Below, one piece after another: positions 1-64,000 of a stretch of DNA of 64,000 nt. Each line of letters starts with the position of its first letter. Position 1 is the stretch's first letter. The notes beneath the pieces are model-generated. The model was not told the DNA's origin. It saw only the letters and a program-made list of their open reading frames with translations, and made no database searches. The translations under genes were made by a program, and so were the position numbers. The stretch is from the NCBI RefSeq assembly GCF_028475105.1, contig NZ_CP116936.1, positions 5,765,501 through 5,829,500 on the forward strand, written 5' to 3'. This DNA is from Micromonospora sp. LH3U1 (lineage in GTDB: Bacteria > Actinomycetota > Actinomycetes > Mycobacteriales > Micromonosporaceae).

Positions 1-43
1 CGCTCATCGCGGTGGACCCGTCAGTACCCGGAGGTGGCCGATC

Positions 44-1444
44 GTGACCGTCCGTAGCTCCTTTGTCGTAGTGGCGAATCGTCTGCCGGTCGACGAGGTG
101 AGCACACCCGAAGGACGGCAGTGGCGTCGCAGCCCCGGCGGGCTGGTCACCGCGCTGCATCCCGTTCTCGCCGAACACCAGGGCACCTGGGTCGGCTGGG
201 CCGGTGGCACCGGCGCAGCCCCGGAGCCGTTCGACCTGGAGGGGATCCGACTACACCCGGTCCCCCTCAGCGCCGAGGAGTTGGAGCGCTACTACGAGGG
301 CCAGTCCAACGCGACGATCTGGCCGCTCTACCACGACGCGGTGGAGACGCCGGCCTACAAGCGCCGGTGGCGGGAGGCGTACCGCCTGGTCAACGCGCGG
401 TTCGCGGAGGCCGCGGCGGACGTGGCGGCCGAGGGCGCGACGGTCTGGGTGCAGGACTACCAGCTCCAGCTGGTCCCGGCGATGCTCCGTGAGCTGCGCC
501 CGGACCTGCGGATCGGGTTCTTCCTGCACATCCCGTTCCCGCCGATCGAGCTGTTCATGCAGATGCCGTTCCGCACCGAGATCCTGCGCGGCCTGCTCGG
601 CGCCGACCTGGTCGGTTTCCAGCAGCGGCTGGCCGCGCAGAACTTCGTCCGGCTGGCCCGGCACCTGCTCGGGCTGCGCTACGAGGGGCAGATGATCCAG
701 GTCGACGGTCGGCAGGTGAAGGCGGGCGCCTTCCCCATCTCGATCGACACCCAGGAGATGGAGCGGATGGCCGCCGACCCGGCGATCCAGGCCCGGGCCA
801 AGCAGATCCGCGCCGAGTTGGGCGATCCGAAGACGATAATCCTGGGCGTGGACCGGCTGGATTACACCAAGGGCATCGAGTTGCGCCTCAAGGCCTTCCG
901 CGAACTGTTGGCTGACGGAAAGTTGACAGTTCCGGACGCGGTTATGGTGCAGGTGGCCACACCCAGCCGAGAGCGCGTCGAGCACTACCAGGCACTTCGG
1001 GTCAAGGTAGAGCGCGAGGTTGGTCGGATTAATGGCGAATTCGGCAGGGTCGGCGTGCCGGCCGTGCATTACCTGCATCAGTCGTACAGTCGCAGTGAGC
1101 TGGCCGCGATGTATGTCGCTGCCGATGTGATGATGGTGACCCCGCTGCGAGACGGTATGAATCTGGTCGCCAAGGAGTACGTCGCGTCGCGCGCAGACCA
1201 GGGTGGCGCGCTCGTGCTCAGTGAGTTCGCCGGTGCCGCAACGGAGCTGCGCCAGGCATTTTTGTGTAACCCGCACGATCCGGACGCGGTCAAGGACGCC
1301 CTGCTCCGGGCAGTGCACGTGGAGAAAACCGAGGCACGCCGCCGGATGCGGACAATGCAACGTCACCTGCGTACCCACGACGTGGGCCACTGGGCCAAGT
1401 CTTTCCTCTCCGAGCTCGGAGATTCCGAGGCGGAGGCCGAGTGA
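44..1444 (+). CDS. otsA: Trehalose-6-phosphate synthase (GT20)
   Basis: Cytoplasmic GT20 glycosyltransferase that joins a nucleotide-activated glucose to glucose-6-phosphate, giving trehalose-6-phosphate. The 466-residue length is normal. The protein opens with VANRLPVD (about residues 10-17) and GGLVTAL, which form the sugar-phosphate site. HIPFPP follows near residue 162, [10 protein letters not shown] near 266 and [10 protein letters not shown] near 370, the nucleotide-sugar site. The GTG start is chosen because a GGAGGTGG ribosome site lies 5 bases upstream. The stop overlaps the GTG of the next gene (GTGA), so synthase and phosphatase are translationally coupled. Confidence 0.96.
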
Positions 1445-4047
1445 ACACGACCGTCAACGATGGAGCGGCAATCGCCACCGGGGTGATGGACCCCGAGTTG
1501 CGCTCCGCCATCGGCCGGATAGCCCGGGTTCCCCAGCTCCTGATCGCCTGTGACTATGACGGCACGCTGGCGCCGATCGTTGAGGACCCGAGCACGGCCG
1601 TCCCGCTACCCGAGTCGGTGGCCGCGGTTCGCGCGCTCGCCGCGCTGCCGCAGACCACCGTGGCGGTCGTCTCCGGCCGGGCACTGCGCGACCTGGCCGC
1701 ACTCTCCCGGCTGCCCAGCGAGGTGCACCTCGTCGGCAGCCACGGCTCCGAGTTCGACATCGGCTTCGTCGAGCGGCTCTCCCCCGAGCTGGTCGCGGTG
1801 CGCACCCAGGTCCGGAACGCGCTGCGCGAGATCGCCTCCGAGCACCCTGGCATCCGGCTGGAACGCAAGCCGGCCAGCGTCGCGATGCACACGCGCGGAG
1901 TCGACCCGCAGGTGGCCGCCGCAGCCATCGAGGCGGTCCGCAACGGCCCGGCCACCTTCGACGGCGTCACGGTGACCCAGGGCAAGGAGGTCATCGAGCT
2001 CTCCGTCGTGGCCACCCACAAGGGCACCGCGCTCGACCAACTGCGGACCCAGCTCGCCTCCAGCGCGGTGCTGTTCATCGGCGACGACATCACCGACGAG
2101 AACGCGTTCGGCCACCTGCACGGTCCCGACCTCGGCATCAAGATCGGCCCCGGGGACACCCAGGCCGGCTACCGGGTGGCCGATCCGCTGGAGGCTGCGC
2201 GCACGCTGGCGCTGCTGCTGGAAACCCGGCGGCACTGGCTGTTCGGCGAGCGGGCGGTGCCGATCGAGCGGCATTCCATGCTGGCCAACGGTCGTACCGT
2301 CGCACTGCTCACCCCGGAAGCCAAGGTGAGCTGGCTCTGCCACCCCAAACCGGACTCGGCGGCGATCTTCGCCGACCTGGTCGGTGGCAGCCCGGCCGGT
2401 CACTTCAGCGTCGCCCCGGAACGTGGCGGCATCCCGCTGGGCCAGCGCTACCGTTCCGGCACGATGACCGTGGAGACCCGGTGGTCCGGGCTCACCGTCA
2501 CCGACTGGCTGGACAAGCCGGCCCGGGAGACCACCCCGGACGGCCCGGCGGTCGTCACCGGTGACTCGACTCTGATACGGGTGCTCACCGGCAGTGGCAA
2601 GGCCCGGGTGGAGTTCGCGCCGAGGCCCGAGTTCGGTCAGGTCGCCGTGCAGTTGCAGCCGCTCGGCGACGGCCTGCTGGTGCTCGGCTCCAACGAACCG
2701 GTCGCGCTCTACTCCCCCGGCCTGCAGTGGGAGGTCGGCAACGACGGTGGGTACGAGACCGCCAAGGCGGTCGTCGACCTCTCCGCCGCTGGCGGGCAGG
2801 TCGTGCTGGAGCTGCGCTTCGGCACGCACAGCCTGGAGCACCACCGGGTGCCGATCCACGAGCGGCAGGCCGCCGCCGAGCAGCCGTGGAAGGACTGGGT
2901 GGCGTCGCTACGGCTGCCGTCCACCGCCCGTGACCTGGTCGCCCGCAGCGCGCTCACCCTGCGTGGGCTCTGCCACGAGGCCACCGGCTCGATCCTGGCC
3001 GCGGCGACCACCTCGCTCCCGGAGGAGTTGGGCGGCGTCCGCAACTGGGACTACCGCTACTGCTGGCTGCGCGACGCCGCGCTGACCGCCCGCGCGTTGG
3101 TCGACCTGGGCTCCGTCGAGGAGGCCGAGGCGCTGCTGCGCTGGGTGGACGGCTGCATCGAGCGCACCGGCGGTCACCCGGAGCGACTGCATCCGCTCTA
3201 CACCATCGACGGCTACGAGCTGGGTGCCGAGGCGGTCATCGACACGCTGCCCGGGTATGCCGGCTCCCGGCCGGTCCGGGTCGGCAACCTCGCCAACCAC
3301 CAGTTGCAGCTGGACGTCTTCGGTCCGATCGCCGACCTGATCGCGGCCGTCGCCGACGCTCGCGGCTCGGTCCGCGACGACGAGTGGCGAGTCCTGGAAA
3401 ACATGGTCGAGGCGGTCCGTCGGCGCTGGCACGAGCCCGACCACGGCATCTGGGAGGCCCGGCTGCCACCTCGGCACCACGTCTTCTCCAAGGTGATGTG
3501 CTGGATGACCGTCGACCGGGCGCTGCACGTGATGCGCGAGCACGGCGGCGAGGACCGGCCCGAGTGGAAGGACCTGCGCGACCGGATCGGCGCCAACGTG
3601 CTGGAGCACGGCTGGCACTCCGACGTCGAGGCGTACAGCGTCGCGTACGGCGACGAGGACATGGACGCCTCGTCCCTCTGGATCGGGCTCTCCGGCCTGC
3701 TCCCGGGTGACGACCCGCGCTTCCTGTCCACCGTCCTCCGGATCGAGGCGGACCTGCGCAGCGGCCCGGTCGTCTACCGCTACCACTGGGACGACGGCCT
3801 GCCGGGCCGTGAGGGCGGTTTCCACATCTGCACGGCGTGGCTGATCGAGGCGTACCTGCGCACCGGCCGCCGCACCGACGCCGAGGAACTGTTCGCGCAG
3901 ATGGTGCTCACCGCCGGCCCGACCGGGCTGCTCCCCGAGCAGTACGACCCGCTCGCCGAGCGCGGCCTGGGTAACCACCCGCAGGCCTACAGCCACCTCG
4001 GTCTGATCCGCTGCGCATTGCTGCTCGACAACATGCTCAAGCAGTAG
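1441..4047 (+). CDS. otsB: Trehalose-6-phosphate phosphatase fused to a GH15 glucoamylase/trehalase-like hydrolase
   Basis: An 868-residue two-domain enzyme. Residues about 30-265 are a HAD-family trehalose-phosphatase: DYDGTLAP near residue 38 carries the nucleophile and acid Asp pair, and GDDITDEN near 213 binds the metal. Residues about 275-868 match GH15, the glucoamylase and bacterial trehalase family. [12 protein letters not shown] near 535 is the first catalytic region, and LPEQYDP near 831 probably holds the second catalytic Glu. Fusion to OtsA's partner puts trehalose release and an alpha-glucosidic hydrolase on one chain. Whether the GH15 half cuts trehalose or another alpha-glucan cannot be read from sequence. 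Confidence 0.92.
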
Positions 4048-4064
4048 TTCGACCGCACGTGAGG

Positions 4065-4094
4065 CAGGGCCGGAGCGCAATCGCTCCGGCCCTG
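4065..4094 (+). terminator. Stem-loop terminator after otsB
   Basis: A perfect 13-bp stem (CAGGGCCGGAGCG with its complement) closes a CAAT loop 17 bases after the otsB stop. There is no long T run, as is usual in high-GC actinobacteria. It lies between convergent genes. Confidence 0.75.
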
Positions 4095-4121
4095 TCGTCG
4101 CTCGCGGGCCGGGTCGGCTCA

Positions 4122-4195
4122 GCGATCTTGCAGTTTCGGTCGTCGTTCTGCGCGGAATTTCCCCCTTATTCGAGGGCGGAAAGTGCAAGATCGCG
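4122..4195. repeat. Long-arm intergenic palindrome, family A (GCGATCTTGCA)
   Basis: Inverted arms GCGATCTTGCAGTTT and AAAGTGCAAGATCGC, with one mismatch, lie about 45 bases apart between the convergent otsB and cysG genes. The same arm sequence recurs at 22564-22642, so this is a dispersed repeat family and not only a local terminator. The sequence to its right is G-rich. Confidence 0.7.
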
Positions 4196-4209
4196 CTGGG
4201 GAGGGGGGC

Positions 4210-5040
4210 TCACAGGGCTCGGGCGTCGAGTGCACCCACCACGTCACCTACCACCACTACGGCGGGCGGGCGCAGGCCGGCGGTGAGCACGTCGGCGGCC
4301 ACCGCGCCCAGCGTGGATCGCAGCGCCCGTTGCGCGCCGGTGGTCGCCTCCTGGACGACGGCGGCCGGCGTCTGCGGCGACCGGCCGTGGGCGATCAGCC
4401 TGGCCGTGATGGCGGCCAGGTTCTTCAGCCCCATCAGGATCACCAGCGTCCCGCGCAGACCGGCGAGGGCCTCCCAGCTCACCAGCGAGGCCGGCGAGTC
4501 GGGTGCCACGTGCCCGGAGACCACGGTGAACTCGTGCGCCACCGCCCGATGGGTGACCGGGATTCCGGCCGCCGCCGGAGCGGCGATCGAGCTGGTCACC
4601 CCGGGGACCACGGTCACCGGCACACCGGCGGCCGCGCAGGCCAGCAACTCCTCGCCGCCCCGGCCGAAGACGTACGGGTCGCCGCCCTTGAGCCGCACCA
4701 CGAAGGCACCAGCCAGGGCACGGTCGACCAGGATCCGGTTGATCTCCTCCTGGGTCCGGGACGGGCCGTAGGGGATCTTCGAGGCGTCCACCAGCTCGAC
4801 GTCGGCGCGTAGTTCGTCCAGCAGCAGGCCGGGCACCAGCCGGTCAGCCACCACCACGTCGGCCTCGGTGAGCAACCGCCAGCCCCGCACGGTGATCAGC
4901 TCCGGGTCACCCGGCCCCGCCCCGACCAGCGCCACCCGCCCGCCGACGGTGTCAATAAGGGGCCCCTGCCCCACCTGAGGCGTCAATCGGGTGCCGCTCC
5001 GTGCGGCGAGGAGGTCGCGGATCGCGTCGCGGACGGTCAT
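4210..5040 (-). CDS. cobA: Uroporphyrinogen-III C-methyltransferase domain (3' half of a broken cysG)
   Basis: SAM-dependent methylation of uroporphyrinogen III to precorrin-2, the entry to siroheme and cobalamin. Motifs are VALVGAGPGDPELITVRG (SAM binding, just after the start used here), VRLKGGDPYVFGRGGEE and VVPGVTSSIAAPAAAGIPVTHR, all typical of CobA/CysG. The ATG used here (MTVRDAIRD) is an internal methionine. The native protein probably begins at 5450 and includes the NAD-binding domain annotated separately, because this frame continues upstream as PAVTRHGPVTVAVLGGG, a natural continuation of that domain. One base appears to be missing at about 5100. Whether the methyltransferase half is translated alone is unknown. 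Confidence 0.85.
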   Translation of the reverse strand: MTVRDAIRDLLAARSGTRLTPQVGQGPLIDTVGGRVALVGAGPGDPELITVRGWRLLTEADVVVADRLVPGLLLDELRADVELVDASKIPYGPSRTQEEINRILVDRALAGAFVVRLKGGDPYVFGRGGEELLACAAAGVPVTVVPGVTSSIAAPAAAGIPVTHRAVAHEFTVVSGHVAPDSPASLVSWEALAGLRGTLVILMGLKNLAAITARLIAHGRSPQTPAAVVQEATTGAQRALRSTLGAVAADVLTAGLRPPAVVVVGDVVGALDARAL

Positions 5041-5096
5041 CGCACGGCGGGGGTCGCCGCCGCCGAGCACCGCCACGGTGACGGGGCCGTGGCGGG

Positions 5097-5450
5097 TCAC
5101 CGCGGGGTCCAGGCCGTGGCGGCCGTCCGGTCGTCGGCCCGGACGCAGAAGATCCGCCGTTCGGCGGCGGCGACGCTGACCGACTCCGCCGCGGCCGGGT
5201 CGTCGATCGCGACCTGGACCAGCCACGCCCCGTCCAGGTCCTCGGGCGCGAACCGGCGCGGCACCCAGCGCAGTCGGCCCGCGTCGGCCCGGGCGCGCAG
5301 CGCCGGGGTCAGCTCCGGTGCCACCAGCAGGACGTCCGCACCGGCGTCCAGCAGCGCGGGCACGCGCCGGGTGGCGACCGCCCCACCGCCCACCACGACC
5401 ACCCGCCGCCCGTCGAGCCGCAGGCCGAGGGGGTACGGATTGGTGGTCAC
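5097..5450 (-). CDS. cysG: Precorrin-2 dehydrogenase / ferrochelatase N-terminal domain (5' half of a broken cysG)
   Basis: NAD-binding domain of siroheme synthase: a Rossmann motif VVVVGGGAVATRRVPALLDAGADVLLVAPE falls within the first 45 residues. The frame ends after TAATAWTPR, where CysG-type proteins normally run on into the methyltransferase half. Adding one G to the CCCCGCGG run restores TPAVTRHGP and fuses it to the downstream domain. The GTG start overlaps the cobT stop (GTGA). That preserved coupling, together with intact domains on both sides, argues for a very recent mutation or a base-calling error. Confidence 0.8.
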   Translation of the reverse strand: MTTNPYPLGLRLDGRRVVVVGGGAVATRRVPALLDAGADVLLVAPELTPALRARADAGRLRWVPRRFAPEDLDGAWLVQVAIDDPAAAESVSVAAAERRIFCVRADDRTAATAWTPR

Positions 5451-6535
5451 TTCTCGGCCACACCGGCGGAGTCGAAGGTGGCGACCTCGTGCAGCACCCG
5501 GACCGCGCCGGTGACCACGGGCAACGCCAGCAGCGCGCCGGTGCCCTCACCGAGGCGCAGTCCCAGGTCGATCAGCGGGTCGAGGCCGAGGTGACGCAGT
5601 GCCACCGTCGCGCCCGGCTCGGCCGAACGGTGGCCGGCGACCATGGCGCTGACCGCCGCCGGGGCGAACGCGGCGGCGGCGAGCGCGGCCGAGACCGCGA
5701 TCACGCCGTCCAGCAGCACCGGCGTGCGACGGGCCGCGGCGCCCAGGATCAACCCGGCCAGGGCGGCGTGCTCCAGCCCACCGACGGCAGCCAGAACACC
5801 CAGCGGGTCGGCCGGGTCCGGCAGGTGCCGGGCCAGCGCCGCCCGCACCACCCCCACCTTGCGGGCGTACGTCGGGTCATCGACCCCGGTGCCCCGGCCG
5901 GTGGTGTCGAGTGGGTCGGCGCCGGTGAACGCGGCGATCAGCGCGGCCGCCGGGGTGGTGTTGCCGATGCCCATGTCGCCGGTGAGCAGGATGCCGGCCC
6001 CGGCGTCGATCAGCTCGTCGGCGATCCGGATCCCGGTCCGCACCGCCGCCAGCGCCTCGTCCCGGGTGAGTGCGGCGGTCACCGCGAGGTCGCGGGTGCC
6101 CCGGCGGACGGACGCGACGACAAGTCGGGGCGCGGACGGGTCGAGGACGGCCGCCTCGGCGGCGGGCTGAGCGGGCAGGGGCGTGGCCACACCGACGTCG
6201 ACCACGGTGACCGAAGCGCCGGCCTGCCGCGCGAACGCGTTGACCACCGCACCGCCGGCCAGGAAGTTGCCGATCATCTGCCCGGTGACCTCCTGCGGCC
6301 ATGGGCTCACCCCTTGGGCGTGCACCCCGTGGTCACCGGCGAAGATCGCCACCGCGGCCGGCTCGGGCAGCGGTGGCGGGCAGGCCCCGGCCAGGCCGGC
6401 GAGGCGTACCGAAAGCTCCTCCAGTGCGCCCAGCGAGCCCGCCGGCTTGGTCAGTCGGCCGTGCAGCTCGCGGGCAGCGGCCATGGCCGTCTCGTCCGCC
6501 GGGCGGATCGCCGCGATCGTGGTCTCCAGCATCAT
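5447..6535 (-). CDS. cobT: Nicotinate-nucleotide--dimethylbenzimidazole phosphoribosyltransferase
   Basis: Makes alpha-ribazole phosphate, the lower-ligand precursor of cobalamin, from nicotinate mononucleotide and 5,6-dimethylbenzimidazole. The 362-residue chain has the family's FAGDHGV motif near residue 68, GDMGIGNTTPAAA in the middle and LGEGTGALLALP near the C-terminus, whose Glu is the expected catalytic base. The ATG at 6535 is chosen because it overlaps the cobC stop as ATGA. An open frame continues upstream to 6964, but that stretch lies inside cobC and has no CobT features. Confidence 0.94.
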   Translation of the reverse strand: MMLETTIAAIRPADETAMAAARELHGRLTKPAGSLGALEELSVRLAGLAGACPPPLPEPAAVAIFAGDHGVHAQGVSPWPQEVTGQMIGNFLAGGAVVNAFARQAGASVTVVDVGVATPLPAQPAAEAAVLDPSAPRLVVASVRRGTRDLAVTAALTRDEALAAVRTGIRIADELIDAGAGILLTGDMGIGNTTPAAALIAAFTGADPLDTTGRGTGVDDPTYARKVGVVRAALARHLPDPADPLGVLAAVGGLEHAALAGLILGAAARRTPVLLDGVIAVSAALAAAAFAPAAVSAMVAGHRSAEPGATVALRHLGLDPLIDLGLRLGEGTGALLALPVVTGAVRVLHEVATFDSAGVAEK

Positions 6536-7635
6536 GCCTCCATGGTCTCGCGCAGCACCTCGATGAACGCGTCGGTGGTGTTTCGATCGCGCACCGCCAC
6601 CCGCAGCCAGTCCGGCCCCAGGCCGGGGAACGTGTCGCCTCGGCGCACCGCCCAGCCCCGCTCCCGCAGGGCGGCCCGGATCGGGGTCGCGCCCGGCAGG
6701 TGCAGCAGGACGAACGCGCTGGCAGGGCGGCCGACGACGCGTACACCGGGCAGGGCGGCGAGGCGGGCGACCAGGTGGTCGCGGTCGGCGGCGAGGTCGG
6801 CGGCGATCGCGCGTTCGGCCTGGACCGCGACGGCGCTGGCGCAGGCCGACGCGGCGGCCAGCGCGGGTGTGGACACGGCCCAGAGCGGCTGGACGGCGGC
6901 CAGTCGGGACAGCAGCTCCGGAGCGCCGAGCAGGTAACCGATCCGTAGGCCGGCCAGGCCCCACGTCTTGGTGAGGCTGCGCAGCACGAGCAGCCCGGGT
7001 AGGTCGCGCCGCTCGGCCAGCGACTCCGGCTCGCCGGGGTGCCCGGGGGCGATGGTGGTGTCGGCGAACGCCTCGTCGACCACCAGCACCCGGCCGGGGC
7101 GGGCCAGCGCGGCCACCGTCTGCGCCGGGTGCAGCACCGAGGTCGGGTTGGTCGGGTTGCCGATCATCACCAGGTCGGCATCGTCGGGCACCCGGGACGG
7201 GTCGAGGCGGAAGTCGTCGGCGGGGTCCAGCAGCACCCGCTCGACCGGGTGTCCGGCGGCTCGCAGTGCCGCTTCCGGCTCGGTGAACTGGGGGTGCACC
7301 ACCACCGGCCGACGAACGCCGCGCAGCGCCTGGGCGATCAACACGAAGCCCTCGGCGGCGCCGGCGGTGAGCAGCACCTCGTTCGGGTGACGGCGGTGTC
7401 GGGCGGCGACCGCCGCCCGGGCCTGCGCCGGGTCCGGATAGTGGGCCAGGTCGGTCAGGGTCGCGGCGATCGGACCGGACAACCAGGCGGGAGGTCGCGC
7501 CTGACGGACGTTGACGGCGAGGTCGATCAGGCCGTCGCCGACCTCCGCGTCGCCGTGGTGCGCCAGATCTGGCTCGGGGTAGGCCGTCGGCACGACCTCG
7601 GCGACCGGCACCGCTCCGTTCGGCTGATCAGACAT
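6532..7635 (-). CDS. cobC: CobC-type PLP-dependent aminotransferase (threonine-phosphate decarboxylase-like)
   Basis: Fold-type I PLP enzyme of the histidinol-phosphate aminotransferase/CobC group, 367 residues. Visible motifs are GNPTNPTSVLHP (substrate and PLP contacts), VVDEAFADTT (PLP Asp) and LRSLTKTWGLAGLRIGY, which contains the Schiff-base Lys near residue 220. First gene of a tight minus-strand set with cobT and cysG, so a role in making the aminopropanol arm of cobalamin is more likely than histidine synthesis. Start MSDQPNG is chosen because sequence farther upstream lacks coding character. Confidence 0.87.
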   Translation of the reverse strand: MSDQPNGAVPVAEVVPTAYPEPDLAHHGDAEVGDGLIDLAVNVRQARPPAWLSGPIAATLTDLAHYPDPAQARAAVAARHRRHPNEVLLTAGAAEGFVLIAQALRGVRRPVVVHPQFTEPEAALRAAGHPVERVLLDPADDFRLDPSRVPDDADLVMIGNPTNPTSVLHPAQTVAALARPGRVLVVDEAFADTTIAPGHPGEPESLAERRDLPGLLVLRSLTKTWGLAGLRIGYLLGAPELLSRLAAVQPLWAVSTPALAAASACASAVAVQAERAIAADLAADRDHLVARLAALPGVRVVGRPASAFVLLHLPGATPIRAALRERGWAVRRGDTFPGLGPDWLRVAVRDRNTTDAFIEVLRETMEA

Positions 7636-7744
7636 GTCCGCGATCCTGCCGGGAAGGTGGCCGGCGGGACAGTCGATCTCGGCGTAAGCCGCGTCACCAC
7701 CCACCGGTTTAAGAGTTCTTCTCAGGTATGAATCGGAAATGTCA

Positions 7745-7750
7745 TAACTT
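7745..7750 (+). promoter_or_regulatory. Possible -10 element for a leaderless PBP transcript
   Basis: TAACTT fits the actinobacterial TANNNT -10 pattern and lies six bases before the GTG of the penicillin-binding protein gene. No Shine-Dalgarno sequence is visible there, so a leaderless mRNA is suggested. No good -35 is seen. Confidence 0.35.
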
Positions 7751-7756
7751 GTCCAT

Positions 7757-9889
7757 GTGAGCAACCGACCCCTTGCTGCCGCTGGTCGACTCGTCCCTCT
7801 ACTCCGCGCCGGACTGATCGCCGCAATCGTGATCGCCGCAGCCGCGTACCCACTCGTGGCCCTCACCGGGCTCGGCGCGAAGGCCACCGCGCACGCCGTG
7901 GACCAGAAAACCAGAGTGCTGGCCACCGCCATGCCCGCCGAGACCTCCTACGTCTACGCCCCGGACGGCAAGACCGTGCTGACCATGTTCTACGAGGAGT
8001 ACCGGCAGTACACCAAGCTGTCGGACATGTCGCCGAACATCCAGCAGGCGATCGTCGCCGCCGAGGATTCGCGCTTCTACCAGCACCACGGCGTCGACCC
8101 GAAGGGCGTCGCCCGTGCCTTCGTCTCCAATGCCCGCTCCAGCGGGGTCTCCCAGGGTGCCTCGACCCTGACCATGCAGTACGTCCGGATGGCCCTGCGG
8201 GACAGCGCGACCACACCCAAGGAGGTCCAGGAAGCCACCCAGCAGACCAGCCTGCGCAAGGTCAAGGAAATGCGGATGGCGCTGGACCTGGAGAAGGAGA
8301 TGAGCAAGGAACAGATCATGGAGCGGTACCTGAACTCGGCGTACTTCGGGCACCGGGCGTATGGCATCTACGCGGCCAGCGAGATCTTCTTCTCCAAGAC
8401 CCCGAAGAACCTCACCCCGGTCGAGGCCGCCACCCTCGCCGGGCTGGTCAAGTCCCCGTCGGAGTACGACCCGGCCGACTCCGACCAGAAGGAGGCCACC
8501 GGGCGGCGCAACTACGTGCTGGACCGGATGAGCCAGCTCGGGTACCTCTCCCCCGACTCGGTCGCCGCCGCCAAGTCCGAGCCGATCCGGCTGAAGCTGA
8601 CGACCCCGCCGCACGACTGCGCCGCAGTGTCGGAGAAGTACAACAGTTGGGGCTTCGCCTGCGACTACCTGAAGAACTGGTGGAGTACGCAACCCGCATT
8701 CGGGGCGAACCGGCTGGAGCGGATGGACAAGCTGCGCCGGGGCGGCTACCGGATCGTGCTCAGTCTCGACCCGAAGATCCAGGAGGCGGCGGAGAAGAAC
8801 GTCGGTACCAAGGAGGCCACCGGCAGCCCGTTCGCCAACGGAATCGTGGTCTCCGAGCCGGGCACCGGGCGGGTCAAGGCGATGGCGGTGAACCGGACGT
8901 ACTCACTGGACCTGAGCGAAAACCCACAGAGCTCCAACCCCGAGGCCGGGCCAAAGGTGAAGGCCAACTACCCGAACACGGTGGCGCCCCTGCTCGGCGG
9001 CGGTGACCTGGCGGGCTACCAGGCCGGGTCGACGTTCAAGATGTTCCCGATGCTGGCCGCGCTCGACTCGGGGATGACACTCTCGACATCGTTCAACGCC
9101 CCGTACCGCTACAAGTCAGCCGTCTACGACGGTTGGGCTCCCTCCAACGCCAGCGGCGCGATGACCGGCCAACAGACCATGTGGTCCGGCTTCGGCAAGT
9201 CGGTCAACACGTACTTCGTATGGCTGGAGGAGAAGGTCGGAGCGGACCGGGCGGTCCGGCTGGCCGAGCAGCTCGGGCTGCGGTGGCGCACCGACGTCGA
9301 CCGGGAACAGGCGTCCCCGACCAAGGTGAAGAAGTGGGGCGCGTTCACCCTGGGTGTCTCCGATGCCACCCCGCTGGAGATGGCGAACGCCTACGCCGCC
9401 GTCGCGGCCGACGGCCGCTACTGCGAGGCGATCCCAGTGTCGGCGATCATGAACCGGGACGGCACGCCAGCCACGTACGCCACCCCTGGCGGCATCCATC
9501 GCGAGGTGGCCAAGCCACGCTGCCGTCAGGTGGTCAGCGCGGACGCCGCTCGGGCGGCCACCGACGCGGCCCGCTGCCCGACCGGGGACACCCCGGCGCG
9601 CGGCAGCTGCGGCGGCTGGTCCACCGCCGACAGCGTGCGGGGCACGGTCGGGCGCCCGGTGGCCGGCAAGACCGGTACCACCGACAGCACCCGGTCCGCC
9701 TGGTTCGTCGGCTACACCCCGGAGTTGGCCGCGGCGAGCTTCATCTCCGACCCGGACAATCCGTTCAACGCCGTCGGTGACGGGCAGTCCCAGATCCCCA
9801 TCAAGGCGGTCTCGGAGACCCTGCGCGACGGACTGAAGGGCACACCGACCCGGCAGTTCACCCCACCATCGGACGCGATCGTCGGCTGA
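7757..9889 (+). CDS. Bifunctional penicillin-binding protein (GT51 + transpeptidase)
   Basis: Class A PBP of 710 residues that polymerises lipid II and cross-links peptidoglycan outside the membrane. A single N-terminal membrane anchor spans about residues 15-40. The GT51 domain shows AAEDSRFYQHHGVDPKG near residue 97 (catalytic Glu), QGASTLTMQ and KEMRMALDLE. The transpeptidase domain has GSTFK (SxxK) near residue 421, SVN near 480 and KTGTT near 637. All catalytic motifs are intact. It resembles actinobacterial PonA-type proteins but has no PASTA domains or long C-terminal tail. It stands between two cobalamin groups on the opposite strand. Confidence 0.93.
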   Translation: MSNRPLAAAGRLVPLLRAGLIAAIVIAAAAYPLVALTGLGAKATAHAVDQKTRVLATAMPAETSYVYAPDGKTVLTMFYEEYRQYTKLSDMSPNIQQAIVAAEDSRFYQHHGVDPKGVARAFVSNARSSGVSQGASTLTMQYVRMALRDSATTPKEVQEATQQTSLRKVKEMRMALDLEKEMSKEQIMERYLNSAYFGHRAYGIYAASEIFFSKTPKNLTPVEAATLAGLVKSPSEYDPADSDQKEATGRRNYVLDRMSQLGYLSPDSVAAAKSEPIRLKLTTPPHDCAAVSEKYNSWGFACDYLKNWWSTQPAFGANRLERMDKLRRGGYRIVLSLDPKIQEAAEKNVGTKEATGSPFANGIVVSEPGTGRVKAMAVNRTYSLDLSENPQSSNPEAGPKVKANYPNTVAPLLGGGDLAGYQAGSTFKMFPMLAALDSGMTLSTSFNAPYRYKSAVYDGWAPSNASGAMTGQQTMWSGFGKSVNTYFVWLEEKVGADRAVRLAEQLGLRWRTDVDREQASPTKVKKWGAFTLGVSDATPLEMANAYAAVAADGRYCEAIPVSAIMNRDGTPATYATPGGIHREVAKPRCRQVVSADAARAATDAARCPTGDTPARGSCGGWSTADSVRGTVGRPVAGKTGTTDSTRSAWFVGYTPELAAASFISDPDNPFNAVGDGQSQIPIKAVSETLRDGLKGTPTRQFTPPSDAIVG

Positions 9890-9891
9890 CG

Positions 9892-10461
9892 TCAGCGCAG
9901 GTCGGCGGCGACGAACGACCAGACCTCGAGATCCACCCGTCCACCGCTGACGAACCCGGCGTTACGCAGCAGACCCTCGTAGCTGAACCCAGCCTTCTCG
10001 GCGACCCGGCGCGAGGCCAGGTTGCCGGGCGCCACCCGCAGCTCGACCCGTTGGAAGCCATGCTCCAGGATCAACGCGATGGCCACCGCGTCGACGGCTT
10101 CGGCGGCGAGACCGAAGCCCCGCGCGTGTGGTGCCATCGCATAGGAGATCTCGGTGAGGCGGGCGCCCCAGTCGGTGCGCCGCGTCCACAGCGACCCCAC
10201 CATCTGGTCGTCCTCCCGCCGGAGGACCGCGTAGTGGTCACCCTCACCGCTGTCCCGCCGCTGCCGGGCCAGCTCGGTGCACCAGGCGTGCCCGTCGATC
10301 GGACCGGAGTCGCCGGGCAGCGGCAGCCAACGCCGGGTCAACTTGTCGGCGAAGATCTCCCCGGCCGCCGCCGCGTCCGCCGCGGTGAGCCGGCGCACCT
10401 CGGTGCGGGGAGTGGAGACGGTCAGGGCCGGGAACCGGCGCACCGCCACCTGACCGATCAC
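9892..10461 (-). CDS. GNAT-family N-acetyltransferase (RimJ/RimL-like)
   Basis: A 189-residue acetyl-CoA-dependent transferase. The core motif MAPHARGFGLAAEAVDAVAIALILEHGFQRVELRVAPGN is the RimJ/RimL-type acetyl-CoA loop, followed by RRVAEKAGFSYEGLLRN. The substrate is unknown. The GTG start overlaps the cobB stop (GTGA), so it is translated with cobB, though nothing in the sequence links it to corrin chemistry. Its stop lies two bases from the stop of the convergent PBP gene. Confidence 0.87.
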   Translation of the reverse strand: MIGQVAVRRFPALTVSTPRTEVRRLTAADAAAAGEIFADKLTRRWLPLPGDSGPIDGHAWCTELARQRRDSGEGDHYAVLRREDDQMVGSLWTRRTDWGARLTEISYAMAPHARGFGLAAEAVDAVAIALILEHGFQRVELRVAPGNLASRRVAEKAGFSYEGLLRNAGFVSGGRVDLEVWSFVAADLR

Positions 10462-11864
10462 ACCGACACCCCGCCGGGCTGCGCGGGCACCACCTCGTTC
10501 GTCGGGTCGGCCGCCGCCGCGGCGACCAACCGGGCGGCCGTAGCCGGATGACCGGCCCAGTGCAGGGTGAGCTGCGAGGCGTGCACATTGCGCCAGACGA
10601 AGCCCTCCGGCGCGCCACCATCCCAGCTCCACGCCGGGCGCTGACCGGCGCGGGGGGTGAGCACGGCACGGTGCGCCTTGTGGCCGACCAGCACCGTGCC
10701 GTGGGCGGCCACAACACTGTCGGTCTGGGCGGTCGCCTCCCGGTAGCCGGCCACCAGGCCGTCCCGGCTGACACCGACCGCGTCCAGGACACCGCACATC
10801 GGCAGCCCGTCCAACTCCCGGGCCAGCCAGAGCAGCCCCGCGCCCTCGGCGACCACCGGACGCCCGGTACGCGCCAACTCGGCCACCGCGATGCAGAGCC
10901 GCCGGTTGGCCGACAACTGCTCGGCGTACGTCTCGGGCAGCGCGCCCCCGACGACAAGCGCACGGGTGCCGACCGGCAGTGCCTCGTCGCGCAGCGGATC
11001 GACGGTGACGACCTCGGCGCCGGCGGCCCGCAGCAACTCGGCGGTCTCCGCGTGGCTGAAGCTGCCGCCCGGCCCACCCGCCACTGCCACCAACGGGCGC
11101 TCCGCCGGGGCGGTGAACGCACCCAGGGCCTCCTCGGGAGACCAGGCCGGTGCCGGCAGTGGCGGGGCGGAGCGGGCCAGCCCGAGCAGCCGCTCCAGGT
11201 CGACCGTGGCGGCGACGGCCTCGCCCAACCGGCGGACCGCGCGGACGGCGTCGGCGGACCCGTCGACCACCGGCGCCACACCATGCCGCCGCGACGGCAG
11301 CACCGCCGGCAGGTCGTGGCGGCGCAGCGCGCCGTAGACCGGCACACCGACGTCGTCCAACGCCTCACGCAGCATGTCCTCGTGCCGGGAGGACGCCACC
11401 CGGTTGAGGATCACCCCGCCAAGCCACAACTGCTCGTCGTACGAGCGGAAACCGTGCACGAGGGCCGCCACCGACTGACCCATCGCGGCAACATCGACGA
11501 CGAGCACCACCGGGCTGCGTAGCGCGGCGGCCGCGGCGGCCGTGGACTCCTGCTCCGGGCGGCCACCGACGGAGTCGTACAGCCCCATGCTGCCCTGCAC
11601 CACGGCGAGCCCGGCACCGGCGGCGCCGTGGGCCACCAGCGGAGCGAGCCGGTCGATGCCGACCAGCCGGGGATCGATCACCCGACCTGGCCGGCCGGAG
11701 GCGAGGCCGAGGTAGGCGGCGTCGACGTGGTCCGGCCCGAGCTTGAACCCGGCGACGTCGACACCCCGCTCGGCCAGGGCGGCGAGCAGCCCGATCGCCA
11801 GCGCGTTCTTACCGTGCCCGGAGGACGGCGCGCTGAGCACCAGGCGCGGCACGACGGTCATCAT
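10458..11864 (-). CDS. cobB: Cobyrinate / hydrogenobyrinate a,c-diamide synthase, catalytic Cys apparently replaced
   Basis: ATP- and glutamine-dependent amidation of the a and c side chains of the corrin ring. The N-terminal DTBS-like domain starts with SAPSSGHGKNALAIGLL (P-loop) and later FKLGPDHVDAAYL and VQGSMGLYD. The C-terminal class I amidotransferase domain is recognised by GGALPETYAEQLSAN. Its nucleophile motif reads AEGAGLLWL, whereas family members have Cys after the Glu (ECGGL or ECAGL), so one base (TGC to GGC) removes the nucleophile. ATGs at 11864 and 11861 are both possible; a GAGGAG site favours 11861. Confidence 0.9.
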   Translation of the reverse strand: MMTVVPRLVLSAPSSGHGKNALAIGLLAALAERGVDVAGFKLGPDHVDAAYLGLASGRPGRVIDPRLVGIDRLAPLVAHGAAGAGLAVVQGSMGLYDSVGGRPEQESTAAAAAALRSPVVLVVDVAAMGQSVAALVHGFRSYDEQLWLGGVILNRVASSRHEDMLREALDDVGVPVYGALRRHDLPAVLPSRRHGVAPVVDGSADAVRAVRRLGEAVAATVDLERLLGLARSAPPLPAPAWSPEEALGAFTAPAERPLVAVAGGPGGSFSHAETAELLRAAGAEVVTVDPLRDEALPVGTRALVVGGALPETYAEQLSANRRLCIAVAELARTGRPVVAEGAGLLWLARELDGLPMCGVLDAVGVSRDGLVAGYREATAQTDSVVAAHGTVLVGHKAHRAVLTPRAGQRPAWSWDGGAPEGFVWRNVHASQLTLHWAGHPATAARLVAAAAADPTNEVVPAQPGGVSV

Positions 11865-12043
11865 CGACTCCTCGCGAGCGGCAGCGGGTACGCGACGGGA
11901 CGACCGGGGCCGATCCGTCGGCGTGACGATACCCGTCCGACTGAAGACGCGAGCACCGCCAACCGGGGCCAGCGGACCGCTCCCGGCACGGATCCGGCCC
12001 GGTCCAGCTCAGTGGCGCCGGTCATACGAGTAGCCTCGGTGCC

Positions 12044-12865
12044 GTGTACCGGTTCCTGCTGAGCCCACGCTGGCTGGGCGCTCTCGCGCTGACCCTGGTA
12101 GCGGCTGCCGTCATGGTGTTCCTCGGCAACTGGCAGCTGGACCGCTACCGGGGGCGTACCGAGGTCAACGAACAGATCGACGCGGGCCAGCGGATGGCCC
12201 CGGCACCGCTGGCCAACGCGCTGCGCGTCCCCACCGGCGGCGCCGGGACGGTGGGCCCGGCCCCCGCCAAGGACAAGGTCTGGACCCGGGTCACCGTCAC
12301 CGGCCGGTACGACCCGACGAACACCGTGCTGGTCCGTGGCCGGACGGTGGACAGCCGGGTCGGCTTCGAGGTGCTCACCCCGCTGGTGCTCGCCGACGGC
12401 TCGGCGCTGCTGGTGGACCGGGGCTGGATCCCGCCGGCGCCGGGTGGGGCGACCGCCCAGCCGCCGGTGCCCGCCTCGCCGACCGGCGACGTGACGGTGG
12501 TCGGTCGGGTGCACGAAACGGAGAGCGGCGCTGGCGCGGTGGCGCGGCGCGACGGGCGGCTGGAGATCCGACGGATCGGGGTGTCGCGGCTGGCCGGCGA
12601 GCTGCCCTACCCGGTCTACGGCGCCTACCTGCTGCTCGACGAGCAGACCCCGGCGGCTGACCCGGTGTTCAAGGCGGTGCCGGTCGGGCACGCCAACAAC
12701 TGGCAGAACTTCGGCTATGTCGTGCAGTGGTGGCTCTTCGCGGTGATGGCCCTGTTCGGCTACGGCTGGGTGGCTCGCCGGGAGGCCCGCCGCGCCGCCG
12801 GCATCGGCGCCACCCCGGTTCCGCTGGACCGGGCGGCTGAGCCGACGCCGAGCGCGTCCGCCTGA
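12044..12865 (+). CDS. SURF1 family cytochrome oxidase assembly protein
   Basis: Membrane protein of 273 residues with a transmembrane helix at about 10-30 (LGALALTLVAAAVMVFLGNW) and another near 225-245. The family signature GNWQLDRYRGR comes right after the first helix, and RGRTVDSRVGFEVLTPL and LVDRGWIP mark the periplasmic part. SURF1 proteins help insert heme a or assemble the aa3 oxidase. GTG start. Convergent with the DNA ligase gene, 19 bases away. Confidence 0.92.
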   Translation: MYRFLLSPRWLGALALTLVAAAVMVFLGNWQLDRYRGRTEVNEQIDAGQRMAPAPLANALRVPTGGAGTVGPAPAKDKVWTRVTVTGRYDPTNTVLVRGRTVDSRVGFEVLTPLVLADGSALLVDRGWIPPAPGGATAQPPVPASPTGDVTVVGRVHETESGAGAVARRDGRLEIRRIGVSRLAGELPYPVYGAYLLLDEQTPAADPVFKAVPVGHANNWQNFGYVVQWWLFAVMALFGYGWVARREARRAAGIGATPVPLDRAAEPTPSASA

Positions 12866-12884
12866 CCCGGCCCGCTCCGCTCGG

Positions 12885-14477
12885 TCAGTCGGTGGGGCGG
12901 CCGGTGTGGATGGCACGGACCGCGTCGATGGTGTCGGCCTCGGCGGCGGACTTGTCGTCGCGATACCGCGCCACCCGGGCGAACCGCAGCGCCATTCCCC
13001 CGGGATAACGGGAGCTTGTCTGCACCCCGTCGAAGGCGATCTCCACCACCTGCTCGGGGCGGACCCGGACCACCCAGTCGCCGCGCTCCACGGCCAGGTC
13101 GAGGAAGCGCTCGGTCTGCCAGCGCAGCAACTCGTCGGTGAGCCCCTTGAACGTCTTGCCGAGCATGACGAAGTCGCCGGTGTGCGGGTCACGCGCGCCC
13201 AGATGCAGGTTGGACAGCCAGCCCTGTCGTCGGCCACTGCCCCACTCGACGGCGAGCACCACCAGGTCGAGGGTGTGCCGGGGCTTGACCTTGACCCAGG
13301 CGGCACCGCGCCGGCCGGCGTCGTAGGGGGCGTCCGGTGCCTTGACCACCACGCCCTCCTGCCCGGCGTCGAGCGCGGCGGCGAACGCGGCTGCGGCCTG
13401 CTCGGGGGTGTCGACCTCCATGCGCCCCACCAGCAGCGAGGCGTCCACCGCACCGGCGAGGGCAGCCCACCGCTCCCGGCCAGGCAGGTCGATCAGATCC
13501 TGACCGTCGAGGTGCAGCAGGTCGAAGAAGTACGGAGTGAGCACGGTCGTGCCGGTGCTGGCGGCCGCCGCGAGCACCGCCGGGGCGACCGGTGTGCGCC
13601 CGGTGGTGCTGGGGGTGGTGCGTCGGGCGGCCCGGCTCGACGTCTGCTGGAACGGCAGCGGGCGGCCCGTCTCGTCCAGGCCGATCGCCTCGCCGTCGAG
13701 CACCAGCTCCCGGCCCGGCAGGGCACGGACCGCGGCGACCACCTCGGGCACCCGGGCGGTGATCTCGTCGAGGCTGCGGGTGAAGACGGCGATGTCGGCG
13801 CCGGAGCGGTGCACCTGGATGCGGATGCCGTCGAGCTTCACGTCGACCACCGCCGGCGTGCCGGTCGCGGCGAGCGCCTCGTCGACCGAGGGGGCGCTCT
13901 GCGCGAGCATCGGCGCCAGCGGCCGGCCGACCTGCAGACCGAACCCGGCCAACTCGGCGGCCCCTCCGGCCAGCGCGGCCACCGCGACGGCCCGCAGGTC
14001 ACCGGCGAGGAGCAGGGCCCGTCGGACCGTCGCCACCGGCACTTCGGCGGCCCGGGCCACCGCGTCGGCGAGGAGCCCGGCCTGGGCACCCTGGCGCAGC
14101 TCACCGCTGAACAGGCCGGTGAGCAGGCGCTGCTCGTCGGCCGTCGCCGCCGCGTAGAGAGCGCCGAGCAGCGCCCGACGCCGAGCCTGCGAGCCCGAAC
14201 CATGCACCGCGGCGATCTGCGCGATGGCCGCGTCGACGGCGGCCACGGTCAACGTCGGCTCGTCGGCCGGTGGCGGCAGGTCACGCAGGCTCGCGTAGCC
14301 GACCCCGGTCTGCCGTTGGCGCAGCTCACCGGCGAGATAGCCGGCGCCGGGCTCGACCTCGGCCGGGTCGAGGCGGCGCAACGCATCAGCGAGCAGCTCC
14401 ACCTTGGCCCGCCGGCCGCTGGTGGCGCCGACGGCGGCGGAGGTGGCTGCCAGGTCGAGGAACCGCACGCAGCCCAT
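12885..14477 (-). CDS. ATP-dependent DNA ligase
   Basis: Nick-sealing ligase of about 530 residues using ATP, additional to the replicative NAD-dependent enzyme expected elsewhere. Motif I is VDVKLDGIRIQVH (adenylated Lys, near residue 214), and LVLDGEAIGLD, DLLHLDGQDL, EGVVVKAPDAPY and WVKVKPRHTLDLVV follow in the usual order. It has the N-terminal helical DNA-binding domain and C-terminal OB domain of the Archaea/actinobacterial single-subunit type and no LigD-style polymerase or nuclease domain. The ATG at 14477 is chosen because GGAGGTGA lies eight bases upstream. A GTG at 14468 (VRFLDLA) is the alternative. Confidence 0.93.
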   Translation of the reverse strand: MGCVRFLDLAATSAAVGATSGRRAKVELLADALRRLDPAEVEPGAGYLAGELRQRQTGVGYASLRDLPPPADEPTLTVAAVDAAIAQIAAVHGSGSQARRRALLGALYAAATADEQRLLTGLFSGELRQGAQAGLLADAVARAAEVPVATVRRALLLAGDLRAVAVAALAGGAAELAGFGLQVGRPLAPMLAQSAPSVDEALAATGTPAVVDVKLDGIRIQVHRSGADIAVFTRSLDEITARVPEVVAAVRALPGRELVLDGEAIGLDETGRPLPFQQTSSRAARRTTPSTTGRTPVAPAVLAAAASTGTTVLTPYFFDLLHLDGQDLIDLPGRERWAALAGAVDASLLVGRMEVDTPEQAAAAFAAALDAGQEGVVVKAPDAPYDAGRRGAAWVKVKPRHTLDLVVLAVEWGSGRRQGWLSNLHLGARDPHTGDFVMLGKTFKGLTDELLRWQTERFLDLAVERGDWVVRVRPEQVVEIAFDGVQTSSRYPGGMALRFARVARYRDDKSAAEADTIDAVRAIHTGRPTD

Positions 14478-14493
14478 CCTGCCAGTCACCTCC

Positions 14494-14529
14494 GACACCG
14501 CCCGGGCATTGCCGTGCCCGGGCGGTGTC
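14494..14529 (-). terminator. Perfect 15-bp stem-loop abutting the ligase ribosome site
   Basis: Arms GACACCGCCCGGGCA and its exact complement flank a six-base loop. The hairpin follows the 68-residue protein gene by 35 bases and ends directly at the GGAGGTGA of the ligase gene, so it may terminate the upstream gene and also modulate ligase translation. Confidence 0.7.
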
Positions 14530-14564
14530 GGCAGGGTGCCGCCCGCCTCTGCGCGGACGACGGA

Positions 14565-14771
14565 TCAGGCGGAGACGGGCTCCTCGATGCGCAACCCCCG
14601 GGCACGAACCTCCCCGGCGACCCGGGAGAGCACCGAGTCGAGGGCGACCAGGGCGGCGGAGAGCTCACCGAGCTGTTCGTTGAGCGTGTCCTCGGACCAC
14701 GCGGAGACGTCGACGTCTCCCAGCGCGCTGACAGCGGCCCCCAACCGGGCCATCACCTCGTTCGTACTCAT
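14565..14771 (-). CDS. Small conserved-looking hypothetical protein, 68 aa
   Basis: Not recognised with certainty. The acidic, helical sequence (MARLGAAVSALGDVDVSAW, then LSAALVALDSVLSRVAGEVRARGL) resembles the first helices of DUF222 proteins, but the chain ends there and no HNH nuclease part follows. GC-rich third positions and a terminator immediately downstream support a real gene. Function unknown. Confidence 0.55.
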   Translation of the reverse strand: MSTNEVMARLGAAVSALGDVDVSAWSEDTLNEQLGELSAALVALDSVLSRVAGEVRARGLRIEEPVSA

Positions 14772-14848
14772 GTTCGAAAGGCTATAACAACCAACCGTTC
14801 GACACGCCGTAAACTCCCAGATCAGGGCCAAAGTTGCCGTTCCGACAC

Positions 14849-16216
14849 CTAAATGCCCACTGCCGCCACCTTGCCCAGCAGCAGCGCCTCGGCGAGGCAG
14901 ACCCGGGCAAACTCCCCCAGGTGCAGACTCTCGTTCGGGCCATGCGCACGGGCGTGCGGGTCCTCCACGCCGGTCACCAGGATCGCCGCCTTCGGGAACA
15001 TCTCCTGGAAGGTGGCGATGAACGGGATCGAGCCGCCGACGCCGATGTCCACCGGGTCGGTGCCGTCCCAGGCGGCCCGGAAGGCCGAACGGGCGGCGTC
15101 GAACATCGGCCCCGACGCGTCGATCACGCACGGGTCACCGTCGTGCTCGAAGCTGACCGTCACCTGGGCGCCCCACGGCGCGTGCCTCTCCAGGTGCGCG
15201 CGCACCGCCGCGTACGCCCGCTTGGGGTCGTCGCCCGGAGCGAGGCGGACGCTGAGCTTCGCCTTCGCGGCCGGGACCAGGGCGTTCGGCGCCTCGCCGG
15301 TCGACGGCGCGTCGATGCCGAGGACCGCCAGGGCGGGCTTGGTCCAGAGCCGGTCGGTGATCCGGCCGGTGCCGATGAACTGCACGCCATCGGCCAGCCC
15401 AGCCTCGGCCCGGACCCGGTCCTCCGGGTAGTCGACGACGGCGCCCTCACGGCCCACCAGCCCGTCCACGGCCACGTCACCGGCGTCGTCGTGCAGGGTC
15501 GCCAGCAGCCGGACCAGCGCGGTGAGCGCGTCCGGCACGGCACCGCCGAACATTCCGCTGTGCACCGCGTGGTCCAGCGTGCGCACCTCCACGAAGCAGT
15601 TGACGATGCCGCGCAGCGAGGTGGTCAGTGCCGGCACGCCGATGTCCCAGTTGCCGGAGTCGGCGATCACGATGACGTCCGAGGCGATCTCGTCGCGGTG
15701 CTCGATCAGCAGCTGCTCCAGCGAGTCCGAGCCGTACTCCTCCTCGCCCTCGATGAAGAGGACCACGCCGACCGGCAGCGCGTCACCGTACGCGCGCAGC
15801 GCCGCGACGTGCGCCATGATGCCGGCCTTGTCGTCGGCCGCGCCCCGCGCGTAGAGCCGGCCGTCCCGCTCCACCGGCTCGAACGGGTCGGACTCCCACA
15901 GCGACCGGTCGCCGACCGGCTGGACATCGTGGTGGGCGTAGAGCAGCACGGTGGGCGCACCGGGCGGGGCGGCCCGACGGCCGATCACCGCAGGCTGGCC
16001 GCCGGAACGCACGATGTCGACGTCCAGGCCACAGCCGCGCAGCAGCTCGGCGACCGCCTCGGCGGAGCGTTCCACGTGCGAGTGGTCGAAGCCCTCGAAG
16101 GCGATGCCGGGGATGCGGACGAGGCGCTCCAGGTCGGCTCGTACGCCGGGCATCTCCCGCTCGATGGCAGCCCGCACCTCGGGCTCGGACATGATCGGAG
16201 AGGTCATGACCGGCAT
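14849..16216 (-). CDS. M20 family dipeptidase / metallopeptidase
   Basis: Two-zinc peptidase of the carnosinase-like M20 group, 455 residues. Metal and catalytic residues are visible in order: LLYAHHDVQPVG (His and Asp), ARGAADDKAGI (Asp), EGEEEYGS (general-base Glu and ligand Glu), VIADSGNWD (Asp) and GPNESLHLGEF (His). The dimerisation domain lies between the last two. No signal peptide, so it acts on dipeptides or small amides inside the cell. An ATG three codons downstream (16207) is equally possible. It stands alone, 77 bases from the small gene downstream. Confidence 0.92.
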   Translation of the reverse strand: MPVMTSPIMSEPEVRAAIEREMPGVRADLERLVRIPGIAFEGFDHSHVERSAEAVAELLRGCGLDVDIVRSGGQPAVIGRRAAPPGAPTVLLYAHHDVQPVGDRSLWESDPFEPVERDGRLYARGAADDKAGIMAHVAALRAYGDALPVGVVLFIEGEEEYGSDSLEQLLIEHRDEIASDVIVIADSGNWDIGVPALTTSLRGIVNCFVEVRTLDHAVHSGMFGGAVPDALTALVRLLATLHDDAGDVAVDGLVGREGAVVDYPEDRVRAEAGLADGVQFIGTGRITDRLWTKPALAVLGIDAPSTGEAPNALVPAAKAKLSVRLAPGDDPKRAYAAVRAHLERHAPWGAQVTVSFEHDGDPCVIDASGPMFDAARSAFRAAWDGTDPVDIGVGGSIPFIATFQEMFPKAAILVTGVEDPHARAHGPNESLHLGEFARVCLAEALLLGKVAAVGI

Positions 16217-16286
16217 CGTATGCCGGCCTTACCGTGGCGTGCCGGCGGAGCCCGCACCGTCACCGAACCGGCCGCCCATACGCCGC

Positions 16287-17213
16287 TCAGCGGATGCGCA
16301 CGTAGTAGCGGTCCGCATCGTGCGGCAGCGTCGGCGCGCCATCCACCAGCAGGTCCGCCCGGGTCGCCGTGTCGTCGACGGCGAAGTGCGCCTGCTCCCC
16401 GGCGTGCCAGCGACGCAGCTCCGGCAGGATCCCCGGCCCGTCACGGACGACCGCGCGGGTCAGCCGCAACGACGCGGGTGCGGTGACGAACACGGCCAGG
16501 GTCAGCTCCGGCCGGACGACGGCACGCGCGGCGCTGACCCCCTCCAGCACCAGTACCGGCGCCACCGGCACCGGCACCGGCCGCGGCAGAAAGCGTTGCC
16601 GGACCCAGCTGTAACGCCGGTAGGCACCGGGCTCCGCCCTGCGCAGCGGGGCGAGCACCCACTCGTCGAGCCGGGGCCAGAAAGTGACCTGGTCGTCCCA
16701 ACCATCGAGCAGGTCGTCGGTGTGCACCACCGGCGGTCGGCCGCCGGGCAGCGCCGCCAGGGCATCCGCGAGATGCGCCGCGAACCGGCTCTTGCCCGCG
16801 CCGCTCGGCCCGTCGACCGCGACAAGCCGGGTCCGCCCCAACCGCGCCGGGCCCGCGAGCACCCGACGAGCCAACTCGGCGTACGCCTCGACGACCGCCA
16901 CGGGCGGCCTGCCGGGCAGTTCCTCGACGGTCCCGGCCCCATCCGGCAGCCCTCCGACGTCCACGGCCTCGGGGCCCGATGTCGACCAGCCGGGTTCGGG
17001 GCCCCCGGCCCCATCCGGCAGCCCACTGACGTCCACGGCCTCGGGGCCCGATGCCGACCAGCCGGGTTCGGGGCCCCCGGCCCCATCCGGCAGCCCACTG
17101 ACGTCCACGACCTCGGGGCCCGAGGCCGACCGACCGGGTTCGGGGGGCACCGCGGCCTCGTCTCGGGGGTCACCGCGGCCTCGCGTGGTCCCTCGGCTGG
17201 CGGGTTCGTACAC
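16287..17213 (-). CDS. Uridine kinase-like P-loop protein with N-terminal tandem repeats
   Basis: The C-terminal 200 residues hold GPSGAGKSRFAAHLADAL (Walker A), VVHTDDLLDGWDD, VLVLEGVSAARAV and a later Arg-rich lid, matching the uridine kinase/phosphoribulokinase-like family of actinobacteria. The first hundred residues are a Pro/Gly-rich region with three near-identical 24-residue repeats containing SGPEAVDV and GLPDGAG. Such a tail is not part of the kinase fold. The GTG start is uncertain: translation could begin after the repeats, near VEAYAELARR. Substrate not proven. Confidence 0.78.
   Translation of the reverse strand: MYEPASRGTTRGRGDPRDEAAVPPEPGRSASGPEVVDVSGLPDGAGGPEPGWSASGPEAVDVSGLPDGAGGPEPGWSTSGPEAVDVGGLPDGAGTVEELPGRPPVAVVEAYAELARRVLAGPARLGRTRLVAVDGPSGAGKSRFAAHLADALAALPGGRPPVVHTDDLLDGWDDQVTFWPRLDEWVLAPLRRAEPGAYRRYSWVRQRFLPRPVPVPVAPVLVLEGVSAARAVVRPELTLAVFVTAPASLRLTRAVVRDGPGILPELRRWHAGEQAHFAVDDTATRADLLVDGAPTLPHDADRYYVRIR
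16935..17143. repeat. 72-bp tandem repeat, three copies, in frame
   Basis: Units start at about 16935, 17007 and 17079, marked by GGCCCCATCCGGCAGCC, and differ at only a few bases. 72 bp equals 24 codons, so copy-number changes keep the kinase-like gene in frame. Confidence 0.9.
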
Positions 17214-17267
17214 GACCGAAGTATGCCGCCGCCACCCGCAGCCGGGGTGATCGACTCCAGATCACTG

Positions 17268-17305
17268 ATAGCGCGGTATCCCGCCGACAGGGATACCGCG
17301 CTATC
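17268..17305. repeat. Perfect 15-bp palindrome between divergent genes
   Basis: GATAGCGCGGTATCC and its exact complement flank an eight-base loop. The genes on both sides point away from it, so it is not a 3' terminator for either. It could be a 5' leader hairpin, a regulator site or a mobile palindromic repeat. Confidence 0.75.
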
Positions 17306-17489
17306 GCAGAAGCCGAGTGGATCACGCCGCAGCAGCCGCCAGAGTGGGCCGGGCTGACACGTCCGGCTGACCGCCCTCGTCGGGCACCATCACGTCCGGG
17401 GGAATTGGGGCGGCGACGGGTGACGGGCGGCCCGTTCGCCGCCCGTGGTGCTACCGAATCGGCATGATCGGGTGGTGCTCCGAGACGTG

Positions 17490-17891
17490 ATGAGCCCCGG
17501 TATTGACGCCCTGCTCGAACAGGCCCGCGCCGGGTTGCACCGACTGACTCCGCAGCAGACCGTCGAGGCGGTCCGCGGCGGTGCACTGCTGGTCGACACC
17601 CGTACCGAACTGCAGCGCCGCGAACAGGGCGACCTGCCGGGCGCGGTCGTCGTCGACCGGACCGTGCTGGAATGGCGACTCGATCCGGCCAGCGCCTGGC
17701 GGATCCCGGAAGCCACTGGCTACGACCGGGAGATCGTGCTGGTGTGCCGGCAGGGCTACAGCTCCAGCCTGGCCGCCGCCAGCCTGCAGACCCTCGGGCT
17801 ACGCAGGGCCACCGACATGATCGGTGGCGTCGACGCCTGGCTCGCCGCCGGCCTCCCAACAACCGACCGCCCCGCCGACATCCGCCCCTGA
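17490..17891 (+). CDS. Rhodanese-like domain protein
   Basis: Single rhodanese domain of about 133 residues. ALLVDTRTELQRREQGDLPGAVVV is the typical entry and substrate loop, and LVCRQGYSSSLAA carries the active-site Cys in a six-residue loop, as in sulfurtransferases. MIGGVDAWLAAGLP closes the domain. The ATG at 17490 is preferred; GTG codons at 17445, 17472 and 17475 are in frame upstream. Probable sulfur-transfer role, partner unknown. Confidence 0.85.
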   Translation: MSPGIDALLEQARAGLHRLTPQQTVEAVRGGALLVDTRTELQRREQGDLPGAVVVDRTVLEWRLDPASAWRIPEATGYDREIVLVCRQGYSSSLAAASLQTLGLRRATDMIGGVDAWLAAGLPTTDRPADIRP

Positions 17892-17980
17892 CCCCCGACC
17901 CCCAACCACCCACCCCGTCCCGGTCCCTCCCCTCCGTCCCGCCCCACCCCCGGTCCCCACCCCACCCCACCCCCACCCCT

Positions 17981-18059
17981 GCGTCGATCATGGAGTTGTG
18001 GTGGGGGATGAAGGTAACTAAACAGGGCAGGCCGGGCACCATTACTCCATGATCGACGC
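17981..18059. repeat. Long-arm intergenic palindrome, family B (GATCATGGAGT)
   Basis: Perfect 16-bp arms GCGTCGATCATGGAGT and ACTCCATGATCGACGC are separated by 47 bases between the convergent rhodanese and cobQ genes. The 90 bases before the left arm are almost pure C-rich strand. The arm core is shared with the element at 41493-41555. Confidence 0.8.
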
Positions 18060-18081
18060 GGTCCGGGAAGGGCGGTCGGCT

Positions 18082-19644
18082 TTACGGATGGCTGATGGGG
18101 CGATCAGGACGGTGGGGGCCGGGTGGGATGAAGGGGAGGTTCCCGGGCGGGCCGGTTTCGATGAGGCGCCAGAGGGCGCCGGTGTCCAGGTGTTCCTCGA
18201 CCAGGTCACCGAGCAGGTCGAGCGAGCGTTCCCGGGCGGCGGCGAAGCTGGTGGCCGGTGCGACCCGGAAACCGGTGCGGCCGGCCAGGCGAGCCGCCTC
18301 GGTGAGGAACCACCGGCGGAACCCGTCGGACTCGAACGTTCCGTGCCAGTGCGTGCCGTGCACCACGCCGAGCACAGCTCCCTCGCCGATGCCGTCGTCG
18401 CCGGTCAGCAACGGGGCCAGGGTGGGGTCGGTCTGCGAGACGTACCCGTGGTGGATCTCGTAACCGCGCACCGGGAGGTCGCCGTGAGCGGTGCCCACCG
18501 ACTGCCGGACGGTCTTACGTGGATCGAAGGTGACCTCGATGGGCAGCATGCCGAGCCCTGGCACGCTGCCCCGTCGGCTCTCCACCGGGTCGTGGATGGC
18601 GCGACCGAGCATCTGGAAACCGCCGCAGAGGCCGAGCAGTGGCTTGCCGGCTGCCACGTGTGCGGCCACCGCGTCGGCGAGGCCGGTTTCGCGCAGCCAG
18701 GCGAGGTCGGCGACGGTGGACTTGGAGCCGGGCAGGACGACCAGGTCGGCGGCGGCCAACTCGGCCGGTTCGATGGTGAGCCGTACGCGGACACCCGGCT
18801 CGGTGGCGAGCGCCTCCACGTCGGTGGCGTTGCTGATCCGGGGTAGGCGGACGACGGCCACGTCCAACCACTCGGTGCCGTGCGGGGCGGCGGGACGGCC
18901 CAGCACCCGGCCGTAGGCGAGTGAATCCTCCGCGTCGAGCCACAGGTCCAGTGCCCAGGGCAGCACCCCGTACGTGGGACGGCCGGTGACGTGACGCAAC
19001 ATGTCCAGCCCCGGCTGGAGCAGCCCGAGGTCACCGCGGAACTTATTGATCACGAAGCCGGCGATCAGCGCCTGGTCGGCCGGGTCCAGCAGGGCCACGG
19101 TGCCGAACATCGAGGCGAAGACGCCGCCCCGGTCGATGTCGCCGACCACGATGGTGGGCAGGTTGGCGTGCCGGGCCAGCCCCATGTTGACGTAGTCACC
19201 GGCCCGCAGGTTGATTTCCGCAGGGCTGCCGGCGCCCTCACAGATCACCACGTCGTACGTGTCCCGCAGCTCGGCCAGTGCCGCGTACGCGGTCTCGGCG
19301 AGCCGGGGACGCAGATGCCGGAAGGTGCCGGCGGTGATCGTGTCGACCGCCTCGCCGAGCAGCACCACCTGACTGGCCAGGTCGCTGCCCGGCTTGAGCA
19401 ACACCGGGTTGAACCGCAGATCGGGTGCGAGCCCGCAGGCGGCCGCCTGCATGGCCTGGGCTCGTCCGATCTCGCCGCCGCGCCCGTCCGGACCGACGAC
19501 CACGGCCGAGTTGTTCGACATGTTCTGCGCCTTGTACGGCGCCACCTTCACGCCCTGCCGGTGCAGCCAGCGGCAGATGCCGGCGGTGAGCACGCTCTTG
19601 CCGGCGTCGGAGGTCGTGCCGGCGACCAGCAACCCGCCGCTCAC
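18082..19644 (-). CDS. cobQ: Cobyric acid synthase
   Basis: Glutamine-dependent amidation of the b, d, e and g side chains of adenosyl-cobyrinate a,c-diamide. The 520-residue chain has the N-terminal nucleotide-binding domain ([18 protein letters not shown] and [16 protein letters not shown]) and a C-terminal amidotransferase domain with [13 protein letters not shown], whose Cys is present near residue 330, and the His of EIHHGYV. Unlike cobB in this window, its nucleophile is intact. GTG start; the corrected cobD frame would end in a GTGA overlap here. Confidence 0.95.
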
Positions 19645-20710
19645 CGACCGCTCCCCCGCCCCGCCCCACCAGCCCGGCCCGGCCCGACGCCCCGCGCCCC
19701 GCGCTCTCCGGCGGCGGCCGCGACCGGCCCACGCCGCCCCCGGTCGCGGCGACCAACCCGCGCCGGCCCAGAGCGCCCACGAGACGGCCGAGGGTCACCG
19801 GGTACGCGGCGGCCAGCCCGAGCGCGGCCAGCCCGACCGCGCCGGAGATCTGGGCGGCCCGCTTCAGGTGCCGCCCTTCCGGACGGGGGCCGTCGCCGAG
19901 GAACGGCCGGACCTCGGAGCGCCCGAAGTAGACGTTGCGGCCACCGAGGCGGACGCCGAGCGCACCGGCCATCGCCGCCTCGCACTGGCCGGCGTTGGGG
20001 CTCGGGTGGTCGTTGCGGTCACGTCGCCACACCCGCCAGGCCCGCTGCCGATCCCCGTTCGCGACCGGCGCGACGGCGATGGTCAGCAGCCCGGTCAGCC
20101 GGGACGGCACCAGGTTGAGCACGTCGTCCAGCCGCGCGGCCGGGGTGCCGAACCGCGCGTAGCGCGCCGACCGGTGCCCGACCATCGCGTCGAGGGTGTT
20201 CGCCGCGCGGTAGCCCAGCAGCCCGGGCAGGCCGGCGACCGCACCCCAGACCAGCGGAGCGACGACCGCGTCGGAGGTGTTCTCCGCGACCGACTCGACG
20301 GTGGCGCGGGCCAACTCCGACTCGCCCAGCGTCGACGGGTCCCGCCCACAGAGGTGACCGAGGCGTCGCCGGGCAGCGGGCAGGTCACCGTCGCGCAACG
20401 TCCGACCCATGACGGTGGCTTCGTGCCGTAGCGTGCGGCCGCCCAGCACCGTCCAGGTGCCGGCGGCCACGAGCACCGCCCGGGTCACCGGCCGGTGCCG
20501 GGTAGCCGCCGCGGCGACCGCCCCGAGCAGCACCGGCCCACCCACGGCCAGCGCGGTGAATGCCGCACCCGCCGTTCGGTCCGGTCGGTAGAGGCGGTGC
20601 TCCAACGCTCCCGCGGCCTGCCCGAAGCCGGCCACCGGGTGCCACCGGCGTGGGTCGCCGAGCAGCCTGTCCAGCGCGTATCCGGCCAGCAGCCCCACCG
20701 CGTTCGCCAT
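19238..20710 (-). CDS. cobD: Adenosylcobinamide-phosphate synthase, 3' end out of frame
   Basis: CobD/CbiB membrane enzyme that attaches aminopropanol phosphate to cobyric acid. [21 protein letters not shown] opens the protein, [16 protein letters not shown] and [23 protein letters not shown] are signature segments, and [18 protein letters not shown] ends the conserved core near 19890. The open frame then runs 407 bases into cobQ as Arg/Gly-rich sequence with no family resemblance. One extra base between about 19650 and 19890 would end the gene at 19641 with a GTGA overlap, the spacing used elsewhere in this pathway. ATG at 20710 is preferred over GTG at 20737. Confidence 0.82.
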
Positions 20711-21048
20711 CGGCGCTGTCCGTCGCACCCGCACCACCCCCGGCCGGCCAGCCTAGACGAGCGCCCCGTGAACCCGGCCCGACCCACGGCGCTCCAAGAA
20801 ACGACGAGCGCTTCGTGAACCAGCCCGACCCCGGTGCTCTAACAGACGACGAGCGCCCCGTGAACCAGCCCGACCGGCCTTCACCAGCACTGACCCTGCC
20901 GTCACGCGGGGTGACGACGCTGGTCGCGCCGCCACCCCGCCCCCGTCGTGCGGTGTCGTGTGCTGCCGCGCCGCCGGAGCGCCCGCGACCGGCACGGGAC
21001 CTCAGGCAGCTCGGTTGCCGCCCGAACCTCGATGGCCGATCCGATCGG
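20711..21048. other. Non-coding interval with a 46-bp imperfect triple repeat
   Basis: This stretch between the cobD start and the ssb stop holds no gene I can support. From 20756 to about 20880 a unit beginning GACGAGCGC and containing GTGAACC and GCCCGACC appears three times (starts 20756, 20803, 20848). No cobalamin riboswitch boxes are visible upstream of cobD. Confidence 0.6.
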
Positions 21049-21810
21049 TCACGCTGGCTGCGGAACCCGGCCCCGACCACGCCGTCCCCGACCGGACTGC
21101 GCGGGCTCCGGCTGACCCTCGTCCGGAACCGGCCCCAACTCGTCGTCCAGGTCGTCGTCGGCGTTGTCGTCGTTCTCCTCGGGTGGAGGGGCCAGCTCGT
21201 CGTCGAGGCCCGACGGGACGGTGGCCTGCCCGATCTGCCCGCCGTTCGGGGAGAGATCGTCGTCCACCGGACCGTCGGCGAAGGCGCTGGTTCGCAGCGC
21301 GGCGTAGTCGGGCGGCTCGAAGTCGTCGTCCATCGGGCGGTCGTCGGGCAGCACGGGCGCCTGACCGGCCAGCACCGGCTCGGTGGGCTCGCCGCGCACC
21401 CGACTCTCGGCCTCCGAGTCCTCCACGGTGCTGGTCGTCATGCTCGGCCGGTTACGCAGGAACCGGGCCCGGCCCCGGGACAGGTCGTGGCCGACGGCGA
21501 CCGCCTCCAGCTCGTAGAGGGTGCGGTGGTTGCCGGCGTCGTCGGTCCAGTCGCGGGTGTAGAGCCGGCCGCAGACCACGACCGGATCGCCGACCATCAC
21601 GGAGGCGGCCACCCCTTCGGCGAGCTTGCGCCAGCAGTTGACGCGGACGCGGAGCGAGTTGCCGTCGACCCATCGGCCGCTGTCCCGGTCCAGCCGACGG
21701 GCGGTCGAGGCGACCTTGAAGTTGGCCACCAGGGTGTTGCTCTGGGTCGTACGCCGCCACTCGGGCGTAGTCAGTACATTGCCGACAATTGTTACGTAAG
21801 TGTCGAACAT
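21049..21810 (-). CDS. ssb: Single-stranded DNA-binding protein paralogue
   Basis: The N-terminal 110 residues form the OB fold of SSB: TYVTIVGNVLTTPEWR, ANFKVASTARR, RVRVNCWRKLAEGVAASVMVGDPVVVCGRL and YELEAVAVGHDLSRG. The remaining 140 residues are an acidic Pro/Asp/Glu-rich tail ending in Arg/Gly-rich sequence, without the DDDIPF partner-binding tip of replicative SSB. It is therefore probably a secondary SSB (SsbB-like), perhaps for recombination or DNA uptake. A strong GGAGGGACG lies before the ATG. Confidence 0.88.
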   Translation of the reverse strand: MFDTYVTIVGNVLTTPEWRRTTQSNTLVANFKVASTARRLDRDSGRWVDGNSLRVRVNCWRKLAEGVAASVMVGDPVVVCGRLYTRDWTDDAGNHRTLYELEAVAVGHDLSRGRARFLRNRPSMTTSTVEDSEAESRVRGEPTEPVLAGQAPVLPDDRPMDDDFEPPDYAALRTSAFADGPVDDDLSPNGGQIGQATVPSGLDDELAPPPEENDDNADDDLDDELGPVPDEGQPEPAQSGRGRRGRGRVPQPA

Positions 21811-21907
21811 CGTCCCTCCAGGGGATCGGGGCTTGCTGCCAGCGCGAGTCGACTCGACACCGAGCCTGTGCCCTGAGGGCGACCATCACCAGCGCCCTCC
21901 CCCGCCC

Positions 21908-21935
21908 TGTGGACGACGAAGCGACCTGTGGACAA
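21908..21935 (-). promoter_or_regulatory. Pair of DnaA-box-like sequences
   Basis: TGTGGACAA at 21927-21935 is a perfect DnaA box (TTGTCCACA on the minus strand). TGTGGACGA at 21908-21916 differs at one base. They lie 19 bases apart upstream of ssb. Two boxes could occur by chance, so a role is only possible. Confidence 0.4.
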
Positions 21936-21989
21936 CGCCCTGATCACGCCCCGATGTGGTAGGGCCGACGCGCCCGGGTGGGCGTCGGC

Positions 21990-22017
21990 GGTTTCCAAGT
22001 CCGACCAGAGTGGGTAT
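21990..22017 (+). promoter_or_regulatory. SigB/SigF-type stress promoter for the hibernation factor
   Basis: GGTTT, a 17-base spacer and GGGTAT match the actinobacterial general-stress sigma consensus (GGTTT-N16-17-GGGTAY). The predicted start near 22025 leaves a leader of about 90 bases. Hibernation factors are commonly under such sigma factors. Confidence 0.65.
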
Positions 22018-22116
22018 GTACATGATCAACGCACCACCGACAGCTCCACGTCGACGAGAGGTCAGCGCCATGATGATCACTAAAATCGGCTCCGCGAACG
22101 CTTCCGAGGCGCAGCG

Positions 22117-22548
22117 ATGAGCGCCGTGGCGAACCCGGCCACCGTTGCTGAGTGCCTGCGTGTGGGTGCCGGGTTCTCGCAGGGTGACCGCAACTGGATC
22201 GCCGAGCAGTTCGCCACTCTCGACGCCCGGCTGGCCAGCTTCCACGCTGACGCCACCGAGCTGGAGGTGTCGGTGAAGGACCGGGAGGCCCGCGGCCAGA
22301 AGGTCACCCTGGAGTGCTGGATCGCCGGCCGACAGAAGATCGTCACCACCTCCGCGGAGGAGGACCTGCACGCCGCGCTCAACGACGTCCGCGACGACCT
22401 GCGCCGCCGGCTCAACGACGCCAAGACCCGCCAGGAGCCGCGGCACAACAAGCACCTGCGCGACGTCCCGCAGCCCCAGGTCCCGACCGACGACCAGGAC
22501 CAGGACCCCGTAGCCGACCCAACCCGAGCCGACGCAGAAACGGCCTGA
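22117..22548 (+). CDS. HPF/RaiA-type ribosome-associated protein (S30AE domain)
   Basis: A 143-residue protein with one S30AE-type domain: LDARLASFHADATELEVSVKDR, then VTLECWIAGRQKIVTTSAEEDLHAALNDVRDDLRRRLNDAK, the strand-helix pattern that binds the small-subunit mRNA channel. It lacks the C-terminal dimerisation domain of long HPF and ends in an acidic Asp/Gln-rich tail. It probably silences or protects ribosomes in stationary phase or stress, consistent with the stress promoter upstream. Confidence 0.8.
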   Translation: MSAVANPATVAECLRVGAGFSQGDRNWIAEQFATLDARLASFHADATELEVSVKDREARGQKVTLECWIAGRQKIVTTSAEEDLHAALNDVRDDLRRRLNDAKTRQEPRHNKHLRDVPQPQVPTDDQDQDPVADPTRADAETA

Positions 22549-22563
22549 CCCACCCACCCCCGT

Positions 22564-22642
22564 CCCCGCGATCTTGCACTTGCGGACCCCGAAACGCGGC
22601 TATCGCGCGTTATGCCACGGCACCAAGTGCAAGATCGCGGGG
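22564..22642. repeat. Long-arm intergenic palindrome, family A (GCGATCTTGCACTT)
   Basis: Perfect 19-bp arms beginning CCCCGCGATCTTGCACTTG are separated by 41 bases, 15 bases after the hibernation factor stop. The left side is C-rich and the right side is a 40-base G-rich run. Same family as 4122-4195. Confidence 0.85.
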
Positions 22643-22718
22643 CAGGGACGGGGGCGGGGCAGGGGCGGGGGTGGGCGCGGGCTACCGCTGGGTAGGTTGG
22701 CGGCGTAGCGTCGCGGTC

Positions 22719-23891
22719 GTGGAACCGGACGTGTTGGGGCCGCCGTACGAGCGGCAGACGATCGACCTGGGCATTGACGACGAAGGACCTGTCGTCGCGA
22801 CCCTGGTCCGGCGGCGGGCCGAGCGCCCCACCGGGCGGGCCGTGCTCTACGTGCACGGCTTCGTCGACTACTTCTTCCAGACCCACCTGGCCGATTTCTT
22901 CGCCGAGCGGGGTTGGGACTTCTACGCGCTCGACCTGCGCAAATACGGCCGCAGCCTGCTCCCGGGCCAGACCCCGAACTTCTGCCGCGACATCAGCGAC
23001 TACTTCCCTGAGCTGGACGCCGCCGCCGAGATCATCCGCAAGGACGACGGGCACGACACCCTGCTGGCGATGGGCCACTCCACCGGCGGCCTGATCATCT
23101 CGCTCTGGGCGGACGCCCGCCGCGACGCCGGCACCGTCGACGGCCTGGTGCTCAACAGCCCGTTCTTCGACCTGAACGCCCCCTGGGCGGTGCGCCGACC
23201 CCTCGCGGCCGCCGTCTCCCGCCTCGGCCGCAGGGCGCCGCACCGCATCGTGCCGTTCGGGCTGGGCACGGTGTACGGCGAGAGCCTCCACGCCGACCAC
23301 CGCGGCGAGTGGACCTACGACCTGGCGTGGAAGCCGCTGGCCGGGTTCCCGGTCACTGCCGGCTGGCTGAACGCGATCCGTACCGGTCAACGCCGGCTGC
23401 GCGCCGGGCTGGACATCCAGGTGCCGGTGCTGCTGGCCTGCTCGACCCGATCGTTCCGGGGCACCAAGTGGCACGACAACGCGACCCTGGCCGACGCCGT
23501 GCTGGACGTCGAGCACATGGTCCGGTACGCGCCCCGCCTCGGCCGCCACGTCACCCTGGCCCGCTTCGACGGCGGGATGCACGACCTCACGCTCTCCGGC
23601 CCCGCCGTACGCCGAAAGGTCTTCGACGAGGTCGGCCGCTGGGCCGAGGCGTTCCTCGCCGCCGGCCCCACCGCCCCGGCCGAGACGGGAACAGCCGACC
23701 CCGCGCCAGCGGAAACGGCCACAGCCGACACGGCCCCGACCGGCACGGCCAAAGCCGACCCCCCGCCGGCCGACCACCCGCCGGCCGTCGGAGCCCCGAC
23801 TGACACCGACTCGACCGCTGGGGAGGCCCGACCGCCGGAGAGCCGACGTCCCACGGCCGACACGGCAGGTGCGGCGACGCCCAGCGGCTGA
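22719..23891 (+). CDS. Alpha/beta hydrolase (serine hydrolase)
   Basis: A 390-residue hydrolase. VLYVHGFVDYFFQ supplies the oxyanion region, WDFYALDLRKYGRS is typical of the lysophospholipase/monoacylglycerol lipase group, and MGHSTGGLI near residue 122 holds the nucleophile Ser. DGGMHDLTLSG probably gives the catalytic His. The last 80 residues are a low-complexity Pro/Ala/Thr-rich tail that looks disordered. No signal peptide. GTG start chosen because the sequence before it is G-rich repeat. Confidence 0.85.
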   Translation: MEPDVLGPPYERQTIDLGIDDEGPVVATLVRRRAERPTGRAVLYVHGFVDYFFQTHLADFFAERGWDFYALDLRKYGRSLLPGQTPNFCRDISDYFPELDAAAEIIRKDDGHDTLLAMGHSTGGLIISLWADARRDAGTVDGLVLNSPFFDLNAPWAVRRPLAAAVSRLGRRAPHRIVPFGLGTVYGESLHADHRGEWTYDLAWKPLAGFPVTAGWLNAIRTGQRRLRAGLDIQVPVLLACSTRSFRGTKWHDNATLADAVLDVEHMVRYAPRLGRHVTLARFDGGMHDLTLSGPAVRRKVFDEVGRWAEAFLAAGPTAPAETGTADPAPAETATADTAPTGTAKADPPPADHPPAVGAPTDTDSTAGEARPPESRRPTADTAGAATPSG

Positions 23892-23915
23892 CCAGGTCGG
23901 AAGGCGAATCGCGGC

Positions 23916-24770
23916 TCAGACGTCGCCGGGTGTCGCCGGGAGGACGGCGCGGATCCGGTCGAAGGTCGCCACCGGGTGACCGCCGACGCCGGGTAGCACC
24001 AGGCCGAGGCAGTACAGCGAGACCTCCCCGGTGGCGTCGTGCTGAACGACGAAGACCGGCGCGCCTACGTAACCCGGCGGCAGTTCCGTGGTGATCCGCA
24101 CGGCGTCCCCGTCGCGGACCACCCGCTCGATCGCGACCTCCAGCGGACGCGACCCGTCCTCGCGTACCCCATGGGCCAGCACGAAAGCGGAACCGGCGTC
24201 GGCGCCGAGGCGGGCGACCACCTCGGGCCCGGCGGCGATCCCCGGGCACCGGCTGGACCCGCCACCGCCAGCCGCCATCGCCGGCGTAGCGGTGCAGGCC
24301 GGCGGTCGGCAGCACCGCGACCCCGTCGCCCGGGAAGCGGGCCCAACCGGGCACGATCTCGACCTCGGAGACGGCGGCCGGGGCAACCCCGGCCGGCTCG
24401 GTGACGCTCGAGCGCAGCCCCAATTCACCGCCAGACGTGCCGACCAGGTCGGCCGCCGTCAGCAGCGACTCCCCCACCGGGTCGTCGCCGCCCTGGAAGA
24501 AGAACGCGGTGCCGTACGCGTGGTCGTCGCCGTCCGACGACCGGTACGGCAGGATGGCGCGACCGACGATCTGGCACAGCTCGTAGGCGACGTCGTTCTC
24601 GGCGTCAGGATCCAGCAGCACCAACCAAAGGTACGGTCCGAGGCCAGGCCGGCCCGTGGGAACCCAGATGCCCGCCGCACGGCCGACGTGAGACCCTGCT
24701 CGGCGACGTGGACGCGGGCACCCTTTTCGCCACCGGGCAGCGGGACGGCGGTACCCTCTGGGCGCGACAT
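23916..24770 (-). pseudogene. Hypothetical protein gene with two frame breaks
   Basis: Three adjoining frames together read as one protein of about 284 residues. It starts MSRPEGTAVPLPGGEKGARV in one frame (24770 to about 24670). It continues as AGIWVPTGRPGLGPYLWLVL and DAENDVAYELCQIVGRAILP in a second frame (to about 24250). It finishes as GIAAGPEVVARLGADAG to LPATPGDV in the first frame. Codon use is typical in all three parts. A missing base near 24670 and an extra G in a GGGG run near 24250 explain it, and the two shifts cancel. Family not recognised. The start is just outside the tRNA-Arg gene on the other strand. Confidence 0.65.
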
Positions 24771-24781
24771 CCACGCCACAC

Positions 24782-24854
24782 GCGCCCGTAGCTCAGCGGA
24801 TAGAGCAGGGGACTTCTAATCCCAAGGTCGTAGGTTCGAACCCTACCGGGCGCA
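24782..24854 (+). tRNA. tRNA-Arg (anticodon TCT)
   Basis: Full cloverleaf: acceptor GCGCCCG with CGGGCGC and discriminator A, D arm GCTCAGCGGATAGAGC, anticodon loop CTTCTAA with TCT at 24815-24817, and T arm GTAGG-TTCGAAC-CCTAC. CCA is not encoded. Reads AGA codons, which are rare in such GC-rich genomes. Confidence 0.96.
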
Positions 24855-25155
24855 CCCCTCATCACCGCAGGTCGGCGGCTTCCCGCCTCCGGCCCGAATG
24901 ATCACCACGACGCTCGTACAGCCGTTCGTACAGCGAAGTCAGCCGAAGAGAGGTCCTTAGCGGCCTCGTCCGATGCCGTCACCAAAACCTGGTCCATCCT
25001 GGACTCCACCAGCACGGTCCTGCTCGGTGACGTTACAAGCCGGATCGCGGGGATGTCATATCGCCTGGCGGCCTGGCAGAACCCGCCGATGACCTCGTTG
25101 GTCTCCCCCGGATTCGAGGCTATGCCAACAGATCTCTCCGCAGGAGTACCGCCGC
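24855..25155. other. Low-coding interval after tRNA-Arg
   Basis: Base composition is less GC-rich than its neighbours. A minus-strand open frame (24902-25201, 99 codons, containing RRYDIPAIRLVTSPSRTVLV) exists, but its third-position GC is low and I cannot place it in a family. It may be a gene remnant. I find no copy of the tRNA 3' end downstream that would mark an integrated element. Confidence 0.4.
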
Positions 25156-25737
25156 TTGGCGCCGACGCGTGCTCGGACCCTCCGGCAACGTGTTGCGCCA
25201 TCAGACGAAGATCGGCTGGTGGAGAAGCGACGGCGCGCCCCGACGAGACCGCCCGCGAATGGCATCCGTCCGCGAATGCAGGTCCTGGGCATGGGGCTGG
25301 CCATGCTGCTGCCGGGTCTGGGCCTGGCCGGTGGTGCCCTGGCCTACCGGTGGCATGTGTCGTCCGAGGCGGACCGGTTGCGCTCCGACGGTGTACCGGT
25401 CACGGCCAACGTGTCCGACCGGGCCGGGGGCAGCGGTCGAGGCAGCGGGATCGACCGGATCGAGGTCTCCTATCTGTACGAGTCGAAGCAGTACAGCACG
25501 TGGATCCCCTGCGCTGGCGGGACCGGCTGCCGGAAGACTCCCGGGCCGAAGATGGCCGTCTGGGTCGACCCGGCCGCCCCGGAGAAGTTCGTGGCGGAGA
25601 ACGGGCACACCAACGGCTCGCTGTCGTTCCTGATGTCCTGGACCGCCATCCCGGGTGGACTGGTTTTCGCCGCGGTCGGGACCGTCATGCTGGTGATTGT
25701 CATCCGCTCCAAGGACGACGAATGGGTGCGGCGATAG
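25156..25737 (+). CDS. DUF3592-like membrane protein
   Basis: A 193-residue protein with a transmembrane helix at about 43-65 (LGMGLAMLLPGLGLAGGALAY) and a second at about 162-183. Between them is a DUF3592-type extracytoplasmic segment (VPVTANVSDRAG, VSYLYESKQYSTWIPC, KMAVWVDPAAPEKFVAENG). Function unknown. TTG start chosen for the AGGAG site nine bases upstream; a GTG at 25219 and an ATG at 25276 are alternatives. Confidence 0.72.
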   Translation: MAPTRARTLRQRVAPSDEDRLVEKRRRAPTRPPANGIRPRMQVLGMGLAMLLPGLGLAGGALAYRWHVSSEADRLRSDGVPVTANVSDRAGGSGRGSGIDRIEVSYLYESKQYSTWIPCAGGTGCRKTPGPKMAVWVDPAAPEKFVAENGHTNGSLSFLMSWTAIPGGLVFAAVGTVMLVIVIRSKDDEWVRR

Positions 25738-25773
25738 ACCGGGACAGGCCAGCCGCCGGCCCGGACTCGCCCG

Positions 25774-26208
25774 TCAGGCTGCGGTCGCGGCGACGCAGAA
25801 CTCGTTGCCCTCGGGGTCGGCCATGACCACGTGGTGCTGGTCGACCTCTTCCAGGACACTCCCGCCGGCCGCCACCAGCCGCTCGGCCTCGGCCCTGATC
25901 CGCGCCCACCGCTCGTCAGGGCTGCCGTTGCCCGGCACCCGGATGTCCATGTGGAGCCGGTTCTTCGCCGTCTTGGGCTCGGGGACGTTGAGGATGGAGA
26001 GGTAGGGGCCGACGCCATCCGGGTCGCACAGCCACGCGCCGTGCTCGGGAAGGTCGTCCTCTGGCGGGTCGAACTGGGCGAACCACTCCTCGCGCGTCGC
26101 GAAGGGCGGTGGCGGCGGCTCGTCGATGTAGCCCAGGGCCGTCTTCCAGAACGCGGCGAGCACCTGCGCGTCGGTGGAGTCGAGTGTCAGAGTGATTCTG
26201 GCTGCCAT
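25774..26208 (-). CDS. VOC family protein (glyoxalase-like)
   Basis: A 144-residue vicinal-oxygen-chelate fold protein. ITLTLDSTDAQVLAAFWKTALGYIDEPPPPPF is the first beta-alpha-beta module, and LHMDIRVPG with VVMADPEGNEFCVA is the second, the latter typical of the Glyoxalase_6-like group. Metal and substrate cannot be assigned. Independent unit. Confidence 0.82.
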   Translation of the reverse strand: MAARITLTLDSTDAQVLAAFWKTALGYIDEPPPPPFATREEWFAQFDPPEDDLPEHGAWLCDPDGVGPYLSILNVPEPKTAKNRLHMDIRVPGNGSPDERWARIRAEAERLVAAGGSVLEEVDQHHVVMADPEGNEFCVAATAA

Positions 26209-26262
26209 GAACGGACCGTAGCGCGCACCTCCGACTTTCCCGGGTTCACCGCTACCGCCGGC

Positions 26263-27252
26263 TCAGAGAAGCCCCAGCAGAGCGGCCAGCGTGTCGTCGC
26301 CCTGGCCGAGTTGCGCCCCACCCGTCGGCGGTGCGACCAGGAAACGTTGACAGCCGTCGAGTTCCACGTAGCGGTCGGGACCGACGTCGTTCAGCGGGCG
26401 CAGCACCGCGAAGCGGGACGCCGGGGTGGCACAGTCGGCCACCGCTCGACGGTTGGCCAGCCCTCGGAGCACGCCCGCCTGGCGCTCGGGCGGTAGTGGC
26501 CCGCCGTACACGAAGTCGCCCGCCGGTTTTGCGCTACCCCGCTCCGACGCGGGCACCTGGTAGACGCAGAGGCGCAGCGGCCCGGCGGCCAGAGACGTGG
26601 GCGGCCCGGGGCGACCGTTTGTGGTTTCCACCCACACCATGTCCGCCCACTGCTGCGCGCACCCGGCGGCCTCGGCCGCCGGGGATTCGACCTGCCCGAC
26701 GGTACGAGTGTCCACCGTGGTCCACGGCAGCCCGGCCAGTGCGGCGTTCACCTCGGCGCGCGGCTTGTCGCAGGAGTCCGTCGGCAGGTACGGCCGCAGC
26801 CAGCGCCCCCGCTCGTCGAGCAGGGCCAGCCACGGCGGGATGACCATGTCGAGGGTGCAGGCGACGTCACCGTCCACCTGCTGGTGGGGCAGGCGCAGCG
26901 CGGTGAGCAGCGGTGCGATCTCCTCGGTGTGCCGCTCGGTGGCGACCTGTTCCTGGCCGCCGGTGGCGCCTGGCCGGATCTCGCGCCCGCAGAGCACGGC
27001 GGCGATCGGGGTGAACGCGGGGTCGATGCGCCCGATCTCCGGCTCGTCCACGGCCGGTGCCGGCGTCCCTGTGCCGGGCACCGTCAAGACCTCGCCGGCC
27101 CGTGGTGCCGCCTTGGCGCAGGAGGTCCACGCATCGACGATCTGAGCTGGGCCGGGCTCGTCCGCCGCGCCCGGCCCGATGTCCGCGCCCCCACAGCCAG
27201 CAAGCGCCACGCCGAGCACCACCACCGCCAGTACCGTCCGACCCGAGCGCAT
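26263..27252 (-). CDS. Putative secreted lipoprotein
   Basis: Signal peptide TVLAVVVLGVALAGCGG with a lipobox (LAGC, Cys near residue 20) predicts a membrane-anchored lipoprotein of about 329 residues. The mature part has eight further Cys residues, suggesting disulfides, and segments such as VDGDVACTLDMVIPPWLALLDERGRWLRPYLP. I do not recognise a family. ATG at 27252 is preferred; GTG at 27261 is possible. It diverges from the next lipoprotein-like gene. Confidence 0.75.
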   Translation of the reverse strand: MRSGRTVLAVVVLGVALAGCGGADIGPGAADEPGPAQIVDAWTSCAKAAPRAGEVLTVPGTGTPAPAVDEPEIGRIDPAFTPIAAVLCGREIRPGATGGQEQVATERHTEEIAPLLTALRLPHQQVDGDVACTLDMVIPPWLALLDERGRWLRPYLPTDSCDKPRAEVNAALAGLPWTTVDTRTVGQVESPAAEAAGCAQQWADMVWVETTNGRPGPPTSLAAGPLRLCVYQVPASERGSAKPAGDFVYGGPLPPERQAGVLRGLANRRAVADCATPASRFAVLRPLNDVGPDRYVELDGCQRFLVAPPTGGAQLGQGDDTLAALLGLL

Positions 27253-27354
27253 CCGGCTCACCACCCTTCCGCCAGCAATGGGACGGACACCCGGCACGCC
27301 CGGTTCCGGCAAGGGGCAACGGAACCGACACCCGCCGTTCGGCGTCACAGCGGG

Positions 27355-27849
27355 ATGGACAGAAACGTCTTCCTGCGTGCCGCGGTCCTCAGCGGTACGG
27401 CGTTCGTTGCCGTGGTGGGCTGCGCCGGGCCGAGCGCAGCGCCGGATCCCCCGTCGACAGACGCGGCGCCGAACCCAGCGATATCAAGCCTGACCGCGCC
27501 CGCCGTCCGCCTCGTCGAGGAGCACCAGGCCGACCTGCACCTCTGGGTGAGCAACCAGTCGTTCACGGACGACCCGGTCGTCCTCACGGTCAGCATCGAC
27601 GGCACCGAGATCGTCGATCGACGATTCGCGGTCGAGGGCCAGCACAACTTCGTTCTGTTCCCGGTGCAGGTCCCACCGGGTCGCCACGTCGTGCGCGTCG
27701 TCTCGGGCACGGGCGTCGACGTCCAGGAGACCTTCACGATGCCCGAGGCCGGGCGCCAGTACGCGGCGATCGGCTACGTGAACAGCGTCGACGGCCGTGG
27801 TCGGGACGTCGACTGGTTCATCCAGTCCACCCCGATCGCGTTCGCCTGA
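27355..27849 (+). CDS. Putative secreted or lipid-anchored protein, 164 aa
   Basis: Hydrophobic N-terminus FLRAAVLSGTAFVAVVGCAGP with a Cys in lipobox-like position, so export is likely. The mature protein is beta-rich (ADLHLWVSNQSF, VVLTVSIDGTEIVDRRF, NFVLFPVQVPPGRHVVRVVS), reminiscent of an immunoglobulin-like sandwich. No enzyme motif seen and no family assigned. Confidence 0.72.
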   Translation: MDRNVFLRAAVLSGTAFVAVVGCAGPSAAPDPPSTDAAPNPAISSLTAPAVRLVEEHQADLHLWVSNQSFTDDPVVLTVSIDGTEIVDRRFAVEGQHNFVLFPVQVPPGRHVVRVVSGTGVDVQETFTMPEAGRQYAAIGYVNSVDGRGRDVDWFIQSTPIAFA

Positions 27850-27927
27850 GTGACCGGCGGCGTGACGCGGGTGACCGGCGGGGACGCCGTCAGGTGGGCC
27901 CGGAGCACCCGCCGGCAGAATGACCGA

Positions 27928-28323
27928 ATGGCACATCTGGGACTTGTCGCGCTGCTGGTGAGGGAGTACGACGAGGCGATCGACTTCTACGTCGGCGACC
28001 TCGGTTTCGAGTTGCTGGAGGACACCGCCCGACCGGACGGTTCACGCTGGGTGGTGGTCCGTCCGACGGGCGCGCGGGAGACGGCGTTGCTGCTGTCCCG
28101 GCCGAGCACCGCGGAGCAGCGTGCCCGGGTCGGCGACCAGACCGGCGGTCGGGTCGGGCTGTTCCTGTACACGGAGGATTTCGCCCGGGACCACGCCCGG
28201 ATGGTGGCGGCCGGGGTGCGTTTCCTGGAGGAGCCGCGCCACGAGGCGTACGGCTCGGTAGCGGTCTTCGCCGATCTCTACGGCAACCGGTGGGACCTGC
28301 TCCAGCCCCGCAGCACAGAGTGA
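27928..28323 (+). CDS. VOC family protein (glyoxalase/bleomycin-resistance type)
   Basis: A 131-residue VOC protein. LGLVALLVREYDEAIDFYVGDLGFELLEDT is the classic first module, FLYTEDFARDHARMVAAGVRFLEEPRHEAYG the second, and VAVFADLYGNRWDLLQP the terminal metal-site strand. The ATG at 27928 is used since the 26 codons before it look non-coding. Substrate unknown. Confidence 0.85.
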   Translation: MAHLGLVALLVREYDEAIDFYVGDLGFELLEDTARPDGSRWVVVRPTGARETALLLSRPSTAEQRARVGDQTGGRVGLFLYTEDFARDHARMVAAGVRFLEEPRHEAYGSVAVFADLYGNRWDLLQPRSTE

Positions 28324-28441
28324 CGCATTAGCGACACTCCGCACACGGCGGGTCATCGCTCGTTGCGGAACATGCTATTGTCCGATGTCGATCTCCGTTG
28401 TGCGGACCCGGACCGGGTCGTTGTCGGAAGGACACTTCCCG

Positions 28442-29620
28442 ATGCCGGCCGTTGCCACCCGAACCGTGCCGCCACCCACGCTGGACAATCCGGCTGGTGG
28501 CGCGTTCGGCCTCATCTTCACCACGCTGCCGGCGTTGCTGCGGCTGACCTGCGGGTTGGTCGGCGCGGTGGTGGCTTTGTCGGTGCAGGGTCCGCCGGTC
28601 GAACCAGCCCTGCTGTTCCCCGGTGTGGCCGCGCTGACCGGCTGGTCGCTCTGGTACGCGCACCGCGCGTTGCGCCACGGGATCACCCCGGTACTGGTCG
28701 CCGGTGACGTCGCGGTCACCGCGGCGGCCTGCCTCCTCATCCCCGTGCTGGTGGCACCCGGAGTGCTGCCCGGCGAGAGCAGTTGGATCGCGGTGCTGGC
28801 CAGCACCACGGTGATCAATACACAGGCCACCGCCCCGGCGCGCTGGTCGATCCCGGCGGGGCTGCTCATCGTCGCCACGTACGCGACGGGCGCGCAGGCC
28901 GCCGGCAACCCCACGGAGGCTCGGGCGCACGCGACCACTCTGCTGGTGCAGACCGCCTGCACGGCGATGATGACGGGGGTGATGCGGCGACGGATCGGTC
29001 GTGCGGACCGCGCGTTCGCCGAGCATCAGCGGCTGACCCGGGAGGCGTTGGTCGCCCGAGCCGCCCGCGACGCCGAACGCCAGCAGAATCGTGACCTGCA
29101 CGACACTGTGCTCGGCACGCTGACCATGGTGGGGCTCGGCGCGGTGGCCGGGCCCTCAGCGGCCTTTCGTGACCGATGCGCGGCCGACCTGCGTACCCTC
29201 GTCGCGCTCACCGACGTCGGCCCGGTGGCCGGTGACGGCCCGGTGCCGCTGGACGGGCGGTTACGGCTGGTGGCGGGCCGTCTGCCCGAGCTTCCGGTGA
29301 GCCTGGACCTGGCCTCGTGCACGGTCCCCGCCGGGGTGGCCGACGCCATCAGCGAGAGCGCCTACGCGGCGTTGTCCAATGTGGTCCGCCACGCACCGGG
29401 CGCGCGGGCCACGCTGCGGCTGAGCCGGGACGCGATCGGCGTCGTGGTCGAGGTCGCCGACGACGGCCCCGGCTTCGACCCGGCCACCGTCCCGCCCCAC
29501 CGGTACGGGTTGCGCGAGTCGATCCGCGGCCGGATGGCGGCGGTCGGTGGCCGGGCCGCCGTGCACTCGGCAGCCGGCGCGGGCACCCGGATCCGACTGG
29601 AGTGGCCCGGTGTCGGCTGA
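28442..29620 (+). CDS. Sensor histidine kinase
   Basis: About 392 residues. Five or six membrane helices fill residues 20-165. A cytoplasmic phosphoacceptor helix reads RQQNRDLHDTVLGTL (His in LHDT, HisKA_3-like). The ATPase part has ALSNVVRHA (N box), VADDGPGFD (G1) and YGLRESIRGRM (G2), so it should be catalytically able. A GGAAGG site precedes the ATG by 10 bases. First gene of a three-gene operon; its stop overlaps the next start by 11 bases. Confidence 0.88.
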   Translation: MPAVATRTVPPPTLDNPAGGAFGLIFTTLPALLRLTCGLVGAVVALSVQGPPVEPALLFPGVAALTGWSLWYAHRALRHGITPVLVAGDVAVTAAACLLIPVLVAPGVLPGESSWIAVLASTTVINTQATAPARWSIPAGLLIVATYATGAQAAGNPTEARAHATTLLVQTACTAMMTGVMRRRIGRADRAFAEHQRLTREALVARAARDAERQQNRDLHDTVLGTLTMVGLGAVAGPSAAFRDRCAADLRTLVALTDVGPVAGDGPVPLDGRLRLVAGRLPELPVSLDLASCTVPAGVADAISESAYAALSNVVRHAPGARATLRLSRDAIGVVVEVADDGPGFDPATVPPHRYGLRESIRGRMAAVGGRAAVHSAAGAGTRIRLEWPGVG

Positions 29621-30818
29621 CCTCGGCGCCCCGGCGCACCCGACCCGCGTACCGGAGGCACCGGACCTGACCCGCGTGCCGGCGCCCCGGGAGCCGGTGT
29701 CCACGGCCGAGCTCGCCGCGCCGGCCGCCGTGGCGCACGCGTCCGACCGGGGTGCCCGGATCGTCGCCGTCGCCATCGCTCTGGCCTGGCACATCGCGAT
29801 CGGGCTGCCGGCGGTGCTGGCCGCCCGCGCGGAGTTCGCCGCGCCAGCTGTGGTGCTCGGCGCCTGGGCGCTGGTCGCCCTGGCCGGCGCGGTGGCCGGG
29901 GTGCGGCTGCTGCGCGGCTCGCCGCTGCCGCCGTGGCCGTTGGCCGGGCTGCTCCTGGCCGTCGACGCCGCCGTCTTCCTCGCGGTCGGCGAGCGACAGT
30001 TGTTCGCCGCCGCCAACTGGGTGTGGGGCACGCTCGGCTGGTTCTTCGTGCTGGCGCTGTGGGGTCGGCGGATCGCGGGGCTCGTCGCGCTGCTGAGCAC
30101 GCACGCGTTGATCGCCCTGGTCGCCGTGCTCGGGCACGGCCCCGGCCCGGCCGACGTGGCCCGTTACGTGATGTACGTCTACGGCACGTTCTCGCTGCCG
30201 GTGGCGGTGTTCGTGGGCAGCGCGGCGATCGTGGGCCTGGCTCGGGAGCGGGCCGCCGTCTCGGCCGCCGGCCACACGATGGCCGCGGAGCGGGATGCAG
30301 CCGAGCGTGGCCGGCGTGAACGCCACGAGCGGCTCGCGCTGGCCAGCTCAGCAGCCGGGCGGGTGCTCGGGGAGTTGGCCGCCGGTCAGGCCAACCCGGA
30401 CGACCTGGAGGTGCAGCGCCGGTGCATGCTGGCCGCCGCCCGGCTGCGCCGACTGATCGCCGAGTCCGACGACGTGCCCGACCCGCTGCTGCACGAACTG
30501 CGGGCCGCCGCCGACCTGGCCGAACGCAACGGTCTGCCGATCGACCTGGTCACCATCGGCACCCCGCCTCCGCTGCCGGTGGAGATCCGACGCCGGCTGG
30601 CCGACCCGCTCACGGGCATCCTCGCCGACGCCCAGGGCTGGGCCCGACTGACCGTGGTCTCCGACTCGAGTGAGGTGGTGGTCAGTCTGGTCACACCGGA
30701 CCGGGAGGGGCCGGAGGCGACCGGCCCGCCGCTCGGGGAGCATGACGATGGGCCGGTGCAGCACCTCTACGAACGGGACGGGAACATCAGATGGGCGCAG
30801 ACCCGGTGGCGGCGGTGA
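29610..30818 (+). CDS. Degenerate sensor kinase-like membrane protein
   Basis: About 402 residues with six or so membrane helices (residues 45-215) and a cytoplasmic coiled-coil region (SAAGHTMAAERDAAERGRRERHERLALASS). The part where an ATPase domain would sit (LVTIGTPPPLPVEIRRRLADPLTG) lacks the N, G1 and G2 boxes, and no H-box is visible. It is probably a pseudokinase partner of the preceding kinase. Overlaps the regulator start by 28 bases. GTG start. Confidence 0.75.
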   Translation: MSADLGAPAHPTRVPEAPDLTRVPAPREPVSTAELAAPAAVAHASDRGARIVAVAIALAWHIAIGLPAVLAARAEFAAPAVVLGAWALVALAGAVAGVRLLRGSPLPPWPLAGLLLAVDAAVFLAVGERQLFAAANWVWGTLGWFFVLALWGRRIAGLVALLSTHALIALVAVLGHGPGPADVARYVMYVYGTFSLPVAVFVGSAAIVGLARERAAVSAAGHTMAAERDAAERGRRERHERLALASSAAGRVLGELAAGQANPDDLEVQRRCMLAAARLRRLIAESDDVPDPLLHELRAAADLAERNGLPIDLVTIGTPPPLPVEIRRRLADPLTGILADAQGWARLTVVSDSSEVVVSLVTPDREGPEATGPPLGEHDDGPVQHLYERDGNIRWAQTRWRR

Positions 30819-31504
30819 CCGGCGACCGGCCGGTCGGGGTGGCGATCGTCGACGACCACCCGGTGGTGGTCGAGGGGGTTCGCGCCTGGCTCGCCACCGA
30901 GCCGCGGCTGACGGTGCTGGCCACCGGGGACGACCCGGACGAGGTGCTGCGGGCCGCGCCGGACGCCGACGTCGTGCTGCTCGACCTGCGCCTGCACGGG
31001 CGGATGGCGCTGGACAAGTTGGCCGAGCTGAGCGCCGCCGGGCGGCGGGTGGTGGTCTATTCGGAACACACCGATCCGCAGACGATGCTCGCCGCACTGG
31101 ACGCCGGGGCGGTGGCGTTCCTGGCCAAACACGAGGGCCGGGAGCACTGCGTGGCGACCGTGCTGGCCGCCGCGAGCGACCGCCCGTACGTGCCGCCCGC
31201 GCTGGCCGGCGCGATGGTCGGCGACCCACGGCCGGACCGGCCGATGCTGTCCGACAAGGAGCGTGAGGCGCTGCTGCTCTGGTTCCAGTCGATGTCCAAG
31301 GCGTCGGTGGCCCGCCGGATGCGGATCAGCGAGCACACGGTGAAGCAGTACGTCGACCGGGCGCGGATCAAGTACACCCGGGCGGGGCGGCCAGCCGCCA
31401 CAAAGGCGGCATTACTCGCCCGGGCGATCGAGGACGGCCTCGTCCGCCCGGAGGAAATCGGCATCTACCGGTCACAGGCGGCGCACGACCAGCCGACCCC
31501 CTAA
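30791..31504 (+). CDS. NarL/LuxR-type response regulator
   Basis: A 237-residue regulator. The receiver domain has VAIVDDHPVVVEGV (acidic pocket), LLDLRLHG (phospho-Asp near residue 60), VVYSEH and FLAKHEG (Lys). The C-terminal helix-turn-helix reads LSDKEREALLLWFQSMSKASVARRMRISEHTVKQYVDRAR, a LuxR-type domain whose first helix differs from the usual pattern. It should be driven by the adjacent kinase pair. Confidence 0.9.
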   Translation: MGADPVAAVTGDRPVGVAIVDDHPVVVEGVRAWLATEPRLTVLATGDDPDEVLRAAPDADVVLLDLRLHGRMALDKLAELSAAGRRVVVYSEHTDPQTMLAALDAGAVAFLAKHEGREHCVATVLAAASDRPYVPPALAGAMVGDPRPDRPMLSDKEREALLLWFQSMSKASVARRMRISEHTVKQYVDRARIKYTRAGRPAATKAALLARAIEDGLVRPEEIGIYRSQAAHDQPTP

Positions 31505-31576
31505 CAGGCGTCATGACAGCGGCCCACAGGTCCGTCAGGCTTGACCACACAACCAGCTGACCGGGAGGTCGTGACG

Positions 31577-32299
31577 ATGCAATCCGACGCGTCCCCCTTC
31601 TTCATCGGTCCCCACCGGTTCGACGCTCCGGACGACGACATGGGGCCGAGCCTGGATCGCCGCTACAACCTGCGTCCGGTGCCCGGTGAGCGGGTGCTCG
31701 GGCAGCACCGACTACGGGTCGCGGGTTACCTGCTCGGGCCGACGGAAGCGCAGCGCGGCTGGTGGTTGCCCGGGCCCGTCACGGTGACCGTCACCGACCA
31801 GCGGATCTGCTGGGTGGGCAGCGGCTCGCAGTTGTCTCTGGTCGTCGACGACACACCCCGGTCCCGGCCGCCCGCCCGGCTGAACGGTCTGATGAGCGGG
31901 CAGATCCGCTGGCAGTGGCCGTCCCGGTTGGAGCTGCCGGCAGCCGAGCAGGACGCGTCGGCGCAGTTGCTGATCGTCTGTGACGCGTTGCGCACCATCC
32001 AGCAGCCGGCGTTGGCCCTCGGCGGGCCGGCCGGTGAGGTCGCCGCGCTGGCCCGGCAGGTCCGCCGGGCGGTTGCCGAGTTCCGGCTCACCCGCCCGGA
32101 ACTGGTCGACCTCTCGGCTCAGGAACGCGACGTGCTGCTGCTGCGGGCCGGCCCCGGCCTGCTCGCCGGGGACACCCGGGTCACGCTGCCCGGCTCACTG
32201 CCGGTGGAGTTCCACTCCCGGGACGACTACTACCGCTCGGGACCGGAGCCGACCTCGTGGAGCGGGCTCGCAGGCGGCGCAGCATCCGGGCATCGGTGA
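31577..32299 (+). CDS. Hypothetical protein, 240 aa
   Basis: Not recognised. Soluble, with VTVTVTDQRICWVG and EFRLTRPELVDLSAQERDVLLLRAG segments, and no membrane helix or catalytic motif. ATG at 31577 is chosen for the GGAGG eight bases upstream; TTG at 31541 is in frame. Its last 119 bases overlap the tail of the convergent regulator gene. The likely ancestral end is near EFHSRDDYYR. Confidence 0.65.
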   Translation: MQSDASPFFIGPHRFDAPDDDMGPSLDRRYNLRPVPGERVLGQHRLRVAGYLLGPTEAQRGWWLPGPVTVTVTDQRICWVGSGSQLSLVVDDTPRSRPPARLNGLMSGQIRWQWPSRLELPAAEQDASAQLLIVCDALRTIQQPALALGGPAGEVAALARQVRRAVAEFRLTRPELVDLSAQERDVLLLRAGPGLLAGDTRVTLPGSLPVEFHSRDDYYRSGPEPTSWSGLAGGAASGHR

Positions 32300-33161
32300 A
32301 GCCGACGATCCGCGCGGCCGCTTCCACGGTCGCGCCGTGCCCGATCAGGTGCTCGGCACGTTCCACCCGCAGCTGCTGCTGGTAGCCGAGCGGGGTGAGC
32401 CCGGTCGTCGCACGGAACAGCCGGGTCAGCGTCCGTTCGGCCACGCCGCCGGCGGCGGCCAGATCGGCCAGTGGCAGTGGCTCGGCGTAGCGGCTGTCGA
32501 TCAGATCCTGCACCCGGTGCACCGAGTCGGACAGATGGGAGCGGTGCCGCATCAACGCGCTGGCCTGCGGCTCGTTCCCGTTGCGGCGGGCGTAGACGAC
32601 CAGCGTGCGGGCGATCTGCGCGGCGGTCGCCGGGCCGTGCCGGGTAGCCACCAGGTGCAACGCCACGTCGATGCCACTGGCGATGCCCGCCGAGGTGACC
32701 ACCCGGTCGTCGACGACGTACAACACGTCGCGGGTGACCCGGGCCGCCGGGTGCCGGCGGGCCAAATCGTCCTGCACCTCGTGGTGCGTGGTGCAGCGTC
32801 GGCCGTCGAGCAGCCCGGCCCGCCCGAGGGCGTACGCCCCGGCGCAGACGCTGGCCACCGTGCCACCGGCCGCGTGGTGCTCGGCCAGCCGCCGCAGGTC
32901 GCCGGGCGACACCGGCCCCTCCGGCCCGTGCGCCGCCGGCCGCCAGCCGGGCACGATCACCAGGTCGTCCGGGGCCAGCTCAGGCCACCCCGTGTCGGCG
33001 ACAAGTGGTACGCCCTGCACGGTCGGCACCTGCTCCCGCTCGGCGACGTAGTGCAGCCGATAGTCGTACCCGAGGTCGGCGGCGGTGGAGAAGACCTGGG
33101 CCGGCCCGGCGAGGTCCAACAGGTGCAGTTGCGGGACCAGCAGGAAGACGACCCGGGTCAT
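32181..33161 (-). CDS. GlxA family AraC-type transcriptional regulator
   Basis: The N-terminal DJ-1/PfpI-like domain (VFLLVPQLHLLDLAGPAQVFSTA, and VCAGAYALGRAGLLDGRR at the nucleophile-elbow position) is joined to a C-terminal AraC helix-turn-helix (LPLADLAAAGGVAERTLTRLFRATTGLTPLGYQQQLRVERAEHLI). 326 residues. The last 30 residues after ARMLRRLRARS are Ser/Pro-rich and look like run-on into the convergent neighbour. Probably regulates the cysteine hydrolase gene just upstream on the same strand, four bases away. Confidence 0.88.
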   Translation of the reverse strand: MTRVVFLLVPQLHLLDLAGPAQVFSTAADLGYDYRLHYVAEREQVPTVQGVPLVADTGWPELAPDDLVIVPGWRPAAHGPEGPVSPGDLRRLAEHHAAGGTVASVCAGAYALGRAGLLDGRRCTTHHEVQDDLARRHPAARVTRDVLYVVDDRVVTSAGIASGIDVALHLVATRHGPATAAQIARTLVVYARRNGNEPQASALMRHRSHLSDSVHRVQDLIDSRYAEPLPLADLAAAGGVAERTLTRLFRATTGLTPLGYQQQLRVERAEHLIGHGATVEAAARIVGFTDARMLRRLRARSTRSAPVPSGSSRPGSGTPPAVSRAA

Positions 33162-33165
33162 CGCG

Positions 33166-33774
33166 TCAGCCCCGAGCGCCGGCGAGGGTCGCGCCGGTCA
33201 CCTCGTCCACGGTGCGGATGGTCGCGAAGCGGCCAGCCAGCGCGTACTCGGTGCGGGTGACGATCTCCTCGTTGGTCAGGGTGCGCGGGTCGGCGAGGAT
33301 CTCCGCGACCGTGGCGGTCTCCGGCAGGTCCCGGTGTGGGATGGGGAAGGTCAGCGTGGCGTCGGTGACGAAGGTCATCCGGTAGCCGAGGTCCGCGCCG
33401 ACCCGGGTGGTGGTCTCCACGCACTGCTCGGTACGGATGCCGCAGACGGTGATGTCGTGGATGCCGCCCTGGGTGAGCAACTGCTGGAGGTTCGTGGTGG
33501 TGAACGCGTTGTGCGCGGTCTTGATCAGCGTCGGCTCGCCCTCGGCCGGGACCAGCCCGTCGATCAGCCGCACGTGCCCGAGTGCGGGATCGAACAACCC
33601 GCCCGAGCCGGGCTCGGAGTGCAGGACCCAGACGACCAGGTCGCCGCGCTCCCGGGCAGCGGCGACCAGCCGTTCGACCTGTCGGATCATGTCGGGGTTG
33701 GAGCCGTGCGCCCAGATCGGGCGTTGGCGGAAGGACTCCTGTACGTCGATCACGACGAGTGCTGCTCTGTTCAT
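33166..33774 (-). CDS. Isochorismatase-like cysteine hydrolase
   Basis: A 202-residue hydrolase with the Asp-Lys-Cys triad: LVVIDVQESF (Asp), LIKTAHNAF (Lys) and CGIRTEQCVETT (Cys, preceded by a cis-peptide-like position). It may hydrolyse a small amide or isochorismate-like ester. Substrate unknown. The ATG at 33774 gives the standard family N-terminus. Four bases from the GlxA-type regulator, so the two form an operon. Confidence 0.87.
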   Translation of the reverse strand: MNRAALVVIDVQESFRQRPIWAHGSNPDMIRQVERLVAAARERGDLVVWVLHSEPGSGGLFDPALGHVRLIDGLVPAEGEPTLIKTAHNAFTTTNLQQLLTQGGIHDITVCGIRTEQCVETTTRVGADLGYRMTFVTDATLTFPIPHRDLPETATVAEILADPRTLTNEEIVTRTEYALAGRFATIRTVDEVTGATLAGARG

Positions 33775-33855
33775 GACTGAAGATCCTGGCCGGACGGGGG
33801 CCGCGCCGGCAGACACCATCATGCCCGGGTGCGGAACGATCCGGCCAGATCGGCG

Positions 33856-34608
33856 TCAGGCGCTGGGGGTGCGGTGCTCGGCGGCGGCGTCCAGAGCCAT
33901 GGCCTCCTCCGGCGTGGGCGCGCTGCCGCCCAGGTGCGCGGGCAGCCACCAGGTGTCGTCCGGGCCGGCTGGCACGTCCGGGTATTCCCGCTGGGCCCGG
34001 TCGACGAGCGCGCTGAGCCGGGTGGTCAGCTCGGCGGCCAGCACGTTCGGGTCCGGGAAATCCGGAGGGTTGATCGGTTCGCCGACCAGGATGGTGATCG
34101 GCGTGTGCCGGCGTGTGAGCGTGCGCGGGCGGCCCTTGGTCCAGAGCCGTTGGGTGCCCCACACGGCGACCGGCAGCACCGGCACCTTCGCCGAGCGGGC
34201 CATCCGGACCGTGCCGCTCTTGAGCTCCTTCACGGTGAACGACCGGCTGATCGTCCCCTCGGGGAAGACGCCGACGACCTCGCCGCGCTTGAGCGCGTCC
34301 ACCGCAGCGCGGAACGAGGCCGCGCCGGCCTGCCGGTCCACCGGGATGTGCTTCATCCCGCGCATCAACGGGCCACCGATCCGGTCCGCGAAGACCGACT
34401 GCTTGGCCATGAACCGGACCAGCCGACCCGAGGGGTTCGCGCCCAGGCCGGCGAAGATGAAGTCGAGGTAGCTGACGTGGTTGCTGGCCAGCACCGCCCC
34501 GCCGGTGCGGGGTACGTGGTGGGCGCCCTCAATGTTGATCTTCAGGTCGAGGACCCGGAACATCGTCTTGGCGGCAGCGATAACGGGCGGGTACACGAGC
34601 TCCGGCAT
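33856..34608 (-). CDS. plsC: 1-acyl-sn-glycerol-3-phosphate acyltransferase
   Basis: A 250-residue membrane-associated acyltransferase that makes phosphatidic acid. ASNHVSYLDF is the HX4D catalytic motif near residue 43, GVFPEGTISR is the glycerol-phosphate site near 113, and VLPVAVWGTQ is block IV. No large extra domain. Related enzymes acylate other lipids, so the substrate is by family only. Confidence 0.9.
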   Translation of the reverse strand: MPELVYPPVIAAAKTMFRVLDLKINIEGAHHVPRTGGAVLASNHVSYLDFIFAGLGANPSGRLVRFMAKQSVFADRIGGPLMRGMKHIPVDRQAGAASFRAAVDALKRGEVVGVFPEGTISRSFTVKELKSGTVRMARSAKVPVLPVAVWGTQRLWTKGRPRTLTRRHTPITILVGEPINPPDFPDPNVLAAELTTRLSALVDRAQREYPDVPAGPDDTWWLPAHLGGSAPTPEEAMALDAAAEHRTPSA

Positions 34609-34649
34609 TCGCAGAATCTACCCTGCCGGTCTGTGGATCGCCTGGGTGG

Positions 34650-34691
34650 AGACCCGACGGCGACGCCGGACTGCGCGTCGCCGCCGGGTCT
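34650..34691 (-). terminator. Stem-loop terminator of the debranching operon
   Basis: A 17-bp stem with one mismatch (AGACCCGACGGCGACGC and its partner) and an eight-base loop, placed 13 bases after the debranching-type gene stop on the minus strand. Confidence 0.7.
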
Positions 34692-34703
34692 GCTTCGAGT
34701 CGG

Positions 34704-36764
34704 TCAGTCGGCGAGGTTGCCCAGGTCCAGTCGGCCTCGGGCGAACGCGTCCACCCGCCCCCAGCGACCCGGGATGTCCAGCACCTCGATCCGGCCCATC
34801 CCCACCGGCAGCCGCGGCTCGACCGCCAGGTGACCCTCGTGCGGCTCCAGACCGAGCATCGTCCGCAGCAGCAGCAGTGGCGTGCCGGTCGACCAGGCCT
34901 GCGGGCTGCACGCCGTCGGATACTCCACCGGGAACTTGGTCAGCTCCCGCGGATAGCCGCCGAACGCCTCCGGCAACCGACCATCGAAGTACGTGGCCGC
35001 GTCCAGGATGCCGCTGGCGATGGTGGCGGCCTCCTCGGCGAAGCCGTACCGGCGCAGGCCCCAGGCGATGAACGAGTTGTCGAACGGCCAGATCGTGCCG
35101 TTGTGGTAGCCGATCGGGTTGTACCGGGCCTCACCCTCGGCCAACGTACGCACCCCCCAGCCGGTGAAGAGCCTCGGCCCCACCAGGTGTTGCGCGAGCT
35201 TCTCCGCCCGCTCGGGTTCGGCGATCCCGCTCCACAGCAGGTGGCCGATGTTGGAGCTGAGGACGTCGCACTGACGACCGTCCGGGTCCAGGGCCAGTGC
35301 GTAGTACTCACCGTCGGCCACCCACCAGTCCCGGTTGAACCGCTCCTTCAGCTGCATCGCCTCCCGCTCCAGCTGGTCGGCGAACTCCGGGTCGTCCCAG
35401 AACTCGCGGGCCATCCGGGCCGCGCGGATCTTCGCGTCGTACGCGTACCCCTGCACCTCGCAGGTGGCCCGCGGAAACGGTGGCAGCGTGCCGTCGGAGT
35501 AGGAGATCGAGTCCCAGGAGTCCTTCCAGCACTGGTTCTCCAGGCCGGTGTCGGTGTTGCGCCGCTCGTACCAGATGTAGCCGTTGCCGACCAGGTCGGC
35601 GTAGGTGTCGATCCATCTCAGCGCCGCCCGGGACTCCTGCTCCAACTCCTTGACCAGCGCGACGTCCCCGGTCCACCGCTCGTACTCGTCGAGCAGCACC
35701 ACGAACAGCGGCGTCGCGTCCACCGAGCCGTAGTAGGGCGAGTGCGGCTGCTCCTCGAAGGCCGCGGTCTCGCCGTAGCGCATCTCGTGCAGGATGCGCC
35801 CCGGGTCCTCGTCCCGGAAGTCGTCGAACCGGCTGCCCTGCAGGGAGGCCAGGATGCGCAGCGTCGTCTTCGACAACTGCGGGGTGAACGGCAGCGTCTG
35901 CAGGCAGGTGAGGATGCTGTCCCGGCCGAACATGGTCATGAACCAGGGCAGGCCGGCGGCCGGCAGGGTGGCGCCGCCCAGCGACAGCGGCGAGAAGCGC
36001 AGCGCCGCCAGGTCGATCAGACTGCGCCGGTACGTGCTGGCCACCCGGCCGTGCTCACTGTTGACCTTGGGTGCGTCGGCGATCCACTGCTCCAGGTCGT
36101 GCTGGAGGGCGAGCCGCTCGGTGCCGTGCACGCGCAGTCCGAAACGCAGGTCCCGGCCGCCGGGCCCGACTGCGTGCGTCTGGACGTCGATCGAGGCGTC
36201 CCACTGCTCGTTGGGCTCCAGGTGGACGGTGTACGCGAACCCCTTGCTGTCGTACCGGGCCGACATCGACGACGAAATGGTCGTCTCGCGCCGGTAGTTG
36301 CCCCGGCGGTATCCCAACCGCAGCCGGTCCGACTCCACCTCGGAGTAGATCTCGCCCTTCTTGTTCAGAATCTCGTCCTTGACCTGGAACAGGTCGGCGA
36401 AGTCCGCCGCCGCGTCCATCCGAACTTCCAGGTCGACCGGCTTCTCGTCGTGGTTGAGGATGGTGAGCTGCTCCCGGAAGCTGCCGCCCACCGCGCGTTC
36501 TCGGATGATCGACAGCTTCGCGTCCACGTAGTGCGTGGCCATCCCCGGCACCAGGAAGAATCGGGACTCGAAGTACTGCAGGTCGTCGTACGAGAGCGAG
36601 TTGAGCCGCTCACCGTTGATGGTCAGCACCCACGTCGACAGGAATCGGGTGTCGAGGGAGAAGAGCCCGGTCGGCTCGCTCGGCGTCGCCTCGATGTCGC
36701 CGGTGTCCTCGCAGACGACGAACGTGTTGCCGTCGAGGATCCGGACCGTGTTGCTCTGGCCCAT
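34704..36764 (-). CDS. Amylo-alpha-1,6-glucosidase / glycogen debranching-type glycosidase
   Basis: A 686-residue protein. The N-terminal 220 residues are a debranching-enzyme N-terminal beta domain (RILDGNTFVVCEDTGDIEA, GLFSLDTRFLSTWVL). The rest is an (alpha/alpha)6 barrel of GH63/GH133 type: GLPWFMTMFGRDSILTCLQ (catalytic Asp region), PHSPYYGSVDATPLFVV, QGYAYDAKIRAARMAREF, GYHNGTIWPFDNSFIAWGL. It probably trims alpha-glucan branches. The ATG shares one base with the SCP2 gene stop (TGATG). Confidence 0.88.
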   Translation of the reverse strand: MGQSNTVRILDGNTFVVCEDTGDIEATPSEPTGLFSLDTRFLSTWVLTINGERLNSLSYDDLQYFESRFFLVPGMATHYVDAKLSIIRERAVGGSFREQLTILNHDEKPVDLEVRMDAAADFADLFQVKDEILNKKGEIYSEVESDRLRLGYRRGNYRRETTISSSMSARYDSKGFAYTVHLEPNEQWDASIDVQTHAVGPGGRDLRFGLRVHGTERLALQHDLEQWIADAPKVNSEHGRVASTYRRSLIDLAALRFSPLSLGGATLPAAGLPWFMTMFGRDSILTCLQTLPFTPQLSKTTLRILASLQGSRFDDFRDEDPGRILHEMRYGETAAFEEQPHSPYYGSVDATPLFVVLLDEYERWTGDVALVKELEQESRAALRWIDTYADLVGNGYIWYERRNTDTGLENQCWKDSWDSISYSDGTLPPFPRATCEVQGYAYDAKIRAARMAREFWDDPEFADQLEREAMQLKERFNRDWWVADGEYYALALDPDGRQCDVLSSNIGHLLWSGIAEPERAEKLAQHLVGPRLFTGWGVRTLAEGEARYNPIGYHNGTIWPFDNSFIAWGLRRYGFAEEAATIASGILDAATYFDGRLPEAFGGYPRELTKFPVEYPTACSPQAWSTGTPLLLLRTMLGLEPHEGHLAVEPRLPVGMGRIEVLDIPGRWGRVDAFARGRLDLGNLAD

Positions 36765-37135
36765 CAGTGGCCCTCCCCTACGAAGCGGCGACGGGGCCCA
36801 CGGGCATCCGGGGACCCAGGGAAGATGCGTTCCACCTGCACGACCAGCCGGGCGTCACCCGACACCGTCATGTCCCCGCGAAACAAGGCGGCCAGGCCGT
36901 GCTCGCGGCCGGCCGCTATGTCGTCGAAGAGCGCCGGGCTGGCCCCGATGACCGTGTCGGCCTCCTGGTCCTCCTGACTGACGTTCAGCCGGCCGTGGTC
37001 GATCCTCAGCAGCCAATGCCGGGTCTGCGCCCCCTCGTGCAGGTCGATGCGCAGTGTCCCGGAGGTCTTCGCCAGCAGGGGTTCGTACCCCCGCCGGTCC
37101 AGATCCTCGAAGAACCTCGTGGTCGCGTCCACCAT
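36764..37135 (-). CDS. SCP2 sterol-binding domain-like protein
   Basis: A 123-residue chain with the SCP2 fold: RIDLHEGAQTRHWLLRIDHGRLNVS, ADTVIGASPALFDDIAAGR and ALFRGDMTVSGDARLVVQVERIFPGSP. Small hydrophobic-cavity proteins of this type bind lipids or act as accessory domains. Its coupling to a glucan hydrolase is unexpected and gives no clear function. ATG at 37135 (MVDATTRF) gives the natural N-terminus. Confidence 0.8.
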   Translation of the reverse strand: MVDATTRFFEDLDRRGYEPLLAKTSGTLRIDLHEGAQTRHWLLRIDHGRLNVSQEDQEADTVIGASPALFDDIAAGREHGLAALFRGDMTVSGDARLVVQVERIFPGSPDARGPRRRFVGEGH

Positions 37136-37335
37136 CGGGTCCACTCCTCCCAGTTGCCGGGCCCGGGATCCCACCCACCGCGCTCGCGTCGCGCGGACGG
37201 CCGGCGTTGCACGTCCCCGCACGGGTCCCCGCCGGTTCCCCGGTCAACCTCGCCCGGATCGGGTGAGCGGCCGGGCGTTGTCCGGCCAGCCGGGTAGCGT
37301 CCCGGGCGAAGAGGGGACGTCCAGGACGGGGGCAC

Positions 37336-38442
37336 ATGCCGGTGCAGACGCCAGAGGTCGACCGGCGGCAGGTGCTCGCCTACCGGGTAGCGGCCCAGCA
37401 GCTCGACCGCTCTGGCGACTTCCGTCCAGGCGACCTGGCCGTATTGGGTCTCGGCGTGCAGGACACGCCCTACGGCAGCGCGCGGCAAGCGCTGGCGGCA
37501 CGCGGCGTGACCGGGCCGGACGACCGTCTGGAGCTGGTCTGGTCGATGCGCGGCGCCCCGCACCTGCACCGCCGAGCCGAGCTGCCGGGGCTGGCCGCGG
37601 CGCTCTGGCCGCTCAGCGACACCGATGCCACCCGGCGGATCCCGGGCCAGATCCGCGCGGGGGCGCGGCTCGGGCTCGCCGCGTTCCGGGCCACGGCCGA
37701 GGCGTTCCACTCGGTGGTCACCACCGAATTGGACCGCGGCGTGGTCAGCCGGGCCGTCTCCGATCGAGTTCCCGTCGAGCTGACCTACGACTGCCGGGTG
37801 TGCCAGGCCCGACACATCTCCGGGGCGGTCTTTCAGCAGGCCGGGCTCGCCGGCGGGGTGCGCCTCGTCGTGTCCGGCCGGGCCGCCAGGCTCGCCCCGT
37901 TGCCCGAGCGCCCCGACCCGCCCGCCGCCGCCGCGCACACCGCTGAGCTGGTCACGACATACCTGCGGCTGCTCGGCCCGGCCACCCCGGCCGACGCCGC
38001 CGGCTTCCTCGGTTCCTCGGCGACGGAGCTGCGTCGGGTCTGGCCGACGGGCCTGGTCGAGGTCCGGGTGGACGGCCGACCCGCCTGGCTCCCGGCCGAC
38101 GCGGCCAAGGCGCTGACGAGCACGCCGCCACCCCGGCTGGTGCGGCTGCTGCCGCCGGGCGATCCCTTCCTCGCCGGCCGTGACCGTGACCTGCTGGTGC
38201 CCAGACGGGAGCACCAGCAGCAGTTGTGGCGGGCCATCGGCAATCCTGGCGCGCTGCTGGTGGACGGGGAGGTGACCGGCACGTGGCGGGCGCGGCAGGC
38301 CGGAAAGGGGCGGCTGACGCTGACCGTCAGCCCGTGGTCGCCGCTGTCCGCCCGGGTCCGGCGGGAGGTCGACGCCGAGGCAGCGACGGTGGCCGCCGCC
38401 CGCGCTGTCACCGACGTGCGGCTCGAGTTCGACCAGCCCTGA
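37336..38442 (+). CDS. AlkZ-like winged-helix DNA-binding protein
   Basis: A 368-residue HTH_42-family protein, the group containing the AlkZ DNA glycosylases that unhook interstrand crosslinks. Visible are LAYRVAAQQLDR, YGSARQALAARG, LVWSMRGAPHLHRR (where AlkZ has its QxQ-type catalytic loop; here the motif is different), YLRLLGPATPADAAGFLG and LLPPGDPFLAGRDRDLLVP. Glycosylase activity is uncertain. Its 3' end carries an 18-bp direct repeat. Confidence 0.78.
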   Translation: MPVQTPEVDRRQVLAYRVAAQQLDRSGDFRPGDLAVLGLGVQDTPYGSARQALAARGVTGPDDRLELVWSMRGAPHLHRRAELPGLAAALWPLSDTDATRRIPGQIRAGARLGLAAFRATAEAFHSVVTTELDRGVVSRAVSDRVPVELTYDCRVCQARHISGAVFQQAGLAGGVRLVVSGRAARLAPLPERPDPPAAAAHTAELVTTYLRLLGPATPADAAGFLGSSATELRRVWPTGLVEVRVDGRPAWLPADAAKALTSTPPPRLVRLLPPGDPFLAGRDRDLLVPRREHQQQLWRAIGNPGALLVDGEVTGTWRARQAGKGRLTLTVSPWSPLSARVRREVDAEAATVAAARAVTDVRLEFDQP

Positions 38443-38486
38443 CCACTCGACCAGCCCTGACCACTCGACCTGGTCCCGACACCGCA

Positions 38487-38519
38487 GCGCCGGCCCTCCC
38501 GCAAGGGGAGGGCCGGCGC
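38487..38519. terminator. Bidirectional stem-loop terminator
   Basis: A perfect 14-bp stem GCGCCGGCCCTCCC with a five-base loop between the convergent AlkZ-like and CBS genes. Confidence 0.8.
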
Positions 38520-38534
38520 GCACGCGGCGGATGG

Positions 38535-38951
38535 TCAGTTGTTCGGGTCGTCGGCGCTGATGTCCGCGAGCACCGACTGCGGTTCGCGCTCGACCGCGAG
38601 GTCACCCATCGAGACCAGGCCGACAAGGCGCCCGTCGTCAATCACCGGGAGCCGGCGTACGGCGTACGTACGCATCAGGTCCGCGGCGGCCACGACATCG
38701 TCGTACTGACTCACGGTGATCACATCGCGGGTGGTGATCTGGCTCAGCCGGGTCGAGCCCGGATCCATGTTCTCCGCGACACCTCGGACCGTGATGTCCC
38801 GGTCCGTGACGATGCCGACCACGCTGTCGCCGTCGGTCACCACCACGTCACCAATGGCACTGTCACGCATCTCCTGCGCGGCTGCGATGAGCGTGTCGTT
38901 GCCGTCCATCGTCACCAACCGGGTCGTCATGAACTCTCCGACCGTTGTCAT
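38535..38951 (-). CDS. CBS-pair domain protein
   Basis: A 138-residue protein made of two CBS motifs: FMTTRLVTMDGNDTLIAAAQEMRDSAIGDVVVTDGDSVVGIVTDRDI and ITTRDVITVSQYDDVVAAADLMRTYAVRRLPVIDDGRLVGLVSMGDL. Such stand-alone CBS pairs bind adenine nucleotides and sense energy state. No partner domain. The ATG at 38951 is chosen for GAGGGGAGC upstream. Confidence 0.9.
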   Translation of the reverse strand: MTTVGEFMTTRLVTMDGNDTLIAAAQEMRDSAIGDVVVTDGDSVVGIVTDRDITVRGVAENMDPGSTRLSQITTRDVITVSQYDDVVAAADLMRTYAVRRLPVIDDGRLVGLVSMGDLAVEREPQSVLADISADDPNN

Positions 38952-39174
38952 GGTGCTCCCCTCTCGGTGTCGGCACGGTCCGTCTACCCGCCGCCCGGGA
39001 CGGGGTAACGCCGACTGCCGGTGGCTATCCGGGGAGTGCCGCAGGCGCCCATCCCACCCCTCCCCCGATGTCCCGCGACGGCGATGCAGGCACGGGAAGG
39101 GCCGTATACCCGTCAACGCGCCGCACACCCGGTGGAGGGCGGCACGCCCCGGCTTCGCTGCCTACCCTGAGGGG

Positions 39175-39753
39175 ATGACGGGCGAGGGGGAGCTGCGGGA
39201 GTTGGTCGCCGGCAGCGGTTGGCTCACCCGGGCGCTGACCGTGACACGTGACTCCGGACTGCCGGATGCCTGGATCGGCGCGGGTGCCCTACGCGACCTG
39301 GTCTGGGGCGAGCGGTACGGCGACGGGTTCGACCCGACCACGGTCCGGGACGTGGACGTGGTCTTCTTCGACCCGACGAGGCTGACCCGCGACGACGACC
39401 ACCGAGCCACCGCCCGCCTGATGGCGGCCTGGCCGGAGCCTCCGTGGCAGGCACGCAACCAGGCGGCGGTGCACACCTGGTACGCGGCGAAGTTCGGCGG
39501 CGACCCGATCGAGCCGTACCGCAGCGTGGCCGAGGCGATCGCCACCTGGCCGGAGTACGCGACCGCGGTGGCTGTCCGGCTGGACCCCGCCGACCGGCTG
39601 GAGGTCTGCGCCCCGTACGGCCTGGAGGATCTGCTGGGCGGGATCTGGCGGCACAACCCGGCCCGGGTGGACGTGGCCCGGTCCCGGCAGCGGTTGGCCC
39701 GGCACCGGCCGGCGCAGCGCTGGCCCGGGGCGACCGTGATCGAACCGGGCTGA
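39175..39753 (+). CDS. Nucleotidyltransferase family protein (DUF925-like)
   Basis: A 192-residue protein. WIGAGALRDLVWGERYG followed by RDVDVVFFDP gives the nucleotidyltransferase GxG...DxD arrangement, and RNQAAVHTWYAAKFG and SVAEAIATWPEYATAVAVRL are typical of the DUF925 group. Substrate unknown. RBS-like GAGGGG sits just before the ATG. Single gene. Confidence 0.82.
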   Translation: MTGEGELRELVAGSGWLTRALTVTRDSGLPDAWIGAGALRDLVWGERYGDGFDPTTVRDVDVVFFDPTRLTRDDDHRATARLMAAWPEPPWQARNQAAVHTWYAAKFGGDPIEPYRSVAEAIATWPEYATAVAVRLDPADRLEVCAPYGLEDLLGGIWRHNPARVDVARSRQRLARHRPAQRWPGATVIEPG

Positions 39754-39772
39754 CCGTGCGGCGGCGGGCGCG

Positions 39773-40282
<510 letters not shown>

Positions 40283-40361
40283 TCAGCGGCCAGCCGGAAC
40301 GAACCCGAGCCCCCGCCGACGTACGGCGAGGGCTCGGTGATGGTGACAGCGACGGCGACGG

Positions 40362-41555
<1,194 letters not shown>

Positions 41556-41612
41556 AGGCGGGTGGGGTGAGGCAGGAGGGTTGGGGGGTTGGGGGGTGGG
41601 GGTGGGGTGGGG

Positions 41613-42956
41613 TTAGGGGTGGTCGATCAGGTCGCCTAGGGCTGCGGCGGTGAGGTTGTCGCGGATGAGGGCCGCGTCGCCCTCGATGACCAGGGTCAGC
41701 GCGTCCGGGTGCAGGTGGGTGGCGGCCGCCGCCGAGACCTGGTCCACGTCGGCGGCGAGCAGCGACTCCCGCAACCGAGCGTGGTAGTCGTCCGGCAGGT
41801 CGTGCACGACCAGCGTGGTCAGCGCGGAGGCGATCGCCCGAGGGCTCTGCAACTCGACCGAGAGCTGCCCGGCCCGCCAGGAGCGGGCCACCGCCAGCTC
41901 GTCCTCGGTCACCCCGGCGGCCTGGGTACGGGTGATCTCGCCCACCGCCTCGACCAGGGCCGGCGCGGTGACCGCGGTCTGCACGCCGGAGCTCACCGCG
42001 AACCGACCGAACCGGCGGGACGAGGCGAAGTCACCCCGGATCCCGTACGTGTAGCCGTGCACCTCGCGGAGCAGGTGGTTGAGCCGGGACGTGAACGCCC
42101 CACCGAGGACCGTGCCGGCGAGCGTCATCGACACGTGGTCGGGGTGCGCCCGGTGCGGCGACGGGTGACCCAGCCGCAGCGTGGACTGCACCGAGCCGGG
42201 CCGGTCCACCAGGATGATCCGCCGGCCGGTGTGCAGCGGCACCTCGATGGGGCCGCCCCGCTGGGCCGGGCCGCCACCGGTGCCGGCGAACGCCGCGGCG
42301 GCCAGCGCGTCCAGGTCGATCCGCTCCAGGTCGCCGGCGACGATCAGGGTGCCGGGGCGCAGGAACCACTCGGAGTGGAAGACCGTCACGTCCTCCACGT
42401 CCAACCCGGCGACCGACTCCGGGTCGCCGTGCATCGGCCGCCCCCAACGGTTCTCCGCGCCGAACAGGTCGGCGCGCAGCGCGGCGTCGGCGCGCGGGCC
42501 GGGGTTGGCCCAGTCCATCCGGAGCGCGGTCGCCTCGTCGTCACGGACCCGACGCACGTCGGCGGGATCCAGCTTGGGCGTCCGGACCGCCTCGGCGAGC
42601 AGCTCCACGGCCGCACTGAGCCGGTCCACCGGGATCACCACACTGGCCTGGAACGAGTCCCAGTCCAGCCCGGTCATCAGCGCGGTGCCGAGCCCTTCGA
42701 CGGCCAGCGCGTACGCGGCGGCGTCCCGCTGTGCGGTGCCCTCCTCCAACGCCTTGGCCAGCACCCCGGAAAGGCCCTCCTTGCCGACCGGCTCCTGGCC
42801 CGCGCCCACGTCGAGCAGCAGCAGCGCCACGGCGAGGTTCTGCCCGGGCAGGTGCGCGGCGACAACCTGACCACCGGCCACGGCGCGGCGGACCACCGGC
42901 GGGAACCGGTACGGGCGGGCCGCACCCGGGCCGGGACGGTCGGCGATCAGCGTCAT
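41613..42956 (-). CDS. M16 family peptidase-like subunit lacking the zinc motif
   Basis: A 447-residue two-lobed M16 protein. At the position of the HxxEH zinc site the sequence is GKEGLSGVLAKALEEGT, with no His pair, so it should be the non-catalytic partner. The second lobe has LAGTVLGGAFTSRLNHLLREVHGYTYGI, the substrate-binding Arg/Tyr signature. It overlaps the catalytic subunit gene by ATGA, suggesting a heterodimer like mitochondrial processing peptidase. Confidence 0.88.
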   Translation of the reverse strand: MTLIADRPGPGAARPYRFPPVVRRAVAGGQVVAAHLPGQNLAVALLLLDVGAGQEPVGKEGLSGVLAKALEEGTAQRDAAAYALAVEGLGTALMTGLDWDSFQASVVIPVDRLSAAVELLAEAVRTPKLDPADVRRVRDDEATALRMDWANPGPRADAALRADLFGAENRWGRPMHGDPESVAGLDVEDVTVFHSEWFLRPGTLIVAGDLERIDLDALAAAAFAGTGGGPAQRGGPIEVPLHTGRRIILVDRPGSVQSTLRLGHPSPHRAHPDHVSMTLAGTVLGGAFTSRLNHLLREVHGYTYGIRGDFASSRRFGRFAVSSGVQTAVTAPALVEAVGEITRTQAAGVTEDELAVARSWRAGQLSVELQSPRAIASALTTLVVHDLPDDYHARLRESLLAADVDQVSAAAATHLHPDALTLVIEGDAALIRDNLTAAALGDLIDHP

Positions 42957-44242
42957 GAGGTCTCCTCGGGCAGGTAGGTGAGGGTCACCCGGTCGGTGGC
43001 GAGCACCTCGGCGGCGGCCTCGGCGATCTGCTCGGCGGTGACCGCGAGCAGGCCCGGCAACTGGTCCGCGAGGCGGGCCGGGTCACCGAACTGCGTGGCG
43101 TACCGGCCGAGCAGGTCCGCGCGGCCGTCCACCGTGGACAGTTGACGCCACCAGCCGGTGCTCAGCAACGCCTTGGCCCGATCCAGCTCCGAGGCGGTGA
43201 CCGGCACGGTGGCCAGCTCGTCGACGACCTCGGCCAGCCCTTCGGCCAGCCGCTCGGCGCTCACTCCGGGGCGGGCGGTGGCGGTGGCGATCAGCGGTGC
43301 CGGGGCGTGCGCGAGGTCCACCCCGTACGCCCCGACCAGGTCCGGCTGGGCGATCCGCTCACCGTCGGCGAGCCGCTGGTAGAGCCGACTGCCCCGGCCA
43401 CTGCCGAGGACGGTGGCGAGCACGGTGATCACGTTGTATTCCGGGCTGCCGAACGCGTAGGTGCGGTGGGCGATGTACACCCGTGGCGCCGGCACGTCCG
43501 CGCTCACCGACTCGGCGGCCGCCTGCCCGGTCGCCGGGACGCTACGGCCGTCCGGGGCTGGCGGGATGTCATCGCGCGCGGGCAGCGCGCCGAAGTATTT
43601 GTCGGCGAGCGCGAACACATCGGAGGCGGTGGCGTCGCCGACCACGGTGAGCACCGCGTTGTTGGGCGCGTAGTACGTCTGGTGGAACGCCTGGAAGGTG
43701 GCGAGGTCGGCGGCGTTCAGGTCGGCCATCGAGCCGATCGTCGCGTGATGGTACGGGTGCCCCGACGGGTACAGCAGCGGCAGCAACCGCAGCCAGGCGT
43801 CCCCGTACGGGACGTTCTCGTAGCGCTGCCGGCGCTCGTTCTTGACCACGTCCCGCTGGTTGTCCAGCGTCTCCTGGGTGAGCGCGGGAACCAGGCCGCC
43901 CATCCGGTCGGCCTCCAACCAGAGCGCCAACTCCAGGTGCTCGGCCGGGACCGTCTCGAAGTAGTTGGTGCGGTCCGGATTGGTGGTGGCGTTCAGTGAG
44001 CCGCCGGAGCCCTGGATCAGCTTCATGTGCTCGGTCTTCGCGACGTTCACCGAGCCCTCGAACATCAGGTGCTCGAAGAGGTGGGCGAAGCCGGTCTGCC
44101 CGGCCGGCTCGTGCCGGGAGCCGACGTCGTACCAGAGGTTGACGGCCACGGCGGGCGCGGTGCGGTCCTCGCTCACCACCACACGCAGGCCGTTGTCCAG
44201 TCGGGACGTCTCGATGGGCCAGGGGTAACCACTGTCGGGCAT
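42953..44242 (-). CDS. M16 family zinc peptidase, catalytic subunit
   Basis: A 429-residue peptidase with the inverted zinc motif HLFEH (FAHLFEHLMFEGSVNV, near residue 63) and the downstream Glu ligand in the LDNQRDVVKNERRQR helix. The second lobe has LATVLGSGRGSRLYQRLADGERIA. No signal peptide, so intracellular or membrane-peripheral. It and the inactive subunit form one operon. Confidence 0.92.
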   Translation of the reverse strand: MPDSGYPWPIETSRLDNGLRVVVSEDRTAPAVAVNLWYDVGSRHEPAGQTGFAHLFEHLMFEGSVNVAKTEHMKLIQGSGGSLNATTNPDRTNYFETVPAEHLELALWLEADRMGGLVPALTQETLDNQRDVVKNERRQRYENVPYGDAWLRLLPLLYPSGHPYHHATIGSMADLNAADLATFQAFHQTYYAPNNAVLTVVGDATASDVFALADKYFGALPARDDIPPAPDGRSVPATGQAAAESVSADVPAPRVYIAHRTYAFGSPEYNVITVLATVLGSGRGSRLYQRLADGERIAQPDLVGAYGVDLAHAPAPLIATATARPGVSAERLAEGLAEVVDELATVPVTASELDRAKALLSTGWWRQLSTVDGRADLLGRYATQFGDPARLADQLPGLLAVTAEQIAEAAAEVLATDRVTLTYLPEETS

Positions 44243-44343
44243 GCCCCGACGCTATCTGATCTCGCAGGCGGAAAGGTGACGCGCGGTCGGTCGGCGAGCC
44301 GACCCGCTGGCATCGAGGCCGTCGGTCGGGGTACCGGAGGGGA

Positions 44344-45102
44344 ATGACCCCGCCGACCGCCACCCCGCCCGCGTCCCCGACCGTCGAGCGGGCCGCCACC
44401 GCCGTCGAACGCGCCAGCGCCGCGCTCAGCCGGCTGCGCCGCGGCCGCCTGCTGCATCCGGCCGGTCGCTCGTTCGCCGGCGAGATGATGATCTGGGGTA
44501 CGCCCGGACCACCCACCGGGGTCGGTCTGCTGGACGACCCCGGCCGGTACCGGGCCACCGTGCGCCTCTCCAAGGGAACGCCCACGCCCGGCAGTTGGCC
44601 GGACGTGCTGGGCCTCGCGCTGCGCCTGCACGATGACGCCGGCCGCCCGTTCGACCTGCTGGTCAGCTCCAGCGGCGCGGCTCCCCTGCTACGGAACCTG
44701 CCGCTGCCCCGACGCTGCTTCACCGGGACGTACAGCACGATCATGTGCTACCGCGTGGGCCCACGCCGACTCTGGCTGGCCGCGCTGGCCGACCCCGACT
44801 CGGTGAACCTCGGCCGCAGCCTGGCCACCGTCGCCGCCGCGGCCCGGACGGACACGCCACGCCTGGTGCTCGCGGTCGCGTCCGCCGTGGGGCCGTGGCG
44901 GCCGTTCGGGCAGGTCAGCATCGGTACCCAGCTCAGCACCGAGGAGGACGCGGCGCTCGCGTTCGACCCGGTGCGCAACCTGCCACCCGAACTGCGGGTG
45001 GCAGGCCCACTGGCCTGGCTGCGCGAGCAGACCTATCGGGGGTCACGCCGGGCCCGCGGGGCGAGCGCTCAGTCCGGGGGTTCGACGGCGACCACCGTCT
45101 GA
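44344..45102 (+). CDS. Uncharacterised protein with catalase-like segments
   Basis: A 252-residue protein. RATVRLSKGTPTPGSWPDVLGLALRLHDDAGRPFDLLVSS resembles the catalase-core segment in which small heme or heme-less catalase-like proteins have RFS...PDVRGMAIR. No distal His or proximal Tyr motif is evident, so activity is doubtful. A GGAGGGG site precedes the ATG. Its last 34 bases overlap the convergent small gene. Confidence 0.55.
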   Translation: MTPPTATPPASPTVERAATAVERASAALSRLRRGRLLHPAGRSFAGEMMIWGTPGPPTGVGLLDDPGRYRATVRLSKGTPTPGSWPDVLGLALRLHDDAGRPFDLLVSSSGAAPLLRNLPLPRRCFTGTYSTIMCYRVGPRRLWLAALADPDSVNLGRSLATVAAAARTDTPRLVLAVASAVGPWRPFGQVSIGTQLSTEEDAALAFDPVRNLPPELRVAGPLAWLREQTYRGSRRARGASAQSGGSTATTV

Positions 45103-45284
45103 TCCGAGGTACGACGTTCCAGCACCGTGTCCGGTGCCGCGTTCTGGTCCTCCTCACGGATGTCGGACTCGGTGAGGATGGCCTCGGCCTGCGCCTCCGG
45201 GTCGTCGCTGCCCACCGCCGCCTCCTCGGGCAGGAGGTGCGCGCGGGACTCCACCCGGCTCTGATCGCTCTGCTCGTCAGTCAT
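45069..45284 (-). CDS. Small acidic conserved-looking hypothetical protein, 71 aa
   Basis: An acidic, probably disordered protein: LLPEEAAVGSDDPEAQAEAILTESDIREED. Coding-type third positions and the 34-base tail overlap with the convergent gene suggest it is real. No known function. Confidence 0.6.
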   Translation of the reverse strand: MTDEQSDQSRVESRAHLLPEEAAVGSDDPEAQAEAILTESDIREEDQNAAPDTVLERRTSDQTVVAVEPPD

Positions 45285-45386
45285 GGCACCCCTGTTACCC
45301 CGACCTCGCCCTCGGCACGCGATGTCCGCCCCGCATCTTGGGACGACGCGGCCGGCGTCCGCGACCGGTCGGGTAGGCTGGGCGAC

Positions 45387-45446
45387 GTGACGCGTTCGTA
45401 TCGATGGTTTAGGCAGCCGGCTGGCACGCCGGTGACTTCACCATGA
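45387..45446 (+). CDS. Aromatic leader peptide upstream of DAHP synthase
   Basis: GTG-started 19-codon frame with consecutive codons for Tyr, Arg, Trp and Phe (SYRWFRQPAG). A TAGGCT -10-like element lies seven bases before the GTG, suggesting a leaderless transcript. Together with the terminator and competing hairpins downstream, this is the arrangement of a ribosome-mediated attenuator sensing aromatic amino acids, the end products of the next gene's pathway. Confidence 0.7.
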   Translation: MTRSYRWFRQPAGTPVTSP

Positions 45447-45474
45447 ACTGACGTCACCACGGACCAAGCCGGCT

Positions 45475-45502
45475 GGGCAGGAGCTGTCGTTCCTGCCCTT
45501 TT
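45475..45502 (+). terminator. Attenuator terminator in the DAHP synthase leader
   Basis: GGGCAGGA and TCCTGCCC pair round an eight-base loop, followed by TTTT. The base just before overlaps AGCCGGCTG at 45467-45475, which can pair with CAGCCGGCT at 45412-45421 inside the leader, and so could compete with the terminator. Confidence 0.72.
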
Positions 45503-45558
45503 GCGTACGAGCAGCCGGCTCGTCCCGGGCACCGGCCCCGGGCACGGTCGGCGGAAGG

Positions 45559-46653
45559 ATGCCCACCGTGACGACCCCGGAGACCGATCGGGTCAGTGAT
45601 CAGCGGATCGACCGTGTCGTGCCGCTGACCACACCCGCCCTGCTGCACCACGAGCTGCCCCTGGACGCTCCGCTCGCCTCGGCCGTGCTGAACGGCCGTC
45701 GCGCGGTGGGTCGCGTGCTGGACCGCGAGGACGACCGCCTGCTGGTGGTGGTCGGCCCCTGCTCGGTGCACGATCCGGCCGCCGCGCTCGACTACGCCCA
45801 GCGCCTGCGCACGGCAGCCGACCAGCTGGCCGACGACCTGCTGATCGTCATGCGGGTCTACTTCGAGAAGCCGCGCTCCACGGTTGGCTGGAAGGGCCTC
45901 ATCAACGACCCGGGCCTGGACGGCAGCGGGGACGTCAACACCGGCCTGCGGCTGGCTCGGGCGCTGCTGCTCGACGTGCTGCGCCTCGGCCTGCCGGTGG
46001 GCTGCGAGTTCCTCGACCCGATCACACCGCAGTACATCGCGGACACGGTGGCCTGGGGTGCGATCGGCGCCCGCACCGTGGAGAGCCAGGTGCACCGCCA
46101 GCTCGCCTCCGGCCTGTCCATGCCGATCGGCATGAAGAACCGCCCGGACGGCAGCATCGGCACCGCCGTGGACGCGATCCGCGCCGCCGGGGTGCCGCAC
46201 GTCTTCCCCGGCATCGACTTCTCCGGCACCCCGGCGATCATGCACACCCGGGGTAACACGGACGGCCACCTGGTGCTGCGCGGCGGGGGCGGCCGGCCCA
46301 ACTACGACGCGGAGTCGGTCGCCGGCGCGCTCGACCTGCTCCGTGCGGCCAATTTGCCGGAGCGGCTGGTGATCGACGCCAGTCACGCCAACAGCGGCAA
46401 GGACCACCGCAACCAGCCGAAGGTCGCCGCGGACGTGGCCGCCCAGTTGGCGGCCGGCCAACGCGGAATCACCGGCGTGATGCTGGAGTCGTTCCTGCTG
46501 CCCGGCCGGCAGGAACTCGACCCCACCCGGGAGCTGGTGTACGGCCGGTCGGTCACCGACGCCTGCCTCGGCTGGGACGACACGGCCGAGGTGCTCGACC
46601 ACCTGGCCTCCGCCGTGCGGGCCCGCCGGGCCACCCTGCCGACCACGGTCTGA
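45559..46653 (+). CDS. aroG: 3-deoxy-7-phosphoheptulonate synthase (DAHP synthase, class I)
   Basis: First step of aromatic amino-acid synthesis, condensing PEP with erythrose-4-phosphate. The 364-residue chain is of the AroF/G/H type: LLVVVGPCSVHDPAAALDYA, MRVYFEKPRSTVGWKGLINDP, CEFLDPITPQYIADTVAWGAIGARTVESQVHRQLASGLSMPIG, and LVIDASHANSGKDHRNQ for metal and substrate. ATG at 45559 follows GGCGGAAGG. The leader peptide and terminator upstream predict control by Tyr, Trp or Phe. Confidence 0.95.
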   Translation: MPTVTTPETDRVSDQRIDRVVPLTTPALLHHELPLDAPLASAVLNGRRAVGRVLDREDDRLLVVVGPCSVHDPAAALDYAQRLRTAADQLADDLLIVMRVYFEKPRSTVGWKGLINDPGLDGSGDVNTGLRLARALLLDVLRLGLPVGCEFLDPITPQYIADTVAWGAIGARTVESQVHRQLASGLSMPIGMKNRPDGSIGTAVDAIRAAGVPHVFPGIDFSGTPAIMHTRGNTDGHLVLRGGGGRPNYDAESVAGALDLLRAANLPERLVIDASHANSGKDHRNQPKVAADVAAQLAAGQRGITGVMLESFLLPGRQELDPTRELVYGRSVTDACLGWDDTAEVLDHLASAVRARRATLPTTV

Positions 46654-46739
46654 CGGTGTGACGGCCGACACCGACGGCCGCGGAACACGGGCGGGGGTCG
46701 GCTCGTTGACAGGGGTGTCGGTGTGTCCAGTGTCCCCGG

Positions 46740-46862
46740 GCCTCACCTAAATAGCCTTCGCGGAATACCGTCCGGCTGGAGCCGCGTAGTGCCACTCGCC
46801 GAGAGGCGACCTGCACGCCGACACCAGCGCCGCCCCCGGCCCACCAGCCGGGGGCGGCGCTG
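46740..46862 (+). ncRNA. Candidate structured small RNA ending in a strong terminator
   Basis: No coding frame is convincing here. The interval holds GGCTGGAGCC, CGCC-GAGA-GGCG (a GNRA-loop hairpin) and then the strong terminator at 46825-46862. A TTGACA lies at 46706-46711. It may be an sRNA or only the 3' region of DAHP synthase mRNA; no known RNA family is recognised. Confidence 0.3.
46825..46862 (+). terminator. Perfect 16-bp terminator
   Basis: CAGCGCCGCCCCCGGC and its exact complement flank CCACCA. Could end DAHP synthase transcription or the candidate small RNA. Confidence 0.75.
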
Positions 46863-46903
46863 TCTGTACGCCCAGACCCACGTGGACGGCACCCTGGCGT
46901 GAC

Positions 46904-46928
46904 GTTTGACCGATTCCGGCCCGGGTAG
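46904..46928 (+). promoter_or_regulatory. Weak SigB-type promoter candidate
   Basis: GTTT, 15 bases and GGGTAG lie nine bases before the GTG of the next gene. The last base departs from the GGGTAY consensus, so confidence is low. Confidence 0.3.
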
Positions 46929-46937
46929 CTGATCGGC

Positions 46938-47162
46938 GTGACCGACGACGCATCCGTGGCCGGCGAGCCGGACACCCGGGCCCTCGACGACCTGCTCGAC
47001 GACATCTACCGGGGTCAGGAGCGGGTCACCCAGGCGGACATCTACCGCCGGGCGGTCGCCGCCGAACTCCCGCCGGGCCTGCTCGCCCGGATCGACGCGC
47101 TGCCCGAGGGCGAATACGCGGTGGACGAAGCCAGCGACCTGCTCGGCGGCTCCATCGCATGA
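46938..47162 (+). CDS. Small hypothetical protein, 74 aa
   Basis: Acidic, helical: DDLLDDIYRGQERVTQADIYRRAVAAELPPGLLARIDALPEGEYAVDEASDLLGG. Resembles small conserved actinobacterial proteins of unknown role. GTG start, no Shine-Dalgarno seen. Its stop overlaps the next start by ATGA. Confidence 0.65.
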   Translation: MTDDASVAGEPDTRALDDLLDDIYRGQERVTQADIYRRAVAAELPPGLLARIDALPEGEYAVDEASDLLGGSIA

Positions 47163-47380
47163 GCGACCCCAGAAGGGACACCGACATGACGCACCACGAG
47201 GACCACGACGAGAAGATGCCGGCGCTGGGTCAACCGCCGAAGGGCAGAGACACCACGCCCGAGCCGGACTTCGCCAACGAACACGACCGCACCGCTGTGG
47301 ACCGGGACATCATCACCGGGGCGGACGAGGACGAACGGGAGCCGGAGTCGCCGCACGGCTGGTCCGGCATGCAACGCTGA
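47159..47380 (+). CDS. Small acidic hypothetical protein, 73 aa
   Basis: Highly charged, probably disordered (MTHHEDHDEKMPALGQPPKG, EHDRTAVDRDIITGADEDERE). ATGA-coupled to the previous gene; an ATG at 47186 with AGAAGGGA upstream could instead be the start. Function unknown. Confidence 0.62.
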   Translation: MSDPRRDTDMTHHEDHDEKMPALGQPPKGRDTTPEPDFANEHDRTAVDRDIITGADEDEREPESPHGWSGMQR

Positions 47381-47390
47381 GGCGTACGTG

Positions 47391-47421
47391 CAGTGGGGGC
47401 CGGCGGAAGCCGGCCCCACTG
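47391..47421. terminator. Stem-loop between convergent genes
   Basis: A 13-bp stem (CAGTGGGG...GCCGGC with a one-base bulge) closing a GGAA loop, serving both the small acidic protein gene and the DUF1360 gene. Confidence 0.7.
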
Positions 47422-47432
47422 CGTTCAACCCG

Positions 47433-47972
47433 TCAGTCGTCGTCGTGCCCGCCCTCGGCGGCCTGCTGCGCTGACGCGTACGCCATCTGCAGGAAGTCGG
47501 ACGCGGCGACCGCTGTCAGCGCGGTGGCCACCAGCCGGGTCAGCCGGGGCGCGAGCACCAGGCCACCGGTCAGCCCGGTGGCCACCCAGACCGCCAGGCA
47601 GAACGGGCAGCTCAGCAACTCGCCGATGGCGTGCCGGGTAGGGCTGCCCGAGTCGCGGACCTGCTCCATCACCTCGCCGCTGCCGATCGGATGGTCGTAA
47701 CGGGTGAACGGTGCCCGTAGAGGGCTGGTCACCGCGTCCTTGGACAGCAGCCGACTCAGCTTGTGCGTGGCGATGGAGAGCAGCACCACGTCGGACGGGG
47801 CGGGACGCTCCGGCACCGGCCGACCGGTGACCTTGACCAGACCGGCGAGCGCGCCGGTCACCCCGGCGTAGGCGCCCATCGCCACCAGGTAGCCGCCGAG
47901 CGGCCGGTGTTCGTGCGGCGCGTACGCCCTTCTCAGCCGCGCAGCCTTCTGTCGCAGGCCAGTGTCGCTCAC
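47433..47972 (-). CDS. DUF1360 membrane protein
   Basis: A 179-residue protein with helices near residues 27-48 and 120-170. SDVVLLSIATHKLSRLLSKDAVTSPLRAPFT and ELLSCPFCLAVWVATGL, with its CPFC pair, are DUF1360 hallmarks. Function unknown; related proteins occur in Bacillus spore coats and in actinobacteria. GTG start after GAGGAG. Confidence 0.85.
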   Translation of the reverse strand: MSDTGLRQKAARLRRAYAPHEHRPLGGYLVAMGAYAGVTGALAGLVKVTGRPVPERPAPSDVVLLSIATHKLSRLLSKDAVTSPLRAPFTRYDHPIGSGEVMEQVRDSGSPTRHAIGELLSCPFCLAVWVATGLTGGLVLAPRLTRLVATALTAVAASDFLQMAYASAQQAAEGGHDDD

Positions 47973-48025
47973 CCGATCTCCTCATATCTTGTGGTGGTGC
48001 GGGAGCGGCGTCCCGCGCGGCCGGC

Positions 48026-48364
48026 TCAGCCGGCCTGGAGGTTGTCGGCGACCTCGCGAGCCAGGTTGGTGAGCGCCTGGTCGGCCAACTGGTCCGGGCC
48101 CGACCCGCCCGACCCGTCGGTCAGGTCGAGCTCGATCCGTGCGCCGCCGGAATCCGCCGGCTCCACCCGGATCTCAGCGGACCAGGCATCGGTGCCGTCG
48201 GCACCCCATCGGGCCCGCAACTCGTCACCGCTGATCTCCGCGGCGGGGCTACCGTCGCCGCGCAGCGGCTCCGGTAGCCAGGCCGAGGCGCGGTTAGGGT
48301 CGGTCGCCGTGTTGAAGACCACCTCGGGTGGCGCGGACATGCCGCGCACGGCACGCGCCGGCAT
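48026..48364 (-). CDS. SRPBCC/START-like hypothetical protein
   Basis: A 112-residue protein. SAPPEVVFNTATDPNRASAWLPEPL is the entrance of a polyketide-cyclase-like SRPBCC fold, but the chain is shorter than usual. RIELDLTDGSGG and ALTNLAREVADNLQ form the last helix. Overlaps the preceding gene by TGATG. No catalytic residues assigned. Confidence 0.65.
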   Translation of the reverse strand: MPARAVRGMSAPPEVVFNTATDPNRASAWLPEPLRGDGSPAAEISGDELRARWGADGTDAWSAEIRVEPADSGGARIELDLTDGSGGSGPDQLADQALTNLAREVADNLQAG

Positions 48365-48702
48365 CACGCGTCCCGCAGTCGGCTGGGGTCGACCTCCCGG
48401 CCCGGGTGACGGGCCAGGTACTCGGTCTCCAACTCCGCCGTGCGGCGCAGGTGGTTGGCGAGGGCAGAGTCCGCCGCGTGCCGCAGGGTGTCCAGGCGGG
48501 TGCGGTGCAGGCTGTGCATCTCGCGGATGAGATCCTCGTCGGTCAACTCCGTCGGGTCGATGCCGAGCAGGTCGCCGTCGAGATTCGTGGCGCCCGCCGG
48601 GTCGGCGAGTTGATCGCCGTCCCACTCGGGCACCCGCTGCTCGGGGCTCATATCCGCGCTGCCGCTGGACGCAAAGCCGTCCTCACGTATCGATCCGGTC
48701 AT
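48364..48702 (-). CDS. DUF6158-like small protein
   Basis: 112 residues. DLLGIDPTELTDEDLIREMHSLHRTRLDTLRHAADSALANHLRRTAELETEYLARHPGR is the conserved helical core seen in actinobacterial DUF6158 proteins. Function unknown. An AAGGGGGG ribosome site precedes the ATG. Translationally coupled to the SRPBCC-like gene. Confidence 0.7.
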   Translation of the reverse strand: MTGSIREDGFASSGSADMSPEQRVPEWDGDQLADPAGATNLDGDLLGIDPTELTDEDLIREMHSLHRTRLDTLRHAADSALANHLRRTAELETEYLARHPGREVDPSRLRDA

Positions 48703-48837
48703 CGTCGCCCCCCTTGATCTCGTTTGGGCTGGCGTCTAGACGAATGCCCAGGCGTGGTGACGCCAAACCATCCCCGCCGACGTGGCAACTACGACACGGT
48801 GTCGGAGACCGGCAGCGCCCCCGGTACCCTCGATGCC

Positions 48838-49272
48838 ATGAGGCGGCTCTGGACCCCGGCGTGGATCGCGCGTCACGTGGCCATGGTCGTGCTGGCCGTG
48901 AGCTTCCTCGGGCTGGGCTGGTGGCAGATCAGCCGGGCCACCGCCGGCAACAGCCTGAGCTGGGGGTACGCGGTCGAGTGGCCGATCTTCGCCGGCTTCG
49001 TGGTCTACGTCTGGTGGCGCGAGGTGAAGCTGGCCCGCCGCAGGGCGGCGGAGGCCGACGCGCCGCCGGCGAACCCGGCCGATGTCCCGGCCTCCGAGCC
49101 GGCGCCGGCTGTCACCATCGGGTCCCGACCGGCGGTACGCCGACCGGTGCGGGTGTCCCGGGTGCCGGCCACCGGCGACGCCGTCGAGGACACGGACCTG
49201 GCCGCCTACAACCACTACCTGTCATGGTTGAACGCCAATCCGGGCGCCCGGCCCGGTGACTATCCCGGCTGA
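48838..49272 (+). CDS. Membrane protein, 144 aa, with a cytoplasmic tail
   Basis: Two helices (residues 13-32 and 47-60) around [44 protein letters not shown], then a Pro/Ala-rich tail ending [17 protein letters not shown] conserved actinobacterial pattern of unknown role, found here next to a DUF3817 gene. The ATG at 48838 gives the natural N-terminus. Confidence 0.72.
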
Positions 49273-49298
49273 AGCCGGGCTCGGAAGGACGGACGAAG

Positions 49299-49628
49299 GT
49301 GGGCGCTGCCCTTACCCGGTACCGCGTGATCGCCTGGATCGTGGGCGTGGTGCTGATCGTGCTGGTCGTGATCGGCATGCCACTGAAGTACGTGTTCGAC
49401 AACCCCGTCGTGGTGGAGACGGTGGGGCAGGCGCACGGCTTCCTCTACATGGTCTACCTGCTGGCCGCGTTCGACCTGAGCCGCCGAGCCGACTGGCCGC
49501 TGAAGCGGATGCTGCTGGTGATGTTGGCCGGCACTGTGCCGTTCGTCTCGTTCTTCGCCGAGCGCCGAGTCAGCGCCTGGGTGGCCGCGCCGCAGGAGGA
49601 ACGGGCTCCGGAGCCCGTCGCCCACTGA
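49299..49628 (+). CDS. DUF3817 membrane protein
   Basis: 109 residues with three helices: YRVIAWIVGVVLIVLVVIGMPLKY, QAHGFLYMVYLLAAFDLS and MLLVMLAGTVPFVSFFAERR. VGQAHGFLYMVYLL is the DUF3817 signature. Role unknown. Co-directional with the preceding membrane protein, 26 bases apart. GTG start. Confidence 0.85.
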   Translation: MGAALTRYRVIAWIVGVVLIVLVVIGMPLKYVFDNPVVVETVGQAHGFLYMVYLLAAFDLSRRADWPLKRMLLVMLAGTVPFVSFFAERRVSAWVAAPQEERAPEPVAH

Positions 49629-49633
49629 ACGGC

Positions 49634-49668
49634 CGGTGGGCCGACGCCAGCTCGGCGCCGGCCCACCG
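49634..49668. terminator. Stem-loop between convergent genes
   Basis: A 15-bp stem with one mismatch (CGGTGGGCCGACGCC and its partner) and an AGCTC loop, six bases after the DUF3817 stop. Confidence 0.65.
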
Positions 49669-49676
49669 TCTTCCGG

Positions 49677-50198
49677 TCAGCGGCTGGGCCGCCACGGGTC
49701 GGCTGAGGCGAGCGGGTCGACCCAGCCGCCGTACCGGTTGACCTCCCGGGCCCGCAGCAGCGCCCGGGTGACCTGGCCGAACTGCCGCTCGTCGTCGGCG
49801 CTGAACAGCAGCGCCTCCGCTCCCTGGTACCACCCCCACAGCTCGTACGACGGTGGGCGCCAGCGATCGCCGACCAGGGCGAGCGCAGCCGGAATCAGGA
49901 ACACCGCACCGAGGATGAGGTACGCCCCGGCGGTCAGGTGTTGCAGACCTCCGGTGAAGCCGAGCAGCAGCCCGACACCGCCGAGCATGGTGGCGGTGAT
50001 GACGACGGCCCGGACGGCGATCCGATCGTGCGGGCCCCGGGTGGTACGCAGGTGGGTCAGGTCGGCGACCCGGTAGCTGGTCCGGCCGACGGTGAACCGG
50101 TCGACGGTCACGATGATGCCGGGCCGCGCGTAGAGCAGGGTCGACCGGGCGCCCGGCACCGTTCGCGGCGGTCGCATCTTTGCGCCTTCACGATTCAC
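49677..50198 (-). CDS. DUF6232-like membrane protein
   Basis: 173 residues. STLLYARPGIIVTVDRFTVGRTSYRVADLTHLRTTRGP is the DUF6232 N-terminal module, followed by two adjacent helices (AVVITATMLGGVGLLLGF, LTAGAYLILGAVFLIPAALALVG) and EVNRYGG. GTG start behind GGGAGGAACC. Unknown function. Confidence 0.78.
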   Translation of the reverse strand: MNREGAKMRPPRTVPGARSTLLYARPGIIVTVDRFTVGRTSYRVADLTHLRTTRGPHDRIAVRAVVITATMLGGVGLLLGFTGGLQHLTAGAYLILGAVFLIPAALALVGDRWRPPSYELWGWYQGAEALLFSADDERQFGQVTRALLRAREVNRYGGWVDPLASADPWRPSR

Positions 50199-50697
50199 GG
50201 TTCCTCCCGATTGGGACGGTTGGCCGAGTTGATCCGCTGGTCAGAGGCATCACTGCCTGTCGACGGGATTCCCGGCTCCGGTCCTCATTGTGTTGGGGCA
50301 CCGCCAGCCGGTCTGGGCATTTGCGGGCTTTCGACAGCTCCCCCAACCGGGGACATCGCCGAGAAACAGCATCCATTTCAGGTTTTATCCGTTATGGACG
50401 GCAGCATTCCGACGGCATGCGTCCGGAACGACGAAAGTCGTATATCCGTCAGTCGCTCATGAAGCGGGCGTCGCACGCTCTGCCGGAGGTGTCATGAGCC
50501 ACGATGACGCCACCCAACACACGGGCACGACGAGCCACTCTCCCAACTTTCGCCCCTGCTTCAACTGCGGGCGACAGCCGTCCCGGGTTAGGTTGGGCAG
50601 GCCGGTCCGGCCCAGTGCCGTCCGCCCGGGTGGCCCCGGCCGGTGTCGCCGAGGGCATCAGCAGCCCCGGCGGCCGTGGGAGAGGGGCCTTCCGCTC
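50199..50697. other. Long leader region before the NlpC/P60 gene
   Basis: About 500 bases without a convincing gene. A 12-codon frame (50459-50497, MKRASHALPEVS) ends in an ATGA overlap with an ATG at 50494 that follows GGAGGTGTC and is in frame with the NlpC/P60 gene. The intervening residues look non-coding. A hairpin ACGAC-GAAA-GTCGT lies near 50432. No known riboswitch consensus recognised. Confidence 0.5.
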
Positions 50698-51675
50698 TTG
50701 TCATCCCTGAGAAACCTGCTGCGCACCGTGGCGCTGGCCGGCATGTCGGCCGCGCTGATCGCCCCGACGGCGGTGGCCCGCGCCGAGCCGTCCCCCGCCG
50801 ACCTGACCCGCCGGATCGAGACGTCCTCGGCCGAGTTGGAGCGGGTCGTCGAGTCGTACAACAAATTGCGCGAGGACATGAAGACCAACGAGGCCGCGGT
50901 GGCCCGATTATCGGCCCGCATCGGCCCACTCGAACAGCAGGCCGAGCAGAGCCGGGCCGATGTGGCCGAGTTGGCCTCCACCGCGTACAAGAGCGGCACC
51001 CTGCGCACCGCGGACGCCCTGCTGCGTCCCGGCGGCTCGGCCGCGCTGCTGGACCGTCTTGGCACCCTCGACCAACTGACCCGCCAGCGGCAGGAGCGCA
51101 TCTCCGGCTTCACCGCCGACCAGCAGCGGCTGCTCGACGAGAAGTCCCGCCTGGACACCACGCTGACCCGGCAGGCCGCACAGGCCCGTCAGCTCGCGAC
51201 GGGCAAGAAGCAGATCGAGCGGGACCTGGCCGAGCTGTACGAGCTACGCCGGCAGGCGTACGGGGCGGCCACCGAGCGACCCGAACCCAAGACCGCGGCG
51301 ACCGAGGCCAAGAACGTGCCCACGGTGGCCGGTGCTGCCGGCACCGCGGTGCGGTACGCGTTCGGTGCGCTGGGCAAGCCGTACGTCTGGGCAGCCGACG
51401 GGCCGAACGGCTACGACTGCTCGGGGCTCACCTCGGCGGCCTGGCGGGCGGCCGGGAAATCCCTGCCGCACAACACCCGGCTCCAGTGGGGCGCGGTCGC
51501 CCACATCAGCCGGGGCGACCTGAGCCCGGGTGACCTGGTCTTCTACAGCGGGCTCGGGCACGTCGCCCTCTACGTGGGCGGCGGCCAGGTGATCGACGCG
51601 CCGAGCGCGGGACGCAACGTGCTCAAGCGGGGCATGAACATGATGCCCATCCAGGGTTACGGCCGGGTTCGCTAG
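50698..51675 (+). CDS. Secreted NlpC/P60 endopeptidase (RipA-like)
   Basis: Signal peptide LLRTVALAGMSAALIAPTAVARA, a long coiled coil (residues about 35-190), then an NlpC/P60 domain: ALGKPYVWAADGPNGYDCSGLT (catalytic Cys), LSPGDLVFYSGLGHVALYVG (His) and QVIDAPSAG. Cleaves peptidoglycan stem peptides in the wall. The TTG at 50698 is chosen because the signal peptide starts there; an ATG at 50494 with a Shine-Dalgarno site would add 68 residues lacking coding features. Convergent with the sigma factor. Confidence 0.88.
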   Translation: MSSLRNLLRTVALAGMSAALIAPTAVARAEPSPADLTRRIETSSAELERVVESYNKLREDMKTNEAAVARLSARIGPLEQQAEQSRADVAELASTAYKSGTLRTADALLRPGGSAALLDRLGTLDQLTRQRQERISGFTADQQRLLDEKSRLDTTLTRQAAQARQLATGKKQIERDLAELYELRRQAYGAATERPEPKTAATEAKNVPTVAGAAGTAVRYAFGALGKPYVWAADGPNGYDCSGLTSAAWRAAGKSLPHNTRLQWGAVAHISRGDLSPGDLVFYSGLGHVALYVGGGQVIDAPSAGRNVLKRGMNMMPIQGYGRVR

Positions 51676-51686
51676 CTGCGACCGGC

Positions 51687-51735
51687 TACGGCGAACGGCC
51701 GGCGTCCCCCTATCGGACGCCGGCCGCTCGCCGTA
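51687..51735. terminator. Long bidirectional stem-loop
   Basis: A 21-bp stem with a single mismatch and a seven-base loop between the convergent NlpC/P60 and sigma factor genes. The core CGGCCGGCGTCC pairs exactly, with TACGGCGA and its complement outside. Confidence 0.85.
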
Positions 51736-51747
51736 ATTAATACCAGG

Positions 51748-52737
<990 letters not shown>

Positions 52738-53114
52738 TCCCCACGTCCGTCAGCCCCTGGTAACTTCTGCTGTGCCCATCGGTGCTGACACCTACACAAC
52801 AGATGAGACGTGTCGGGGATTCCATCGCGTGAGTCGAAAGTGTCACGAATGCCTGAGTGATAGCTGAGAGCACGGTCCATGTTTGCTGTCAGCACCCCGT
52901 CGGGTGGCTCGCCGCTGGGCACACCACGCACGGGTCCCAACCATGGCAACACCGCCCGCCGCGGGGGCACAGCGACCCGGGTCACCACCACGCTGCGATC
53001 CTGGTCACTGCCAGATACGCACCGGTGGCCCGGTCGGTTCATCCATGGAGGTGTTATTACCCCCCGGCCAGATGAACAATCCGGAGCCCCGTTCGCTTCC
53101 CGAGGCGCGGGAGG
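52738..53114. other. Upstream region of the sigma factor gene
   Basis: No gene supported. Lower GC than neighbours near 52745-52870 is consistent with the sigma factor promoter region, but no consensus -35/-10 pair is clear. It also includes the 3' side of murQ. Confidence 0.45.
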
Positions 53115-54071
53115 CTAAGAGGCGAGCAGGGCGAGGGCACCCCGGACCTGGTCGGCGGATCTGGCCAGCGCGGCTCGGGCGGCGTCCACCTCGGCGCCGG
53201 AGACCAGGGAGACGAGCGCGGTCTTCAGGTCACCGTCAGCCTCGGCGAAGGCCCGCTGGGAGACCTCCTCCGAGCAGCCGGTGGCCTCCATCAGAATCGA
53301 GATCATTCGTCCGCGGAGCTTCGCGTTGGTCGCCACCATATCGATCATGAGGTTCGAGTAGACCCGCCCCAGGCGCACCATGACGGCGGTCGAGAACGTG
53401 TTGAGCACCAACTTCTGCGCCGTGCCCGCCTTCATCCGGGTCGACCCGGTGACCACCTCGGGTCCGGTGTCCACCCCGATGAACACGTCGACCGACCGGG
53501 CGGCCTCCGCTTCCGGATTGGCGCAGAGCAGCACCGTCGAGGCGCCCTTGGCGCGGGCCGCGGCGAGCGCCCCGAGGACGTACGGGGTGCGTCCGCTGGC
53601 CGCCAGACCGACCACCAGGTCACCGGCACGCACACAACTGGCCGCCTCGGCCGCCCCGCCCCGATCGTCGTCCTCGGCGTCCTCCACGGCCCGCCAGATG
53701 GCGTCCGGGCCACCGGCGAGGTGGGCGCAGAACCAGTGCCGGGGCGAATTGAACGTGGGGGCCAGCTCGGCCGCGTCGAGGACACCCAGCCGGCCGGAGG
53801 TGCCGGCCCCGAAGTAGTGCACCCGGTGACCGCCGCGCAGTGCCGCGACCGCCAGGTCGACGGTGGCGGCGATCTCGTCGAGCACTGCGGCGACCGCCGC
53901 CGGCACCCGCCGGTCCGCCTCGTTGATCACGGTGAGCACGTCCCGGGTCGACATCAGGTCGAGGTCGACGCTGAGCGGGTTGCGCCGTTCGGTGGGGGCG
54001 CCCACCCGGACCGCCGGGCGGGCGGGCGGTGCTGGCACGTCCTCGTCCGGCTCCACCGAACCGGGCGTCAT
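53115..54071 (-). CDS. murQ: N-acetylmuramic acid 6-phosphate etherase
   Basis: Splits MurNAc-6-phosphate into GlcNAc-6-phosphate and lactate during cell-wall recycling. SIS fold: HYFGAGTSGRLGVLDAAELAPTF, GLAASGRTPYVLGAL, VVTGSTRMKAGTAQKLVLNTFSTAVMVRLG and NAKLRGR are family landmarks. 318 residues. The start overlaps the regulator stop by ATGA. Companion PTS or transport genes are not in the window. Confidence 0.94.
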   Translation of the reverse strand: MTPGSVEPDEDVPAPPARPAVRVGAPTERRNPLSVDLDLMSTRDVLTVINEADRRVPAAVAAVLDEIAATVDLAVAALRGGHRVHYFGAGTSGRLGVLDAAELAPTFNSPRHWFCAHLAGGPDAIWRAVEDAEDDDRGGAAEAASCVRAGDLVVGLAASGRTPYVLGALAAARAKGASTVLLCANPEAEAARSVDVFIGVDTGPEVVTGSTRMKAGTAQKLVLNTFSTAVMVRLGRVYSNLMIDMVATNAKLRGRMISILMEATGCSEEVSQRAFAEADGDLKTALVSLVSGAEVDAARAALARSADQVRGALALLAS

Positions 54072-54982
54072 GCCCGCCTCCGGTTGGCACCCACCCGGTG
54101 CGACTGGACCGCCTCGGCGGTCGCCTCGAGGGCCTTGCGGGCTCGTGCCCGGTTACGGGCGGCCACCCCGACGAAGAGGCAGTCGACCACGGTGAGCTGG
54201 GCCAGCCGACTGGCCGTCGCGCCGGAGCGGTAGGTGGTCTCCCGGGCCGCCGTGGTCAACACGAAGTCCGCCACCTCGGTGATCGGCGAGCGCGGGAAGT
54301 TGGTCAGCGCCACGGTGGCCGCGCCTCGCGTACGGGCCTGCTCCAGCACCTCGATGACGTCGGAGGTGGTGCCGGTGTGCGAGATGCCGATCGCCACGTC
54401 TCCGCGACTGAGAAGGGCGGCCGAGGTCAGCGCGGTGTGCACGTCCGGGAAGTAGAAGGCGATCCGGCCGATGCGGTGCAGCTTCTGCTGGAAGTCCGAA
54501 GCGACGAACCCACTGGCGCCGGCGCCGTAGATGTCGATCCGACCGGCACCATTGATCGCCTCGACGACCTGCTCGCAGACGGCGGGGTCGAGCTGCTCGG
54601 CAGTCTCCTCGACCGCACGGGCGTCGTTGAACGCGATGGTGGCGATGATCTGGGCGAGGTCGGCACCGGGCGGGATGTCACCGCCGACCACCCGGGCGTC
54701 CGGCGGCTCGATCCGGCGGGCGGCCTCGGCGGCGAGCCGGATGCGCAGTTGGGGGTAGCCGTCCATGCCCACGGAACGGCAGAACCGGATGACTGTCGCT
54801 TCCGACGTCTCCGCCGCGGTGGCGAGGTCGGTGATGGTCCGCCGGGCGGCGGCGGCCGGATCGGACACGACCAGCCGGGCAACCCGCTGCTCGGCGGGCG
54901 ACAGCGACGGCAGCAGTCCACTGATGTGGACGATCAGCCCACCGGGCTCCTGGCTCGCAGAAATCTTCGGACTCTTCGCCAC
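54068..54982 (-). CDS. MurR/RpiR-family transcriptional regulator
   Basis: 304 residues. The N-terminal HTH is LSPAEQRVARLVVSDPAAAARRTITDLATAAETSEATVIRFCRSVGMDGYPQLR, and the C-terminal SIS domain (RIDIYGAGASGFVASDFQQKL, AIGISHTGTTSDVIEVLEQAR) binds a sugar phosphate, plausibly MurNAc-6-phosphate given coupling to murQ. GTG start without a Shine-Dalgarno sequence, so probably leaderless. Regulates its own operon through the palindrome just upstream (54986-55000). Confidence 0.9.
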   Translation of the reverse strand: MAKSPKISASQEPGGLIVHISGLLPSLSPAEQRVARLVVSDPAAAARRTITDLATAAETSEATVIRFCRSVGMDGYPQLRIRLAAEAARRIEPPDARVVGGDIPPGADLAQIIATIAFNDARAVEETAEQLDPAVCEQVVEAINGAGRIDIYGAGASGFVASDFQQKLHRIGRIAFYFPDVHTALTSAALLSRGDVAIGISHTGTTSDVIEVLEQARTRGAATVALTNFPRSPITEVADFVLTTAARETTYRSGATASRLAQLTVVDCLFVGVAARNRARARKALEATAEAVQSHRVGANRRRA

Positions 54983-54985
54983 GGA

Positions 54986-55000
54986 TGAAACTTACTTTCA
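54986..55000 (-). promoter_or_regulatory. Operator overlapping the murR-murQ promoter
   Basis: Inverted repeat TGAAA-CTTAC-TTTCA, five bases apart, begins four bases from the GTG. Read on the minus strand it contains TAAGTT, a TANNNT -10 six bases before the start codon, so regulator binding would block a leaderless promoter. Confidence 0.6.
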
Positions 55001-55058
55001 CCAGGCGTGAGCGTCAACTATGACGGTCCGGAGTGGGAGAAACTCCCGTCGGCTGGGA

Positions 55059-56075
55059 TCACCGGCTTCGCACAGCCTGCCACTCCCGCAGTACCGCCAC
55101 CTCATCCGCCGGGTCGAGTCCGCCCTGCCGTACGGCGGCCGGGTGTGCTGTCATCCAGGACGCGGTCGCCCGAACGGTGTCGGCCAGCGGACGGACCGCC
55201 AGCCCGGCGTCCAGAGCCGGTCGGGCGTCCCGGTCCATCAGGCCGCCCCACTCCGGTAGCCGCACCCAGAGCGGCAGCGCCCGCTCCCCCGACCACTCGC
55301 GTACGTCCTGGGACAGCAGGAACTCCTGATCGACCCAGGTGAGGTCCGGATCGGCGACGCCCAGCCCGGCGGCAACCCCGGCCAGCAGGTCGGCCCGGGA
55401 CATCGCCGGCCCGGTGCCGTCGTACGTGCCGCTGAGGCGGGTGCCGGCGGCGCGCAGCAACCAAGCCGCCAGATCGGCGACGTCCACGAACTGCACCCGG
55501 TCGGTCGGCCGTCCAGGCGCGAGAACCTCTCCCCCGGCCGACAGCCGCCGCACCCAGTAGGGAAAGCGGTCGCTCGGGTCCTCCGCGCCGACGATCAGCC
55601 CCGCCCGGCAGATGAACGAGCGGTCCACGCCCACCCGCTCCCGAACCGCCTGTTCGATGCTCACCTTGCACTCGCCGTACCAGCGGTTGTCCGGGCCGAC
55701 CGGACCATCGACGTCCGGCGGGGCCGGTGCCAGCACCGGCGCGTCCGCCGCGGTCTGACCCGGGGTGGTGTTGTCCGCGTACACCGAGATCGTCGACACG
55801 AACGACCAGTTGTCGACGTGGTCAGCCAGGGCGGCGAGCGCGTACCGGGCGTGGCTGACCTGGCGGGTCACATCGACCACGGCGTCGAAACCCTCATCGG
55901 CGAGCGGCACCAGCGCCTCGGAATCGTCTCGGTCGACCGGCACGAAGCGGGCCTTCGCCGGCGCGACGCCGGACACGCCCCGTGCCGCGCAGGTCACGTC
56001 GTGGCCCTGCTCGATGGCGAGCTGCGCCACCGCCCGGCCGAGGAATCGGGTGCCACCAAGAATAAGGATCCGCAT
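55059..56075 (-). CDS. NAD(P)-dependent epimerase/reductase (extended SDR)
   Basis: 338 residues. ILGGTRFLGRAVAQLAIEQGHDVTC is the dinucleotide motif, FVSTISVYAD gives the catalytic Ser/Thr, and WYGECKVSIE holds the Tyr-x3-Lys pair. The C-terminal half (DRFPYWVRRL, RPTDRVQFVDVADLAAWLLRAA) is typical of reductases of the isoflavone-reductase/sugar-epimerase type. Substrate unknown. Between the regulator and an oppositely oriented SDR gene. Confidence 0.85.
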   Translation of the reverse strand: MRILILGGTRFLGRAVAQLAIEQGHDVTCAARGVSGVAPAKARFVPVDRDDSEALVPLADEGFDAVVDVTRQVSHARYALAALADHVDNWSFVSTISVYADNTTPGQTAADAPVLAPAPPDVDGPVGPDNRWYGECKVSIEQAVRERVGVDRSFICRAGLIVGAEDPSDRFPYWVRRLSAGGEVLAPGRPTDRVQFVDVADLAAWLLRAAGTRLSGTYDGTGPAMSRADLLAGVAAGLGVADPDLTWVDQEFLLSQDVREWSGERALPLWVRLPEWGGLMDRDARPALDAGLAVRPLADTVRATASWMTAHPAAVRQGGLDPADEVAVLREWQAVRSR

Positions 56076-56187
56076 CCGCTGATCCTGCGCGGTCGACGGG
56101 CGATTCGGCCAGCCAGTCTGCTCTCGGCAGAGCGCCGGCAGCGGGCCACCGGGCGATGCCCAGTAACCGGGGCACTAGCGTGAGCGC

Positions 56188-56880
56188 ATGGCGGAGCGCA
56201 GCGTGTTGGTGACCGGAGGTACCGGCGGGCTCGGCGGGGCGGTCGTCGCCGCGTTCGTCGAGGCGGGCTGGCGGGTGGTCGTACCGGGACGGGAAGCCCG
56301 GCCCGGCTCGGAGCCGGCGGCGGACGGCGTGGTCCGGCTGGTCGCGGACCTGAGCGACCCGGCGGGCGCCGCGCGGGTGGTCGAGGCCGCCGCCGGTGAG
56401 CCGGCAGCGCCGCTGCGGGCGGTGGTCAACCTGGTCGGCGGGTACGCCAGCGGTGGACTGGTGCACGAGACGCCGGTCGAGGATTTCGAGCGGATGCTCA
56501 CCGTCAACCTGCGACCGACCTACCTGGTCACCCAGGCCGCGCTGCCCCACCTCGTGGCGGCCGGCGGCGGCGCGGTGGTCTGCGTCTCGGCCCGCGCAGC
56601 GGTCGCCCCGTTCCCCGGTGCGGCCGGCTACGTGACGGCCAAGGCGGCGGTGCTGGCCTTCGCCAACGCGGTCGCGGTGGAGTACCGGTCGCGCAACGTG
56701 CGCTGCAACACCGTGCTGCCCAGCGTCATCGACACCCCGGCGAACCGGGTCGCCCAGCCCGACGCCGACCACTCCCGCTGGGTGACCCCGGACGAGATCG
56801 CGCCGGTGATCCGGTTCCTCGCGTCAGCGGAGTCCGCCCCCACCAGCGGTGCCACCGTCCCGGTCTACGGGCGGGCCTGA
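56188..56880 (+). CDS. Short-chain dehydrogenase/reductase
   Basis: 230 residues: VLVTGGTGGLGGAVVAAF (TGxxxGxG), VVNLVGGYASGG (NAG-like), VVCVSARAA (Ser) and GYVTAKAAVLAF (Tyr-x3-Lys). Complete catalytic set. Oxidises or reduces an unknown small substrate. Its last 16 bases overlap the convergent kinase gene. Confidence 0.9.
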   Translation: MAERSVLVTGGTGGLGGAVVAAFVEAGWRVVVPGREARPGSEPAADGVVRLVADLSDPAGAARVVEAAAGEPAAPLRAVVNLVGGYASGGLVHETPVEDFERMLTVNLRPTYLVTQAALPHLVAAGGGAVVCVSARAAVAPFPGAAGYVTAKAAVLAFANAVAVEYRSRNVRCNTVLPSVIDTPANRVAQPDADHSRWVTPDEIAPVIRFLASAESAPTSGATVPVYGRA

Positions 56881-57536
56881 GCCACCAACGGGCCGCTGTC
56901 ACCCGGCGCCGGATCGGAGGACGGGGGCAGCCAGGTCTCCAGGTGAGCCTGGATCTGCTCGGTCACCTCCTCGGTCGGGCGGCCCGCGTCGACCAGCACG
57001 AAGCTCGGGTACTCAGGAAGGGTTCGGTAGGCGGTGTCCGCCGCGGTCAGCCAGCCCATCGTCTCGTGGTCGGTGCCGCGCTCCTCGATGCGCCGGTACG
57101 CCTCCGCCGGGTCGACGGCGAGCAGGAAGGTCACCTGCGGCGTCGGGAACAGGCGGTAGCCGGCGCGGGCCAACCGCTCCCAGCGGTGCCCACCGTGCGC
57201 CCGGATGCTCGCGTACTGGCAGGCCGAGTAGCGATCCATCACGGCCGTCCGGCCGGTGAGCAGGCAACTGAGCAGGGCTACGGCGATGGCGAGCCAGCGC
57301 AGCACGGACTCCACGGCCAGCACACCGTCGCGCCCGACGAGGCGCTGAGCGTCCGGCCGCCCGAGCCGGTGGGCGAGCCGTCCGAGCCACCGCCGCCCGC
57401 TGGCGTTGCGTCGGTATTTCGCGGGGCGGCCGGCGGCGGTCAGTGCGTCGGCCAGCCGGTGCGCCTGAGTGGTCTTGCCCGAACCGTCGATGCCGATCAG
57501 GGCAACGGTGCGCAACCGGGCCCTGCCGCGTCGCAT
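56865..57536 (-). CDS. Thymidylate kinase-like P-loop kinase
   Basis: 223 residues with GIDGSGKTTQAHRLADAL (Walker A), VMDRYSACQYAS (DR(Y/H) motif) and LLAVDPAEAYRRIEERG. It looks like a dTMP kinase family member, but the core is divergent with an Arg-rich insertion (NASGRRWLGRLAHRLGR). Probably a second, non-canonical kinase. The ATG at 57536 is chosen over one at 57578. Confidence 0.82.
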   Translation of the reverse strand: MRRGRARLRTVALIGIDGSGKTTQAHRLADALTAAGRPAKYRRNASGRRWLGRLAHRLGRPDAQRLVGRDGVLAVESVLRWLAIAVALLSCLLTGRTAVMDRYSACQYASIRAHGGHRWERLARAGYRLFPTPQVTFLLAVDPAEAYRRIEERGTDHETMGWLTAADTAYRTLPEYPSFVLVDAGRPTEEVTEQIQAHLETWLPPSSDPAPGDSGPLVAQARP

Positions 57537-57715
57537 CCCTGATCTGGCCACCCTCGACAGGTTATCCGACCCACGCACCGAGTCCGCGAGGTTTGTGGTG
57601 CTTCATCCCGGTTGGGGCCCGACCGGGACGCGCGCAGGTGTGGCCGACCGGAATGCCGGGTACCGGAGTTCGAAATCCAACCGCCGGTCCACCAACATGA
57701 CGACGGGAGAACCAG

Positions 57716-58300
57716 ATGGCTGAGCACGGGGACGAGAGTCTGGTGCACACCCTGAAAAAGGTCGCCGCCGTGCTCAAGCAGTCCGAGATCCCGTTCGCCC
57801 TGGGCGGCAGCTTCGCCGTCTACGCCCACGGCGGCCACTCCAGCGAGCACGACGTCGACTTCCTGATCCGGGAGTCGGACGTGGAACGGTCGCTTGAGGC
57901 CCTGGTGTCCGCCGGATTCGTCGCCGAACGTCCACCGGAGGACTGGCTGGTGAAGGTCTTCGACGACGGGCGCATGGTGGATCTGATCCACCGGCCGATC
58001 GAGACGCCGGTGACCGAGGAGACGTTCGCCGACACGGTCATCCGGCCAGTGGACGCGATCCAGATGCCGGTCCTGTCCGCCAGCCAGCTGATGGTGCACA
58101 AGCTGCTCAGCTTCTCCCAGCACTACTGCGACTTCGCCCGCGGCCTGCCACTGGCCCGGTCGCTGAGGGAGCAGATCGACTGGGAAAGGGTACGCAAGGA
58201 GACGCAGCACTCGCCGTACGCCGAGGCGTTCCTGGTGCTGCTGGACCGACTGGAGGTGGTGCCGGCCGCCGGCACCCAGCCAGGAGAGGGGACATCGTGA
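57716..58300 (+). CDS. Nucleotidyltransferase-fold protein (toxin/antitoxin-like)
   Basis: 194 residues. IPFALGGSFAVYAHGGHSSEHDVDFLIRESD is the GS...DxD nucleotidyltransferase core, followed by LMVHKLLSFSQHYCDFARGLPLARSL and a helical C-terminus. It resembles AbiEii/MNT-type proteins, but no partner toxin or antitoxin frame is adjacent. First of a close four-gene set with a BON protein, a phosphoesterase and the GPGG microprotein. Confidence 0.75.
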   Translation: MAEHGDESLVHTLKKVAAVLKQSEIPFALGGSFAVYAHGGHSSEHDVDFLIRESDVERSLEALVSAGFVAERPPEDWLVKVFDDGRMVDLIHRPIETPVTEETFADTVIRPVDAIQMPVLSASQLMVHKLLSFSQHYCDFARGLPLARSLREQIDWERVRKETQHSPYAEAFLVLLDRLEVVPAAGTQPGEGTS

Positions 58301-58572
58301 CCCACCATCGGGACATCGGCGCCGGGCCACCGGACGAGTACGTCGAAGCGGAGATCCAACGGCTGCTCGCCGAGGACCCCGCCGTCGCCGAACAGGGGAT
58401 CACCGTGGTCCGACGGGAACGCGCCCTCGTGCTCCACGGCGAGGTGGAGAGCCCGCACCGGCGGGAGGAGATCCTGCGCCGGGTGTCCGAGCGCTTCCCG
58501 GACGTGCCGATCACCAGCGACATCGGGGTGATCCGCGTCCAGGCGCCCACGGAGATCGAGCAACTGCCCTGA
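58297..58572 (+). CDS. BON-domain-like protein, 91 aa
   Basis: EAEIQRLLAEDPAVAEQGITVVRRERALVLHGEVESPHRREEILRRVSERFPDVPITSDIGV is one BON-type beta-alpha-beta module, without a signal peptide. BON domains bind membranes or lipids. GTG start overlaps the preceding stop (GTGA). Confidence 0.75.
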   Translation: MTHHRDIGAGPPDEYVEAEIQRLLAEDPAVAEQGITVVRRERALVLHGEVESPHRREEILRRVSERFPDVPITSDIGVIRVQAPTEIEQLP

Positions 58573-58582
58573 AGGAGGTTTC

Positions 58583-59359
58583 ATGGTGATCCGGATCGCC
58601 GCCGTGGGCGACGTGCATCTGGACCAGGACGTGGTCGGCCGATTCCGTCCCGCATTGGAAGAACTGCCGGACTGCGCCGATGTGCTGCTGCTGGCCGGGG
58701 ACCTGACCCGGCACGGCACCGAGGCCGAGGCGCGCTGCGTGGCAGAGGAGTTCGGTGGGTTGGCCGTGCCGGTGGTGACCGTGCTGGGCAACCACGACCA
58801 CCAGTGTGACCAGGTGCCGCAGGTGGTCAAGGTGCTCGAGGACGCGGGCATCACCGTGCTGGAGGGCAACGGGGTGGTGCTGGACTGCGCGGGCGGCCGG
58901 CTCGGCATCGCCGGCGTCAAGGGCTTCGGCGGCGGGTTCGCCGGGCGGTGCGCGAGTGACTTCGGCGAGCCGGAGATGAAGTCGTTCGTGCGGACCACCA
59001 CCGACAGCGCGGACCGCCTCGGTGCGGCGCTGCGCTCGCTGGACTGCGACATGCTGGTGGCGCTCACCCACTACGCGCCGGTGCCGGACACGCTGGTCGG
59101 CGAACCGCTGGAGATCTACCCGTTCCTCGGCTCGTACCAGTTGGGTCAGGCGATCGACTCGGCGCCCACGGCGCTGGCCCTGCACGGGCACGCGCATGCC
59201 GGCACCGAGCGCGGCACGACCCCCGGCGGGGTACGCGTCCGCAACGTCGCGCACCCGGTGATCAAGCAGGCGTACAGCGTCTTCCACGTTGGCGATCAAC
59301 TTGACACCGACCAGGTTTCCCCGATCGGCCAGTCGGGTAGTCAGAGGTCATGGAGCTGA
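58583..59359 (+). CDS. Calcineurin-like metallophosphoesterase
   Basis: 258 residues with all binuclear-metal motifs: AAVGDVHLD (DxH), LAGDLTRHG (GD), VLGNHDHQ (GNHD), THYAP and HGHAHAG. A pyrophosphatase/phosphodiesterase or DNA-repair-type phosphatase; substrate not clear. An AAGGAGG site precedes the ATG. Overlaps the GPGG microprotein by 10 bases. Confidence 0.9.
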   Translation: MVIRIAAVGDVHLDQDVVGRFRPALEELPDCADVLLLAGDLTRHGTEAEARCVAEEFGGLAVPVVTVLGNHDHQCDQVPQVVKVLEDAGITVLEGNGVVLDCAGGRLGIAGVKGFGGGFAGRCASDFGEPEMKSFVRTTTDSADRLGAALRSLDCDMLVALTHYAPVPDTLVGEPLEIYPFLGSYQLGQAIDSAPTALALHGHAHAGTERGTTPGGVRVRNVAHPVIKQAYSVFHVGDQLDTDQVSPIGQSGSQRSWS

Positions 59360-59493
59360 TTCTCTGGATTCTCGCAGTCGTACTCGTGGTCGCCGGCATC
59401 CTCGCGCTGTTCCGCCGGCAGATCCTGTGGGGCATCGTCCTCATCGTTGTCGGGCTGTTGGTCGGCCCGGGTGGTGTCAGCATCTTCAATTAG
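59350..59493 (+). CDS. GPGG-motif small membrane protein, 47 aa
   Basis: A 47-residue protein, one or two hydrophobic helices (LILWILAVVLVVAGILALF, ILWGIVLIVVGLLVG) ending GPGGVSIFN. The conserved GPGG(V/I)SIF tail is known in actinobacterial microproteins of unknown role. ATG at 59350 lies inside the previous gene's end, so translation may be coupled. Confidence 0.82.
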   Translation: MELILWILAVVLVVAGILALFRRQILWGIVLIVVGLLVGPGGVSIFN

Positions 59494-59633
59494 CGATCGC
59501 ACCTTCAACACCGGGACCCGCCGGGGTCGCCGCGACCGGAGCTTCGTCCTCCCGACAGGAGCACCGGACACGGCGATCCCGGCGCCTTCTTTTCCGCGTG
59601 TTCGACGGGCGGTCGAAGGGAGATATCTCGACC

Positions 59634-60128
59634 ATGAAGACATTGCAGAGGACGCGACCCACCTCCGGCCGGCGGTCCTGGTGGGCCCTCGCCGGTTTCG
59701 CGGCGGCCGTGTTCGTCGCGGCCGCGATCGGCGGGCTGGGCGTGCAGGGCACCACCGGCGAGTACGCGAGCCTGCGGCAGCCCGGTTGGGCGCCGCCCTC
59801 GTGGTTGTTCGGCCCGGTCTGGTCGCTGCTCTACGCACTGATCGCGGTGGCCGGCTGGCTGGTGTGGCGCCGGGTCGGCTTCGGTCCGGCCCTCTGGGCA
59901 TGGACCGCCCAACTGGTGCTCAATGCGATCTGGACCCCGCTGTTCTTCAGCGCGGGGCAGTACGGGCTGGCGTTCGCCGAGATCGTGGTGATGTGGCTGG
60001 CGATCGGGCTCACCGTGGTGCTGTTCGCCCGGGTGTCCCGAGCTGCGGCTGCGCTGCTGCTGCCCTACTGGGCCTGGGTCACCTTCGCCGCCGCGTTGAA
60101 CCTGTCGATCTGGCGGCTGAACGCCTGA
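59634..60128 (+). CDS. TspO/MBR family protein
   Basis: 164 residues with five helices. WAPPSWLFGPVWSLLYALIAVAGWLVW and LVLNAIWTPLFF are TspO signatures, with the conserved W/P positions. It binds tetrapyrroles or cholesterol-like ligands in the membrane; in other bacteria it answers oxygen, light or salt stress. Independent of the cobalamin genes, far upstream here. Confidence 0.92.
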   Translation: MKTLQRTRPTSGRRSWWALAGFAAAVFVAAAIGGLGVQGTTGEYASLRQPGWAPPSWLFGPVWSLLYALIAVAGWLVWRRVGFGPALWAWTAQLVLNAIWTPLFFSAGQYGLAFAEIVVMWLAIGLTVVLFARVSRAAAALLLPYWAWVTFAAALNLSIWRLNA

Positions 60129-60132
60129 CCGC

Positions 60133-60165
60133 CGGTCTCCGGCGAGCACCGCCCACCGGAGACCG
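60133..60165. terminator. Stem-loop between convergent genes
   Basis: A 10-bp stem CGGTCTCCGG with a 13-base loop, between the TspO and M23 peptidase genes. Confidence 0.55.
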
Positions 60166-60179
60166 CCGTCGTTGCGTGG

Positions 60180-60953
60180 TCAGCAGCGGGGCACGCCGGG
60201 GATGTAGCCGTCGTGCCCGGTGTACACGTACGCGTCCGCGATGAACCTGCCGGAGCCGATCCGGTCCCAGATCGAGCTGGTGCCGTACGTGCCGGTGACC
60301 GTGGTGCCGCTGGTCTGGCAGGCGATGGTCACCCGGGCGCCGTCGGCGACGGTGCCCACCGAGGCGTACCCGGTGCCGGGGCCGGAGCGGACGGTCAGCG
60401 GGGTGCCGCTGGTGTCGACCGTGCCGTTGCCGCTGCCCGAAGAGCACCCGTTGTCACTGGTGTAGGTCTTGGTGCCCCAGTACAGGCCCAGGGCGCCGTT
60501 GAAGCGGACCTGGATGTCGGCGCCGTTGAGGCGCTGCTCGTAGTGCAGGTGCGGGCCGGTCGAGCCACCGGTGCTGCCGACCCAGCCGAGCACCTTGCCG
60601 TAGCCGACCGTCTGCCCGACCGAGACATTGAAGCCGTTGAGGTGGGCGTAATAGGTGCTGTAACCGCCCCCGTGGTTGATCCGGACGTATTTGCCGTAAC
60701 TGGTGCCGCCGAGGTCGGTCACCCGGTCGACGGTGCCGGGGGCGCTGGCCACCACCGGGTCCCCGAGGTCGTCGGTGCGGTTGAAGTCGACGGCGTTGGC
60801 CGGACTGTGACCCGACCGGGTCTGCCCGGACCAGGACTGATTGCACGGGAACGGCACCTTGAAGGTCGGCGCGGCCAGGGCCGGGCTCGCCGGCACCAGT
60901 GCTCCCCCGACGAGCAGACCCGTCACCAGCAGGCTGATCCATCGCTTAGGCAT
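60180..60953 (-). CDS. Secreted M23 metallopeptidase with SH3-like domain
   Basis: 257 residues. Signal peptide ISLLVTGLLVGGALVPASPALA. The M23 zinc site is SGHSPANAVDFN (His and Asp) and TGPHLHYE (HxH). TPLTVRSGPGTGYASVGTVADGARVTIAC is a bacterial SH3-type domain ending in Cys pairs. Degrades peptidoglycan cross-bridges outside the cell. It diverges from the ABC transporter operon. Confidence 0.9.
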   Translation of the reverse strand: MPKRWISLLVTGLLVGGALVPASPALAAPTFKVPFPCNQSWSGQTRSGHSPANAVDFNRTDDLGDPVVASAPGTVDRVTDLGGTSYGKYVRINHGGGYSTYYAHLNGFNVSVGQTVGYGKVLGWVGSTGGSTGPHLHYEQRLNGADIQVRFNGALGLYWGTKTYTSDNGCSSGSGNGTVDTSGTPLTVRSGPGTGYASVGTVADGARVTIACQTSGTTVTGTYGTSSIWDRIGSGRFIADAYVYTGHDGYIPGVPRC

Positions 60954-61014
60954 ACAACCCCTCCTATGTCGAAAACCTTCGATGCGAGGCGTTCAGCCTG
61001 ACAGATATCGTCAT

Positions 61015-61033
61015 TCTTCGAAAGACTCGAAGA
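61015..61033. promoter_or_regulatory. Palindromic site in the M23 upstream region
   Basis: TCTTCGA-AAGAC-TCGAAGA, seven-base arms, about 62 bases before the M23 start. Could be a regulator site; the cognate protein is unknown. Confidence 0.4.
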
Positions 61034-61120
61034 TCTGGCTCGGGAGCGCGCCCACGAGGCGGCCCGGAGGTTTCTGGATTGTTACTCGCTCGTGTCTGAC
61101 AGGGGCTGGACCGGACCGGA

Positions 61121-61134
61121 TGCAAGCGCTTACA
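61121..61134 (+). promoter_or_regulatory. LacI-family operator upstream of the alpha-glucoside transporter
   Basis: TGCAAGCGCTTACA is the classic LacI/CcpA-like palindrome with a central CG, 71 bases before the solute-binding protein start. A LacI regulator gene is not in the window. Confidence 0.65.
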
Positions 61135-61204
61135 TGTGTGCACGCCCATCGGGACCGGCGCCGGGCCTCTGAGCACGACCGCGCCGGCTAGAAAGGAGGA
61201 CGGC

Positions 61205-62551
61205 ATGGCGGTCTTCACCAGACCACGCCAGGCCTTCGCGATCGCCGGCGTACTCGGGCTGGCGCTCAGCGCCACCGCCTGCGGTACCGGCGACGACAAG
61301 AAGAGCGACAACGCGGGCTCCGCGGAGTGTGCCGCATACGACAAGTACGAGGGCCACGACGGCAAGAAGGTCTCCATCTACGCGTCCATCCGTGACGCGG
61401 AGGCCGACCTGCTGGAGCGGTCGTGGGCGCAGTTCACCGACTGCACCGGCATCGAGATCGACTACGAGGGCAGCGGCGAGTTCGAGGCGCAGCTCCCCGT
61501 CCGGGTCGACGGCGGCAACGCCCCCGACATCGCTTTCGTGCCCCAGCCGGGCCTCGTGAAGCGGTTCGCGGACGCCGGCAAGCTGAAGTCCCTCGGTGCC
61601 GACACCAAGGCCCTGGCCGAGCAGAACATGCCGGCCGACTGGCTGAAGTACGGCACCGTGAACGGGACGCTCTACGGTGTGCCGCTCGGCGCCAACGTGA
61701 AGTCCTTCGTCTGGTATTCGCCGAAGACGTTCAAGGAGAAGGGCTGGGAGGTCCCGACCAGCTGGGACCAGCTGATCGCCCTGAGCGACAAGATCGCCGC
61801 CAGCGGCATGAAGCCGTGGTGCGCGGGTGTCGAGTCCGGTGACGCCACTGGCTGGCCGGCGACCGACTGGATCGAAGACATGATGCTGCGGACGCAGACC
61901 CCCGAGGTCTACGACCAGTGGACGACCCACGCCATCCCGTTCAACGACCCGAAGGTTGCCGAGGCGGTCGACCGCGCCGGCACCATCCTCAAGAACGAGA
62001 AGTACATGAACGGCGGGTTCGGCGGCGTCAAGAGCATCACCACCACCTCCTTCCAGGAGGCGGGCGTGCCGGTCACCAACGGCAAGTGCGCCATGCACCG
62101 GCAGGCCTCGTTCTACGCCAACCAGTTCCCCGAGGGCACCAAGGTGGCTGAGGACGGCGACGCGTTCGCCTTCTACTTCCCGGCCATCGACCCGGCCAAG
62201 GGCAAGCCGGTGCTGGGCGCGGGCGAGTTCGTCGTCGCGTACGCCGACCGTCCCGAGGTCCAGGCGGTGCAGACCTACCTCGCCTCCGGCGAGTACGTCA
62301 ACAGCCGCGCGAAGCTCGGCAACTGGGTCACGGCGAACAACAAGCTGGACATCGCCAACGTGGCCAGCCCGATCGACAAGCTGTCCGTCCAGATCCTCCA
62401 GGACAAGACCGGCGTCTTCCGCTTCGACGGCTCCGACCTGATGCCGGCCGGTGTCGGGGCGGGAACGTTCTGGAAGGGCATGGTCGAGTGGCTGAACGGC
62501 AAGGCGACCGCCCCGGTGCTCCAGGGCATCGAGAGCAGCTGGCCTAAGTGA
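61205..62551 (+). CDS. ABC transporter solute-binding lipoprotein (alpha-glucoside type)
   Basis: 449 residues. Signal and lipobox AIAGVLGLALSATACG (Cys near residue 26). The mature CUT1-type fold has EGHDGKKVSIYASIRD, IDYEGSGEFEAQLPVRVDGGNAPDIAFVPQPG and FWKGMVEWLNGK, close to AglE-like alpha-glucoside-binding proteins. RBS GAAAGGAGG. First gene of the transporter operon, controlled by the LacI-type operator. Sugar specificity not proven. Confidence 0.9.
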   Translation: MAVFTRPRQAFAIAGVLGLALSATACGTGDDKKSDNAGSAECAAYDKYEGHDGKKVSIYASIRDAEADLLERSWAQFTDCTGIEIDYEGSGEFEAQLPVRVDGGNAPDIAFVPQPGLVKRFADAGKLKSLGADTKALAEQNMPADWLKYGTVNGTLYGVPLGANVKSFVWYSPKTFKEKGWEVPTSWDQLIALSDKIAASGMKPWCAGVESGDATGWPATDWIEDMMLRTQTPEVYDQWTTHAIPFNDPKVAEAVDRAGTILKNEKYMNGGFGGVKSITTTSFQEAGVPVTNGKCAMHRQASFYANQFPEGTKVAEDGDAFAFYFPAIDPAKGKPVLGAGEFVVAYADRPEVQAVQTYLASGEYVNSRAKLGNWVTANNKLDIANVASPIDKLSVQILQDKTGVFRFDGSDLMPAGVGAGTFWKGMVEWLNGKATAPVLQGIESSWPK

Positions 62552-62557
62552 TCCCGG

Positions 62558-62593
62558 CGGTGGCCCGGCCCGCGCTCGCGGGCCGGGCCACCG
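62558..62593 (+). terminator. Intra-operon hairpin after the binding protein
   Basis: A perfect 16-bp stem CGGTGGCCCGGCCCGC with a four-base loop between binding-protein and permease genes. Such hairpins usually raise binding-protein mRNA over permease mRNA by processing and 3' protection. Confidence 0.75.
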
Positions 62594-62620
62594 GCCGAGT
62601 AGACCCGGAAGGGAGGGTTG

Positions 62621-63667
62621 ATGGAGTTCGACTTCGCCGATCAGCAGCCGAAGCTCCTCATGCTGATGTACGGGCTGATCGCCTTCGTGGTGGTGGTGGG
62701 CGGTCTGCTCCTGCTGCTCGACGTCGTACCGGCCTGGTTCGCACGGCGACGCGAGGCGCAGCTCGTCGCCGCGTCCGCGAGTGGAGCGCCGATCACCCGG
62801 CGACTCAAGCAACGCGAGGGTCTCTTCGCCCTCTTCTTCCTGCTGCCGACGCTTCTGCTGCTCGCCATCGGCCTGGTCGTGCCAGCCATCCGCACCGTGT
62901 CGCTCTCCCTGATGGACAGGGAAAGCAACAACTGGGTGGGGCTGCGCAACTACGGCTGGATGTTCTCTGACGACTCCATCGTCCGGGTCCTGGTCAACAG
63001 CCTGGTCTGGGTGCTCCTGGTCCCTCTGGTGGCGACCGCGTTCGGCGTGATCTACGCCGTTCTGGTGGACAAGGCCCGGTTCGAGGTCGTCGCCAAGTCC
63101 CTGATCTTCCTGCCGATGGCGATCTCCTTCGTCGGCGCGAGCATCATCTGGAAGTTCGTCTACGCCTACCGCGGTGAAGGCGACCAGATCGGTCTGCTCA
63201 ACCAGATCGTGGTCACCCTCGGCGGTGAGCCCAAGCAGTGGCTGCTCGAATCACCCCTGAACACGCTGCTGCTGATCGTCATCATGATCTGGATCCAGGC
63301 CGGTTTCGCCATGGTGGTGCTCTCCGCCGCGATCAAGGCCATCCCCGGGGACATCGTGGAGGCCGCCCGGCTCGACGGGGTCAGCCCGTGGCAGATGTTC
63401 TGGCAGATCACCATGCCGAGCATCCGGCCCGCGCTGATCGTGGTGGTGGTGACCCTCTCGATCGGCTCGCTCAAGGTCTTCGACATCGTCCGGACCGCCA
63501 CCAACGGCAACTACGACACCAGCGTGATCGCCAACGAGATGTACAACCAGGCATTCCGGTACGGCGAGAACGGCCAGGGCTCCGCGCTCGCGGTCTTCCT
63601 CTTCATCCTGGTCATCCCGATCGTGATCTACCAGATCCGCAACCTCCGTCAACAGCGGGAGGGCTGA
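62621..63667 (+). CDS. ABC transporter permease (AglF-like)
   Basis: 348 residues with an N-terminal extra helix, then six helices of a MalF-type permease. AIKAIPGDIVEAARLDGVSPWQMFWQITMPSIRPALIVVVV is the EAA loop that contacts the ATPase. Start ATG at 62621 preferred over TTG at 62618 behind GGGAGG. Part of the CUT1 sugar importer. The ATPase gene is outside the window, or a shared MsiK-type ATPase is used. Confidence 0.9.
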   Translation: MEFDFADQQPKLLMLMYGLIAFVVVVGGLLLLLDVVPAWFARRREAQLVAASASGAPITRRLKQREGLFALFFLLPTLLLLAIGLVVPAIRTVSLSLMDRESNNWVGLRNYGWMFSDDSIVRVLVNSLVWVLLVPLVATAFGVIYAVLVDKARFEVVAKSLIFLPMAISFVGASIIWKFVYAYRGEGDQIGLLNQIVVTLGGEPKQWLLESPLNTLLLIVIMIWIQAGFAMVVLSAAIKAIPGDIVEAARLDGVSPWQMFWQITMPSIRPALIVVVVTLSIGSLKVFDIVRTATNGNYDTSVIANEMYNQAFRYGENGQGSALAVFLFILVIPIVIYQIRNLRQQREG

Positions 63668-63668
63668 G

Positions 63669-64000
63669 ATGACGACCGCAACGCCCACCGTCGCCGTTGG
63701 CACGCAGAAGACCGACGGCCCCACGTCGACCGCCGGGCGGGTTCGCAAGCGGTTGAACAGCCGTACCGCGACGCTCGTCTCGATCGTCATCGCGGTGGTC
63801 TGGACCATCCCGACCTTCGGCCTGCTCGTCTCCTCCCTCCGGCCGGAGGACGAGATCAAGACCACCGGCTGGTGGACCGCCTTCACCAACCCGCAGTTCA
63901 CCCTGGAGAACTACCAGCAGGTCCTGTTCGGACGGTCGTCCTCATCCGGGCAGCTCGCCGGGTACTTCATCAACTCCCTGGCGATCACCATCCCGTCGGT
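63669..64000 (+). CDS. ABC transporter permease (AglG-like), truncated by the window end
   Basis: Begins ATG GAC GACC-like reading MTTATPTVAVGT, then a membrane helix SIVIAVVWTIPTFGLLVSSL and the MalG-type NPQFTLENYQQVL. The remainder lies beyond base 64000. The start sits one base after the AglF-like gene stop, typical of this operon. Confidence 0.85.
   Translation, partial: MTTATPTVAVGTQKTDGPTSTAGRVRKRLNSRTATLVSIVIAVVWTIPTFGLLVSSLRPEDEIKTTGWWTAFTNPQFTLENYQQVLFGRSSSSGQLAGYFINSLAITIPS

Follow-up and report, generated by a model that had tools for sequence, protein, structure and literature searches.

The window analysed here is the whole 64,000-nucleotide stretch of Micromonospora sp. LH3U1 DNA, and one of its genes encodes a class I DAHP synthase of the aroFGH type. 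DAHP synthase is the entry enzyme for all three aromatic amino acids, and this entry step of the shikimate pathway also feeds many actinobacterial antibiotics. The query enzyme has a single match in its own complete genome of 7.09 Mb, and its best named matches come from Micromonospora. Upstream of the gene lie a short leader reading frame, a hairpin followed by a run of T residues, and a series of segments with more than one possible pairing partner (Table 1). The initial annotation of this DNA had described a 19-codon GTG frame with Tyr-Arg-Trp-Phe in a row, and that frame is indeed present; it had not mentioned the -10 box of the TANNNT type just before it.

The beginning of the enzyme gene was called by visual inspection of this sequence together with some relatives. 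The motif GGAAGGA, within 45553-45570, overlaps the ATG at 45559, an in-frame GTG stands at 45568, and some relatives (L083, for example) retain the corresponding GTG without the ATG. The GTG at 45568 behind GGAAGGA is probably the real start. Beyond the gene, the intergenic stretch 46825-46862 holds a long GC-rich hairpin (CAGCGCCGCCCCCGG ... CCGGGGGCGGCGCTG) that carries no U-tract.

Table 1. Elements of the leader region and the gene that follows it, in order along the window.
Feature	Position	Strand	Remarks
-10 box TAGGCT	45374..45379	+	called from sequence
Leader peptide ORF VTRSYRWFRQPAGTPVTSP	45387..45446	+	19 codons, GTG start, stop TGA 45444-45446
Segment 1 (GTGACG)	45387..45392	+	complementary to segment 2
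Control codons TAT CGA TGG TTT (Tyr-Arg-Trp-Phe)	45399..45410	+	
Segment A	45414..45423	+	3 nt (45411-45413) past the Phe codon; partner A' or alternatively A*
Segment A* (GCCGGTGAC)	45428..45436	+	partner A or segment 2
Segment 2 (CGTCACC)	45452..45458	+	3' of leader stop
Segment A' (AGCCGGCTG)	45467..45475	+	adjoins terminator; partner A or A''
Terminator hairpin T (predicted)	45475..45498	+	followed by TTTT 45499-45502
Segment A'' (GCAGCCGGCT)	45511..45520	+	3' of T, able to pair with A'
Class I DAHP synthase (aroFGH type)	45559..46653	+	TIGR00034 470.9 bits, PF00793 284 bits

In the available text of a study of Streptomyces lividans, TAnnnT is the -10 motif and lies on average 6.3 nt upstream of the transcription start (PMC8079986). 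Because TAGGCT stands only 7 nt before the GTG, the leader mRNA is predicted to be leaderless, probably opening with the leader frame itself. The same spacing recurs in relatives: of 150 leaders, chosen for having TANNNT 5-9 nt before RTG, 111 show a spacing of 7 nt, 34 of 6 and 5 of 8.

The distribution of the leader was followed with a single rule, a TANNNT box and an RTG frame of 12-30 codons with at least two aromatics in 6 codons. The family set comprised 104 of the 127 match places in 150 family genomes. A leader precedes 89 of the 90 places whose enzyme is 60% or more identical to the query DAHP synthase, and none of the 14 with 59% or less, which are more distant paralogues. A class-wide set drawn from 64 genomes, minus one fragment (G392) and three duplicates, gave 60 further places, 41 of them with a leader; 17 of the 19 without belong to family f16, where class I DAHP synthase lacks the leader in 17 of 17 cases. 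Among the matches listed for the order, 20 places were sampled, of which 13 pass the rule, one more has a longer leader, and 6 are class I DAHP synthase loci without one. The frame at L255, with 35 residues, exceeds the 30-residue limit and fails the rule, and L201 was excluded as the end of a neighbouring gene. Twenty of 24 named actinobacterial loci pass as well; these 20 are counted in the overall total of 204, and the four that fail (L008, L015, L045 and L060) lie outside it. All told, 163 of 204 actinobacterial regions hold such a leader, against 5 of 2000 shuffles under the identical rule (20 shuffles from each of 100 of the 204 regions). With at least three aromatics in 6 codons the figures become 156 of 204 and 1 of 2000. 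One of the four failing loci, L015, comes from a Streptosporangiaceae MAG; both A and A' are recognisable there, along with the codons for WYWRF behind a TATATT box, about 220-70 nt 5' of the match, in a frame without the usual stop; by that stop-less frame it is apparently a decaying or lengthened leader.

Tyr occurs in 162 of the 163 leaders, Phe in 161, Trp in 145 and all three together in 142, so the expectation that Tyr-Arg-Trp-Phe would be conserved among relatives is borne out for Tyr and Phe, which are nearly invariant, usually for Trp, and not for the exact string, which is one of several (FYWF, WYSWF, YWRF, YQRF, YPYF, WYAYF and YFWF occur in relatives). Tyr is written TAT 176 times and TAC 9 times in the 163 leaders, and Phe is written TTT 175 times and TTC 26 times. 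Over codons 1-333 of each of 57 genes for DAHP synthase the counts are 1 TAT to 292 TAC and 5 TTT to 340 TTC, so that the leaders favour the very codons the genes avoid. Rare control codons sharpen attenuators, though selection for an AU-rich unstructured stretch could be an alternative cause of the preference for TAT and TTT.

The initial annotation had also regarded an attenuator before DAHP synthase that senses all three aromatic end products through single codons as unusual, and the arrangement is not unusual: a putative Phe-Tyr-Phe leader is on record in Corynebacterium glutamicum (see below), and short frames in which 6 or more of 8 codons are aromatic lie 5' of the class I enzyme at 22 of 56 non-actinobacterial loci, a raw count without a null. 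Such frames occur at L018, L027, L028, L037, L043, L066, L067, L074, L075, L077 and others, one of the 22 being an Anaerolineae MAG (L039). The proteobacterial ones, with Burkholderia and Xanthomonas among the examples, read for instance MSAKFYFYFFWYLRPLADREG and MNANRSFYFWYYGFPMPLAEEGVRSP and stand some 160-280 nt 5' of the DAHP synthase match. The non-actinobacterial frames are, it appears, independent or very ancient versions.

An RNA covariance model, R1, built from 38 sequences, carried the search beyond the leader frame. R1 finds one copy of the element in the Micromonospora genome; the only candidates for a second copy were two weak matches (E 2.8 and 9.2), which were rejected. With a cut-off of E <=0.001 it matches 69 of the 393 genomes of the class, a count from which the filters lose some weak matches, and one further match in G201 (E 0.004) was dropped when no aromatic leader could be recognised there. 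The element precedes class I DAHP synthase in 51 of the 69 genomes (partly placed from the order sample, among the matches listed). The other 18, all in family f16, have it before a chorismate mutase (PF01817), an enzyme that stands alone or is fused to a partial DAHP-synthase-like domain (by Pfam in 7 of 18, by similarity in the rest). At L277-L279 that fused domain covers only part of PF00793; it may be degenerate and non-catalytic. Rfam yielded only a tRNA at 24782 in the 64-kb window and, for L001 and 10 other loci (4 with the element, 6 non-actinobacterial), nothing at the gathering score; with E relaxed to 5, the region gave two chance microRNA matches on the other strand.

Of the three aromatic amino acids, chorismate mutase serves the synthesis of Phe and Tyr but not of Trp, and the leaders before it (L277-L279 and L281-L295; for example MGRYSSFTRPAPGGPVA and MDRYFAFTEPAPEGRS) have Phe in 18 of 18, Tyr in the core of 11 (12 with one tail residue) and Trp in none. 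The contrast in Trp, 0 of 18 against 145 of 163 before DAHP synthase, is large on these counts, yet it comes from essentially one lineage. It bears on the possibility that the leader senses Phe alone, or Phe together with Tyr, and that the Trp codon is incidental. Trp is missing from 18 of the 163 DAHP synthase leaders (including 14 of 19 in family f19) and Phe from only 2; all 18 chorismate mutase leaders hold TTT close before segment A; and, in the accessible part of a review, transcription of C. glutamicum aroF rises under Phe limitation with no effect of Tyr availability (PMC11802643, citing Neshat et al. 2014). The contrast between the two sets of leaders is nonetheless what a role for Trp in control of the common entry enzyme would predict, and we lean, without great conviction, against the Trp codon being incidental. 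The same natural contrast, with DAHP synthase leaders mostly carrying Trp and chorismate mutase leaders devoid of it, makes codon sensing directly testable.

Between the leader and the gene, a search for hairpins with a U-tract found one in 801 bases where 0.1 are expected in shuffles, in agreement with the hairpin ending in TTTT that the initial annotation had placed after the leader. RNA from the leader to this hairpin folds better than 200 of 200 dinucleotide shuffles (z -4.3). Compensatory changes among relatives, proposed at the outset as a check, are present in both stems: in 38 aligned relatives 8 of the 9 pairs of T are changed on both sides, with 97.7% of cells pairing, as are 2 of the 5 consensus pairs of helix A:A', and the covariation score of the two jointly was reached by none of 500 shuffles. 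Of 150 leader regions, 130 have an assigned T (the rule gives 135, from which 5 of the second type described below are subtracted). U-tracts are short in the leader regions sampled for the helix tests, and at least 5 T follow the terminator in the chorismate mutase elements that were read (L277-L279, L281, L284 and L287). Signature and covariation together mark T as a predicted intrinsic terminator between leader and gene. Partner swapping between the two arms of T was set aside as evidence, the hairpin having been chosen as the best native one and the test being biased for that reason.

The pairing segments usually follow one another in the order 1 (with the start and control codons), A, A*, leader stop, 2, A', T, A'', and in most sequences A begins a few nucleotides 3' of the last Phe codon. 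Of two complementary segments noted earlier, both exist and the second was correctly placed at 45467-45475; the first is 45414-45422 and not 45412-45421. Five helices among these segments were examined by comparing duplex energies of native partners with those of partners exchanged among 23 cluster representatives, which include two of the second type with T misassigned (L227 and L244), in permutations that ignore phylogeny. Helix A:A' has -23.34 native against -17.68 swapped (sd 0.80), helix 1:2 -11.35 against -8.54 (sd 0.46), A:A* -19.80 against -17.60 (sd 0.59) and A':A'' -18.03 against -15.76 (sd 0.60). The weakest of the five is A*:2, at -10.28 against -9.02 (sd 0.48; p 0.01). With 58 representatives all five reach z -6 to -10. 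Two samplings of 9 are weaker, giving p 0.055 and 0.017 for A:A* and p 0.012 and 0.20 for A*:2, the last among the 9 representatives at the 0.70 cut; two of the three repeat samplings omit the five second-type sequences. The alternative helices are, on this comparison, well supported. Helices 1:2 and A:A' cross each other and are therefore mutually exclusive unless a pseudoknot forms.

The alternative stem proposed in the initial annotation, A:A', co-varies; it does not compete with the terminator, for A' ends where T begins and the two share a single base (45475). Among the 23 representatives, pairing of the 5' arm of T with segments 1, A, A*, 2 or A'' beats no swapped partners, and three repeat samplings again gave nothing for 1, A, A* and 2; these pairings serve as negative controls for the five helices. 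Equilibrium folding retains T in 22 of the 23 at any ribosome position, the exception being L244, of the type without this T. With no co-variation of the arm with any of the five segments and T so persistent, a textbook antiterminator that takes the 5' arm of T is not supported.

The effect of a ribosome was modelled by masking segment 1 up to an aromatic codon and counting expected pairs. Masking removes 1:2 by construction and, as the mean of the 23 representatives in transcripts ending at T, lifts A:A' from 7.4 to 9.1 expected pairs and A*:2 from 5.8 to 8.5. For the Micromonospora sequence the model predicts next to no 1:2 or A:A*, whatever the state. A Tyr stall on its full-length RNA gives A:A' at 11.8 expected pairs; Trp and Phe stalls, which cover part of segment A, give mostly A':A'', at 10.1 with Trp (A:A' 1.4) and 7.6 with Phe (A:A' 4.8). 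Since Tyr stalls and Trp or Phe stalls lead to different helices, no single stalled fold can be assigned to this sequence.

A second type of element is recognised in 19 sequences from Rhodococcus, Nocardia and Amycolatopsis-like genomes (L009, L010, L012, L013, L016, L020, L022, L024, L031, L209, L226, L227, L244, L250, L252, L254-L256 and L264). Judged by eye, it has no T between A' and A''; its strongest hairpin after the leader runs from the start of A'' to the edge of the Shine-Dalgarno sequence in 12 of the 19, is A':A'' in 6, and is another one in L250. Swapping did not demonstrate its helices (1:2 p 0.055, A:H5 p 0.21, in sequences that are much alike), and the test of the hairpin is biased by the way it was chosen. 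There are hints here of a translational output, and one might extend these to the whole family: the leader would then act on the start of translation, with A, A', A'' and the hairpin at the Shine-Dalgarno sequence relaying the signal by pairing and T serving mainly as a spacer. The 19 sequences and the finding that modelled ribosome positions leave T unaffected favour such an arrangement, and the better native match of the hairpin arms (p 0.0005) proves nothing, because the hairpin was picked as the best native one. In the type found in Micromonospora, however, swapping among the 23 representatives revealed no co-variation of A'' or A' with the Shine-Dalgarno region, and sequestration of the latter by A'' was rejected (-24.87 native against -24.83 swapped). 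Moreover, a T hairpin is assigned in most leader regions, and the chorismate mutase elements named above follow theirs with at least 5 T. A purely translational leader is on these grounds improbable. That frame and hairpin arose by chance, or that the frame is kept as a small functional protein, is scarcely credible: short frames are common in GC-rich DNA, yet the contrasts with paralogues and with shuffles set out above indicate that the leader frame is not a chance feature, and relatives that retain the aromatic codons and the RNA pairing differ greatly in the latter half of the peptide.

We favour the reading first proposed for this DNA, in which DAHP synthase is preceded by an attenuator with an aromatic leader peptide. 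The leader is widely conserved and prefers rare codons, its predicted terminator and helices co-vary, and it appears to be akin to the aroR leader of C. glutamicum; we put the probability of an aroR-type, ribosome-mediated attenuator at about 0.85. Leader, control codons, rare-codon choice, predicted terminator and alternative helices are conserved as far as sequence comparison can tell, and from them we infer the regulation itself, that is, stalling, termination and the direction of the response. RNA polymerase would start at or beside the GTG, giving a message that opens with the leader, and a ribosome would then decode TAT, TGG and TTT, of which two are rare codons. As long as charged tRNA-Tyr, tRNA-Trp and tRNA-Phe are in ample supply, the ribosome would proceed and most transcripts would stop at T. 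Were one of these charged tRNAs scarce, the ribosome would stall over segment 1, the codon deciding how far A is covered as well. Such a stall would tilt the balance among the alternatives (1:2 with A:A*, A:A' with A*:2, and A':A''), with more read-through into DAHP synthase as the outcome.

A more elaborate version can be imagined, which we regard as rather doubtful. The element would be a class-wide actinobacterial RNA family unmatched by Rfam. A ribosome halted at the rare aromatic codons would control an intrinsic terminator without a competing antiterminator by switching between the crossing helices 1:2 and A:A', the latter placing that ribosome at the terminator's base; the sensor would have been refitted with a Shine-Dalgarno hairpin as output (the Rhodococcus type) and moved to chorismate mutase, shedding Trp. 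If true, terminator control without a competing antiterminator would be a mechanism deserving dissection.

Leader attenuation is classically known from the enterobacterial trp, phe and ilv operons, and ilv leaders carry codons for several amino acids. The element described here has in common with these systems a leader ORF with control codons for products of the pathway, alternative stems and a (predicted) terminator. It differs in that no antiterminator overlapping the terminator was found among the segments compared, and in its use of single codons for three amino acids. Within the Actinobacteria, the accessible text of a 2005 survey describes trp leader attenuators in Streptomyces and Corynebacterium, as well as the LEU element before leuA, whose run of codons has the Shine-Dalgarno box as its pairing partner (PMC1262725). 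The leader described here resembles LEU in having its codon region in a conserved pairing, with a pseudoknot or crossing helices possible, and departs from it in that segment 2 is the partner of this region and in having a predicted terminator.

The closest known system is aroR of C. glutamicum, where a gene for DAHP synthase is likewise preceded by an aromatic leader peptide, and the present element is very probably a sensor of this already reported kind. A putative Phe-Tyr-Phe leader before aroF appears in the available portion of PMC4046766, and aroR is called a translational regulatory leader peptide in that of PMC7356990. The Micromonospora element shares the short ORF with clustered Phe and Tyr codons directly 5' of a class I DAHP synthase; the codons are Phe-Tyr-Phe there and Tyr-Arg-Trp-Phe here, and the element described here is known from its sequence alone. 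Crossing helices and a missing antiterminator were found here, and no description of either for aroR turned up in the text available on it. A possible bridge between the two is provided by two Corynebacterium-like genomes (L245 and L246), whose WRFYF leaders agree in the FYF motif and in the order A, A', T, and which R1 recognises without having been trained on them at 29.4 bits (E 3e-6) and 22.4 bits (E 1.6e-4), respectively. With the same model L277, a true element, scores 20.0 bits when read on the wrong strand; this is close to L246, which taken alone is for that reason weak.

An aro leader is not named in the parts available of the S. lividans paper (PMC8079986) or of one on C. diphtheriae, and the open-access literature searched, with subscription papers mostly outside it, gave no report of the element in Micromonosporaceae or before chorismate mutase. 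Taken with its wide occurrence, the aroR precedent places the element among leaders of a known kind whose range is broader than in the earlier reports found. One reported leader, that of C. glutamicum, is in this way extended to a family present in several actinobacterial families, and the extension contrasts with the 2005 survey, the available text of which reports no conserved RNA structures 5' of Phe or Tyr operons and no RNA control of them (PMC1262725).
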